Shown: one piece after another, positions 1 through 42,104 of the stretch
Layout: each line of letters begins with the position of its first letter
How positions within the stretch are numbered: the first letter of the stretch is position 1
Assembly (NCBI GenBank): GCA_017628395.1
Contig: JAGBZD010000047.1
Location: 1-42,104, forward strand
Origin: Paludibacteraceae bacterium
GTDB taxonomy: Bacteria; Bacteroidota; Bacteroidia; Bacteroidales; Paludibacteraceae
DNA: 42,104 nt
Direction: 5' to 3'
Translations under genes and position numbers: made by a program
Notes under the pieces: generated by a model
What the model saw: the letters and a program-made list of their open reading frames with translations, nothing else
Told to the model about the DNA's origin: nothing
The model's database searches: none

Positions 1-1367
1 TATGTCTCGTCTCCCTTTTTGGCACCATAAGTAAAGTGGAATTGTGTAGGGAAAGTAGGTTCATTGGCACCACTTGCAGCTAAAATGGATATAACCCAAT
101 GGTCATCGCTATTGGCAAGACGATTGATATCAGCCAAGCATTCTTCTCCTCCTTCTATGTTTTTACTCTTGTCGTAAATATAGAATGAGCCATATGGTCT
201 TGTTTCGCCCAATTCACGACCTATATAATTGAATCCGCCGATCTTTGCCAAGTAGTATCCCCACCATCCCATGATAGGGTCAACAATATTAGAAGGTGTG
301 TAAATAGTTATTTTTGATCCACGGTCAATATATTGTCCATAACATGTATTAACAGTAAAATGTTCGATTGCTAATTTATCTTCAGGATGTTCATCGGCAG
401 GACGAGTACATGCCAAATTAGTAAAGCGAAAGTCATTGCTATTGGAAACTGCCTCAAATATTTCGTCTTCTTTTAATCCTAAGCGTGCTTGTATCTCTGT
501 TACAGATAAATAACGAGGTACTATTTGAAAATTAGTTAATCTATCCTCTTTGCGCTCAAATGCTAAGTGCAGACGCTCTTTCCAACCTTCAATCTTCTCC
601 TTCTTCTCATCCTTCTCCATCACCTCGGTGAAGGCGGAGCCAATCAATCCAGCAGGCACGGCAAAGATAGCAATACCTAAGATACCGATGATGCAGGCGA
701 TGATTCGTCCTGTAAAGGTGATAGGTGGAGTGTCTGCGAATCCACCTGGGTCGCCAATGTACTGTGCAAACGCCCATACCACGGATGTCCAACCATTATT
801 ATACACTTCTGGTTGCGCTTCGTGCTCCACAAAGAAGAGTACAAACGACAAGATTAGTGTCACAATAGCCAAGAACTGGAGCGATACCTTCATCTCGTTT
901 GTTTTTGAGCGAAAAGCTCGTGACAGGATACTAAATGCCTTCATATAGCGGAAGATACGCAGCAGACGAGCAATACGCAAGCCCTTGAGTGCCATATATG
1001 GGATAGGCATAAAGAAGTGCAGATAGAACGGATAGGTAGAGAGGATATCGATCAATCCGTAGAAAGAGAAGCAGTAGCGGACGCGTCCCCAGAAGCCTTT
1101 GTATTTAGGGTCTAACTGGTCAGCATTCCAGATACGCAAACTCACCTCTATAGTAAAGAAAGCGGTTGTGAGATAGTCGATGACATTCAGCCATGTACCA
1201 TAACGCTCTACAATACCATCGTAGGTAGAAAGGAATACTTCAATGGTGGACAGAACAATAAAACCAATAATGATATAATCAAAAAGGTTATGCCATTGTT
1301 TGGTGTGCAAGTTATCGTCAAAGACGCGATTAAGTTCTTGCTTGAATTTGAGGATTTTAGGATTCAT
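1..1367 (-). CDS. Voltage-gated ion channel, K+-channel-like, partial (3' end beyond window)
   Basis: This is an open frame of at least 455 codons that runs off the left edge. It begins at ATG 1367, about 50 bases after the next channel gene stops. It shows a six-helix channel layout: S1 about 28-46, S2 about 62-80, an S4-like helix with spaced arginines (R131, R134, R137, R140), S5 about 163-180, and a pore helix with S6 at about 195-246. S6 carries GILGIAIFAVPAGLIGSAF, which closely matches Kv-type S6 helices. The selectivity filter expected to read TVGYGD is instead QYIGDPGGF (about 202-210), so ion selectivity cannot be predicted. A cytoplasmic C-terminal domain of more than 180 residues follows; I do not recognise it. 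The channel family is confident; the transported ion is not. Confidence 0.8.
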   Translation of the reverse strand, partial: MNPKILKFKQELNRVFDDNLHTKQWHNLFDYIIIGFIVLSTIEVFLSTYDGIVERYGTWLNVIDYLTTAFFTIEVSLRIWNADQLDPKYKGFWGRVRYCFSFYGLIDILSTYPFYLHFFMPIPYMALKGLRIARLLRIFRYMKAFSILSRAFRSKTNEMKVSLQFLAIVTLILSFVLFFVEHEAQPEVYNNGWTSVVWAFAQYIGDPGGFADTPPITFTGRIIACIIGILGIAIFAVPAGLIGSAFTEVMEKDEKKEKIEGWKERLHLAFERKEDRLTNFQIVPRYLSVTEIQARLGLKEDEIFEAVSNSNDFRFTNLACTRPADEHPEDKLAIEHFTVNTCYGQYIDRGSKITIYTPSNIVDPIMGWWGYYLAKIGGFNYIGRELGETRPYGSFYIYDKSKNIEGGEECLADINRLANSDDHWVISILAASGANEPTFPTQFHFTYGAKKGDET

Positions 1368-1420
1368 GTTTTATAGAAATTTATTTTACAATAGCTATTT
1401 TCTCTTCTATTGATCTACTT

Positions 1421-2233
1421 CTAATTTGGCTTCGTATGAGTTGTTTTATCCATTGCCAACTGATAATTATTAACAATTGCAGCGACCAATAGATTGAGAA
1501 GCAAAAATGAAGACCATACAAACCAAAGAACATGGAACATAGTGATTACTGCAGGACTTGCCTGTACGATGCCTCGTTCATGTGCCGTTATCAGATTATA
1601 TCTCAAGTCGGTCCAATCATCACCAGTTAATGTTCTAAATAGAGTAAACATCGCTTCATCTAACGAGCCATACGGATCGCTTGAATTGGTAGGCGCATTT
1701 GGTGCTTCTTGCATTAACTCTTGATATTGAATAAGCTGCTCGTCATTCAAAGAAGATGGGTTTGGCAACTTAAATAGAGATACTCCCACTAATGCGAACA
1801 GATAAATAAATATCACAAACATAATGGCATTATAAAACAATGCTTTGATTGATATAAGAAGCGCAGTAGTCATCACTTTGACTTCTTTTGTGAGTCGTAA
1901 TAATCGCAGGGCGCGGAAAACGCGTAACACACGCACTGCCATCACTGCCGTGGCATTCACAAATATTGTTGCGGGGATATAACAAATAAGAATTATGCAC
2001 AAATCAAGAATGTTCCACCCGTCTTCAAAAAACTCTTTCCAATTATCTACGGCTATTCTTCTTGCAATAAGTTCCAATGTAAAAAGACCCAAAATAAATA
2101 ATTGAATAAACTTAATTACTATATTATCAGTGGACAGTTCGATTCCTACTAATGCCGCATTGAGTAATATTATTAAAGTAATTGACAACTCAAACACTCG
2201 CGAGGAGATAAGACTTTTGATGTGATTTCTCAT
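1421..2233 (-). CDS. Single-domain voltage-gated cation channel (BacNav/CavAb-like)
   Basis: The protein has 270 residues, the usual length for a prokaryotic one-domain Nav/Cav channel that assembles as a tetramer in the inner membrane. S1 to S3 occupy about 13-32, 42-60 and 74-92. S4 carries arginines every third residue (R101, R104, R107, R110, R113). S5 is about 132-154, a pore loop spans about 190-210, and S6 is about 228-256 with a conserved asparagine-rich end. The filter is T203-G-D-D-W-T-D209. Bacterial Na+ channels carry TLESW there, while the engineered Ca2+-selective CavAb filter is TLDDWSD, so calcium selectivity is the inference. A turret of about 35 residues precedes the pore helix. 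The gene ends in TAG, which is rare in this window. Confidence 0.9.
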   Translation of the reverse strand: MRNHIKSLISSRVFELSITLIILLNAALVGIELSTDNIVIKFIQLFILGLFTLELIARRIAVDNWKEFFEDGWNILDLCIILICYIPATIFVNATAVMAVRVLRVFRALRLLRLTKEVKVMTTALLISIKALFYNAIMFVIFIYLFALVGVSLFKLPNPSSLNDEQLIQYQELMQEAPNAPTNSSDPYGSLDEAMFTLFRTLTGDDWTDLRYNLITAHERGIVQASPAVITMFHVLWFVWSSFLLLNLLVAAIVNNYQLAMDKTTHTKPN

Positions 2234-2276
2234 TGTTTTTAATATTCATTAACAGTGACACTTATTTATTTAATCA

Positions 2277-3035
2277 TTATTGATATTGTTTATATTGGTC
2301 AGACAACTCTGAAAGTTTGGTTTTGAATTGTCTATCTCCGCTGAATAGGTTTCCTGCAAGTTCCTTCGCATCTGCAAAAAGACTATCAACTTTGCTTCTC
2401 CATGCATTGGTCAGTTCTTCTGCATTAGACACAATTGCCTGTTTGGTGAGTTCTTCTAAGTTATCAACCACTTTTCCTGCTAATCCCAATGTCGCTACTT
2501 TAGCAGTGATAGAGACTGCTTTGAGAGCAGTAAAACCGATGTTAGTAGCTGTCTTTATTGCCTTTGATGTTATTTGCTTTTTTGTATAAGGCAAGGCATG
2601 AGCTATTAAATCTAACATGACTTTCTTGTCAGCAGGAGAAACGATACTACTAATGTAAGTCAGTTGAGCCCGATGCAGTTTCTCGCGTTCTTGTTTAGAG
2701 ATTTTCTTAGTAGAATGATCGCACAAGTTTTCATACTTTTGAAACGCTTCTACCACGGTATCACTTTCTTGATACAAATTCGCATTGATTACAATGCTCA
2801 AATCTTCGGTAGCCTCTGAGGAAGATGCTAAATTAGTATTGGTTTGTTGGGGCATACGACTTTCAATAATCATATCCAATTCATCATCACCGATGTCATG
2901 CTTATGTGCTTCTGCACGCAACACCGATAGTTCCTTTTCGGATACTACACCATCCTTAATAGCTATCTCTAATAGCATTTCCAACTTTTCAGGAAGTTCA
3001 AATCCTGTTTTTTTCTTTTTATCAAAAAGTCCCAT
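2277..3035 (-). CDS. TerB-like domain protein
   Basis: This 252-residue soluble protein begins MGLFDKKKK. An acidic helical N-terminal domain (about 14-62, LEIAIKDGVVSEKEL then a second helix pair) resembles TerB-type helical bundles: a run of helices with D-G-x-x-x-x-x-E spacing. TerB family proteins sit in tellurite-resistance and stress modules and may bind metal. Residues about 75-150 look like a second helical region. A mildly hydrophobic stretch at about 160-185 (SKAIKTATNIGFTALKAVSI) may be amphipathic or membrane-touching. It lies 31 bases after the PH-like gene and shares TerB-type features with the EcsC gene two genes upstream, suggesting one complex. The exact role is unknown. Confidence 0.65.
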   Translation of the reverse strand: MGLFDKKKKTGFELPEKLEMLLEIAIKDGVVSEKELSVLRAEAHKHDIGDDELDMIIESRMPQQTNTNLASSSEATEDLSIVINANLYQESDTVVEAFQKYENLCDHSTKKISKQEREKLHRAQLTYISSIVSPADKKVMLDLIAHALPYTKKQITSKAIKTATNIGFTALKAVSITAKVATLGLAGKVVDNLEELTKQAIVSNAEELTNAWRSKVDSLFADAKELAGNLFSGDRQFKTKLSELSDQYKQYQ

Positions 3036-3066
3036 AACTCTATTATTTAAAGATTATATACTAATT

Positions 3067-3405
3067 TTATGAAAATACAATACTTTTCGTACCACTTTTT
3101 TTATTGTGTTCCATCAATATTTGCCTGATTCGCTTACAGTCGTTTTTAGCCATAGAATGTGCGGTTAGTTTACCACCTACAGCTTGAATAGTAATATCCG
3201 CCCCTATTAGGTGTTCATTGATTTCTACTCTACGAACAAAACGAAATGCCAATGTCTCCTCATCTGTACCGATAAGAAATTTGTTTCGTTTGCTTACCGT
3301 AATGGTTTGTTCATCTGTATCAATGATTAGTCGCCAAGGGGTAATCTCACTCAGATTACCATTTGCTGCCATAGCTGCAGCAGAAGATATAAATTCGTAT
3401 CGCAT
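3067..3405 (-). CDS. Small PH-domain-like protein of unknown function
   Basis: The protein has 112 residues, no signal peptide and no membrane helix. Alternating beta strands (WRLIIDTDEQTITVSKRN, then LAFRFVRRVEI and ADITIQAV) followed by one C-terminal helix (about 88-100, KNDCKRIRQILMEH) fit a bacterial pleckstrin-homology-like barrel; this rests on the strand and helix pattern only. The gene starts 3 bases after the EcsC-TerB gene ends, so the two are almost certainly cotranscribed. Its likely job is as a membrane or protein adaptor for its neighbours, which is inference. Confidence 0.55.
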   Translation of the reverse strand: MRYEFISSAAAMAANGNLSEITPWRLIIDTDEQTITVSKRNKFLIGTDEETLAFRFVRRVEINEHLIGADITIQAVGGKLTAHSMAKNDCKRIRQILMEHNKKSGTKSIVFS

Positions 3406-3408
3406 CGT

Positions 3409-4587
3409 TTATTCTAGAATTTTATTTATGATAGACTCATCACATCCCATTTGTTGACCTAATTGGCGGATGTATATATCTTCAACAGGCGACATACCCC
3501 CTATTTTAGCTACTTGAACTAGAGCATACAATGTAGATGTAGATAACATCAAGTCTGATTTAAAGAGCTCTAAATCAATAGTAAACTTTTTAGGATTTTC
3601 GATGTCTTTAAATAGTTCTTCTTTGACCTTTTTAGAAATATTTAGTCCCTCCGCAATATGCCTAATAAGCATCTTTTCTTCTTCGCCATAGTTGGAATCT
3701 ATTTGTGCTAAGTTTATGAGTAGATGTACCTTGTCTATTTCTAATTGTTCTTGTTTCTCAAACTCAATTATTTCATCAAGAAACAATGCTTTAGCAGCTT
3801 TAGCAATTGCATGGGTAGAAAAAGCATCTATTGTTCCTCCTACAACTCCCCCTAATACAGGTATTGCTTTGTGTATATTCAATAAACCTTTTTCACCAAA
3901 TTTGGTCACTAATCTAAAACCTATTTGTTGGTTAATTTTAGTAAGTACAGCTCCTGGCAGTTTTTTTAACGAAGCTGTTGCAAATTTTACTGCAAACTGA
4001 GATGCAGTTTTTGATAAAACATCTCCTGCTTGGCTACCGAGTAGGCACAAATACATGCCTGTTTTCTTTTCCTCTGTATTTTCATGGAAACCGCCTAATT
4101 CTGCAATGGCTCCGATCATACGTAATTGTATAGCCATCACTCCAGCCACATTGGCGGGCAATGTAATAGGCATTGTAACGAGGCCTCCTAAATTAGTCAC
4201 AAATCCAGCCGTGGCAGCGGAAGTAATTTGCCAATTAACTAATTTGTCAATGGCTTTGTTAACACTTCCGTATTTATCTAAGTATTTTTTAGCCATTTCT
4301 TCTGATGTTCCAAATCCTGGGATGTTGCCATTTGCTTTTTCAAATGCCCAATCCATGACTTGTAACATCTTACTTCCTTTTTCCTCTTGTTCTTCTACTG
4401 ATACTTCTCCACGATCGATATCTGTATTCTCTTGGTTTATGGCTACATCATCTTCTTGGACACTATCTTTTTTCCTTTGTCCAATAATAGATGTGATTTT
4501 TCCTGATAATTTTGAAGCGTGTTCAGTCAAACCTGATGCGTTATTGATCAGTTCTCTGGTTTTACTTGATAGTTTTGAAAGATCCAT
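3409..4587 (-). CDS. EcsC-like protein with C-terminal TerB-like domain
   Basis: This 392-residue protein has three parts. A charged helical N-terminus (1-75) comes first. An EcsC-like core (about 75-275) follows, with MDWAFEKANGNIPGFG, then hydrophobic Gly/Ala-rich helices (ITSAATAGFVTNLGGLVTMP, about 122-141) and VLGGVVGGTIDAFSTHAIAK near 246-265, typical of EcsC. The TerB-like helical tail runs from about 285 to the end. EcsC proteins associate with membranes and their biochemical role is unresolved. It is followed by the PH-like and TerB-like genes in one tight operon, the kind of setting where TerB and EcsC modules often occur together. The start is ATG 4587. Confidence 0.75.
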   Translation of the reverse strand: MDLSKLSSKTRELINNASGLTEHASKLSGKITSIIGQRKKDSVQEDDVAINQENTDIDRGEVSVEEQEEKGSKMLQVMDWAFEKANGNIPGFGTSEEMAKKYLDKYGSVNKAIDKLVNWQITSAATAGFVTNLGGLVTMPITLPANVAGVMAIQLRMIGAIAELGGFHENTEEKKTGMYLCLLGSQAGDVLSKTASQFAVKFATASLKKLPGAVLTKINQQIGFRLVTKFGEKGLLNIHKAIPVLGGVVGGTIDAFSTHAIAKAAKALFLDEIIEFEKQEQLEIDKVHLLINLAQIDSNYGEEEKMLIRHIAEGLNISKKVKEELFKDIENPKKFTIDLELFKSDLMLSTSTLYALVQVAKIGGMSPVEDIYIRQLGQQMGCDESIINKILE

Positions 4588-4619
4588 AATGTTAAATAAA
4601 ATTGTGAATAATTACATAT

Positions 4620-4841
4620 TTATCCCATATTATCAAACATATCTCGCCATGCGGAGTAGCGGGACATGATTTTTTTATAGACTGGATTATTAGATGCTTT
4701 GATCATCTCTTCTCGCTTTTGACGCTCTTTTTGATTGCACTTCTTTTGCGCCTCGCCAATGCTTTTATGGCGTCGCAATTCACGAACCAAGCCAGAAACT
4801 TCGCCCCGAAATATAAAATCACAAAAGCAAATACTCCCCAT
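4620..4841 (-). CDS. Overlapping -1 frame: likely true tail of the membrane protein above
   Basis: This frame overlaps the previous one by about 140 bases, offset by -1, and ends at TAA 4620, the stop used by most genes here. From about residue 16 it reads as a charged amphipathic helix (VRELRRHKSIGEAQKKC) and then a more varied end (YKKIMSRYSAWRDMFDNMG). That composition fits a cytoplasmic domain after a membrane anchor better than an unrelated protein. I saw no canonical X-XXY-YYZ slippery site in the overlap. A single-base indel in the overlap is the simplest explanation; an independent gene starting at ATG 4841 is the alternative. Confidence 0.4.
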   Translation of the reverse strand: MGSICFCDFIFRGEVSGLVRELRRHKSIGEAQKKCNQKERQKREEMIKASNNPVYKKIMSRYSAWRDMFDNMG

Positions 4842-4957
4842 AGCAATGTTGCCAAGTTAACCATGACAACTTCACCTATATACTCCCAAAAGGTTTGCCC
4901 CTCTTGCCAGCCAATGAGTTCTTTGAAAAGAAATATGTTATACAAATTTATCATCAA
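4703..4957 (-). CDS. Small single-pass membrane protein, possibly frameshifted
   Basis: The frame has 84 residues. After a polar start (FKELIGWQEGQTFWEYIGEV) comes one strong membrane helix (about 31-55, LATLLWGVFAFVILYFGAKF), then a very basic tail ending at a TGA codon. TGA is uncommon as a stop in this window. The other frame (-1) stays open from the end of the helix to a TAA at 4620 and encodes a natural-looking helical tail. The real product may therefore be about 110 residues with the frame changed near 4790-4830, through mutation, an assembly error or recoding. It starts 4 bases after the barrel gene stops. No family is recognised. Confidence 0.55.
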   Translation of the reverse strand: MMINLYNIFLFKELIGWQEGQTFWEYIGEVVMVNLATLLWGVFAFVILYFGAKFLAWFVNCDAIKALARRKRSAIKKSVKSEKR

Positions 4958-4961
4958 TATT

Positions 4962-5774
4962 TTAATTTATCAACCACGCGATACCAAACATTACGCTGCT
5001 AAAGTCTTTAGGATTTTGGCAGTTAATGGCTGCGTACACACCAATATCCACGCGAGGGTGAACTAGGTAGTTAAATCCTAAATCCACATTCACATTAGCA
5101 TCTATTTTAGGCTCATCAAGAGAGCTCCTGCCGAAATAGTTAAAACTTTCTGCAAATAGACAGAAGTCCTCCGTGAAATAATAACCCATACTCAATGCTA
5201 CCAATGTAGTTGGAGCGGCGCTCATTCCATCCCATTCTAAGCCGATGTCATAACTTAAGTGTAGTTTTTCTGTAATATCGTTTTGAAACAATAGATACAC
5301 ACTTGGTGCCACATGCATCGTTTTTGCTAGTAATGTAGTGGAAGGTATGCCTAGGCTTGCCATAGCCGTCATTTTAGGTATCCACTTCTTACCCTCGTAC
5401 AAACGCAATTTAGCCGCAAAAGTCAGTGGCTGTACTGCGTACTCCCATTGCTCGGGTGCATTTTGGAATATACCCGCGTATTCTATACTCATTTCTGCAA
5501 AGTGCGATACACCGACACGAATAGCAGTTATAGGCAGATAGACGGCGTGGCTACCATTGCTATAATCATACTGAAAAGAAGTTTCCCATTGCACTTTTTT
5601 GAATGGAATCACTTCCACATCGGTGACTACACCCGTTGCCATACCCGCATGTTCCACCAATATGGGGACATGCTGTACGGTATCTACCAATTCTGCATTA
5701 TAATCCTGCTCTTGCGCCCAAATAGTCGGAGTTATGACTAGAAGCAGAATAGATAATATATTTAATAGTTTCAT
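4962..5774 (-). CDS. Outer-membrane beta-barrel protein
   Basis: The start is set at ATG 5774 because a clean signal peptide begins there (MKLLNILSILLLVITPTIWA, cleaved before QEQD); an upstream in-frame ATG would run through a hairpin. The mature part is made of alternating amphipathic strands (VQWETSFQYDYSNG, HLSYDIGLEWDG, VALSMGYYFTEDFCLFAES) and ends in a terminal strand closing on hydrophobic residues (SVMFGIAWLIN). It resembles small barrels of the MetA-pathway/transporter-like group (PF13557-type), whose substrates are mostly unknown. It follows the first KAP NTPase after an intergenic hairpin. The outer-membrane location is well supported; its cargo is not. Confidence 0.7.
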   Translation of the reverse strand: MKLLNILSILLLVITPTIWAQEQDYNAELVDTVQHVPILVEHAGMATGVVTDVEVIPFKKVQWETSFQYDYSNGSHAVYLPITAIRVGVSHFAEMSIEYAGIFQNAPEQWEYAVQPLTFAAKLRLYEGKKWIPKMTAMASLGIPSTTLLAKTMHVAPSVYLLFQNDITEKLHLSYDIGLEWDGMSAAPTTLVALSMGYYFTEDFCLFAESFNYFGRSSLDEPKIDANVNVDLGFNYLVHPRVDIGVYAAINCQNPKDFSSVMFGIAWLIN

Positions 5775-5803
5775 TATAGGTAACTTATATAATTTCTTTG
5801 CAA

Positions 5804-5829
5804 GCCAGCGGGAACCCAATCCCGTTGAC
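5804..5829 (-). repeat. Intercistronic hairpin family 1, copy 1
   Basis: The left arm is GCCAGCGGGA, the loop ACCCAA and the right arm TCCCGTTGAC on the plus strand. It lies between the first KAP gene (stop at 5856) and the barrel gene (start at 5774). The loop is identical in all three family copies. One A/C mismatch is present in this copy. There is no U-run after it in the reading direction, so it is not a standard terminator. Confidence 0.8.
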
Positions 5830-5855
5830 ATGCAAGCATGATTGCAATATATTAT

Positions 5856-7610
5856 CTAACAAGGTACAATGAGGTATCCTAATTCCTTCGCCTTACTAAG
5901 AAGATTCATAAATACGGCGGGTTTTCCATTATTTGTAGTAGGCCAATTGCTACTAATCAAGATTTTGGTGTCGCTTAGTGCAATCGTATCATCTAATGTC
6001 TTATCTCCGTAAAAATACACGATACCCTTTTCTGCTTTTATAGACAAATACATGTCATAAGGCATAAACATAACATCCATATTCTTTTGTACAAAGAAAT
6101 CTTTCTTTAATTGTTCATGTGTCAAATTAGGATGCAAACTGAGGTGATGCATCACCAAATCATGTACCAATTGTACCTTCTTTGTATATACTTTTCCATT
6201 AAATTTGTAATTTGATGTATCTCTATTTCGCTTGCCATCAATACGGGGTTTTGAGTCAAATGCTTTCAAGTTGGTCACAGCAGAGAGTGCCATAGTGGAC
6301 TCTACAGTTTCTCCTAATTGCGCATCATTATTCACGATAGCAGCAATCTTGTTCAGCAAGCCAGACACTTGGAAGACGCGGTTGCTCAAGTGGGTCTCTT
6401 TCTGACACATACGGTAGAGGATTTTCTCCCACTCCTCATCAAATTCTTCTGCAGCATTCAGGCTCTCTTGCTCCTCCGCGGTCAGTTTGCGCAATTTGAG
6501 TTTTGCGGCGATGCTTTCATTCCACTGTTTGAAGTCAGGCTCCTCACTCAACTGATTATATATATAAGGATATGCGATTTGCATACAAACGAATGCAAAG
6601 TTCAGTAACTTGTTGCTACTGTCGGTTGGCTCATCGCCCATCAGCTTACGATTAATGATAGATATCAAAGACAAGGTATTGGTCAGACGCTTCAAAGATC
6701 GTGGGTTACATCCTACCGATAGTTGAGCAATCTCAGACAAGTCCTCTGCCAATTGAGCATCATTGAGCTCCTCCTCGTTGAGAAATTCTATTTTCTTCAG
6801 CGCATCTACCAAGAAGGTATTGACATTGTAGGATGCTACAGGCATAGAGAATGGCAATTGGATAATCTTATCAAAGAAAGCACGGAACTCGCGTTCGTTC
6901 TTCTCGGTCAGTTCACCAAATTTAGACTTCAGGCCTTTGATAACCACATCATAGTCAATAGCGAGAATAAAGACGCATTTATCCAAGTCAAAGATATTCT
7001 TCAATAACTCCAATATCTCTACCGCTACAGGTGGATCGATGCGGTCAAGGTCGTCGATATAGAATGTAAAACCTTGTTTAGATGGTTCAGCTGCTAATGC
7101 TTCTTCAATAAGTTTTCCGATTTCGTTTTTCAGTTGCAGGATATCCGATTCAGTACTTGTATCGGTGCTAAATAGCTCGTCCACTAATCCGCCATCAATG
7201 CCTACTGTATTGGCTGCAATCTTCGTTCCAACTGTAGCCATTTTCTTAAAGATACCGCCAATCTTCTTTTTGCTTTCATCCCATTTGTGGGCATTAGGAT
7301 TGAGTGCGCCGATTTGGTTGATACACCCCTCCAAGATACTCATAATGGCTTGGTTGGGGGTTTTCATCAATGAGTATTGCCATGTATTGACCCACACAGG
7401 GAAATAGATAGCGCCGTCTATATCACATAGTTGCCAACGAAGTTGGTTCATTAGCGATGTCTTGCCACTTCCCCATTCGCCTTGTAGGGCAATCGTAATA
7501 GGGGTATTGGTGAGATTGATAAATTCAATCAACGCTTCTTGGTACTTATTGATACCAAACAAATCTTCCTCGGTATATTTACGAGGTACATCAATAATAC
7601 TAGATTTCAT
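5856..7610 (-). CDS. KAP-family P-loop NTPase, copy 1
   Basis: The protein has 584 residues. Walker A is G44-EWGSGKTS and Walker B is FTFYIDDLDR (181-190), the KAP signature D-D-L-D-R. The NTPase core and helical lid run to about 450. KAP NTPases are STAND-related ATPases, often tied to membranes, and known examples include phage-exclusion proteins (PifA). No clear transmembrane insert is seen. The first 453 residues nearly match the neighbouring copy, but the last 131 residues are unrelated to that copy's tail. They hold a helical stretch (VQLVHDLVMHHLSLH) and an alpha/beta segment ending SKAKELGYLIVPC. The gene ends in TAG. An antiphage or membrane-sensing role is inference from family. Confidence 0.85.
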   Translation of the reverse strand: MKSSIIDVPRKYTEEDLFGINKYQEALIEFINLTNTPITIALQGEWGSGKTSLMNQLRWQLCDIDGAIYFPVWVNTWQYSLMKTPNQAIMSILEGCINQIGALNPNAHKWDESKKKIGGIFKKMATVGTKIAANTVGIDGGLVDELFSTDTSTESDILQLKNEIGKLIEEALAAEPSKQGFTFYIDDLDRIDPPVAVEILELLKNIFDLDKCVFILAIDYDVVIKGLKSKFGELTEKNEREFRAFFDKIIQLPFSMPVASYNVNTFLVDALKKIEFLNEEELNDAQLAEDLSEIAQLSVGCNPRSLKRLTNTLSLISIINRKLMGDEPTDSSNKLLNFAFVCMQIAYPYIYNQLSEEPDFKQWNESIAAKLKLRKLTAEEQESLNAAEEFDEEWEKILYRMCQKETHLSNRVFQVSGLLNKIAAIVNNDAQLGETVESTMALSAVTNLKAFDSKPRIDGKRNRDTSNYKFNGKVYTKKVQLVHDLVMHHLSLHPNLTHEQLKKDFFVQKNMDVMFMPYDMYLSIKAEKGIVYFYGDKTLDDTIALSDTKILISSNWPTTNNGKPAVFMNLLSKAKELGYLIVPC

Positions 7611-7638
7611 ATTTTATTGTTTCTATTTTTTCTTTGCA

Positions 7639-7664
7639 GCCAGCGGAAACCCAATCCCGCTGAC
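7639..7664 (-). repeat. Intercistronic hairpin family 1, copy 2
   Basis: The left arm is GCCAGCGGAA, the loop ACCCAA and the right arm TCCCGCTGAC. On the minus-strand RNA the altered base becomes a G-U wobble, so the stem is kept. It sits 8 bases after the second KAP gene stops and 28 bases before the first KAP gene starts. Confidence 0.8.
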
Positions 7665-7672
7665 CTAGAGTA

Positions 7673-9259
7673 TTATTTTCCACCAGCATTGAGCATTGCT
7701 TTTTGCACCGTACTTCTTAGTTGAGAGGTGCGCCATTCTGGCTTAACTTCAATGCCTAATTCCGCTGCTATCTCACGAAGAGCAGGGCTGGCTTTACGAC
7801 AACGCTCGCCATTTTTGTAAACTTCCGCTTTCTTATCTTCTGTGTAAACCACACGCCAGATACCATACGACACGCTCTTACTTTTTCCCTTCTTGGGTGC
7901 AGAATCAAATGCCTTGAGGTTGGTCACAGCAGAGAGCGCCATAGTGGACTCTACGATGTCGCCCAATTGCTCATCATTATTCACGATGGCAACAATCTTA
8001 TTCAGCAAACCTGAAACTTGGAAGACGCGGTTGCTCAAGTGGGTCTCTTTCTGACACATACGATAGAGAATTTTCTCCCACTCCTCATCAAACTCCTCCG
8101 CTGCATTCAGGCTCTCTTGCTCTTCTACGGTCAGTTTGCGCAATTTGAGTTTTGCTGCGATGCTTTCATTCCACTGTTTGAAGTCAGGCTCCTCACTCAA
8201 CTGATTATATATATAAGGATATGCGATTTGCATACATACAAACGCAAAGTTCAGCAGTTTGTTATAGGAATCTGTATCCTCTGCTTCTGACACCTCGCTA
8301 TTGATGATTGAGATGAGTGAGAGGGTATTGGTCAAACGCTTCAATGAGCGAGGGTTGCAGCCCACCGATAGTTGAGCAATCTCTGATAAGTCTTCAGCTA
8401 ATTGAGGATTACTGAGTTCCTCGTCATTGAGAAATTCTATTTTCTTCAGTGCATCTACTAAGAAGGTATTGACATTGTAGGATGCGACTGGCATGGAGAA
8501 TGGCAATTGGATAATCTTGTCGAAGAACGCACGGAACTCGCGTTCGTTTTTCTCGGTTAGTTCACCAAATTTAGACTTAAGACCTTTGATAACTACATCA
8601 TAGTCAATAGCAAGGATAAATACGCATTTATCCAAGTCAAAGATATTCTTCAATAACTCCAATATCTCTACCGCTACAGGTGGATCAATACGGTCAAGGT
8701 CATCAATATAGAAAGTAAAACCCTGTTTAGATGGGTTCGCGATCAATGCCTCATCAATGAGTTTGCCTATCTCATTTTTGAGTTGCAAGACATCGGATTC
8801 GGTACTTGCGTCGGGGCAAAACAATTCGTCCACCAATTTGCCATCAATACCAACAGTATGAGCAGCGATCTTGGTGCCAACGGTCGCCATTTTCTTGAAG
8901 ATACCGCCAATCTTCTTTTTGCTCTCTTCCCATTTGTAGGCGTTGGGGTTGAGGGCGCCAATTTGGTTGATGCAACCCTCCAAGATACTCATGATGGCTT
9001 GAGAAGGGGTCTTCATCAAGGAGTATTGCCAGGTGTTAATCCACACAGGGAAGTAGATTGCGTCCTCGCTATCGCATAGTTCCCAACGAAGTTGGTTCAT
9101 TAGCGATGTTTTGCCACTTCCCCACTCGCCTTGTAGGGCAATCGTGATAGGGGTGTTAGTAAGTTTGATAAACTTGGTCAGTGCTTTTTGGTACTTGTTG
9201 ATACCAAACAAATCTTCCTCGGTATATTTACGAGGTACATCAATAATACTTGACTTCAT
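7673..9259 (-). CDS. KAP-family P-loop NTPase, copy 2 (different C-terminal tail)
   Basis: This 528-residue paralogue nearly matches the downstream KAP protein through residue 453 (same Walker A GEWGSGKTS and Walker B YIDDLDR). It then diverges to a 75-residue basic tail: beta-rich YGIWRVVYTEDKKAEVY and then a helix (ALREIAAELGIEV), a pattern resembling small nucleic-acid-binding or SAP-like modules. The abrupt loss of similarity suggests tandem duplication followed by domain exchange. It follows the broken two-repeat gene with a 184-base gap holding a hairpin. The N-terminus MKSSIIDVPRKYTEEDLFGI is identical in the two copies, which supports the chosen starts. Confidence 0.85.
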   Translation of the reverse strand: MKSSIIDVPRKYTEEDLFGINKYQKALTKFIKLTNTPITIALQGEWGSGKTSLMNQLRWELCDSEDAIYFPVWINTWQYSLMKTPSQAIMSILEGCINQIGALNPNAYKWEESKKKIGGIFKKMATVGTKIAAHTVGIDGKLVDELFCPDASTESDVLQLKNEIGKLIDEALIANPSKQGFTFYIDDLDRIDPPVAVEILELLKNIFDLDKCVFILAIDYDVVIKGLKSKFGELTEKNEREFRAFFDKIIQLPFSMPVASYNVNTFLVDALKKIEFLNDEELSNPQLAEDLSEIAQLSVGCNPRSLKRLTNTLSLISIINSEVSEAEDTDSYNKLLNFAFVCMQIAYPYIYNQLSEEPDFKQWNESIAAKLKLRKLTVEEQESLNAAEEFDEEWEKILYRMCQKETHLSNRVFQVSGLLNKIVAIVNNDEQLGDIVESTMALSAVTNLKAFDSAPKKGKSKSVSYGIWRVVYTEDKKAEVYKNGERCRKASPALREIAAELGIEVKPEWRTSQLRSTVQKAMLNAGGK

Positions 9260-9403
9260 AATTTAGTTTTTTTATTGGACACTTGTGTCCTTCCATTTTT
9301 TTAGAGCTCCCACAAGCTTCGTGAGCGAGTGGGAAGAGCGGAGGAAGTTGTCGCCTAATGACGCAGTCATTCTTTGCGACCTACTTACCGAACGCGAGTG
9401 CAA
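9260..9403 (-). other. Non-coding leader before second KAP gene, structured
   Basis: No convincing gene lies here; a short open frame through it reads across the hairpin and has no protein-like character. It contains inverted repeats: GGACAC/GTGTCC near 9276-9290 and CCCAC/GTGGG near 9308-9332. It is the longest leader in the KAP-barrel series and may fold into a regulatory RNA. Confidence 0.4.
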
Positions 9404-9429
9404 GCCAGCGGGAACCCAATCCCGCTGAC
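9404..9429 (-). repeat. Intercistronic hairpin family 1, copy 3
   Basis: The left arm is GCCAGCGGGA, the loop ACCCAA and the right arm TCCCGCTGAC: ten pairs including one wobble in the minus-strand RNA. It lies 14 bases after the two-repeat pseudogene stops. Confidence 0.8.
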
Positions 9430-9443
9430 CTAAAGTAAAAGGA

Positions 9444-10013
9444 TTATTTATATTCGCCTTTCTTACAACCATCTTTTTCACATTCTGCATTGAATGCCGC
9501 TAAAGTTTTATCATCGTCACTGCCGCTAGTATAGTAACGTTTACCCTCACCGGTTGTATAGCATACCTGAGCATACAAGCCAAAAACGGTATCAAATTCT
9601 TTTTCAAGAGTTTTGATTTTCTTATTACCTGCAATGCTGATATCTCCTCCAGAATCTGCACGGCGTACAGAAGCTAAGGTTTTATCTCCAGACAATGGTG
9701 TTTTAGAACTTTCGTTACGCATGTAACTATAATACAAACTCAAACGAAGATATGGGAATTGCTTATTAAATTCTTTACGCAATGTATCAATCTTCTTATT
9801 GCCAGTAACTGAAATTTCTACTGCTTTTTTTGTTACGACCTTCTTTGTTGTAGTCTTAGCAGCTGCTTTCGTAGTCGTCTAAGCAGCTGTCGTCTTCTTT
9901 GCTGTAGTCTTTGTGGTAGCAGCTTTCTTTGTTGTTGATTTTGCAGTTGTGGTCCTTTTTGCTGCGGGCTTAGCTGCGGTTTTCTTTGCAGCAGGTTTCT
10001 TTGTGGTTGCCAT
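9444..10013 (-). pseudogene. Lys/Ala/Thr-rich tail plus two-repeat domain, broken by in-frame TAG
   Basis: From ATG 10013 the frame encodes a histone-H1-like tail of Lys, Ala, Thr and Pro (MATTKKPAAKKTAAKPAAK...). It meets TAG at codon 45 (9879-9881) and then continues in the same frame to TAA 9444. After the amber the tail resumes and leads into two related units, ISVTGNKKIDTLRKEF and ISIAGNKKIKTLEKEF. These are the same units found in the proteins at 14380 and 18004. By comparison with the surrounding Ala-Ala-Lys repeats, the amber is one base away from AAG (Lys). Translation of the domain would need read-through or a TTG start near 9782. TAG ends other genes here, so the code is not obviously altered. 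It may be a recent nonsense mutation, a sequencing error or real recoding. Confidence 0.7.
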
Positions 10014-10034
10014 AATATAATTTGATTTAAAGGT

Positions 10035-10286
10035 TTATTTTCTTTTGCGCTCGCGAGCGATATTGTCTTTGCAACTCTCTATCTGGCGTTTGATAGACTC
10101 TATTTGTCGGTCATGCGAAGCTGCGTGGTCAATTTTTGACTTGCGATAGGATGCTTTACCACTTGGTGTAGAGGCAAACTTCACCATACGAGCATAATAC
10201 TCATTGTCTTTTTTCTTTGCGTCTTTCTCTTTTTGCAACTTGGCGCGCAAATCCACCATTTGCTTTTTGTAATACTCCAAACTCAT
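10035..10286 (-). CDS. Small basic coiled-coil protein
   Basis: This 83-residue protein is highly charged and almost wholly helical. There is a Lys-rich heptad-like stretch (VDLRAKLQKEKDAKKK) and a second helix (DRQIESIKRQIESCKDNIAR), separated by a short Ser/Gly linker (ASTPSGKASY). It has no signal peptide or membrane segment. It lies 21 bases before the Lys-rich two-repeat gene and 25 bases after the GIY-YIG-like gene, so it is probably cotranscribed with them. It could be a nucleic-acid-binding or scaffold protein; I do not recognise a family. Confidence 0.65.
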   Translation of the reverse strand: MSLEYYKKQMVDLRAKLQKEKDAKKKDNEYYARMVKFASTPSGKASYRKSKIDHAASHDRQIESIKRQIESCKDNIARERKRK

Positions 10287-10311
10287 AATGATTAGTTTTT
10301 AAGGGTTAATA

Positions 10312-10911
10312 TTATTTTTTATCTTTCACTTTGCCGCGTTCATTCATCATATGCTCGCGCCATGTCTCATTGATAGCGGGATTGCCATCGATATTGAGCG
10401 GATAGGTGCCGTGCACAATACATATTGCTTCTATGCACTCTACTAAGCTCTCTTCTTCCTTGTCAATTACCGCCCACTCAAAGTAGCAGTCTTTCAGTAT
10501 TTTATCAATCTGCTGTTCATGAACGGGCTTGTTGTATTCTTCATCCGTCAGCAGACTATGGATGGTTCTGCGCAGGGTAGAGGTGTGAATATTGCCCGTA
10601 CTATGCTGTATATAACGACGATATCCCTTATTACTTTTGCCAAAATACAGCGCATAGTAGGTTTCTCCGTCAGGAAACTTCTTTGTCAATACCCCATCAA
10701 GCAAGTTGATAGGCTTCTTACTATCCTTGCCTTTCCACTCGCTTAACATAGTCACCACTTCAGAGTTAGCGGGAAACCACCAACGATAGAGTATAGGTTC
10801 TTTAAGTACAGGTATCTTACCTGATCCTACTCGATAGCGTTCCGTGTTATTCAGCACTTGATTTACAATCTCCGCACAATGTTGCAGGATTAAGTCTTTG
10901 TAAGTAGCCAT
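10312..10911 (-). CDS. GIY-YIG-like nuclease (tentative)
   Basis: The protein has 199 residues. Features compatible with a GIY-YIG fold are ILYRWWFPANS (GIY-like strand), YYALYFGKS (YIG-like strand, about 105-113), a following arginine pair (KGYRRY), a helix with glutamate (ESLVECIEAICIVHG), and a terminal asparagine segment (LNIDGNPAIN). GIY-YIG enzymes cleave DNA using Tyr, Arg and Glu in that order. The match is by pattern only and the tyrosines are imperfectly placed. It heads the minus-strand run toward the KAP genes, which would suit a mobile or defence locus. Confidence 0.5.
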   Translation of the reverse strand: MATYKDLILQHCAEIVNQVLNNTERYRVGSGKIPVLKEPILYRWWFPANSEVVTMLSEWKGKDSKKPINLLDGVLTKKFPDGETYYALYFGKSNKGYRRYIQHSTGNIHTSTLRRTIHSLLTDEEYNKPVHEQQIDKILKDCYFEWAVIDKEEESLVECIEAICIVHGTYPLNIDGNPAINETWREHMMNERGKVKDKK

Positions 10912-11003
10912 ATTTCTATTATTAATTTACACATTTTAGTTATTCAATTTTACAATTTCCATTGCAGTATTGCAGAGAAAAATGTCATTTTTTGCCCAAA
11001 TGC

Positions 11004-11034
11004 TTGCGTATGTGAAATAAATGTTGTACCTTCG
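11004..11034 (+). promoter_or_regulatory. Decayed copy of the Fic promoter
   Basis: TTG, then exactly 20 bases, then TACCTTCG instead of TACCTTTG. The stretch CTTGCGTATGTG is shared with the intact promoter at 11279. Confidence 0.45.
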
Positions 11035-11278
11035 GACATCTGCCTTGCCGAGCAATTGTTTTCGCAAAAGCTCAAACTCTTACTCAGCAATTCCCCCGTA
11101 GCTACGTTCGCTCAATGCAGCCCATACTCCAGCGGCGCTCGCCTGTTTTGAAAAATACGGCTTCGCCTTATGAATCTGCCCCTCTGCATACTCTTATGTA
11201 AGCAAGCTTCCAACGAGTAGCAGAGAAGCTGCTTCAATAGATAAAATCTATTATTTTTCAAAAAAAGGCTCGCTTTAC

Positions 11279-11309
11279 TTGCGTATGTGCATTTTTTGTT
11301 GTACCTTTG
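11279..11309 (+). promoter_or_regulatory. Bacteroidetes-type promoter of the Fic gene
   Basis: TTG (11279-11281), 20 bases, TACCTTTG (11302-11309): a complete -33/-7 promoter placed 64 bases before the Fic start codon. Confidence 0.8.
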
Positions 11310-11373
11310 CACCCAAAATGGTGGTTTATGTACCACCAAATAAGGTGTTTTTATAGATTAATGATAAGAAGTT

Positions 11374-12444
11374 ATGGCAAATACTAAATTAGAAACGGTA
11401 TTAACACAATGGCAAAATCTGCAACCATTAGCAGCAATTGATCGCGATAGATTGAGTCGTCGATTTACTATTGACTTTAACTACAATAGTAATCATATCG
11501 AAGGAAATACACTAACCTATGGTCAAACGGAGTTACTGTTGCTCTTTGGGAAAATAGTCGGCGAAGCCAACTTCCGCGACTGCGAAGAGATGAAAGCAAG
11601 CAATGTGGGATTGCAAATGATGTTGGTGGAATCATCCGATAAGCAGCTTCCACTTACGCAAAACTTCATTCGCACCCTTCATCGCACATTGCTTCGAGAG
11701 GATTATACGGTTTATCGTATGTTACCTGGAGGCGTACAAACGAGCTATGTGATTCATGCTGGACAGTACAAGACACGCCCAAATAGTGTGATTACTCGCT
11801 ATGGCGATCGATTTGAGTATGCTTCTCCTGAAGAGACACCTGCATTGATGGCAGATCTAGTAGATTGGTACAATCATGCAGAACAAGAAGGCAAATTATC
11901 ACCTATTGACTTAGCGATATTGTTTCACTATCGATATATTCGTATTCACCCATTTGAGGATGGCAATGGTCGTATTGCCAGACTGATGGTCAATTACATT
12001 CTTTCGCGCCATGGCTATCCGATGATTGTTGTACGCAGTCGTTTGAAACAAGATTATTTAGAAGCATTGCATCGTGCGGATTTGATTGTCGGTTCCACCC
12101 CTGCAGATGGTGCGCATGCTTCACTCAAGGATATACGCCCATTCCATAAGTATATGGTAAATTTAATTTGCCACGAGATAGAAAATGATGTCCTGTTTGT
12201 AACGGAAAAAAGTCAAGATGTATGGTGGTATGATGGTGAGCGAATCGCTTTTCGCACGCCAAGTTATGGGAAAATTCTTCGTGAATTACGCAGAGAACCT
12301 AAAGCAACATTGGCTTACTTACAAGAAGAAATCGGTATAAATCGTTCTGCATTGCAAAAATTGTTACAAACTTTGCTAGATAAACATTATGTAGAGCGAG
12401 ATGCGGATGGCTCATGGCGAGTGTTTATCACGCCTTCCATGTAA
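11374..12444 (+). CDS. Fic-domain protein (AMP/NMP transferase) with winged-helix tail
   Basis: The protein has 356 residues. The Fic core motif HPFEDGNGR lies at 192-200; it holds the catalytic histidine and the phosphate-binding GNGR. An N-terminal inhibitory helix motif S39-N-H-I-E43-G44 marks a class II Fic, where the glutamate blocks ATP placement. A target-dock flap (SVITRYGDRFEY) precedes the core. The last 70 residues resemble a winged helix (ATLAYLQEEIGINRSALQKL), common in Fic/DOC-like regulators that may control their own gene. The enzyme would attach AMP to a hydroxyl side chain of a target protein. It is the only plus-strand gene in region A and has its own promoter, so it looks like an independent insertion. 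Confidence 0.93.
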   Translation: MANTKLETVLTQWQNLQPLAAIDRDRLSRRFTIDFNYNSNHIEGNTLTYGQTELLLLFGKIVGEANFRDCEEMKASNVGLQMMLVESSDKQLPLTQNFIRTLHRTLLREDYTVYRMLPGGVQTSYVIHAGQYKTRPNSVITRYGDRFEYASPEETPALMADLVDWYNHAEQEGKLSPIDLAILFHYRYIRIHPFEDGNGRIARLMVNYILSRHGYPMIVVRSRLKQDYLEALHRADLIVGSTPADGAHASLKDIRPFHKYMVNLICHEIENDVLFVTEKSQDVWWYDGERIAFRTPSYGKILRELRREPKATLAYLQEEIGINRSALQKLLQTLLDKHYVERDADGSWRVFITPSM

Positions 12445-12537
12445 GGATTGCGATTTGAGATTTTCTCTACAATACGTCAAAGAACACTTTTCCTCATTTT
12501 ATCCCTCCCCTTATGGGGAGTTAGGAGAGGTTTGTAA

Positions 12538-12563
12538 GCAGAGGAGCGGTCAAACTCCTCTGC
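12538..12563 (-). repeat. 3' hairpin family 2, copy 1
   Basis: The arms are GCAGAGGAG and CTCCTCTGC, nine perfect pairs, around loop CGGTCAAA. It is preceded by TAA on the plus strand, as in the other copies. It lies 32 bases past the stop of the basic protein gene at 12596. The arms differ from the other copies but remain fully paired. Confidence 0.85.
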
Positions 12564-12595
12564 CTTGTTTATATCCCCATTCGGGGAGAGGGAGT

Positions 12596-12862
12596 TTACT
12601 TGAAGAGGTTTTTGATTTTGTTCTTCAAGCTACCTTTAGCCTTGCGAGCTGCAGCCATGCGTGCTGCTGCCTCTTTACCCGCTTTGGTGCGTTGGTCAAG
12701 ATGGCCATCTTGACGGCGACCTGCCTTAGAAGACTTCTTAACGGTAGTTTTGCTATCTGCTTTCTTTTGAGCTGCGCGCGCTTTCTTAGCGCGTGCTACC
12801 ATCTCCTTATATTCCTTGGTACGCTTATCAACCTTACCAGCTGCTGTTTTTTGTATAGCCAT
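12596..12862 (-). CDS. Small basic two-repeat protein
   Basis: This 88-residue protein is rich in Lys, Arg and Ala. It contains an internal duplication: residues about 9-31 (GKVDKRTKEYKEMVARAKKA) match about 53-75 (GHLDQRTKAGKEAAARMAAA), sharing the pattern D-x-R-T-K-x-x-K-E-x-x-A-R. Between them lies a Ser/Thr/Lys linker. The composition suggests nucleic-acid or acidic-protein binding. The preceding gene is strongly acidic, so a charged pair is possible, which is inference. It follows that gene by 27 bases and is the last gene of its run, followed by a family 2 hairpin. Confidence 0.7.
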   Translation of the reverse strand: MAIQKTAAGKVDKRTKEYKEMVARAKKARAAQKKADSKTTVKKSSKAGRRQDGHLDQRTKAGKEAAARMAAARKAKGSLKNKIKNLFK

Positions 12863-12889
12863 AATTGTAATAATTTAGAAAGTGGTTGA

Positions 12890-13294
12890 TTACTCTTCGA
12901 TAATTAAGTCTTCCTCTTCGTCGATGAATACATCGAGAATAGCTTGTGCATCGTCTTCGTCCACGCCGAGCAATTCAGCGAAAGTGAAGAAGTTCTCTAC
13001 CTCATCCGATGACAAGAACGCATCAGAGCAGAGCATTTGCAAACAGAGAGTCAGGATACCCTCTTTCTCGGTTGCATCCACTTGCTTAGCAGCCTCTTCC
13101 AAATGTGCAGTCAGTTCGTCACCTGACATATTCTCGGTAGCAGCAATGGCTTCCTCCAAATCTTTTGTGAGAGTCTTTGCATCCAAGAGATCCCCCATGT
13201 CTGCTACGAGTGATTGCTCAAACTCGCAGTATTCTCCATCAGCCCAGACAGCTGCTGCCAGGAATGATGCTAATGCTTTTGAATTAGTTTTCAT
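12890..13294 (-). CDS. Acidic TerB-like protein
   Basis: The protein has 134 residues, is very acidic and ends DEEEDLIIEE. The all-helical pattern begins FLAAAVWADGEYCEFEQSL, which carries the A-D-G-E-x-x-x-x-E spacing typical of TerB-like bundles. A second acidic helix pair (LGVDEDDAQAILDVF) follows. TerB proteins belong to tellurite and stress modules and may bind metal ions. It lies between the OmpA gene (26-base gap) and the basic two-repeat gene, and it echoes the TerB-like proteins at 2277 and 3409. Confidence 0.7.
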   Translation of the reverse strand: MKTNSKALASFLAAAVWADGEYCEFEQSLVADMGDLLDAKTLTKDLEEAIAATENMSGDELTAHLEEAAKQVDATEKEGILTLCLQMLCSDAFLSSDEVENFFTFAELLGVDEDDAQAILDVFIDEEEDLIIEE

Positions 13295-13320
13295 AAAGTA
13301 AATTATATTAGGTTAATAGA

Positions 13321-14268
13321 TTATTCTACCACCACGAACTCGGTGCGACGATTCTCTGGTGCGTTAGGATTCTCTGTGTTCTTAAGTTGACTGCTGCCCA
13401 AACCTTCGTAAGAAAGACGCTCTGCTGCTACACCCTCACGCTCAACGAGGAAATCTACCGCTGCTTTTGCGCGTGCCTCTGAGAGTTTCTGATTGTGGTT
13501 GGCTTCGCCTTCTGCAGAAGTGTGACCCAAAATCTTGAGAGTAAGACCCTCGTTGTCCTTCATCACTTTAGCCAAATCGTGCAATACGAACTTAGCATCT
13601 TCGCTCAATTCTGCTTTACCGAGTTCAAACTCAGCTGCGTTGAAGTTCTTCTCAATCTCAGCGATTTGTTGGATATAGAGGGTGTCGTGTACTACCACGA
13701 TCTTCTCTACCTCTACCACTTGTGGCTCCGCTTTCTTGCCCAAGAGCAAGAAGAGAACTATACCTACCAACACTGCGCCAAGTACAGCCCATACCCATGC
13801 AGGGATGCCTTTCTTAGCTACTGGTACGGGTGGTACATAGCCGTTGAGGTATTCCAATGTGTATTCGCCACGCTTGCCAAAGCCCTTCTCTGCTGCTTCG
13901 TATTTAGCGATTTCAATATCGTACAATTTAGCTTGATCTACAATCTTTTCAAACATCTCTTTGGTCCACATCGAAACGGTGAAAGCGATATCTGTACCAT
14001 CAGCCAATGTTAGATAGTGGTGAGTGCGTTTCCACTCTTCGAGTTGCTTGTCATCAAAGTCGGTTGTTGTGGCTGCAGCCATTTTCTCTTTCTCTGCCAT
14101 GGTTACGAACAAACCAAGGTTGCCTTCGGTTTGTGCAAACAAGCTACGAGGGAAAGCTTTGTTTACATCTTCCAATGTTGCGTGTGGATACATTTTCAAA
14201 TAAGCATCAACGATGCCTAATGCTGCCCATTTTTGGGACTTCGCATAAACGCGTACTTTACTTGCCAT
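13321..14268 (-). CDS. Inner-membrane-anchored OmpA/MotB-like peptidoglycan-binding protein
   Basis: This 315-residue protein has no signal peptide. Residues 1-150 form a soluble N-terminal domain (VRVYAKSQKWAALGIVDAYL, and a helical segment near 100-125). One membrane helix follows (156-177), then a short coiled linker, then an OmpA-like domain (about 208-315) with ILGHTSAEGEANHNQKLSEA and a final N-A-P-E-N-R-R. The topology places the N-terminus in the cytoplasm and the OmpA domain in the periplasm, gripping peptidoglycan. The arginine expected to bind peptidoglycan is present (R266), but the usual Asp of GHTD is Ser251. It is preceded by a pseudoknot-like leader. A cytoplasm-to-wall tether is the likely role. 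Confidence 0.88.
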   Translation of the reverse strand: MASKVRVYAKSQKWAALGIVDAYLKMYPHATLEDVNKAFPRSLFAQTEGNLGLFVTMAEKEKMAAATTTDFDDKQLEEWKRTHHYLTLADGTDIAFTVSMWTKEMFEKIVDQAKLYDIEIAKYEAAEKGFGKRGEYTLEYLNGYVPPVPVAKKGIPAWVWAVLGAVLVGIVLFLLLGKKAEPQVVEVEKIVVVHDTLYIQQIAEIEKNFNAAEFELGKAELSEDAKFVLHDLAKVMKDNEGLTLKILGHTSAEGEANHNQKLSEARAKAAVDFLVEREGVAAERLSYEGLGSSQLKNTENPNAPENRRTEFVVVE

Positions 14269-14300
14269 AATAGTTTTTTTTATTTAATGGTTGTTTTTCT

Positions 14301-14332
14301 GCTCGCAACTTCAGGACTGCGAGCGCTATCCT
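14301..14332 (-). promoter_or_regulatory. Leader pseudoknot element, copy 3
   Basis: On the minus-strand RNA, stem 2 pairs GCUCGCA with UGCGAGC (7 perfect pairs). The AGGAU before it can pair with GUCCU in the loop, giving H-type pseudoknot order. It lies 32 bases before the OmpA start. Confidence 0.65.
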
Positions 14333-14338
14333 TAGTAA

Positions 14339-14364
14339 GCAGGTGGGTGGTCAAACCCACCTGC
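14339..14364 (-). repeat. 3' hairpin family 2, copy 2
   Basis: The arms are GCAGGTGGG and CCCACCTGC, nine perfect pairs, around loop TGGTCAAA. It lies 15 bases after the stop of the two-repeat gene and directly before the pseudoknot element. Confidence 0.85.
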
Positions 14365-14379
14365 CTGATTTGTGGTAAA

Positions 14380-14694
14380 TTATTTACCAGCAGCGCAAAT
14401 AGTAGCACCGTTGTCAGCCAAAGCGCTGTCGTCAGCGTTAGCTACTTGTACGCCAATACCATACATCTCAGCAATCTTCTTCTCGAAGTTACCTACTTGC
14501 ATGTTACCTTTGATTGCGAGCTCACCACCCTTAGCGCCTTCTGCGCGAATAGATGCGAGAGTTGCGTTAGGATCAGCGAAACCGCCTTTGCAAGATGTGC
14601 TCTTGTACACGCGAAGTGTAGCGCCAAAAGCCTCTTTGAACTCTTTGCACAATGTGCCAATTTTCTTGTTGCCAGTCAATTTAATTTCTGCCAT
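14380..14694 (-). CDS. Two-repeat small protein (GNKK-type), minimal member
   Basis: The 104 residues consist only of two copies of one unit. Unit 1 is about 2-50 (IKLTGNKKIGTLCKEFKEAF then GATLRVYK, ending ATLASIR). Unit 2 is about 57-100 (ELAIKGNMQVGNFEKKIAEM then YGIGVQVA, ending SALADNGATI). The order is strand, basic turn, amphipathic helix, strand, acidic loop and a terminal L-A segment, which is suggestive of a beta-grasp-like fold. There is no signal peptide. Two other proteins in this window share the unit, one with an N-terminal extension and one with a Lys-rich tail. No function is known to me. A pseudoknot element precedes it and a family 2 hairpin follows it. Confidence 0.75.
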   Translation of the reverse strand: MAEIKLTGNKKIGTLCKEFKEAFGATLRVYKSTSCKGGFADPNATLASIRAEGAKGGELAIKGNMQVGNFEKKIAEMYGIGVQVANADDSALADNGATICAAGK

Positions 14695-14726
14695 AGTTGT
14701 AAAATTTTAAATAATTAATCAATTAT

Positions 14727-14758
14727 GCCCACAACTTCAGGACTGTGAGCGTTGTCCT
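14727..14758 (-). promoter_or_regulatory. Leader pseudoknot element, copy 2
   Basis: Stem 2 pairs GCUCACA with UGUGGGC (one U-G wobble); stem 1 pairs AGGAC with loop GUCCU perfectly. It lies 32 bases before the two-repeat gene start. Confidence 0.65.
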
Positions 14759-14772
14759 ATGATTGATATGAT

Positions 14773-16305
14773 TTATTCTTCTAACTCTTTGGTGAATAAT
14801 TCTTCAGAGAATAATACAACTGTATCGTCTTGTTTCAATGTGGCTTTTACGCGACGAATATACCACTCTGTAATACGCTTAACACATTTGAGATTTCTCT
14901 TACCGAATTCACACCAAAACATAAGAATACCATATAAAGCACAAATCCACCAAGCCTCAAATAAGAATAAGAAGATAAAGATATCTGCCGAAAGTCTTAC
15001 TGCTAGTTTTATTCTCTTATCACTTTTGTTCTCTTTAAATAGTGTTGCAACCTTGCGCATATACCATTTCCACATCTTCTCTTGCCACTCAAAGCTTTTT
15101 TTACCAAATGATGTCCAAAATAGGATAAGTCCATAAACCCATACAAGCACCGATGCTTCCATTACAAACATACCAATGAATCCGTATGCACATAATCCGA
15201 CCAATAGTTTGCTAATGGAAATTGTTTGAGATTCTTGCTTCTCAGTTAGAGCGTCATCTAAATATACAACTTGTATGTTTGAAGGGAGAGTTTCCTCCAA
15301 AGTGCATTCCACTTCGTTTAGCTCATCTTCGTCATTAAAGATAGAGATTGCCCCTTTTGTATTATGTATTGATATACGTTGGAGTTTATCACACCCAGAA
15401 ATCCAATCAATAGAAAATACTGATCCAAGCGTGTTTGGAAGTTCTATTTCTTCTAGTTTATTACAACCAACAAAGGCTTCCTTTCCAATAGATGTAACTC
15501 CGTTAGGTACGATAAATTTACCGGTCGGTTTATTTAGCTGTGTATTTTGGAGTTCCACAATATTTTTCCCGTTTTCCGTCCTATGAGAATAAATTACCTT
15601 GTTTTCCATTTTGATGTGTGGTGAATTAAGTTCCAAAACTAATGTACCAACGTTAGGTAACTCCGAGAATGCACTACCAGAGATGTTTTTTATTGTTTTA
15701 GGAAGAGAAAGTCGTTTGTACTCTCCATCACTAATAGAGTAAGTTGTTACTTTATGAGTTTTTCCAGTTTCTTGACTAGTAATTTCCTCAGGAATAACAA
15801 TCTCTTTCATGGACTCATCTAACAACATGCATGCATCCACATCTATATCGCCATCTTCCCATTCTGCAATGCTATAATTGATGTCGTTGTAATCTACATC
15901 TTCGCAATCTCCCCACTCTTCGTCATCATCTGCAAAATCATCATCGTCGTTGGTATCTTCTTCTACATCATCTTTAATCTCCTCAACTTCTTCTGCTTCA
16001 ACGGGTGTGCTAACTAGCACTTCTTGTTTTGGCAACCACTCGTAAGATACGATACTTTTAATGTACTCATTGTTATTTGTTCCATTGATGTCCATATCCA
16101 TAAGCACTGTGCCATCATACTTAATGATAAGATGATCTAATTCGAATGTAATTTCTAAAGATTCATAACCATAACGATCGCCATACTCTTGCACTTTTTT
16201 AGGGAGTGCAATTGTTCTGTGTTTTTCACCTTGGCGTGTGTTTACACTTGCCTGTGTGTTAATTCCGTCTGTAGTGTAACGGAGATCCAATTTTGTGTAA
16301 CTCAT
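14773..16305 (-). CDS. BspA-type leucine-rich repeat protein with four membrane helices
   Basis: The start is placed at ATG 16305 (510 residues). The in-frame ATG upstream at 16338 would put a conserved RNA element inside the coding region. The N-terminal ~100 residues are beta-rich. A strongly acidic stretch of Asp and Glu (about 105-140) follows. BspA-like repeats (about 170-330) include GVTSIGKEAFVGCNKLEEIE and GSAFSELPNVGTL. The C-terminus has two homologous membrane units, ASVLVWVYGLILFWTSFGKK and AWWICALYGILMFWCEFGKR, each followed by a basic W-Y-x-R-[KR] helix. There is no signal peptide, so the repeats face the cytoplasm. That is unusual, because BspA repeats are normally surface-exposed. 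Confidence 0.75.
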   Translation of the reverse strand: MSYTKLDLRYTTDGINTQASVNTRQGEKHRTIALPKKVQEYGDRYGYESLEITFELDHLIIKYDGTVLMDMDINGTNNNEYIKSIVSYEWLPKQEVLVSTPVEAEEVEEIKDDVEEDTNDDDDFADDDEEWGDCEDVDYNDINYSIAEWEDGDIDVDACMLLDESMKEIVIPEEITSQETGKTHKVTTYSISDGEYKRLSLPKTIKNISGSAFSELPNVGTLVLELNSPHIKMENKVIYSHRTENGKNIVELQNTQLNKPTGKFIVPNGVTSIGKEAFVGCNKLEEIELPNTLGSVFSIDWISGCDKLQRISIHNTKGAISIFNDEDELNEVECTLEETLPSNIQVVYLDDALTEKQESQTISISKLLVGLCAYGFIGMFVMEASVLVWVYGLILFWTSFGKKSFEWQEKMWKWYMRKVATLFKENKSDKRIKLAVRLSADIFIFLFLFEAWWICALYGILMFWCEFGKRNLKCVKRITEWYIRRVKATLKQDDTVVLFSEELFTKELEE

Positions 16306-16324
16306 AATTGATAGATTTTTATTT

Positions 16325-16356
16325 GCCCACAACTTCAAGACTGTGAGCGTTGTCCT
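16325..16356 (-). promoter_or_regulatory. Leader pseudoknot element, copy 1
   Basis: Stem 2 pairs GCUCACA with UGUGGGC; stem 1 pairs AGGAC with loop GUCUU through one G-U wobble. It lies 19 bases before the leucine-rich-repeat gene start. Confidence 0.65.
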
Positions 16357-16364
16357 ATTGTTAA

Positions 16365-16973
16365 TTATTTCTCTGTACTAATATATATGAAATATACCGT
16401 ATCCTTTTGTAGTTTTGTTTTCGAAGTATACTCTGCGATTTGATAACCTTTCTTTGTCAGTTTTAGAAGGAGTTTCTGCGCTGCAATACGCACATTCTCT
16501 ACATCCAGAAAGACCATAAACTTGTAATAGTCCTGAATAGCTTTGGGGGTGAGGTCGGATTTCTTTTTGCTATGAAAAAGATGATCCACATCATCCATAA
16601 TGCTATTCTCCTGTGCGGCGCCAAAGGATGTCTCGTTCACAGGGATATTACACTTGACTTCTGCCACAATCTTCATTTGCTTATCGCTATACTCCACATC
16701 AAAACCATTGGTATTGGCGTGCGTCTCAAAGAGTTGCTTTAGCATCTCGCTCTGCTGTGGAGTGGAGATGACGCCATCTTTATGAAGCGTAGTGACGAAA
16801 CTCTCTGTCACCAACATCGTGATAATATTATTGATATTGGTAATGGCTTTCTTGAGGTGCACAAATTCCTTGAGGGTCAACTTTGAGTAATAATCCTCGT
16901 TTGAGTTTAGTGCCTCTCGCCAAAAGCTATTGAAAGCAGCAGACAAGTCGTCTTTTCGATTGTAGGTGGGCAT
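16365..16973 (-). CDS. PD-(D/E)XK-like nuclease (tentative)
   Basis: The start is taken at ATG 16973, one base past the end of the upstream gene, giving 202 residues; an earlier ATG would overlap that gene. A PD-(D/E)XK-type core is visible: a helix with E83 (QLFETHANTNG), D92 in FDVEYSDKQ, a strand with E105-V-K107 (IVAEVKCNIP), and then a helix near GAAQENSIMDDVDHLF. These enzymes cut DNA or RNA with two acidic residues and a lysine. The C-terminal 70 residues are a mixed helix-strand unit. The tight coupling with the glycosylase-like gene suggests a two-protein DNA-processing or defence cassette. Confidence 0.6.
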   Translation of the reverse strand: MPTYNRKDDLSAAFNSFWREALNSNEDYYSKLTLKEFVHLKKAITNINNIITMLVTESFVTTLHKDGVISTPQQSEMLKQLFETHANTNGFDVEYSDKQMKIVAEVKCNIPVNETSFGAAQENSIMDDVDHLFHSKKKSDLTPKAIQDYYKFMVFLDVENVRIAAQKLLLKLTKKGYQIAEYTSKTKLQKDTVYFIYISTEK

Positions 16974-16974
16974 A

Positions 16975-17808
16975 TTATTTCTTGTTATCAAATTCTTTTA
17001 ACTCTTTTGCCAATGCGAAGAAGTCATAAATAAGACTATCTTTTTTCACAGGAAGCGATTTTAAATCAACGGTAGCAATGTCAAAAGCAAATACTTTTTT
17101 ACCATCCTCAGTCTTTGTATACTTTTCAGCAAAAGCATCATATTCCTCTCGACTCAATACCAATGACAAGTTGCCTCGATAGATTTTTCCGACATACCAT
17201 AAGATGCGATCCAATGAGTCGTAGTTGACATATGTGCTATTCAACTTACTGATCATCAAGTTTATCATCTCCACAAAACTAGTCATGTCGTTGTATTTAA
17301 ATTCGAGCATTTCACTTTTTGGGAATCCGCAGTAGTTCCAAATACGAGGGTACATCTCGCGCACGATAGAGTCGTAGATAGGGAACTTAAATTCAGTTTC
17401 GAAATAAGCATACTTGCTAATCAGTGAAACCGCACCGCCCTTGTCTTCGCCATTCTTACCAATACCATATTTCTCGGTAAATAGATTGGTTTTCTTTCCC
17501 AATTCAAAGGGCTTCATATCCTTATCCTTGAGGAAGTCCAGAAAGGCTGATTTGATATGTTTCTTGCTATGAACAGAGAGTAAAGCAGCAGCTAACTCCT
17601 CCAACCCGTAGTATCTACGCCCCATTTGAGTGGAGTACATACTATCAATCAGCGTCAAACGAGCCAACAAGTCCTCTTGGGTATAATTATTGGTTGCTTT
17701 GAATACCTTCAAAATGGTTGATTTTCCCAAGGAGTATCCAGAATTATCATTCTCAAAGGAATGAATCTTCTTGAATAGTTGATATAATGTTTTGAGGTTG
17801 TTGTTCAT
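16975..17808 (-). CDS. Helix-rich protein, possibly HhH DNA-glycosylase-like
   Basis: The protein has 277 residues, is mostly helical and has no signal peptide. The stretch VSLISKYAYF then FKFPIYDSIVREMYPRIW (about 126-155) is reminiscent of DNA-glycosylase/HhH-like proteins where F-P-[IV]-Y-D-S sits near the active helix. I cannot see the canonical catalytic Lys/Asp layout, so the assignment is tentative. It is followed after one base by the PD-(D/E)XK-like gene. Upstream of its start lie five 11-base direct repeats, probably an operator. An earlier strong promoter was not seen. Confidence 0.5.
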   Translation of the reverse strand: MNNNLKTLYQLFKKIHSFENDNSGYSLGKSTILKVFKATNNYTQEDLLARLTLIDSMYSTQMGRRYYGLEELAAALLSVHSKKHIKSAFLDFLKDKDMKPFELGKKTNLFTEKYGIGKNGEDKGGAVSLISKYAYFETEFKFPIYDSIVREMYPRIWNYCGFPKSEMLEFKYNDMTSFVEMINLMISKLNSTYVNYDSLDRILWYVGKIYRGNLSLVLSREEYDAFAEKYTKTEDGKKVFAFDIATVDLKSLPVKKDSLIYDFFALAKELKEFDNKK

Positions 17809-17878
17809 AACAAAATGATAGTGAGGTGTTGTATATATTGTTTCTAAAACCGCTTCTTCTACGATACTCTTATACTAA

Positions 17879-17933
17879 TCTACCGTGTATCTACCGTGTA
17901 TCTACCGTGTATCAACCGTATATCTACCGTAGT
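17879..17933. repeat. Five 11-base direct repeats upstream of the glycosylase-like gene
   Basis: The units are TCTACCGTGTA three times exactly, then TCAACCGTATA, then TCTACCGTAGT. The period equals about one helical turn of DNA, which suits cooperative protein binding on one face. It lies 71 bases before the start codon at 17808. Confidence 0.85.
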
Positions 17934-17966
17934 TGATAGCGGAAGGATAGAGTTTAATTTTAGTAA

Positions 17967-17992
17967 GCATAGGAGCGATCAAACTCCTATGC
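17967..17992 (-). repeat. 3' hairpin family 2, copy 3
   Basis: The arms are GCATAGGAG and CTCCTATGC, nine perfect pairs, around loop CGATCAAA. It lies 11 bases after the stop of the two-repeat gene at 18004. Confidence 0.85.
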
Positions 17993-18003
17993 CTGAGGGG
18001 GAT

Positions 18004-18366
18004 TTACTCGCCGCGGGAAGCTTGTCCGATGGTGAGTTTGTTGTCCACGCAAGTCTTACCTGCAGGATCTTTGATTTGTACGGTAAGACCATACATCTCG
18101 TCAAAGAGTTTCTCTGCATCACCTACTTTCATAGACGCTTTAATCTTCAACTCGCCTGCAGCGGCAGTCTTCACGTCCTTGCTGGTCTTTTGGTTGAGTT
18201 GGTTGAGCGTCAAATCTCCATCAGCCAATTGCTTGCCTTTGTAGATAGCCAAAGTGCAGCCAAAAGCTTTCTTGAAGTCAGCACAAATAGTTTTTACCTT
18301 CTTGTTTGGTGCCACAGCAAACTCCGCGTTCGTAAAGTGGTCTTTGATTGAATTTAAAAGTCCCAT
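18004..18366 (-). CDS. Two-repeat small protein (GNKK-type) with N-terminal extension
   Basis: This 120-residue protein begins MGLLNSIKDHF, possibly an amphipathic membrane-touching helix. Unit 1 is about 15-58 (FAVAPNKKVKTICADFKKAF then GCTLAIYKG). Unit 2 is about 71-116 (ELKIKASMKVGDAEKLFDEM then YGLTVQIKD). The spacing matches the 104-residue protein at 14380 closely enough to call them paralogues. There is no signal peptide. It follows the 55-residue basic gene by 47 bases and carries a family 2 hairpin after its stop. It is probably a structural or scaffold component; no function is known to me. Confidence 0.72.
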   Translation of the reverse strand: MGLLNSIKDHFTNAEFAVAPNKKVKTICADFKKAFGCTLAIYKGKQLADGDLTLNQLNQKTSKDVKTAAAGELKIKASMKVGDAEKLFDEMYGLTVQIKDPAGKTCVDNKLTIGQASRGE

Positions 18367-18413
18367 GGTTTTATAAGTTTAAAAAGTTTTAAGAGTTCTA
18401 AAAGTTCTAAAGG

Positions 18414-18581
18414 TTATCTTCTCTTCTTGCCTGTTAAGCCTTTGAGGATAGCGCCACCGATTTTGCGCTCGAGACCTTGTTTGGTGGTGGGGATACCTAC
18501 TGCACGGGCTACTTTGGTCTTCAAGCCCGAGATACCTACTGCTCGCTTGAGCGAAAAACTGAGTCCTGGAATTCTTGCCAT
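18414..18581 (-). CDS. 55-residue basic protein (MARIPGLSFSLKRAVGI type)
   Basis: ATG 18581 to TAA 18414 encodes 55 residues beginning MARIPGLSFSLKRAVGISGL and ending LKGLTGKKRR. It is strongly basic (about one residue in four is Lys or Arg). It contains two similar halves: L-K-R-A-V-G-I-S-G-L-K and K-V-A-R-A-V-G-I-P-T-T-K. The coding character is good: clean start, no internal stops, and a Gly/Arg/Lys periodic pattern that resembles short conserved proteins I have seen in Bacteroidales, which I cannot name. It lies 47 bases upstream of the two-repeat gene in the same direction. It may bind nucleic acid or be a tail peptide. Confidence 0.65.
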   Translation of the reverse strand: MARIPGLSFSLKRAVGISGLKTKVARAVGIPTTKQGLERKIGGAILKGLTGKKRR

Positions 18582-18674
18582 AATTGTGTCGTTTGATTAT
18601 TAACTCCTACTCGTTGCACTCGAGAAATCTTAATAAATCTTTTTACAACGCTGCTGATTTTATTACCACCGCTC

Positions 18675-18700
18675 ATCGTATCGGGAACAGCCGATACGAT
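18675..18700. terminator. Perfect 10-bp hairpin after the lipoprotein gene
   Basis: ATCGTATCGG and CCGATACGAT flank a GAACAG loop. It lies 50 bases past the stop at 18750 and before the 55-residue gene. There is no strong U-run, so it may be a processing or stability hairpin rather than a classic terminator. Confidence 0.55.
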
Positions 18701-18749
18701 ACCGCTGAATCTTAAGTAAATGAGCAGAATAGGATGTTAAACTTCATTG

Positions 18750-20036
18750 TTAATTGATATAATACTCTGATTTGAAATACTCGTTGATTGGTTTGGAAGC
18801 CAGCACCTCCACCCAAACATAGTTGTTGTAACGGGTGCGCTCGTTCTCAAAGCCCAAATAGATAGTCTTGCGACCTTTCACAGGGATACGACCGTTGCTG
18901 GATTGCATACCCATGATAGAACTATTGACATCGTAACTCAACTGATTAGTTGGTTTGCCGTCTTGGAACTTTTTTGCTTGGGACGAACTGCCAAATACAA
19001 ACATATTGATATACGCATCTTCTTCGCGCTTTGGTGTGTATTCTCCCAAAATGGTATTCAAGATACCCGAACTCTTGGTTGATTCGTACACGGGCATACC
19101 GAGCATCTTGATTTTACGATAAGAAGCATTCATATTGTCCTTAAACTCACCATCGCTACTGCGGTCTGCCTCGTTAGTAGAGATACGCATGCGATAGAGG
19201 ATATCCGTAGCACCCGCAGGCACTTCAATAGCCACCAATCCGCGATAAGAGCCCGAGAACATTGCTTTCAACTGTCCACGAAGTGTGAATTTGCGAGGTT
19301 CATCCAAAATAGGTGTCATCTTGATACCTTTGACCGACCATGCACGGAAATCACCCGACTTGGCTTCTACCGTGCGCTCGTTGACTGTTACAGGGGTGAG
19401 GCGATCGAGATGATTAGTAGTGTAGGTGATGTGGATAGAGGCGTATTGTGCACTTGCGCCTGGGTTGAGTTCCACCAAGTAGATGGCGCTATTCTCAATC
19501 TCCATATTGAACTTGAAAGCCGTTTTGTCTGCGATGGTTTTGAGGGTGGAATGTGAGTCGTAATTATAGACTTTGAGCGTGGCAGTGCGTTTGGTCTTGA
19601 TATTTACATAGAGTTTTTCGCCGCGTTTGAGATAAACGGGGTATGCAGTTTTCTTCTCTACCAGACAATCATCATCGTTCACAACTGGCACATAGATGTT
19701 GTGCATATTGTCCTTGATGGTTTGGTGGATATTCTGCTTGAGTTGCTCTATGCGTTGTTGCAGTGCTTGGCAATTGGCTAAAGAAGCAGAATCTAATCCG
19801 TTTGTATCGTAGGTGTAATATAGTTGGTCTGCCAATTGCGAGAGTTGAAGCGCATCGCTTGCTTCCATACCATTGATATCACAAAGTAGATTTTCGATGG
19901 TTTGCACTTTGGCTACTGTTTCGTTGTACTCTGTTAGTTTGTCACCTGACATGGGTTTGCCTTTAGACGATCCACTACAAGCAGCCATCATCATGGCAAT
20001 ACCACAAATGAGAACGGATGTAAGTTTGTTTTTCAT
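18750..20036 (-). CDS. Secreted lipoprotein of unknown function
   Basis: This 428-residue protein has a lipoprotein signal (MKNKLTSVLICGIAMMMAAC, lipid-modified Cys20 then SGSSKG). The N-terminal third is helical (KVQTIENLLCDINGMEASDA, and a long helix about 75-110). The rest is beta-rich, with repeated strand patterns (YPVYLKRGEKLYVNIKTKRT, TIYLGFENERTRYNNYVWVE), suggesting a jelly-roll or Ig-like ligand-binding region. It is the last gene of a five-gene envelope operon. No family is recognised; it is probably displayed on the outer membrane. Confidence 0.75.
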   Translation of the reverse strand: MKNKLTSVLICGIAMMMAACSGSSKGKPMSGDKLTEYNETVAKVQTIENLLCDINGMEASDALQLSQLADQLYYTYDTNGLDSASLANCQALQQRIEQLKQNIHQTIKDNMHNIYVPVVNDDDCLVEKKTAYPVYLKRGEKLYVNIKTKRTATLKVYNYDSHSTLKTIADKTAFKFNMEIENSAIYLVELNPGASAQYASIHITYTTNHLDRLTPVTVNERTVEAKSGDFRAWSVKGIKMTPILDEPRKFTLRGQLKAMFSGSYRGLVAIEVPAGATDILYRMRISTNEADRSSDGEFKDNMNASYRKIKMLGMPVYESTKSSGILNTILGEYTPKREEDAYINMFVFGSSSQAKKFQDGKPTNQLSYDVNSSIMGMQSSNGRIPVKGRKTIYLGFENERTRYNNYVWVEVLASKPINEYFKSEYYIN

Positions 20037-20050
20037 TTTTCCAAATGATA

Positions 20051-20515
20051 CTATTTAATTTGTTTGACATATAAAAAGACTTGTTTTCCATCTTCGATTG
20101 TAAAGTTGGACAAGTGTTCCAGTTGATTGACATAGCCGATGCTATTTTCTTTGATTTTTTCAATGGTTTCCGTATTGATATTACCTTCAGCGTTTTCTCT
20201 GGTGGTGACTATCAAATCTTCGGATATATTCGATCCGTTGAGAAAACGGCTTGCCTGCGATACCGCTTTTACACCTGCCACACGCATCATCGTACTCTCA
20301 TTACCATCATATTTAGCAGGGTCAAGCACCACTGCTGACACCAGATAATGATGGTCGTAATCTTCCACTACCTTCACATCAAATGTGGCATGTTGGTACA
20401 TGCGTTTTAGGAAATTTGTCAATGCCGTTTTGTCAGCATTGATGCCCTGCGCAGAACCCCAAAGAGGCAGTAACACAAGAGCCAATGAAAATAGTATAAG
20501 TCTTATATCTTTCAT
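20051..20515 (-). CDS. Small secreted protein of unknown function
   Basis: This 154-residue protein has a signal peptide (MKDIRLILFSLALVLLPLWG, cleaved near SAQ). The mature part begins with a helix (ALTNFLKRMYQH), then beta strands (DVKVVEDYDHHYLVSAVVL), then mixed helix and strand ending VFLYVKQIK. The start codon overlaps the stop of the upstream gene by 3 bases (ATGA arrangement), so the two are translationally coupled. It probably works in the periplasm or on the outer membrane with its neighbours. Confidence 0.7.
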   Translation of the reverse strand: MKDIRLILFSLALVLLPLWGSAQGINADKTALTNFLKRMYQHATFDVKVVEDYDHHYLVSAVVLDPAKYDGNESTMMRVAGVKAVSQASRFLNGSNISEDLIVTTRENAEGNINTETIEKIKENSIGYVNQLEHLSNFTIEDGKQVFLYVKQIK

Positions 20516-21918
20516 TTACAAATACTTTCTATGAAACTGCGCAGCGTAGCTTCGTTGTAATCTTCTTCCTGAATATATTTTATAATTTTATCATTCTTGA
20601 TGTATAGCACCTTGGGTACAGGGTTCAAGAAATACACCCAGTCGTAAGGCAGTTGTCCTTTGTTGTATTGGGCTATAAGAGATTTTGTACGCGTGGGCTC
20701 GAAAGTTATATTCCATTCCACTTTAAACTCCCCTTGCATATAGTAGTCCGCATCGCATATGATGGCGCGACCGTCATATTCATGTGCCATTTGTGAAAGT
20801 AGAAATCGTGTATCTTTTTCTGCCTCAGTCGTATAGACTATTAGGGGCAGATTTTGGGCGCGCAATTTTTCTAACTGGCTCGGAGTCTCGATGGTGGTGA
20901 TTGTTTTCAGCGGAATGAGTGTTCTGTCAAATAGGATATTACCTGGGCAGTAGTAATACTGTTTTGGAAGCGTTTTCAATTCGAATTTTGTGATTCGCTT
21001 CAAACGCTCTATGTCCATGTTGAATAAAAGCCTAATACTATTGTCTGTCCGATCTATTCTGGTTAAAGAATGATAGTATCTAACACCAAAACGACTGCCG
21101 AACTCTGATGTCTGAGATGGATCGAGCGGAATGATGCTAAAATAGTCGTCTAAATTATCCTGAATATAGTAGCAATATCTCGCAGCATGTTGAATCTTAT
21201 TGATTTCATCTTCGGGAAATTCGCTATAAAAGCGATATTTAATAGATTCAAATATACATTCATAGTAATGGGCAGACATGCTACGCAGCTGTTGTACCTC
21301 GTTGTCGCTCATATTCAACGCCTGACAAGTAGAGGTAATCATCTCTCGGAAAGCCCTCGTAGCATCTGTATCTATAAAATCCACTTGGAATATGATGTTG
21401 CCATTGATGTCTGGGTTGCCCAGGGTGAGTTTCTTTTCGTATAGATAGGGGATAAATGCTTCCAATTGGCTGACGAGGTTCTGAAATGCTTTTTGGGTAT
21501 TTTGTTGGTTGAGTTCGAGTAGTTTAAGGTTGGCACCAAAGACAGCTCCTGCAAACTCGCAACTCACACCCTTACTTTGTGCGTAAGCTGCTAACTTATG
21601 GGTAGAAACGACTGCTTGTAGTGTAACAAAGTGTGTGCTATCTGGCAATAGCACTGCACTTAACTCCTGATAGGAATGCACATTACCAGAAGTGACAGTA
21701 GCAATCTCTTCTACCACGAGTTCATCGTTGAGAATCTCCGTATTGGCAGAAACGAACACGCCATACGCTTGCTCCACAGCACTGCGTAACGCCATATGCG
21801 TAGCCTGTTCTTTGGTGGCACCTTCGCCCGAAACAACAAGTGTCACCTTATCTATCTCCTGCGCGTATAGATTGATTCCTAAAAGGATAAATGAAATTAT
21901 CAATAAGTACTGTTTCAT
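20512..21918 (-). CDS. Secreted protein with LPP20/flagellar-assembly-T-like N-terminal domain
   Basis: The start is set at ATG 21918 (468 residues), where a signal peptide begins (MKQYLLIISFILLGINLYAQ); upstream in-frame ATGs would overlap the previous gene. An N-terminal domain (about 24-110, VVSGEGATKEQATHMALRSA) matches the pattern V-S-G-E-G-x-T-x-x-x-A-x-x-x-A-L-R-x-A of secreted Bacteroidales proteins related to LPP20-type domains. The middle is helical. The last 130 residues look alpha/beta (YTTEAEKDTRFLLSQM, VLYIKNDKIIKYIQEEDYNE), loosely like a thioredoxin-type domain without a visible CxxC pair. It ends in TGA, overlapping the next start. Confidence 0.72.
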   Translation of the reverse strand: MKQYLLIISFILLGINLYAQEIDKVTLVVSGEGATKEQATHMALRSAVEQAYGVFVSANTEILNDELVVEEIATVTSGNVHSYQELSAVLLPDSTHFVTLQAVVSTHKLAAYAQSKGVSCEFAGAVFGANLKLLELNQQNTQKAFQNLVSQLEAFIPYLYEKKLTLGNPDINGNIIFQVDFIDTDATRAFREMITSTCQALNMSDNEVQQLRSMSAHYYECIFESIKYRFYSEFPEDEINKIQHAARYCYYIQDNLDDYFSIIPLDPSQTSEFGSRFGVRYYHSLTRIDRTDNSIRLLFNMDIERLKRITKFELKTLPKQYYYCPGNILFDRTLIPLKTITTIETPSQLEKLRAQNLPLIVYTTEAEKDTRFLLSQMAHEYDGRAIICDADYYMQGEFKVEWNITFEPTRTKSLIAQYNKGQLPYDWVYFLNPVPKVLYIKNDKIIKYIQEEDYNEATLRSFIESICK

Positions 21919-21928
21919 CGCTATATTT

Positions 21929-22900
21929 TTACTTACTTGAAGACCCAAACTTATACGCTTTTTCTTTCTTGTAACCAATTTCTATTTTACCAAATCGATT
22001 CGCAAGGGCGTTCCATCCTTCTTGTTTCTGGCGTTCGAGTTCCATCTTGTCCTCGTATTGCTTTAGTTTGAATTCCCATTGTGCTTTGGCTGCCGCCGCT
22101 TTGGCTGCTTCGATATTGCGTAGTTGTCTGTTGATGTCTGCAATGAGGTTTTTTACTTCGCTTTGACATGGGGCATTCGGATTGACTTGTGCCAAAATAT
22201 CCAACGCCTCTTCTGCACAATCGTAGTCGCGTCTTACAAGCCAAGCGCTGCGGGCCTTTTGAATGAGTTGCTTGCCCTCATTGTTAATCAGCAATTTATA
22301 TACCTCTACGGCTTTGGTTTGACATGTAGTATAACATGTTTCGCAAGCTTTAGGCACTCCCACCAAGATAGCCAATGCCTCATCGTACTGCTGCATGCCC
22401 ACCATGCGATCTGCATCTTGAAGCACCAAATGGCAATTGTCGGTGTAGTATGCTAAGATCTTGTCTTTTGCTGTATTTACTAAGTTCACCAATGCTTCGT
22501 TATTGGGTTTGATCGTTTGGAAGGCTTGGATGAGGCATTTGGTTTCGGTTGCACCTATTCCCATCGCATTGATGGTGGTTGTACCATAAATCTTCTCATC
22601 AATCACATCGCCAATGATGAATGTCATCTCCATGCGTTGCACGATCATACCTGCAGAATTAATCTCTCTTGTAAGGACATCCATGCGGGCTGTCATAATA
22701 AAGCGATCGGTAGTGCTATTGGCTATGCCACAAGCGGTGATGAGTCGCTGCATAGTAGTCTCCAACTTGTCGCGTGCTTCCTTTGGAATGTTTTCGTAGT
22801 CTGGTTGTACTGCACTGATAGAAACCAAACTGGCATCGCTTTGTGCTGCAATAGATAAACAGAATATGCCAAGTAGGCAAGTAAGAATATACTTTTTCAT
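21929..22900 (-). CDS. Secreted helical-repeat protein, CsgG-like N-terminal half
   Basis: This 323-residue protein has a signal peptide (MKKYILTCLLGIFCLSIAAQ). Residues about 30-130 have alternating strands and helices (RDKLETTMQRLITACGI, RFIMTARMDVLTREI, GTTTINAMGIG). These recall periplasmic CsgG/FlgT-type domains. Residues about 150-265 are helical repeats (DADRMVGMQQYDEALAILVG, YDCAEEALDILAQV) with paired cysteines (CETCYTTC). The C-terminus is a coiled coil (LKQYEDKMELERQKQEGW). It lies 15 bases after the DUF6175-like gene. A periplasmic assembly role is inference. Confidence 0.7.
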   Translation of the reverse strand: MKKYILTCLLGIFCLSIAAQSDASLVSISAVQPDYENIPKEARDKLETTMQRLITACGIANSTTDRFIMTARMDVLTREINSAGMIVQRMEMTFIIGDVIDEKIYGTTTINAMGIGATETKCLIQAFQTIKPNNEALVNLVNTAKDKILAYYTDNCHLVLQDADRMVGMQQYDEALAILVGVPKACETCYTTCQTKAVEVYKLLINNEGKQLIQKARSAWLVRRDYDCAEEALDILAQVNPNAPCQSEVKNLIADINRQLRNIEAAKAAAAKAQWEFKLKQYEDKMELERQKQEGWNALANRFGKIEIGYKKEKAYKFGSSSK

Positions 22901-22915
22901 GTAGATGTCCTCCTA

Positions 22916-23857
22916 TTATTTTTCTCCTAAAATAAGCGTTGCATCGCCCAAACCTTTGTTCATAACTTTGCTATCCACACCTTGTGTCTTCAAATACTGA
23001 CGGAGTTGATTGGCAAACATGCGTGCATCCATAGCGCGTCCTTTTGCGTTAAGCATAGGGATGCGGACTTGCTCGAATTTGGCTCTTGACTCGGTATTAC
23101 TCGTTAGGTTGAAAGCTCCAGCAACGGTGTTGTCCTCTACCCATGAACTGATCATATCAATCAATGCTACCCCCTCTGCATTTTCATCTTCAAGGGTGAT
23201 ACTACCTGAATCCCAAACTCGGATTTGTAGGGTGATTTCACGACCGTTTTGAGTGAGGTCGGCAAAATGGTTGTTAAGTTGCTGTGTAAAACCGCCCATT
23301 TGTTTGTTGAGTGCATCCTCAATTAGTCGTGCAATAATCTTATCTGCAGCGTTGCATGTTCCGCTGGCAGCCGCCACCTGTTTGTTGGAATAGGTATCAA
23401 TGGCAGCAATGCTTACGGATACGGAACGACCATTCTTCTCTTGATGAACCATCCAATCTACACGAAGCTCAATATCGTATTTCACACGACTGCGCAACAT
23501 ATCCAATGGAGTCTCTTCGATCATTGAGCCCATGCTGCTCATGGTTACTTCTTCTGTCTGCTCATCCATTAGCGACTTATACTCTTGCATATAGTCTTTG
23601 ACTGGATAGCCATTGGCAGCCATAATTTCGCCAATCTTCGCGGCTACGCTATACAATTCGGCATCCTCACGGAAGGCAGCTTCATAATCATTGATAGTAA
23701 CCTTTTTACCTTGATTATCCATTACCTTGGTAAAATACCTACTGGTACACCAATGGTCACTTGGGATAACCATGATAGTGGGTTTCTTGGCTGTTTGGGC
23801 AAAGGTGATCATGCTACATAGGAGCAACATAGTTAAGCAAATTTTTGATTTCATCAT
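22916..23857 (-). CDS. Secreted DUF6175-like protein, first gene of envelope operon
   Basis: This 313-residue protein has a signal peptide (MMKSKICLTMLLLCSMITFA) and a mature sequence beginning QTAKKPTIMVIPSDHWC. The fold pattern is alpha/beta with a helix-strand core (KYDIELRVDWMVHQ, VSVSIAAIDTYSNKQVAAAS) and a C-terminal region (ARMFANQLRQYLKTQGVDSK). From memory it resembles DUF6175 proteins of Bacteroidales, which are often found with CsgG-like and lipoprotein partners. Its own promoter (23888-23918) lies 30 bases upstream, after a 300-nt structured RNA. Confidence 0.68.
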   Translation of the reverse strand: MMKSKICLTMLLLCSMITFAQTAKKPTIMVIPSDHWCTSRYFTKVMDNQGKKVTINDYEAAFREDAELYSVAAKIGEIMAANGYPVKDYMQEYKSLMDEQTEEVTMSSMGSMIEETPLDMLRSRVKYDIELRVDWMVHQEKNGRSVSVSIAAIDTYSNKQVAAASGTCNAADKIIARLIEDALNKQMGGFTQQLNNHFADLTQNGREITLQIRVWDSGSITLEDENAEGVALIDMISSWVEDNTVAGAFNLTSNTESRAKFEQVRIPMLNAKGRAMDARMFANQLRQYLKTQGVDSKVMNKGLGDATLILGEK

Positions 23858-23887
23858 GTGTGTTTTTTATTTCGTTGTTTTGGTTTG

Positions 23888-23918
23888 CAAAGGTAGTGCT
23901 TTTTTGTTGGGTGGGCAA
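23888..23918 (-). promoter_or_regulatory. Bacteroidetes-type promoter of the envelope operon
   Basis: TACCTTTG (23895-23888 on the minus strand) is preceded by exactly 20 bases and TTG (23918-23916). It is 30 bases upstream of the DUF6175-like start. Confidence 0.8.
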
Positions 23919-24015
23919 GAAATCGGTTGGTTCAAGTTGGTTCTTTTGCATTTGAATGCCGTTAGCACGGGTGTTTTGGCATGGTTTTCGTGCTGTCTTT
24001 GGCAGTTTGGCATAC

Positions 24016-24048
24016 AAAAAAAGGCATGAACGATTCCTTGTCCATACC
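24016..24048 (-). terminator. Rho-independent terminator of the structured RNA
   Basis: On the minus strand GGUAUGGAC pairs with GUUCAUGCC (nine pairs with two wobbles) around AAGGAAUC, followed by seven U residues. Confidence 0.8.
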
Positions 24049-24319
24049 TTGAGGTCCTGAGAATACCCGTATCGTCAAACAACGAATCGCCCACGCCTAC
24101 GCGCGGGCATTCGCCCTTTATTCAACACGATACATACGGAAGTACAGGTACAAATCAGCAATGAGCGTGTACTCATCCACTGAACTCGTGCTATACACAT
24201 TGAAATTTCTCAGGTTTCAAGGTATGTTAGCGAATAAATAGCAAATGCTACTTTATCTATGTCATGAAAGGGTACTGCTGCACGCTTGCGGCAGGCGAGG
24301 CGTAGCCTCCACCCTTTCA
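24016..24319 (-). ncRNA. Candidate structured non-coding RNA (about 300 nt)
   Basis: A promoter at 24325-24355 predicts a start near 24319, and a terminator ends the transcript at 24016. Strong pairing lies between. The 5' hairpin has arms 24311-24319 and 24265-24273 (9 perfect pairs). A long-range stem has arms 24207-24225 and 24044-24063: 9 plus 8 pairs with a small internal loop. Inner stems include GTATCGT/ACGATAC (24070-24076 with 24128-24134) and a GC-rich hairpin (24084-24113). The long stem's right arm shares GGUAU with the terminator's left arm, so the two folds exclude each other. No tmRNA, RNase P, SRP or rRNA signature was found. It is either a free RNA or the leader of the operon at 23857. 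Confidence 0.65.
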
Positions 24320-24324
24320 ACGCG

Positions 24325-24355
24325 CAAAGGTACACATTTTTTTGAAGATATGCAA
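24325..24355 (-). promoter_or_regulatory. Bacteroidetes-type promoter of the structured RNA
   Basis: TTG (24355-24353), exactly 20 bases, TACCTTTG (24332-24325) on the minus strand; very similar to the tnaA promoter spacer (CATAT, TCAAAAAAA). Confidence 0.85.
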
Positions 24356-24439
24356 GAAAAATCGTATTTTAGTGCGATTTTGTTTAGAGAACGCGTTCCA
24401 TGGGGTATATTTTGACCACGGAACCGCACGGAAACAAGA

Positions 24440-24636
24440 ATATATATTCTCCCACTGATTACACTGATCTACACTGATATGCCGTGTATTCGTGTCAATC
24501 CGTGCGCATCCGTGAGACAATATATTCCCACTGATTGCACTGATATGCACTGATATGCTGCGTATCTGTGCTAATCCGTGAGATCTGTGGGACAATATAT
24601 TCCCACTGATTGCACTGATCTACACTGATATGCTGG
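24440..24636. repeat. 2.6 copies of a ~76-base repeat (CACTGAT words)
   Basis: Units begin ACAATATATTCCCACTGATT and contain GCACTGATCTACACTGATAT and a variant of TGTGCTAATCCGTGAG. The last partial unit abuts the kinase stop at 24638. Similar degenerate words (CCACGGATCGCACGGAT) occur at 33995. There is no coding content. Confidence 0.75.
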
Positions 24637-24637
24637 G

Positions 24638-25705
24638 TTACTGAAGAGGTTTGGTTTGTTTGACTTGGGTGTCGATTTGCATCATGCGCGTGCCGAACTC
24701 CTGCGTCCAGATTTCAACGCACTGATACTTCAGGTCCGTATCATCGGCGTAACAATTCGCCAACGAATCGCGCACCAGAGCATGTGCCGTCCAGAAGTCC
24801 AAGAATTGTTGATTGAAAGCCACATACGATGTGGCATTATCGGCTATAAGTTGCAGTTTTGCGGTTTCAGCATCCAGCAATCTATGTATCTGCTCTATCA
24901 TCTCTTGCTCGCGCTGCTGCTTTTGTGCATACACATTCGCCACTTGCGCCATCTGCTCGGATTCCTGATAAAGAAAATAGGTTCGAATAGAAAGCAAAAC
25001 ACTGATAATCAATATGATTATTGCTACAAGATAGGGAATTAGTTTTTGGCGGCGTTGGCGCTTCTCGATAGAGAGACGGATAGTTGCCATATTAGCAAAT
25101 TGTCCCCTGTTGCATTGTAAGCGGAGGCACCTGTAGCGGGTTGGAAAAAGCAGTTGCAATAGCTGCTCGAACTTCTGTATATCGTGCTGCAAATCGTTCT
25201 GCGGGTTGGTTGTATCCAGTTCACTGAGTCCGAAGTCAATGAGCTTGACATTCTGTCCGTTGCGGGTAATGAGGATATTGCTACTTTTGAGGTCGTGGTG
25301 CACCAATTGGAGCGAATGGATATACTCCAAGGCATCCAGCAGTTGCATCATCGCCCGTTGGCGTGCCGAATAGGAGGGGTTGGTGTTCAGCCACTCCACC
25401 AGTGTCATTCCATCCACATACTCCATCACGATACACCTGCCGCAGCCCTCCACCTCCTCCAGCGAATAGGTCTCCGCTATATTGGAATGGCTGAGCGAAA
25501 CACCCAAAGCAAACTCCTTCTCTTGCAGCAATAGATGGTCGGTAAGCAATTGACAATCAGTAGATAGACCTTTCAAAACGAAATGCTTACCATAGCGTTT
25601 GGCATGGTAGAGCATATTGTGGTTGCGTTGCTGAAAGAGCGTGATATCAGACCAATTGGTGGAGATGGTATGTGGGGCGATGAAGCCTGAGTCGGAGAGA
25701 TCCAT
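24638..25705 (-). CDS. Membrane-anchored Ser/Thr protein kinase (compact Hanks type)
   Basis: The protein has 355 residues. The kinase motifs are HFVLK45, an alpha-C glutamate near E63, a hinge at CIVMEYVDGM, catalytic loop H136-H-D138-LKSSN143 (HRD written HHD), and DFG 157-159. After DFG the activation segment is very short, with no APE motif, and the C-lobe is truncated to about 60 residues. One membrane helix (about 223-241) leads to a periplasmic helical domain (about 246-355) with a coiled-coil start (YAQKQQREQEMIEQIHRLL). The catalytic residues suggest it is active; the short C-lobe is unusual. The upstream region holds repeated AAAATTA words and a promoter-like box. Confidence 0.82.
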   Translation of the reverse strand: MDLSDSGFIAPHTISTNWSDITLFQQRNHNMLYHAKRYGKHFVLKGLSTDCQLLTDHLLLQEKEFALGVSLSHSNIAETYSLEEVEGCGRCIVMEYVDGMTLVEWLNTNPSYSARQRAMMQLLDALEYIHSLQLVHHDLKSSNILITRNGQNVKLIDFGLSELDTTNPQNDLQHDIQKFEQLLQLLFPTRYRCLRLQCNRGQFANMATIRLSIEKRQRRQKLIPYLVAIIILIISVLLSIRTYFLYQESEQMAQVANVYAQKQQREQEMIEQIHRLLDAETAKLQLIADNATSYVAFNQQFLDFWTAHALVRDSLANCYADDTDLKYQCVEIWTQEFGTRMMQIDTQVKQTKPLQ

Positions 25706-25707
25706 TA

Positions 25708-25850
25708 CGCTACTAAAATTATTATTTTAACACTACCAAAATTATTGTATATTATACAAAATTACCCAAAATGATTCAAGAAATTTTGATTAATAATTTA
25801 TAATAAACTGCAATTTTGGGAGAGAAACTGATACTACCAAAATTATTGTA
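25708..25850 (-). promoter_or_regulatory. Repeated CCAAAATTA motif region (putative operator/promoter of kinase)
   Basis: Copies of C-C/A-A-A-A-A-T-T-A occur at about 25714, 25737, 25757, 25767 (imperfect) and 25835, plus an inverted copy near 25812. The minus-strand TAATTTTG at 25744-25737 fits a -7 box with a TTG 22 bases away. The block at about 25733-25775, with a GTATATTATAC palindrome, recurs near 41663-41709. Confidence 0.5.
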
Positions 25851-25851
25851 G

Positions 25852-26415
25852 TTAGATTTTGGTGACGGAGGTGAGGCCGTGGCGTTTGCCAGCGACATAG
25901 GAGGTGAGAGTGCCGTCAGCGAGGAGGAGATTGTCCAAATACATGGGCTGACCTATCATGAAACATACTGCATAGAAGGTATTGCCCTGTTGGAGTTTGG
26001 CATTCTGAGTTTCCTCTACAACAAACTGGTTATCACCAATATACCGAAACACACAATGACGATTGGGTTGCCAAGTCACCTCTATCTGTTCGCCCACTTG
26101 CAGCTCAGATGCGCGCACCCCTTCGCCCATAAACATACTACTCTCGCTCTCCTTGCGCTGCTCCAGCGCCACGAGATAGGCGTTCCAATCGGCATAATCC
26201 AAGAACTGCGAAAGGGTATTGAGCGTAGAGAGACGAGGCATACTACTGCTCTCTACATATCCCCAAATACGCTTAATAGTAGAAAGGGACAAAACACGGT
26301 GCTGCTTATTCCAGATTTGCTGGATAAGTTGTTCAAAATCAGCAGGGGATTGCAGAGCAACCCCCATGCGTTGTTCTATGTCTCGGCGGAGCGATTGTAT
26401 CTCGGGTGACATCAT
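25852..26415 (-). CDS. HTH-like regulator candidate with C-terminal beta domain
   Basis: The start is chosen at ATG 26415, overlapping the upstream stop by 4 bases (ATGA), giving 187 residues. The N-terminus (IQSLRRDIEQRMGVALQSPA) and about 35-70 (LSLSTIKRIWGYVESSS) resemble a helix-turn-helix, with a helical cap (LNTLSQFLDYADWNAYLVAL). The C-terminal half has five or more strands (LQVGEQIEVTWQPNRHCVFR, NQFVVEETQNAKLQ) forming a beta barrel-like domain, possibly ligand- or RNA-binding. Similar proteins occur near kinases in Bacteroidales, as here. Regulation of the downstream kinase is inference. Confidence 0.65.
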   Translation of the reverse strand: MMSPEIQSLRRDIEQRMGVALQSPADFEQLIQQIWNKQHRVLSLSTIKRIWGYVESSSMPRLSTLNTLSQFLDYADWNAYLVALEQRKESESSMFMGEGVRASELQVGEQIEVTWQPNRHCVFRYIGDNQFVVEETQNAKLQQGNTFYAVCFMIGQPMYLDNLLLADGTLTSYVAGKRHGLTSVTKI

Positions 26416-26936
26416 TCTTCGTCTTGCTTGTACCAAGAGGCGTACATGGCGTAGTTGTGTGCAATCTTGCGATTGATCTCGTTGGTCTGCTCTGGATCGG
26501 CTTTCTTAATGAACTTAGCAGGTACACCACCCCACACTTCGTAAGGGCCAATCTGTGTATTCTTGAGTACCAACGAACCCGCAGCCACGATAGCGCCTTC
26601 GCCTACTACCACGCCATCGAGCAAGGTAGAACCCATGCCAATGAGTGCATAGTCGTGGACATCCGCACCATGAATGGTCACATTGTGACCGACAGACACA
26701 TAGTCGCCAATGGTGATCGTGCTTTTCTCGTAGAGCGTGTGCAAGACAGAGCCATCCTGGATATTGACATGGTTGCCAATCTTAATCCAATTGACATCGC
26801 CACGCAATACGGCGTTAAACCAAATGGAGCAACCATCGCCAATGACGGTATCACCGACAATGGTTGCGTTCTCTGCCAAAAAGCAGTCCTTGCCTATTTG
26901 AGGTGTAAAACCCCTTACAGGAACAATCAAAGCCAT
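26412..26936 (-). CDS. Gamma-carbonic-anhydrase-like left-handed beta-helix protein
   Basis: The protein has 174 residues. Hexapeptide repeats form a left-handed beta helix (ATIVGDTVIGDGCSIWFNAV, ITIGDYVSVGHNVTIHGA, AIVAAGSLVL). Three histidines with metal-site spacing are present (SVLHT, VGHNVTIH), as in the YrdA/PaaY/gamma-CA group, plus the C-terminal helix (EINRKIAHNYAMYASWY) used for trimer packing. Such proteins bind Zn or Fe, and some reversibly hydrate CO2; many have no proven activity. It follows tpiA by 2 bases and is in the same operon. Confidence 0.88.
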   Translation of the reverse strand: MALIVPVRGFTPQIGKDCFLAENATIVGDTVIGDGCSIWFNAVLRGDVNWIKIGNHVNIQDGSVLHTLYEKSTITIGDYVSVGHNVTIHGADVHDYALIGMGSTLLDGVVVGEGAIVAAGSLVLKNTQIGPYEVWGGVPAKFIKKADPEQTNEINRKIAHNYAMYASWYKQDEE

Positions 26937-26938
26937 GA

Positions 26939-27688
26939 TTAACGTGCTGCGATAATAGCGCAGAAGTCAGCAGCCTTGAGTGAAGCGCCACCGATAAGAC
27001 CACCATCTACATCAGGGTTAGCGAAGAGCTCAGCAGCGTTCTTAGCGTTGCAGCTACCACCGTAGAGGATAGTGCAGTCGTCTGCTACTTGCTCGCCATA
27101 CTTCTCTGCTACGAGAGAGCGGATATATGCGTGGATCTCTTGTGCTTGCTCTGGAGTAGCGGTCAGACCTGTACCGATAGCCCATACTGGCTCATATGCC
27201 AATACGATCTTACCGAAGTCCTCAGCGCTGAGGTGGAATACACTGCCCTCGAGTTGTGCTTTCACAACCTCGTTTTGTTGGCCTGCCTCACGCTCCTCTT
27301 TTACCTCGCCAATGCAGAAGATTGGTTTGAGATTGTTAGCGAGAGCGAGCTCCACTTTGTCCTTCAAGATCTCGTAGGTCTCACCGTAGTATGCACGACG
27401 CTCAGAGTGACCGAGAATGCAGTACTCAGCACCAGTAGAAGCCACCATAGCAGCGCTTACCTCACCGGTGTATGCACCTTTCTCTTTGTCAGCGCAGTTC
27501 TCAGCAGCCACAGCGATTGGGCTGTCCTTGAGAAGCTCAGCTACAGTAGCCAAGTGAATGAAAGGAGTGCCGATAACGACAGCACATGCAGGGTTAGCAA
27601 CTTGATTTTTCAATTCGGTAGCAAGAGCTACACCTTCTTGCAGGGTCATGTTCATTTTCCAGTTACCTGCAACCATTTTTGTTCTCAT
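26939..27688 (-). CDS. tpiA: Triosephosphate isomerase
   Basis: This 249-residue protein interconverts dihydroxyacetone phosphate and glyceraldehyde 3-phosphate in glycolysis. The catalytic residues are visible: N9 and K11 in GNWKMN, H94 in ILGHSERR, and E166 in [11 protein letters not shown], which also begins the loop 6 lid. Phosphate binding is at [10 protein letters not shown] and GGLIGGASL. The length is standard. It is followed directly by the gamma-CA-like gene and preceded by the DoxX gene, an order known from Bacteroides. The 78-base upstream gap carries short AT palindromes and GGTCTTAAGG-like repeats. Confidence 0.98.
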
Positions 27689-27766
27689 AAATTGTAATTA
27701 ATATTTAATAGTTAATAATTAATATCTCTTGTAGGGTCCTTTGGGTTCTTAAGGTCGTTAAGGGTC

Positions 27767-28960
27767 TTAAGGTCTATTGCGAAGGTTATACTTATCGATG
27801 ACGATACCGTCTTGGAGGACAATTGCGCCTGGGTTAGCTCGGACAATGGTCTTGAGCGTAACGGGGTCGCATGTGCAAATATAGTCGCTCAATGCGGGGT
27901 ACTCCAAGCAGAAGTTGATAATATCGTCGGTGCCTGAGCCTGTGAGGATATAGAAATTAGGCGATGAGGCGATGAGGTTATCAGGCGATGAGGCGATGAG
28001 GCGATCAGGCGATGAGGCGAAAGGCGAGAGGTTAGAGGCAAGGGCTTCTACCTTCGCTATTTGCGACTTATCGGCTTTAGCGAGGTCGTACATCACGACG
28101 AGGGTCACGGGTTCTTCGCTCTCAAGGATATCCCATGTGAGGTCTTCGTAGTCTGCATTCAGAATCTCCAAATCGTGAATAGGTGGTTCGTAGCCTTTCT
28201 TGATGAGGCGTGACTCTTGGCGCACGAAAGTCCAAGTGGTATCACCTTTGGGGTAGTTCTCCAGCGTGAAGGTCTGCTCCACTCCATCTTTGGCATACAC
28301 AAAGGATATGTCGTATTGATCGGGTTCCGCATCTTCGGGATACTCCATGAGCGTAGGCAGGTGGTTGCCAATCTTATACGGGCGGAAGTCCTTGATTGGT
28401 AAGTGGAGTCTGGTCCAAGTCATAAACGCTACCGCCACCACGATGGTTAGGACGACAAGCACCAGTTCCATCCAATTGCTCCATAGTTGGCGTGTATGCT
28501 TGCGCAATGCCACCAATAGGATTGCCAATAGGATAAGCACTACATTCTTCCAGAAGGTCTGCCAGTTGGTGAGTACGATAGCATCGCCAAAGCAGCCGCA
28601 GTCGCTCACAGGGTTGGTGAGTGCGATATAGAGGGTAAGCGGTGTCATCACGAGGTAGAAGAGCAGCGCGAGCCACGAGGTCCACTGAGTACGAATATTC
28701 AGGAGCATGCACACACCGAGTAGGAGTTCGAGTATGATTAGCCCCCATGCAGCGACTTCTGCCAAAGGCAGGAGTTCGGTGAAGAAGCCCCCAAAAGCCT
28801 TGAGGTAATCCTCGATTTTATAGACGGTACCGAGAGGGTCGATGGCTTTGACTGCGCCCGAAAACGCGAATACTGCACCCAAGAGGGTACGGGATAAGCC
28901 TGCTAATATAGATACCGGCATCCGGCGTCTGGCATCCGTTTTTTTGTTATTTCTCTTCAT
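27767..28960 (-). CDS. DoxX/MauE-type membrane protein with thioredoxin-like tail
   Basis: The protein has 397 residues from ATG 28960. A later ATG at 28921 (MPVSILAGLSRTLL) is possible and would avoid the 14-base overlap with the DUF1599 gene. The repeat-derived TDARRR segment lies between the two. Four or five membrane helices (about 20-36, 63-86, 92-110, 135-155, 164-184) include the motif S-D-C-G-C-F-G, the redox pair of MauE/DoxX proteins. The C-terminal half (about 195-397) is soluble, with a thioredoxin-like pattern (PVTLVVMYDLAKAD, IVLQDGIVIDKYN). A tandem 24-base repeat inserts S-S-P-D-x-L-I-A copies near residue 310-335. A thiol-disulfide or quinone-linked role in the envelope is probable. 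Confidence 0.82.
   Translation of the reverse strand: MKRNNKKTDARRRMPVSILAGLSRTLLGAVFAFSGAVKAIDPLGTVYKIEDYLKAFGGFFTELLPLAEVAAWGLIILELLLGVCMLLNIRTQWTSWLALLFYLVMTPLTLYIALTNPVSDCGCFGDAIVLTNWQTFWKNVVLILLAILLVALRKHTRQLWSNWMELVLVVLTIVVAVAFMTWTRLHLPIKDFRPYKIGNHLPTLMEYPEDAEPDQYDISFVYAKDGVEQTFTLENYPKGDTTWTFVRQESRLIKKGYEPPIHDLEILNADYEDLTWDILESEEPVTLVVMYDLAKADKSQIAKVEALASNLSPFASSPDRLIASSPDNLIASSPNFYILTGSGTDDIINFCLEYPALSDYICTCDPVTLKTIVRANPGAIVLQDGIVIDKYNLRNRP
27959..28029. repeat. 24-base tandem repeat inside the DoxX coding region
   Basis: Units are AGGCGATGAGGCGATGAGG plus TTATC or CGATC, about three copies. They encode an eight-residue repeat (S-P-D-[RN]-L-I-A-S) in frame. Confidence 0.85.
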
Positions 28961-29492
28961 CTTCCATGAGTTTTATGAGGTAAAAGACTGCGTAGTTGAG
29001 CATATCGAAATAGTTGCCATCAGCACCTTCGGAGATGAGTGTTTGGTTGTCGTTGGCAGCGATGGACTTATTACGATTGATCTTGGTGAGTATGATGTCT
29101 GTCAGGCTGGTGGCAAACATATCGCGCCATGCCTCGCCATAGTCATGGTTCTTCTTGAGCATTAGTGCCTTCGCCTCAGCCATATAGTGGTCGTAGCGGT
29201 CAATGGCGCGCTCGGCGGTCATGTCCACGGAGTCGGCGAAGCCCTCGTGCAGTTGGATGAGTCCGATGATGCTATAATTGACAATAGCCATCATCTCGCC
29301 TTCGATACTCTCTCCCACCATGTTCACGCCTGTTTGTTCGATTTCGCGTACGCGCTTGGCTTTAATAAAGAGTTGGTCGTTGACGGTTTGCGGACGCATG
29401 ATACGCCAGCTGGGACCGTAGTCTTTCATCTTGAGTTCGTAGATGCGGCGGCATTTGCCTGCCACGATGTCAAATTGCTCAGGGGTTTGCAT
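28947..29492 (-). CDS. DUF1599 protein (nucleotide-modification-associated domain)
   Basis: This 181-residue protein contains two copies of one helical unit. Copy 1 is about 20-80 (LKMKDYGPSWRIMRPQTVND, ending IVNYSIIGLIQL). Copy 2 is about 110-175 (LKKNHDYGEAWRDMFATSL, ending MLNYAVFYLIKL). Each has the D-Y-G-x-[SA]-W-R motif. It is known from nucleotide-modification contexts in phages and bacteria; the exact reaction is unclear. In Bacteroides it is a stable neighbour of DoxX and tpiA, as here. The upstream gap holds 10-base tandem repeats. Confidence 0.88.
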   Translation of the reverse strand: MQTPEQFDIVAGKCRRIYELKMKDYGPSWRIMRPQTVNDQLFIKAKRVREIEQTGVNMVGESIEGEMMAIVNYSIIGLIQLHEGFADSVDMTAERAIDRYDHYMAEAKALMLKKNHDYGEAWRDMFATSLTDIILTKINRNKSIAANDNQTLISEGADGNYFDMLNYAVFYLIKLMEDEEK

Positions 29493-29499
29493 AATAGCG

Positions 29500-29580
29500 T
29501 TGTTTAGCGGTTGTTTAGAATTGGGTAGAGTTGTTTAGAGTTGTGTAGAATTGTGTAGAGTTGTGTAGAGTTGTGTGGTT
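29500..29580. repeat. Ten-base tandem repeat (TTGTGTAGAG) at hisS 3' end
   Basis: About eight tandem units, TTG[TG][TG]TAGA[AG], span the hisS stop and the 42-base gap to the DUF1599 gene, with drift toward the outer ends. Confidence 0.85.
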
Positions 29581-30953
29581 AGTTCATCCAACGAGAGAAG
29601 TTGTTGCTCGCCCGATTGCATATTCTTGAACATCACTTTGCCTGCAGCCATCTCGTCTCCACCTACGATAGCCACATAGGGAATATGTTTCGCATCGGCA
29701 TAGCCCATTTGTTTTTTCATTTTCGTTGGTTCGGGATATACCTCTACGCTCATGCCTTTCTCGCGTAGTGCTTTTGCCCATCGGAGGGCATAGAGCAATT
29801 CCTGTTCGCCGAAGGTGGCAAAGAGCAGTTGGGTGGTAGATTGCAAGTTCTCTGGATAGAGGTTCAACTCGGCGAGCACATCGTATATGCGGTCAGCGCC
29901 GAAGGAGATACCCACACCCGATACATTCGGCATACCGAAGATACCCGTCAGGTTGTCGTAGCGGCCGCCGCCTGTGATACTACCGATCTGTACATCAAGC
30001 GCCTTCACCTCGAAGATTGCACCTGTATAATAGTTCAGTCCGCGCGCAAGGCAGAGGTCTAACTCCACTTGCAAGTTACTTGGCTCGTAAGTGCCCAGAT
30101 TCCCGTCCTGCGTGCTTGCCGCATAGAGTGCGAAGATTGTGCGCAGTTCCTCGATACCCTTGAGACCCGTTTCGCTGTTAGCCAATACTTGCGCTAATTG
30201 GTCCAATTTCTCGGTGTTCGTGCCGCTGAGGTTAAGGATAGGTTGCAGGGCATTGACAGCCTCTTGTGGAAGCCCCTTGTCGAGAAGCTCTTTATTCACA
30301 TTGTCGATACCAAGCTTATCCAGTTTGTCGATAGCTACGGTGATGTCGATGATTCGCTCGGGCTGCCCGATGACTTCGGCAATACCTGCAAGGATTTTGC
30401 GGTTGTTGATATGCAGTGAGACACGGATACCGAGGCGGCGATACACCTCCTCTACGATTTGAATGAGTTCCACCTCGCTAAGCAGGGAGTTGGTGCCTAC
30501 CACATCCACATCGCATTGATAGAACTCGCGATAGCGACCTTTCTGTGGACGGTCGGCACGCCATACGGGTTGTATCTGATAGCGTTTGAAGGGAAACTGT
30601 ATCTCCTCGCGGTGCTGCACCACGAAGCGTGCAAAAGGCACGGTAAGGTCGTAGCGCAAGCCTTTCTCGCTGACCTTGGTAGTCAGGGCGCCGATGGTGG
30701 CTTGGTCCAGTGCCTCGTGGGAGATGGCGCTTTTCCAGTCGCCTGAGTTGAGGATCTTGAAGAGCAGTTTGTCGCCTTCCTCGCCGTACTTACCCATGAG
30801 GGTGGATAGGTTCTCCATGGCAGGGGTTTCTATCTGCTGGAAGCCATAGAGTGAGAACACCGACTTAATGGTGTCAAAAATATAATTTCTGCGTGCCATC
30901 TCCAGTGGAGAGAAGTCACGCGTGCCTTTTGGGATACTTGGTTTTTGTGCCAT
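29535..30953 (-). CDS. hisS: Histidyl-tRNA synthetase
   Basis: This 472-residue class II aminoacyl-tRNA synthetase charges tRNA-His. The N-terminal catalytic domain holds [10 protein letters not shown], motif 2 (FRRYQ-like, here [20 protein letters not shown]), and the histidine-specific loops [13 protein letters not shown] and GGGRYDNL. The anticodon-binding domain is about 370-460 ([36 protein letters not shown]). The last roughly 14 residues ([14 protein letters not shown]) are encoded by tandem repeats and are probably an extension without function. A GC-rich repeat array separates it from upstream waaA. Confidence 0.97.
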
Positions 30954-30983
30954 ATGATCTGTTTTTTAATTTTCTGTTTTTTT

Positions 30984-31221
30984 TGGCGGCCGGCTGCCGG
31001 GGGCTGGGGAGCCATTTCTTGTTTTGGGCGGCCGGCTGCCAGGGGCTGGGGGCCCATTTCTTGTTTTTTGGCGGCCGGCTGCCGGCGGCTGGGGGCCCAT
31101 TTCTTGTTTTTGGCGGCCGGCTGCCGGGGGCTAGGGGCCCATTTTTTTTTGGCGGCCGGCTACCGGGAGCTGGGGGCCATTTCTTGTTTTTTGGCGACCG
31201 GGAGCCGGCGGCCGGGGACCC
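30984..31221. repeat. Six ~42-base GC-rich tandem repeats between waaA and hisS
   Basis: Each unit opens GGCGGCCGGCTGCC, continues GGGGGCTGGGGGCCC and ends with ATTTCTTGTTTTTT. Copies begin near 30984, 31027, 31070, 31112, 31151 and 31193; the last is divergent and abuts the waaA stop. Each GC block is self-complementary (GCCGGC, GGGCCC) and is followed by a T-run on the plus strand. Confidence 0.9.
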
Positions 31222-32421
31222 TTAAAAGATTTCCCGATAAATCTTCTCCGTGGCGCCGCACTCGCTTTGAACATAGCTGGCTGCGGCTTGTCCCATGACC
31301 TGTTGCTGGTCAAATGCGCAGTCGAGTGCCGCTGCCAGTTCGCGGTAGTTCTTCACGCTGATTGCCGCTCCTGCCTCTTGCAGTCCTTGCGCTTCGCGGA
31401 ACTTCTTCCAACGCGGTCCGAACACCACAGGCATGCCATATACTGCCGCTTCCAGCGTGTTGTGAATCCCCACGCCAAAACCACCGCCTATGTATGCTAC
31501 CGCACCGTAGCGGTAGATAGAGGACAACAATCCCATCGTATCCACCAGCAGTACGCGCGCCATGGACACACTCATGGGAGAAGCCTCGCTGTAGCGCACA
31601 TAGCGTCCCTCGAAATACTGGAAGATTTGTTGCAAATGGTTCTCATGCAATTCGTGCGGCACCAATATCAAGCGTATATCTTCGCGTTCTGATACATAGC
31701 GTGCGAGCATCTGCTCTTCTTCGGGCCATGTGCTACCTGCCACCAATACGCGCGTCTTTTCTCCTGCGAACATTTGCACGACAGGCAGTTCTTTGGCTGC
31801 CGAACGCACTTCGGTCACGCGGTCAAAGCGCGTATCACCAGCCACCGTCACGGGGTCTATGCCATAGCGCAATAACAATTGTGCTGAAGCCTGGTCTTGC
31901 ACATAGATATGCGTAAAGCAATGCAGCAATCGACGATAGAGAGCACCCCAAGGTCGGAAGAACAATTGCTTAGGACGGAAGATGGCGGAAATGAGGTAAG
32001 TGGGGATATTCTGTTTTTTCAGGCGCAGCAGGTAAGCAGGCCAAAATTCATATTTAACGAATACCACCATTTCTGGTTGCAATGCGTGTAGCCATTTTTT
32101 GGCATTGCGCTTGGTAGCGAAAGGAAGGTAGAGGACTTTGTCCACCTTGTCGTAATCCTTGCGCATCTCATAGCCCGAGGAGGAGAAGAAAGTCAGCACG
32201 ATTTTGCGCGCGGTACGATTCTCGCGCAAGCGCTCAATGATAGGGCGCACCTGCTCAAATTCTCCAACGGATGCCACATGAATCCACAACACGGGTGCAG
32301 TAACAGCCGCACGCCATTCTTGCAGCGCAGTGATTGCCTCGCGTTGCCCTTTGACTATTTTCTTCGCTTTGCTATGCCCGAAAAGGGCCGCCAATCGTAG
32401 TATCCAAAAATATATAAACAT
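31222..32421 (-). CDS. waaA: 3-deoxy-D-manno-octulosonic acid (Kdo) transferase
   Basis: The protein has 399 residues from ATG 32421. This start is chosen because the promoter's -7 box (32466-32473) lies inside the longer reading frame. A short hydrophobic N-terminal anchor (MFIYFWILRLAALFG) is followed by two GT-B-fold halves. The N-terminal half has HVASVGEFEQ with catalytic Glu54 and YEFWPAYLLR. The C-terminal half has GDTRFDRV, VLVAGSTWPEEEQML and GGFGVGIHNTLEAAVYGMPV, the CMP-Kdo binding region. It attaches Kdo to lipid A on the inner face of the cytoplasmic membrane. It is transcribed away from tnaA. Confidence 0.96.
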   Translation of the reverse strand: MFIYFWILRLAALFGHSKAKKIVKGQREAITALQEWRAAVTAPVLWIHVASVGEFEQVRPIIERLRENRTARKIVLTFFSSSGYEMRKDYDKVDKVLYLPFATKRNAKKWLHALQPEMVVFVKYEFWPAYLLRLKKQNIPTYLISAIFRPKQLFFRPWGALYRRLLHCFTHIYVQDQASAQLLLRYGIDPVTVAGDTRFDRVTEVRSAAKELPVVQMFAGEKTRVLVAGSTWPEEEQMLARYVSEREDIRLILVPHELHENHLQQIFQYFEGRYVRYSEASPMSVSMARVLLVDTMGLLSSIYRYGAVAYIGGGFGVGIHNTLEAAVYGMPVVFGPRWKKFREAQGLQEAGAAISVKNYRELAAALDCAFDQQQVMGQAAASYVQSECGATEKIYREIF

Positions 32422-32465
32422 AGTTTCTTTACCCCCACAACAAGGGGAATATACAAAATACCGCG

Positions 32466-32496
32466 CAAAAGTACAAAAAAAAAAGGATATACACAA
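32466..32496 (-). promoter_or_regulatory. Bacteroidetes-type promoter of waaA
   Basis: TTG (32496-32494), 20 bases, TACTTTTG (32473-32466), 45 bases before the waaA start. Confidence 0.8.
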
Positions 32497-32512
32497 ATAT
32501 TCATTTATTTTT

Positions 32513-32543
32513 TTGCATATTTCAAAAAAAAGTAGTACTTTTG
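32513..32543 (+). promoter_or_regulatory. Bacteroidetes-type promoter of tnaA
   Basis: TTG (32513-32515), exactly 20 bases, TACTTTTG (32536-32543), 46 bases before the tnaA ATG. It is back-to-back with the waaA promoter. Confidence 0.85.
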
Positions 32544-32588
32544 CACACCCTTAAAACTTTTAAAACTTTTTTAATCAATACAAATACC

Positions 32589-33968
32589 ATGGAATTACCT
32601 TTTGCAGAATCGTGGAAGATTAAGATGGTAGAGCCCATCCGCAAGTCCACCCGCGCAGAGCGCGAACAATGGCTGAAAGACGCCAAGAACAACATCTTTA
32701 TGCTCCGCAGCGAGCAAGTTTACATTGACCTTTTGACTGACTCGGGTACAGGCGCTATGTCTGACCGCCAATGGGCAGCATTGATGCTGGGCGATGAGAG
32801 TTATTCGGGTAGTAAGTCGTTCTTCGAGTTGAAGGACACGATTACTCGTATCACGGGTTTTGAGTATGTTATCCCTACCCACCAAGGTCGTGCGGCGGAG
32901 AATGTACTCTTCTCGCACCTTGTGAAAGAGGGACAAGTCATCCCTGGCAATGCGCACTTTGATACGACGAAGGGACATATCGAGGCGCGCAAGGCACACG
33001 CGATTGATGTGACCATCAAAGAGGCGAAGGACACCCAGTTGGAGATACCATTCAAGGGTAATGTGGACTTGGAGTATTTGGAGCAATTGCTCAAAGATAA
33101 CCAAGGCAATGTACCATTCATGGTATTGACCGTTACGAACAACACCGTAGGTGGTCAGCCCGTATCCATGAAGAATATTCGCGAGACTTGCGAGCTCTGC
33201 CACAAGTATGGTGTGCCTGTAAATATGGACTCTGCACGCTTTGCTGAGAACGCTTACTTCATTAAGACTCGCGAGGAAGGTTATGCCGACAAGAGCATTC
33301 AGGAGATTGCCAAGGAAATGTTCTCCTATGCGGATAGTATGACCATGTCTGCAAAGAAGGACGGAATCGTCAATATGGGCGGATTCATCGCAACAAATCG
33401 CGAGGATTGGTACGAAGGTTGCAAACGCTATTGTATCCCATTCGAAGGCTTTATCACATATGGCGGTATGAACGGTCGTGATATGGCTGCTTTGGCCGTT
33501 GGATTGGAAGAAAACACACAATTTGATATGCTTCAAACGCGTATTCACCAAGTAGAATATTTGGCACAATTGCTGGACGAATATGGTATTCCTTACCAAC
33601 GCCCTGCTGGTGGCCACGCTATCTTTGTGGACGCAGACAAGGTGTTGACTCATGTGCCTATTGAGGAATTCCCTGCGCAGACATTGACCTGCGAGCTGTA
33701 CTTGGAGGCAGGTATTCGTGCGTGCGAGATTGGCTATATCTTGGCCGATAGAGACCCTGTGACGAGAGAGAACCGCTTCGGTGGACTGGACTTGGTGCGT
33801 CTCTGTATCCCTCGCCGCGTGTATACCGACAACCACATGAAGGTGATCGCTGCTGCGCTGAAGAATGTTTATGATCGCCGCGAGACAATCACCCGCGGTT
33901 TGGCGATTACGAAAGAAGCACCGCTGATGCGCCACTTCACTGTGGAATTGGAGCGTTTGGGCGAGTAA
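32589..33968 (+). CDS. tnaA: Tryptophanase (tryptophan indole-lyase)
   Basis: The protein has 459 residues from ATG 32589 (MELPFAESWKI), after the predicted promoter. This PLP enzyme splits tryptophan into indole, pyruvate and ammonia. Features are YIDLLTDSGTGAM, PTHQGR (96-101), PLP contacts D214 and R217 in MDSARFAENAYFIK, the PLP lysine in MSAKK257DG, and the C-terminal MRHFTVELERL. The sequence follows the Bacteroides tryptophanase branch. Tyrosine phenol-lyase is the close alternative, but SARFAEN favours tryptophanase. It would make the window's bacterium an indole producer. Confidence 0.93.
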   Translation: MELPFAESWKIKMVEPIRKSTRAEREQWLKDAKNNIFMLRSEQVYIDLLTDSGTGAMSDRQWAALMLGDESYSGSKSFFELKDTITRITGFEYVIPTHQGRAAENVLFSHLVKEGQVIPGNAHFDTTKGHIEARKAHAIDVTIKEAKDTQLEIPFKGNVDLEYLEQLLKDNQGNVPFMVLTVTNNTVGGQPVSMKNIRETCELCHKYGVPVNMDSARFAENAYFIKTREEGYADKSIQEIAKEMFSYADSMTMSAKKDGIVNMGGFIATNREDWYEGCKRYCIPFEGFITYGGMNGRDMAALAVGLEENTQFDMLQTRIHQVEYLAQLLDEYGIPYQRPAGGHAIFVDADKVLTHVPIEEFPAQTLTCELYLEAGIRACEIGYILADRDPVTRENRFGGLDLVRLCIPRRVYTDNHMKVIAAALKNVYDRRETITRGLAITKEAPLMRHFTVELERLGE

Positions 33969-34042
33969 GGGCGGCAAGGAAATATAACTGCCCACGGATC
34001 GCACGGATAGACACGGAAACAAGGAATCTGGTGGGGAAGAAG

Positions 34043-34126
34043 ACAACATAGACAACATTCCGCGGCAATCAAAAGCACCCCAAAAAGCAGGAGGCTTTTT
34101 CGGGGACCCCGCACTTCCTGCCGCGG
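34043..34126. repeat. ACAAC-hairpin repeat, copy A (with inserted inner hairpin)
   Basis: ACAAC, four bases, ACAAC, then arm CCGCGGCA (34060-34067) pairing with TGCCGCGG (34119-34126). Between them lies an inner hairpin (CCCC-AAAAAGC with GCTTTTT-C-GGGG). The flanks match copies B and C near the right end. Confidence 0.7.
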
Positions 34127-34135
34127 CAAAGGATG

Positions 34136-34173
34136 AAAAAGCCACTTTGTTGAAGAACAAGGTGGCTTTTTTT
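34136..34173 (+). terminator. Terminator after tnaA (possibly bidirectional)
   Basis: AAAAAGCCAC and GTGGCTTTTTTT arms surround TTTGTTGAAGAACAAG, whose own TTGTT/AACAA pairing extends the stem. The T-run on the plus strand ends tnaA; the A-run could serve the opposing giant gene. Confidence 0.85.
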
Positions 34174-34183
34174 AGGGGCAGCC

Positions 34184-34432
34184 GGCATCTGGCGGCTGGC
34201 GTCCAGCGTTTGGCAGCTGGCGGATGGGAGCTGGGATTGGGCAGCCGGCGGCTGGCGGATGAGAGCCAGCATTTGGCAACCGGCATCCGGCATCTGGCGT
34301 CCAGCGGCTGGTGTCTGGCGGATGGGAGCTGGGATTGGGCAGCCGGCTTCCGGCGGCTGGGGGCCAGCATTTGGCGGCCGGCATCTGGCGGCTGGGGGCC
34401 AGCGTGGCGGCTGGGAGCCAATTAACCAGCAG
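34184..34432. repeat. GC-rich GGC-repeat array beside the giant gene
   Basis: About 250 bases are built from GGCNNCYGGC words. The block GGCGGATGGGAGCTGGGATT (then GGGCAGCCGGC) appears twice, near 34221 and 34318. The same words (CCGGCATCCGGC, TCTGGC) occur at 28916-28937 in the DoxX start region. There is no coding evidence, although both strands stay open by composition. Confidence 0.8.
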
Positions 34433-34436
34433 CCGA

Positions 34437-37400
34437 TTATTTGACGATGGTGCGGGTGTAGTGTTTGGAGTTGTCGCGGAGGGTGACTTCGGCGACATGT
34501 ACACCTTGACCTACTGGCAATGATACTTGATTATAGAGCAGGTCGAGCGCTTTATGGGCAATGAGACGACCCGTAATATCGTATATGGTCACCGACTGAA
34601 TAATATCGTTGGAGCAGACCGTCATCTCGCCCGCTTGCTCGGAGTATGCCCAAACCATATTCTCTTGATCTTGGACAGAAGGAATAGCTGTCTCGGTGTT
34701 CTCGCCGTTGGAAGTGCGGTCGGGACCGACAATATAATAGCGATTCTCGTGGTTCTGAGGCAATGGACGCTCAATAATCGTACCATCCATAATACGCAAG
34801 CGCTCGCCCGTTAGGGCGTCATAGAAGTAACACTCTTTGTCCCAGTTCATGGTCAGATAGAACGCAAACTCTACCTGCTCGGTTCGGTAGTCGGGGTGTA
34901 TCAGCATGGACATAGGAACGGTGTCTATGTTTTGACGCACATCAATCATCATAGGCACTTGGTTGGAGACGGTGTACATATTGATAGGTGTAGTCAATAT
35001 GTTGGCTATCTCTACACCTGTGGATACGAAGAGTACATCCTCGTGGCTGAGGTAGGTGTCGGTGGCTTCTGGTGCGGCAAAGAGCATACATTGGGTTTGT
35101 CCGTTGGCTGTAGTCGCATAAATGGTCATACCCTGTGGCTCGTCAGTAGAAGCAGCCATGCTGCGTGCTGGGATATTCGCTGGTTGGTCATCCGCCGCAG
35201 GCGCAGGGGTGTTTACCTTCAAATGCTCGTGCGATAAGCGCAACTGGATAGAGCGTGAGTCGCTACTACCCTCTTTGAGTTCCAACATGACAGAACGCAT
35301 AGGGGCTAACAAGCCCGTGCCATTCGCCTCTATGGAGTAGAGGTTTTGCGCACTCCATGTACTATTGTTAATGGTGTAGTATTTAGGCGCCAGTTTGTCG
35401 GCGTTGTCTGTGAGGAAAGCGGCCATGTCGATATACGCCATGGTGGGGTTACCGAACATGAACTGGCGGCCTGCTAAGTCGTTTTGCAGGGTAATGGTCA
35501 TTACGCCATCGGTAGGGTTGAATGCCAGTTTCGAGGAGTGGGTAACGCTGACGCTCTGTCCTGAAGGATTGCCCTTGCTGTCATAATAGTTGTATGAATT
35601 ATCGGGTTTGGGCAAGCGAACGATGATCTCATCGGTATCTTCGTGGGTAGGTCCGAAGCCCAATACTTGGAAGCCCGTACCAGGCAGCAGTTGTTCGCTG
35701 AGCGAGTTGGTTTGAGCAAAGAGGGCTTCTTGGGTGAGCGCAGGCGATGAGGTGTTACCATTGTCGTGGTAGATGGTGGCGCGTTGGTTGTAGAACGATT
35801 GCCAGAAGACATAAGGCGCACTGTAGGAGCGTGCTCCTGCAAACTTGTGCACGACGAACGGATAATCACTGTGTCCGTTGGTGCCAGGAATACTGGTGGT
35901 GTATTCCAGACTGCGGTTGTCGGCGCCAAAGGTTCCCTCGTGTGGCACATAGATGTCGCCTGTGTACATACCGTTGAGCGGTGGTGCCATGGCATTCCAT
36001 TGGGCAGCCTGAATCTTCATATCCACAAAGGCGCGGTTGTAATGGAGCAAATGTTGATTGTGGAGCATCGCGTCTACGGCAAAGTAAATGTCGTTGCAGG
36101 CGTTGTGCGCGTAGTGGATATCCAGCGGATAGCAGTCTTCGGTGCCAATGCTGGGGTAAGGAATGGATATGTCCTCAATGTATGGAATAATGACATTGGT
36201 CTCAGCCAGTGGGGCGTGACCTATGTCCATGAGTGTGCCATCCTCTTTTACGCCGACCCAGTTATCGTCGTCGCCCCATTCGTTGGATACGGCACCTGTC
36301 CATTGTACGGTGTTAGGGACAATCATGACATAGAAATATACATATCCCACGCGGCAGTTGTCTTCATCGCCTCCGATATAGGCATGACCCTCGCTGTCAT
36401 AGAAGGACATGCGCATGAGGTAGGTCTCGCCTGCTACCCAGTCGGTAGGAGTAGGCGCAATTTCTATGCTTTGGTTCGTGATTTCAATGAACTCCAAGAC
36501 ATCGTGGATAGGATTGCGCAGGTCGAAACTAATGGTAGAGTCGTTGATATGCAAGGTGGAATACAATTGTGTTTCGCCTACAATGTCCACAATAGGGATT
36601 TCTATGGTATGGTGGTCTTTGGGTTCAGCGACACGCACGGTAGGCAATTGGAGGCGTTGTTTTGGTGTTTTGTCGTCCAATTCAATAGGGGAGATATTCA
36701 GTCCATATGCTGAGGAATCCGATACGACTTTCACCCATTTAGGTTCGTCGCAATCGTGCAGGGTATAGGTTTCGCCATTGATATTGACCGAGGCATCATC
36801 GCCAATAGGATATACCCAATAGCGGGCTGTATCGGCAGAGCCGAGATAGAACATCAGTTCGGATTGATACAAGGACAGGTGTCCGTCCTCGCACAGGCGA
36901 GAAATAAGGGCTTTCTGCTCAGCAGAGAAGTCTTCATCGACCTCTAATCGTCTGTGGTCGCTGACTCGGTAATTTGGGTTGGGTGATGAGTTGGTAGGTA
37001 TTCGGCGCATGGCAGCAATCGCCTCTCGCAGTTGGTTGCGTGTGCAGCCATAGTGTAGGAGGAACTGCGCATTGGCGAAATCCTCTTCTTCGTGTGTAAC
37101 GCTTTTCTCCTCGCAGTAGGGGTCATCGAAGTAATAGCCCCACAGCCAGTCGGCATGGACATTGGCTTCGACGGTCTGCAATGAACCTCCGACACTGGTC
37201 GCCAAAGTATTCTGTACCTTAACCTCCAGTAGGTGGAAGTCGTTGGCGCAGAGATTTTCCTCGCACTTAACACGCACGGACTCTTCGCCCTCGGTGCGGA
37301 GTTTGACATAGGTGTCTTGTGTGGCGTGGAGGGGTGTTCGCGAGGCGCAAGCCACATCGTCTAACTCGCGTGGGCTGTGCGAGATACGCAATTCGTAGTC

Positions 37401-40400
37401 TTTGCCTTTCTCCAAGTGGGAGTGCATGACATGGTCTTCGGTGGCATGGTGGTCGATATTGGGGATAATATGAATGACATAGACAAACCACTTGCCCGTT
37501 ACATTATCATAGATATAACATTTGCCGTTGCGTATTTTCTTTTCGATGAGTTGGTCGATATAGTCCCTGATACTGGTTTGAATCGTATCATTGGTAGCGT
37601 TAGGGATATATCGAGGGTGAGGTATGGTCACGGAACCATAAAGATTGTCGGAATGACCGATACTATCTTTGTAGTAGGCAGGTTCGTATATGGTGTCACC
37701 CTCTGCGCGAACGACAGGAGCGGTGAGCTGGATAGCCATAGTGTCAGAGTTGTTGAATATCTGATAGTAGGCGTACTTCTTTTTGGTGGTGTCGGTTTCG
37801 TGCGTGCTGTAGATATTGAGTTCGGAATAGTCCATGCGTACCACTACCGCAGTGCTGGTGGTGGAAGCATCGGTAAAGGACTCGCAGCCCATAGTGGCTT
37901 GGTAGGCAGCCAAAGGCAGTGGTGACACATACAGACAAATGTCATCCACCATAAAGTCGTTGCCGTCGCCACCTGTACCGAAGTTATAGAGGGAAACGCG
38001 CGTCTCGGAGTAGCTGGCAGTACTATTGATAGGGAAGACTACTTGGTGCCATGAGCCACCTGCGTTGCTGGTACCTTTGTTGAGTTTGCCAACGAAATAT
38101 ACGCCTGCATCTTCCCATTCGGTGTATCCGTCTTCGGTCTGGTTGCGACCTTGAATGTTACAACGGAATATAGGGTCGGAGCCGCTGTGCGAACTGCGCG
38201 CGGGGTTGCAGAGCCATATGGAGCAGTAGAGTGTTTGTCCTTCGCATATCTCGGCATCGGTGGAGATACTGGCCACCAATCCAGGCTCTTCGGTGCCGTC
38301 CACATAGAGGGTGTAACCCTTATTGGCACCTCCGTGGTTAGTCTGGTCTGCCCATGCAAGGTTCAGTTCGTTGACCAAGAAATACTCGCCATAGTATGGG
38401 ATATTATTATCGCTGCGGTTCGAGTGCTGGTAGTATTTATCAGAACCGCCTAAATAGTTGTTGGGGTAATAGTAGCCATAGGTGGACTCACCCCATGGGA
38501 GGTGATGGTAGAGTTGGGTGTTAATCGTGCTGCTTGTTGCGCCATCGTTGAAGTTGATCTCCTCCAAGAGTACATATTCCTCGGTCATGGTCTGACGCGA
38601 TATGATTTCGCGTGGCAGAGGACCGTGGGTGTTGATATCCACATAGTTCACAATGAACTTGGCTATGAGCAGATCTTTGCCACCTGGCAACTCGCCTGTT
38701 GCTTTCAGATAATACTCCTTGGTGCCTACATTATCGGACTCGACAATCACATAGTCTTTGGTGGTATAGCTGACGGGGGTAATATTCCGTGTGCCCTCGT
38801 ACCATTCGGCATTGCCACTGATACGACCGATTTTGGTTTGTGCTTCGTCGGTGTAATAGAAATAGTTGTTGTAGCAAGCTCGGGTACGGTTGTGTCCAAA
38901 GTTAGGCACCAGATAGATATTGGTGTTGGTAGGCGCGGTATAGTGGTGCACCTCGAGGTATTCGCCTTCGGCAAGTGCCGCGAATGTATCTGCCATCTCT
39001 TTGGCAGGGCGCAGGTGCCACAGCTGGCGGTAGGAGAGCGTTGGCTCGATAATGGTGTCAATGCCACCGTATTCGTTCTTCTGGATTTCGTAATCCTTGT
39101 AGTTGCTGACATCGCATGCCATGATATGTGCCTCGCCGTCCGTCCAGCCCTTGATGACAGGTGTCTTGGTATCTACGCTGGTGCAATAGATACCATAGGA
39201 GTCGCCATAGGTATTGTTGATATTATCACCCGTAGGGGTTGTACTCCAAGTCGTGCGGTCGGAAGGTTCGTTGTTATATACAGGGTTGCCACCCGTCTCG
39301 TAGTCGTACCAGCGTTTGTATCCGTGGAACTCACGCGAAGGAAGGAGCAGGTCAATCTCATCGCCTGGCATGTAGTATAGGGTTTGCTCGGCGGTATGCA
39401 CCAATTGTTCGGGTTCGTGGGAGACAGGGTGTATGCCAAAATCTTTGTTGGCGAAACCTTTGTACGGGCGGAGTGTCATAGCGCCCTCTTTGGCGCGTTG
39501 TGCCAAGTGTATCTCCACCGATGCGTTGTAGTCTTCCTCCGCTATAGGTGCGGCATCGCAGGTGTATGACACCTTGCATACCAATCGCGCTTCGCGGTAG
39601 TGTGGAGAACCACCTTCATTTGCTGTTGCGGTGACGGTCAGCTTGTTGGTGGTGAAGTTTTTTAATTGCGCCCAATCCACCGTTTGTTGGTCGGTCATGC
39701 TGAGTATCTCGAAGGAGGCCTTGGCGATTTGGTTGGCGGTGTCAATATCTTTGCCTAATTGCAGGGGCTCTTGCAGCGTGATGTCCATCTCTGCTAAGTG
39801 CGACTCGTTAGCCGTCACCACTTGATAGCCGTGTTGGTGGGTGCAAGTGAACTGGAAGTCGGTATCGCCTCCCGTTTTAGAGAAGGTGTATGACATAGGC
39901 GTAGCCGTGATTAGGAAGCGAGGCAGCGGTATCTTGTGGTATGCGTGGCGCATGAAGTCCATATAGACACGATTCGTGCCTAAGTCTCCTTCGCCAAAAG
40001 CAGCGACCAATCTATCCTCGTGGTCAATCCACGCATCGTCTTGCTTCATGTTCATCGGACTGGAGCCAAGGGGAGTGACAATGACATTATAGGTAGGTGT
40101 AGCAGTGCCTTCGACAGGGGTGTACGACACAGATAATAGTTCGCGACGCGTGATTGCCTCTGGGTCATCGTAGGTACCTGCTTGTCCGTAGGATTTTGTT
40201 CTGTCGTATCCCGTGGGTGTCTTTTGCCATGTGAAGGATACTCTGAGGTTATTAATGGGTTCGTTGGATACCGTTTTGTCAATGGTGATTTTGGAATAAT
40301 CCTCTCCTTCTCGTGGTAGGCAGTAGAAATAGGTTTCGGCAGGTTGGCGCGTAACGGTGAATTGCAGGTGCTGCGCTTGTTTCGTGGCGTCATCGGGTGT

Positions 40401-40958
40401 CTTGGCTAACACGAAGTGTTCGGGGTTGTCAATATTGAACGCACCGACTAATCCTCCCGTCTCCACTTTCTTTGTCCATTTCTCGAGGGTGAGTAGGGTG
40501 CCATTATCTGTCGCGTTGGCGTTATTCTTTCGCAGCAAATTCCAAGTGCCTGCTGCGTTAGCTTTGCTTTGGTATCTAATGTAATAGTATTGGTTGCCCG
40601 TCTTATAATATAGGCGTCCTGTTGTGTCGTTGGGGTTAGTGGTTACCAAACCATTGGTAACGAATTGGAAGGCAGAGCCTTGGGAAGTTAAAGTCAAACT
40701 AGTACTACTGCGAGCCAGTTTTTTGTTTGCAGCGACGCTTGTGAAGGAATATTGATTGTTACTAATCGTAACCTCCCACAGGCATGCTTTGGTGGGAGCC
40801 GACATGGAGACGGCTGTAATATCATTATTGTTGGCATTCACCGCCAAGTAGTAACTATTGGAGGATATGGTAATGATGTCACCGTGTTGTAGTTGCGCGA
40901 AGGTGTTGCTGACCAGAGTGAACAAAGCGCAGAGGGTAAGGAGAATATGTTTTTTCAT
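34437..40958 (-). CDS. Giant T9SS-exported surface protein (2173 residues)
   Basis: The start is ATG 40958, where a signal peptide begins (MKKHILLTLCALFTLVSNTF, then AQ); an upstream ATG would overlap the previous gene. The protein is beta-rich throughout, with many Asn, Thr, Asp and Tyr residues, suggesting stacked Ig-like or jelly-roll domains. A segment WTGAVSNEWGDDDNW recurs in large Bacteroidales surface proteins. The last ~75 residues form a type A T9SS sorting domain (VTIYDITGRLIAHKA, then VHVAEVTLRDNSKHYTRTIV). Such proteins pass the outer membrane and are usually anchored on the surface after the domain is cut. Substrate or partner is unknown. It is probably coexpressed with the membrane protein 4 bases upstream. 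Confidence 0.88.
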   Translation of the reverse strand: MKKHILLTLCALFTLVSNTFAQLQHGDIITISSNSYYLAVNANNNDITAVSMSAPTKACLWEVTISNNQYSFTSVAANKKLARSSTSLTLTSQGSAFQFVTNGLVTTNPNDTTGRLYYKTGNQYYYIRYQSKANAAGTWNLLRKNNANATDNGTLLTLEKWTKKVETGGLVGAFNIDNPEHFVLAKTPDDATKQAQHLQFTVTRQPAETYFYCLPREGEDYSKITIDKTVSNEPINNLRVSFTWQKTPTGYDRTKSYGQAGTYDDPEAITRRELLSVSYTPVEGTATPTYNVIVTPLGSSPMNMKQDDAWIDHEDRLVAAFGEGDLGTNRVYMDFMRHAYHKIPLPRFLITATPMSYTFSKTGGDTDFQFTCTHQHGYQVVTANESHLAEMDITLQEPLQLGKDIDTANQIAKASFEILSMTDQQTVDWAQLKNFTTNKLTVTATANEGGSPHYREARLVCKVSYTCDAAPIAEEDYNASVEIHLAQRAKEGAMTLRPYKGFANKDFGIHPVSHEPEQLVHTAEQTLYYMPGDEIDLLLPSREFHGYKRWYDYETGGNPVYNNEPSDRTTWSTTPTGDNINNTYGDSYGIYCTSVDTKTPVIKGWTDGEAHIMACDVSNYKDYEIQKNEYGGIDTIIEPTLSYRQLWHLRPAKEMADTFAALAEGEYLEVHHYTAPTNTNIYLVPNFGHNRTRACYNNYFYYTDEAQTKIGRISGNAEWYEGTRNITPVSYTTKDYVIVESDNVGTKEYYLKATGELPGGKDLLIAKFIVNYVDINTHGPLPREIISRQTMTEEYVLLEEINFNDGATSSTINTQLYHHLPWGESTYGYYYPNNYLGGSDKYYQHSNRSDNNIPYYGEYFLVNELNLAWADQTNHGGANKGYTLYVDGTEEPGLVASISTDAEICEGQTLYCSIWLCNPARSSHSGSDPIFRCNIQGRNQTEDGYTEWEDAGVYFVGKLNKGTSNAGGSWHQVVFPINSTASYSETRVSLYNFGTGGDGNDFMVDDICLYVSPLPLAAYQATMGCESFTDASTTSTAVVVRMDYSELNIYSTHETDTTKKKYAYYQIFNNSDTMAIQLTAPVVRAEGDTIYEPAYYKDSIGHSDNLYGSVTIPHPRYIPNATNDTIQTSIRDYIDQLIEKKIRNGKCYIYDNVTGKWFVYVIHIIPNIDHHATEDHVMHSHLEKGKDYELRISHSPRELDDVACASRTPLHATQDTYVKLRTEGEESVRVKCEENLCANDFHLLEVKVQNTLATSVGGSLQTVEANVHADWLWGYYFDDPYCEEKSVTHEEEDFANAQFLLHYGCTRNQLREAIAAMRRIPTNSSPNPNYRVSDHRRLEVDEDFSAEQKALISRLCEDGHLSLYQSELMFYLGSADTARYWVYPIGDDASVNINGETYTLHDCDEPKWVKVVSDSSAYGLNISPIELDDKTPKQRLQLPTVRVAEPKDHHTIEIPIVDIVGETQLYSTLHINDSTISFDLRNPIHDVLEFIEITNQSIEIAPTPTDWVAGETYLMRMSFYDSEGHAYIGGDEDNCRVGYVYFYVMIVPNTVQWTGAVSNEWGDDDNWVGVKEDGTLMDIGHAPLAETNVIIPYIEDISIPYPSIGTEDCYPLDIHYAHNACNDIYFAVDAMLHNQHLLHYNRAFVDMKIQAAQWNAMAPPLNGMYTGDIYVPHEGTFGADNRSLEYTTSIPGTNGHSDYPFVVHKFAGARSYSAPYVFWQSFYNQRATIYHDNGNTSSPALTQEALFAQTNSLSEQLLPGTGFQVLGFGPTHEDTDEIIVRLPKPDNSYNYYDSKGNPSGQSVSVTHSSKLAFNPTDGVMTITLQNDLAGRQFMFGNPTMAYIDMAAFLTDNADKLAPKYYTINNSTWSAQNLYSIEANGTGLLAPMRSVMLELKEGSSDSRSIQLRLSHEHLKVNTPAPAADDQPANIPARSMAASTDEPQGMTIYATTANGQTQCMLFAAPEATDTYLSHEDVLFVSTGVEIANILTTPINMYTVSNQVPMMIDVRQNIDTVPMSMLIHPDYRTEQVEFAFYLTMNWDKECYFYDALTGERLRIMDGTIIERPLPQNHENRYYIVGPDRTSNGENTETAIPSVQDQENMVWAYSEQAGEMTVCSNDIIQSVTIYDITGRLIAHKALDLLYNQVSLPVGQGVHVAEVTLRDNSKHYTRTIVK

Positions 40959-40962
40959 ATGC

Positions 40963-41427
40963 TTAGGGTTTGAGAGGGTTAGCGGATTTGAGTTTTCGTA
41001 TGTAGGCAGCCAGGCAACGCCCAATGGTGTAGAGGCATGCCAGCAACAGAATAGGGAACAGCGGTTCGCCTACAGGAGAAGCATATTCAGGGTCGGTTTG
41101 TCCTGTAGGTGGTACATACCCACTTGATGCAGAGTCGGGGAATTGAATGCCTGCTCGCATTTGAGGCTGGAAATTGGCGACTATGGTGGCATTCACATCT
41201 TGATGAATAGACACAAACGAGCCAGTGCCCGTAACGGAATAAGCGTTCCAATCGTCGTATGAAGCGTTGGCGGTTGAAAACGAATGTACATCTTTGGAAG
41301 AAGTTAGTACGGTAAAGGGGGAGCTGGATGAGTACGGATTGTGGTTGAAACTCCCGCTGTTCGTATAACTTTCTTCAAAAGAAAATCCTTTGTAAGAGCT
41401 ACTATACGATACTTCGTTGTCAAACAT
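40963..41427 (-). CDS. Ser/Tyr-rich protein with C-terminal membrane helix
   Basis: This 154-residue protein lacks a normal signal peptide. The N-terminal ~110 residues are polar and Ser/Tyr/Asn-rich (SYSSSYKGFSFEESYTNSG). The Pro/Gly segment DPEYASPVGEPLFP leads into one membrane helix (about 123-141, LFPILLLACLYTIGRCLAAY) and a basic end (IRKLKSANPLKP). A PVG-x-x-L-hydrophobic helix-basic tail is common in small proteins encoded next to large Bacteroidales surface proteins. It could be a short membrane anchor or an export partner. The promoter lies 27 bases upstream, so it is first in the operon. Confidence 0.7.
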   Translation of the reverse strand: MFDNEVSYSSSYKGFSFEESYTNSGSFNHNPYSSSSPFTVLTSSKDVHSFSTANASYDDWNAYSVTGTGSFVSIHQDVNATIVANFQPQMRAGIQFPDSASSGYVPPTGQTDPEYASPVGEPLFPILLLACLYTIGRCLAAYIRKLKSANPLKP

Positions 41428-41453
41428 GTTTTTATCAAATCAGAATAATCGGG

Positions 41454-41484
41454 CAAAGTTACAACAAATAAATGAGGATTGCAA
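41454..41484 (-). promoter_or_regulatory. Bacteroidetes-type promoter of the giant-protein operon
   Basis: TTG (41484-41482), exactly 20 bases, TAACTTTG (41461-41454). Confidence 0.85.
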
Positions 41485-41589
41485 CTAAAATACTCCAATA
41501 AGCGTTTTACCCCCCCCATTTATTTTCATTTTGTAAAGTCGAAGTAGCAAAATGAGGGTTATGGAACGAGAAAAAGGGGAGTGAGGACG

Positions 41590-41632
41590 ACAACAGAGAC
41601 AACCATTCCGTGGCACCAACATTGTGCCACGG
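41590..41632. repeat. ACAAC-hairpin repeat, copy B
   Basis: ACAAC (41590), four bases, ACAAC (41599), then arms CCGTGGCAC and GTGCCACGG, nine pairs around CAACATT. Same layout as copy A with different stem bases. Confidence 0.75.
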
Positions 41633-41662
41633 CAAGGAGGATGAGGCGACAAAAATTTTGCG

Positions 41663-41709
41663 CTACCAAAATTGTAGTATATTATACAAAATTACCCAAA
41701 ATTATTTGG
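41663..41709. repeat. Second copy of the CCAAAATT / GTATATTATAC block
   Basis: Matches about 40 of 45 bases of the block near 25733-25777, including the shared 20-mer TATATTATACAAAATTACCC. Confidence 0.75.
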
Positions 41710-41726
41710 GAACGATATGCATGTTG

Positions 41727-41820
41727 GTACTACAACTAACAACAAGGATTATTTTAATCAACAACACAAACAACTTGATTTAACAACAATTGCGCCCAAA
41801 ACAACACATTGGGCGCTCAA
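41727..41820. repeat. ACAAC-hairpin repeat, copy D
   Basis: TACTACAACTAACAACAAGG leads to a hairpin with arms GCGCCCAA (41791-41798) and TTGGGCGC (41808-41815). The first 50 bases align with copy C. Confidence 0.65.
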
Positions 41821-41882
41821 GGGGATTTGTTAAAGACAATGGTCGTCAATTCAATTGTCAATTAAAGTCAATTCGGGGGTAT

Positions 41883-41936
41883 TTTTTGATTTGGGTTGGA
41901 AAAATGCGCGGGCGCATTGGCAACCCAAAACAAAAA
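41883..41936. repeat. Long nested imperfect palindrome
   Basis: Outer arms TTTTTGATTTGGGTTG and CAACCCAAAACAAAAA pair except at one base. An inner hairpin AATGCGC/GCGCATT lies within. No gene is visible here. Confidence 0.75.
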
Positions 41937-41975
41937 TTGAGAGGGGATAGAAAAAAAGGGAACTATATACGAGTG

Positions 41976-42104
41976 GACACTACAACGAAAACAACAAGAA
42001 TTATTTATTAGAAAAAACAACATAAACAACTTTCGCGCCAATCAACTTCCTGGCGCGACAAGGAAAACTATGTATGGTGCAACAGACTTGACACTACAAC
42101 GAAA
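41976..42104. repeat. ACAAC-hairpin repeat, copy C and start of a further copy
   Basis: GACACTACAACGAAA occurs at 41976 and again at 42090, 114 bases apart and cut by the window end. Between them lie ACAAC, four bases, ACAAC and a hairpin with arms TCGCGCC (42034-42040) and GGCGCGA (42053-42059). The array probably continues beyond the window. Confidence 0.75.

Follow-up and report, generated by a model that had tools for sequence, protein, structure and literature searches.

A candidate pseudoknot leader RNA placed before individual operon genes in a genus of Paludibacteraceae

This study examined three short, similar sequences in a contig of a Paludibacteraceae bacterium (GenBank assembly GCA_017628395.1, contig JAGBZD010000047.1, positions 1 to 42,104; this whole stretch of 42,104 nt is referred to as the window). 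They are copies of a real RNA element that has no match in Rfam 15 and is a leader of the DUF805b (RF02914) kind. It is most likely a new control element carried on the mRNA rather than a chance repeat. The explanation that we favour, and consider reasonably probable, is that of a cis-acting pseudoknot leader on the sense strand, specific for particular genes within operons, which would be read by a trans-acting factor and would do a job like that of DUF805b.

An earlier reading, made from the letters of the window without database searches (the sequence-only reading), had described three leader copies lying 19-32 bases before the starts of three unrelated genes. All three were found on the minus strand by a pattern search, a 32-nt degenerate pattern with up to three mismatches giving three matches in the window and none in 100 shuffles (Table 1). 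Copy 1, read on the minus strand from 16356 to 16325, is AGGACAACGCTCACAGTCTTGAAGTTGTGGGC; copy 2 has the same sequence but with GTCCT, and copy 3 is AGGATAGCGCTCGCAGTCCTGAAGTTGCGAGC. Each has 7 + 5 pairs and loops of 3, 0 and 5 nt. The 24-nt core, also with up to three mismatches, was matched three times in the 2.41-Mb assembly (rated 81% complete), and all of these matches are inside the window. The spacers to the ATG measured 19, 32 and 32 nt, in agreement with the earlier distances, and the downstream genes are indeed unrelated, specifying a protein with an LRR_5 match, one of 104 aa that matched nothing in Pfam, and one with an OmpA domain. The window genes presumably form one transcript. 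The 104-aa protein (P0001) had no match among phage and plasmid sequences and gave two NCBIfam hits, both far below cut-off; a profile of its family had no match in the PDB, and two Pfam hits among the family (E 0.07-0.1) were each confined to single members.

Table 1. Leader copies and neighbouring features of the window. S1a/S1b and S2a/S2b are the two sides of stems S1 and S2; L1 and L3 are loops.
Feature	Position	Strand	Details
Leader copy 1	16325..16356	(-)	19 nt before ATG 16305
Parts of copy 1	S1a 16356-16352, L1 16351-16349, S2a 16348-16342, S1b 16341-16337, L3 16336-16332, S2b 16331-16325		
Gene after copy 1	14773..16305	(-)	510-aa protein, LRR_5 (BspA-type) match (Pfam)
Leader copy 2	14727..14758	(-)	32 nt before ATG 14694
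Parts of copy 2	S1a 14758-14754, L1 14753-14751, S2a 14750-14744, S1b 14743-14739, L3 14738-14734, S2b 14733-14727		
Near-palindrome	14711..14726	(-)	A/U-rich, directly 3' of copy 2; 6-bp stem, GAUU loop; read by eye
Gene after copy 2	14380..14694	(-)	104-aa protein (P0001), no Pfam match
GC-rich hairpin	14336..14365	(-)	30 nt (GGC..UUGACC..GCUUA); ends 3 nt before copy 3
Leader copy 3	14301..14332	(-)	32 nt before ATG 14268
Parts of copy 3	S1a 14332-14328, L1 14327-14325, S2a 14324-14318, S1b 14317-14313, L3 14312-14308, S2b 14307-14301		
Gene after copy 3	13321..14268	(-)	315-aa protein (P0002), C-terminal OmpA domain
Paralogue of 104-aa protein	18004..18366	(-)	P0003, 120 aa, same gene run, without leader

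Two other features lie close to the copies. At the site of the A/U-rich near-palindrome, relatives have AUAAUU-GAUC-AAUUAU or AUAAAU-GAUC-AUUUAU, mostly before genes of the 104-aa class (by eye). The GC-rich 30-nt hairpin is a second repeated intercistronic element, separate from the pseudoknot.

Three window copies alone cannot tell a fold from a duplication; relatives can. Following the proposal of the sequence-only reading to search with a covariance model, a model limited to the 7-bp stem was built from 10 copies. It gave 30 hits in 23 of the 178 genus genomes, and a plausible start codon follows each at 19-38 nt. In these further leaders the 7-bp stem stays paired while its sequence changes, and the outcome that the same reading had allowed for, in which no more copies would precede genes or the pairing would be lost, was not borne out. 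Across the family (search R1), matches were found in 25 of 358 genomes; of the two genomes outside the genus, one holds a real copy (L052), and the match in L053, which has no S1a and lies 82 nt before a 318-aa frame, was judged to be chance. One further genome (G102) carries a degenerate copy. The 104-aa protein family, paralogues included, is present in 28 of the 178 genus genomes, 22 of which have the leader. Among the 23 leader-bearing genus genomes, 22 have the protein family, the exception being G066, whose copy lies on a contig of 5.7 kb and precedes a gene of OmpA type.

A search of the order (R2, E<=0.1) matched 11 of 295 genomes. Besides the window's own genome, both stems are kept at two loci: L186, in another family, where the next gene encodes a protein of 46 aa that has two CxxC motifs and by eye resembles a zinc ribbon, and L078, where the copy precedes a Lys-rich protein with the same domain as the 104-aa family. 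The eight other matches, judged by eye, do not keep both stems. R2 matched in six of 15 chosen genomes (E<=0.5), with L052 and L078 credible and four others rejected on reading. Only the window's own genome was recovered from 198 genomes of the phylum (R3), only that of L078 from 20 genomes of its family (R3), and only that of L186 from three genomes of its family (R2); searches over 40 genomes used stricter filters, at which weak matches are lost. The element is rare outside the genus, and is mostly that of one genus and one gene neighbourhood. Simple pattern searches were less discriminating: with up to three mismatches, eight of 101 genus genomes were matched, but the reversed control pattern also matched two, so lone 3-mismatch hits were not trusted, and one such match (L009) was judged to be chance. 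A narrow pattern run over genome contigs gave 10 loci in other phyla or groups, with 3-6 of the 7 S2 pairs, all ten judged to be chance, including L015 (S1 5/5, S2 6/7, but inside a 394-aa frame) and L013 (S1 5/5, S2 4/7, inside short frames). This narrow pattern had no matches over viral contigs.

Aligned over 35 copies, the element runs S1a (5 nt), L1 (2-3), S2a (7), S1b (5), L3 (5-6) and S2b (7), with a gap of 0 nt between S2a and S1b, a length of 32-33 nt, and loop bases that are invariant in the alignment. S1 is a 5-bp AGGAY/GUCCU stem and S2 a stem of 7 bp. The alignment comprises a set of 30 copies (A4) plus L186, L078, L202, L200 and L233 (A6); L233 is included in the 35-copy counts and the tree-based test and absent from the 30-copy count, and L053, L009 and 11-bit matches were excluded before pairs were counted. 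Of the 360 cells in the 30 copies, 99.2% are paired and 13 have changed on both sides, compared with 3.7 (sd 1.5) when shuffled (0/500 shuffles); in the 35 copies the figures are 99.0% of 420 cells and 20 double-changed cells, compared with 5.8 (sd 1.8; 0/500 shuffles). Sliding the alignment to other registers left only 32-47% paired. The clearest single case is L186, with S2 of GCUUUCA/UGAAAGC, in which three pairs have changed on both sides relative to the majority. Broken single pairs were seen in S2 of L049, L044 and L200 and in S1 of L038.

The column pairs with any double change number four, all in S2, which is not above shuffles (153/500 at 35 copies; 68/500 at 30). Against a tree-based null of 120 simulations, two S2 pairs took the top ranks among 741 column pairs and another S2 pair came sixth. 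The E values of the best two are 0.83 and 1.0 over all 741 pairs, and about 0.013 and 0.016 when the test is confined to the 12 pairs proposed. The double-changed cells of the 7-bp stem thus exceed shuffles, but the tree-based E was not below 0.05 over all pairs. The sequence-only reading had listed the pair changes between the window copies correctly, the 7-bp stem going from A-U to G-C and from U-G to U-A, and the 5-bp stem having wobbles only. Its proposal of an H-type pseudoknot stands for the 7-bp stem, which covaries; the 5-bp stem, although complementary in 174 of 175 cells, shows almost no variation and no double change, its variable pairs having changed on one side only. S1 gave no signal in the tree-based test because it hardly varies, and by parsimony it has undergone six changes, five of which keep a standard pair, a record that weakly supports pairing. 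AGGAY and GUCCU could also be recognised as sequence, without pairing. At the level of sequence comparison, then, the 7-bp S2 is established, the 5-bp S1 is compatible with the copies rather than proven by covariation, and an H-type pseudoknot is the likely fold.

G-U pairs occupy 32 of 238 S2 cells, where the opposite strand would have A-C and fold less well. The fold is therefore that of a sense-strand RNA rather than of a DNA palindrome, and it is probably the sense RNA that acts. In viral contigs, the patterns of S1 and the loops gave seven matches, with S2 pairing 7/7 in one and 3-5/7 in six, so the S1/loop pattern by itself does not force pairing. The nested hairpin of the window copies has a predicted stability of -7.7 to -10.1 kcal/mol alone, with S1 stacks of -7.3 to -10.0, and because the hairpin is stable alone the pseudoknot need not be formed constantly. 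None of the 34 copies listed has a U run directly after S2b, as would be expected of an intrinsic terminator or attenuator; the viral-contig match L233 has U7 at this point, and may be a terminator.

The placement of the element is regular. In 34 copies the spacer to the start codon is 19-40 nt (median 33) and 86% A+T, and the upstream stop codon is a median of 8 nt away (<=14 nt for 17 of 28 measurable copies). Frames with the 104-aa domain number 82 in the window and 40 loci, 27 of them preceded by this leader, 4 by DUF805b and 49 by neither, with 2 having no usable ATG. Within the genus, the leader is present at 22 of 23 genes of the 104-aa class, the copy at L200 being degenerate, and at the sole exception, L210, the copy precedes a neighbouring paralogue. 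The MGLLN paralogue class has it at 0 of 27 genes over all loci, and the leader therefore goes with particular downstream genes. The remaining seven of the 34 copies precede genes of OmpA type (4), LRR type (1), another MSCTKL type (1) and CxxC type (1). Comparison of the loci is sufficient to establish position and gene specificity as features of the sequence. The promoter motif TANNTTTG was found within 70 nt upstream of only 1 of 34 copies of this leader (type A) and 1 of 30 DUF805b copies, and the idea of a promoter was dropped.

In other genera and families, related genes (orthology judged by likeness, without a tree) are preceded by GGA..GCCGAAAAUCC..GAGUAGGC, which Rfam calls DUF805b. 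The four 104-aa-domain frames with this RNA comprise two above the curated RF02914 cut-off of 35.6 bits (L057/L223 and L061/L225), one at 35.1 bits (L055/L222), and one recognised by pattern only (L232); five DUF805b copies that were compared score 35.1-46.5 bits. RF02914 had no match in the window at E<=1, nor in 14280-14800 (copies 2 and 3) at E<=10; by reading, the DUF805b blocks GCCGAAAAUCC and GAGUAGG are absent from the three copies, and the window has no GCCGAAAATCC-type match. The DUF805b pattern was matched exactly in 166 of 358 family genomes, with five matches in the window's own genome, and in 41 viral-contig stretches. Of 76 printed copies, among which some elements appear twice, 71 have an ATG at 17-28 nt, and the proteins that follow are many and unlike. 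Most copies begin GGAG, and the pair flanking GGA/UCC covaries (42 of 54 Watson-Crick compared with 16.9 shuffled, 0/10,000), by a shuffle that ignores relatedness. In three genomes both RNAs occur on one strand within about 450 nt, at L142/L214, L202 and L141/L200, the type A copy of the last being degenerate. When R3 was run on 30 DUF805b loci, the only strong hits were two neighbouring type A copies, and neither model finds the other RNA.

The resemblance between the two is one of form and place. DUF805b (clan CL00115) is likewise a cis-regulatory leader, of about 35 nt, found in the same place before related 104-aa genes and shortly before the start codon (17-28 nt, compared with 19-40 nt here); its 5' GGA pairs with UCC as AGGAY does with GUCCU, and GCC...GGC could pair as well, which is compatible with an H-type fold. 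In contrast to the 7-bp S2, however, this second stem (GCC/GGC) is short, possible only, and absent from the structure line of RF02914, covariance models being unable to hold pseudoknots. DUF805b also has GAAAA before UCC and GAGUA before GGC, whereas both blocks are absent from the present element, in which S2 abuts S1b. That one RNA takes the place of the other before related genes is seen in the sequences; we read this as an exchange of leaders of probably like function, and common descent is possible.

No believable match for the element was found with the Rfam 15 models on the window, copy 1 being covered in the whole-window scan at E<=1. Matches to SNORA57 and flavi_FSE over copy 3 were on the opposite strand and sub-threshold (11 bits, compared with cut-offs of 40 and 43), and six comparable sub-threshold matches close to the L230 copy were also disbelieved. 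DUF805b was not named among the literature matches listed, and the papers with 'DUF805' were, by their titles, none on RNA. As far as Rfam release 15 and the literature searched show, the element is new.

In the mechanism that we prefer, the leader would lie on the sense strand of the following gene and fold into a compact H-type pseudoknot, situated between genes of the run and often a few bases from the previous stop codon, and each gene so equipped would get its own control. A single-stranded, A/U-rich stretch of 19-40 nt would be left between the pseudoknot and the start codon, which is about the length of mRNA covered by the 30S subunit upstream of a start codon. A trans-acting factor, perhaps an operon product, would read the pseudoknot and alter either ribosome access to this stretch or its stability; at the 30S edge, a pseudoknot would be a fitting target for a factor that either blocks ribosomes or brings them in. 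The leader of T4 gene 32, in which a pseudoknot nucleates cooperative binding of the gene product so that translation is repressed, may serve as a model for such a design, as there too an A/U-rich, unstructured stretch runs from an H-type pseudoknot to the start codon. Control of translation or mRNA fate through a trans factor is probable, the factor and the translation target being what we infer, and translational control by such a factor would be the first choice, with processing or stability as the main rival. The sequence-only reading had suggested translational control or a binding site shared by operon members. For Flavobacterium johnsoniae, of the Bacteroidetes, which naturally lack Shine-Dalgarno sequences, PMC6847099 describes initiation as tuned by mRNA structure and by the bases upstream of the start.

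As a processing or stability element, the pseudoknot would act as a road-block that protects a new 5' end, with the upstream GC-rich hairpin protecting the preceding 3' end, giving every cistron a half-life of its own. The closeness of many copies to the previous stop (the 17 of 28 noted above) would suit this, as would the 30-nt hairpin that ends a few nt before the pseudoknot at 5 of 34 copies by pattern, window copy 3 included; one at L205 was recognised by eye. However, the majority of the 34 copies lack such a hairpin, the leader is tied to the kind of gene downstream (22 of 23 compared with 0 of 27), and DUF805b copies are similarly placed before many unrelated genes, also in viral contigs; we regard this explanation as rather unlikely. 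A small-molecule riboswitch deserves less credence. The preQ1-I riboswitch, an H-type pseudoknot of about 34 nt in leader position, is the obvious parallel to an element of 32-33 nt with the same topology and invariant loop bases, but no riboswitch was among the Rfam matches, the start region is outside the fold, and the downstream genes encode OmpA, LRR or unknown proteins, none clearly for biosynthesis or transport and none seen to be related to queuosine.

It is also improbable, to a like or greater degree, that the AGGA of S1 serves as a concealed standby or Shine-Dalgarno-like site, which the opening of S1 would uncover. S1a is AGGAY, DUF805b starts GGAG in most copies, and, according to PMC9976891, Bacteroidia ribosomes keep the anti-Shine-Dalgarno sequence but sequester it, while ribosomes lacking bS21 use strong Shine-Dalgarno sequences; yet that case requires exceptionally strong pairing, and more than 45 nt separate the AGGA here from the start codon, a distance beyond the reach of an ordinary Shine-Dalgarno sequence. 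A local duplication or small mobile repeat without function would account for three copies within 2.1 kb, but is contradicted by pairing-preserving change across genera and families, by the steady place before start codons, and by there being no other copy in the assembly within three mismatches, and is hardly credible.

The preferred reading, a gene-specific pseudoknot leader, can be taken further, although only tentatively: the element and DUF805b may be exchangeable pseudoknot leaders, unlike in sequence, whose shape is read by the same conserved factor, which would set the output of single genes within operons. If so, finding the shared factor would explain both an orphan RNA class of hosts and viral contigs and the present leader, and as related genes use either leader, and some runs both, a leader swap would be a direct test of one shared factor. 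The present element is a structured leader RNA with enough pairing-preserving change to be modelled, tied to the orphan DUF805b by where it lies and by the genes that it precedes, and bears on how single genes of operons are tuned in Bacteroidetes.

Directly 3' of the type A leader copies (the probable H-type pseudoknots), an AU-rich near-palindrome was recognized by eye in front of 22 of the 23 leader-bearing genes of the 104-aa class, one of the 22 carrying a mismatch, and its form in relatives was AUAAUU-GAUC-AAUUAU or AUAAAU-GAUC-AUUUAU. The leader-bearing gene of this class at locus L195 had none by the same inspection, nor did any of the four OmpA-type genes; the paralogue at L210 was also preceded by one. 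The near-palindrome may be an RNA hairpin or a DNA site.

Besides the pseudoknot, a second repeated element was observed, a 30-nt intercistronic hairpin, the stem of which varied in sequence while its pairing was largely kept, and which had no U run. Among the matches listed for the window and 40 loci were 27 distinct sequences, some of them nested, and five of these lay a few nucleotides 5' of a type A copy. A tight pattern for this hairpin gave one match in viral contigs, and an Rfam scan of the window (E up to 1) returned nothing at the hairpin sites.

Features of the window and of viral-contig locus L233
Feature	Position	Strand	Remark
KAP-family NTPase genes	5856-9259	minus	two in tandem
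Histone H1-like tail, Lys/Thr/Ala-rich, with 104-aa-like domain	9444-10013	minus	
30-nt intercistronic hairpin, repeated	14336-14365	minus	GGC..stem..UUGA..stem..GCUUA
Hairpins resembling the 30-nt one	within 17960-17994 and 12531-12565	minus	
AU-rich near-palindrome	14711-14726	minus	directly 3' of type A copy 2
GC-rich short repeats	30979-31229 and 34177-34407		units GGCGGCCGGC and similar
Match to both stems	L233 1713-1744	minus	perfect copy

The histone H1-like tail precedes the 104-aa-like domain, and an in-frame stop separates the two parts in this genome; relatives encode tail-domain proteins without the interruption. The tandem KAP-family genes share 90% and 86% identity over two 300-nt stretches, and each is followed 3' by a 35-nt repeat, with a third copy at 9403. 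PADLOC, run on one of them (7673-9259), matched it to PifA, PDC-S20 and QatA.

The stems of the L233 match are followed by seven U residues and, further on, by a Shine-Dalgarno-like AGGAGGU; it may be a terminator, a chance occurrence or a far relative.

Leaders of the known DUF805b type, noted at loci L031, L055, L057, L061 and L087-L157, were common, the exact pattern occurring in 166 of the 358 family genomes, and were also present in viral contigs. Pairing of GCC with GGC, which is absent from the structure line of the Rfam model, could give DUF805b an H-type pseudoknot.
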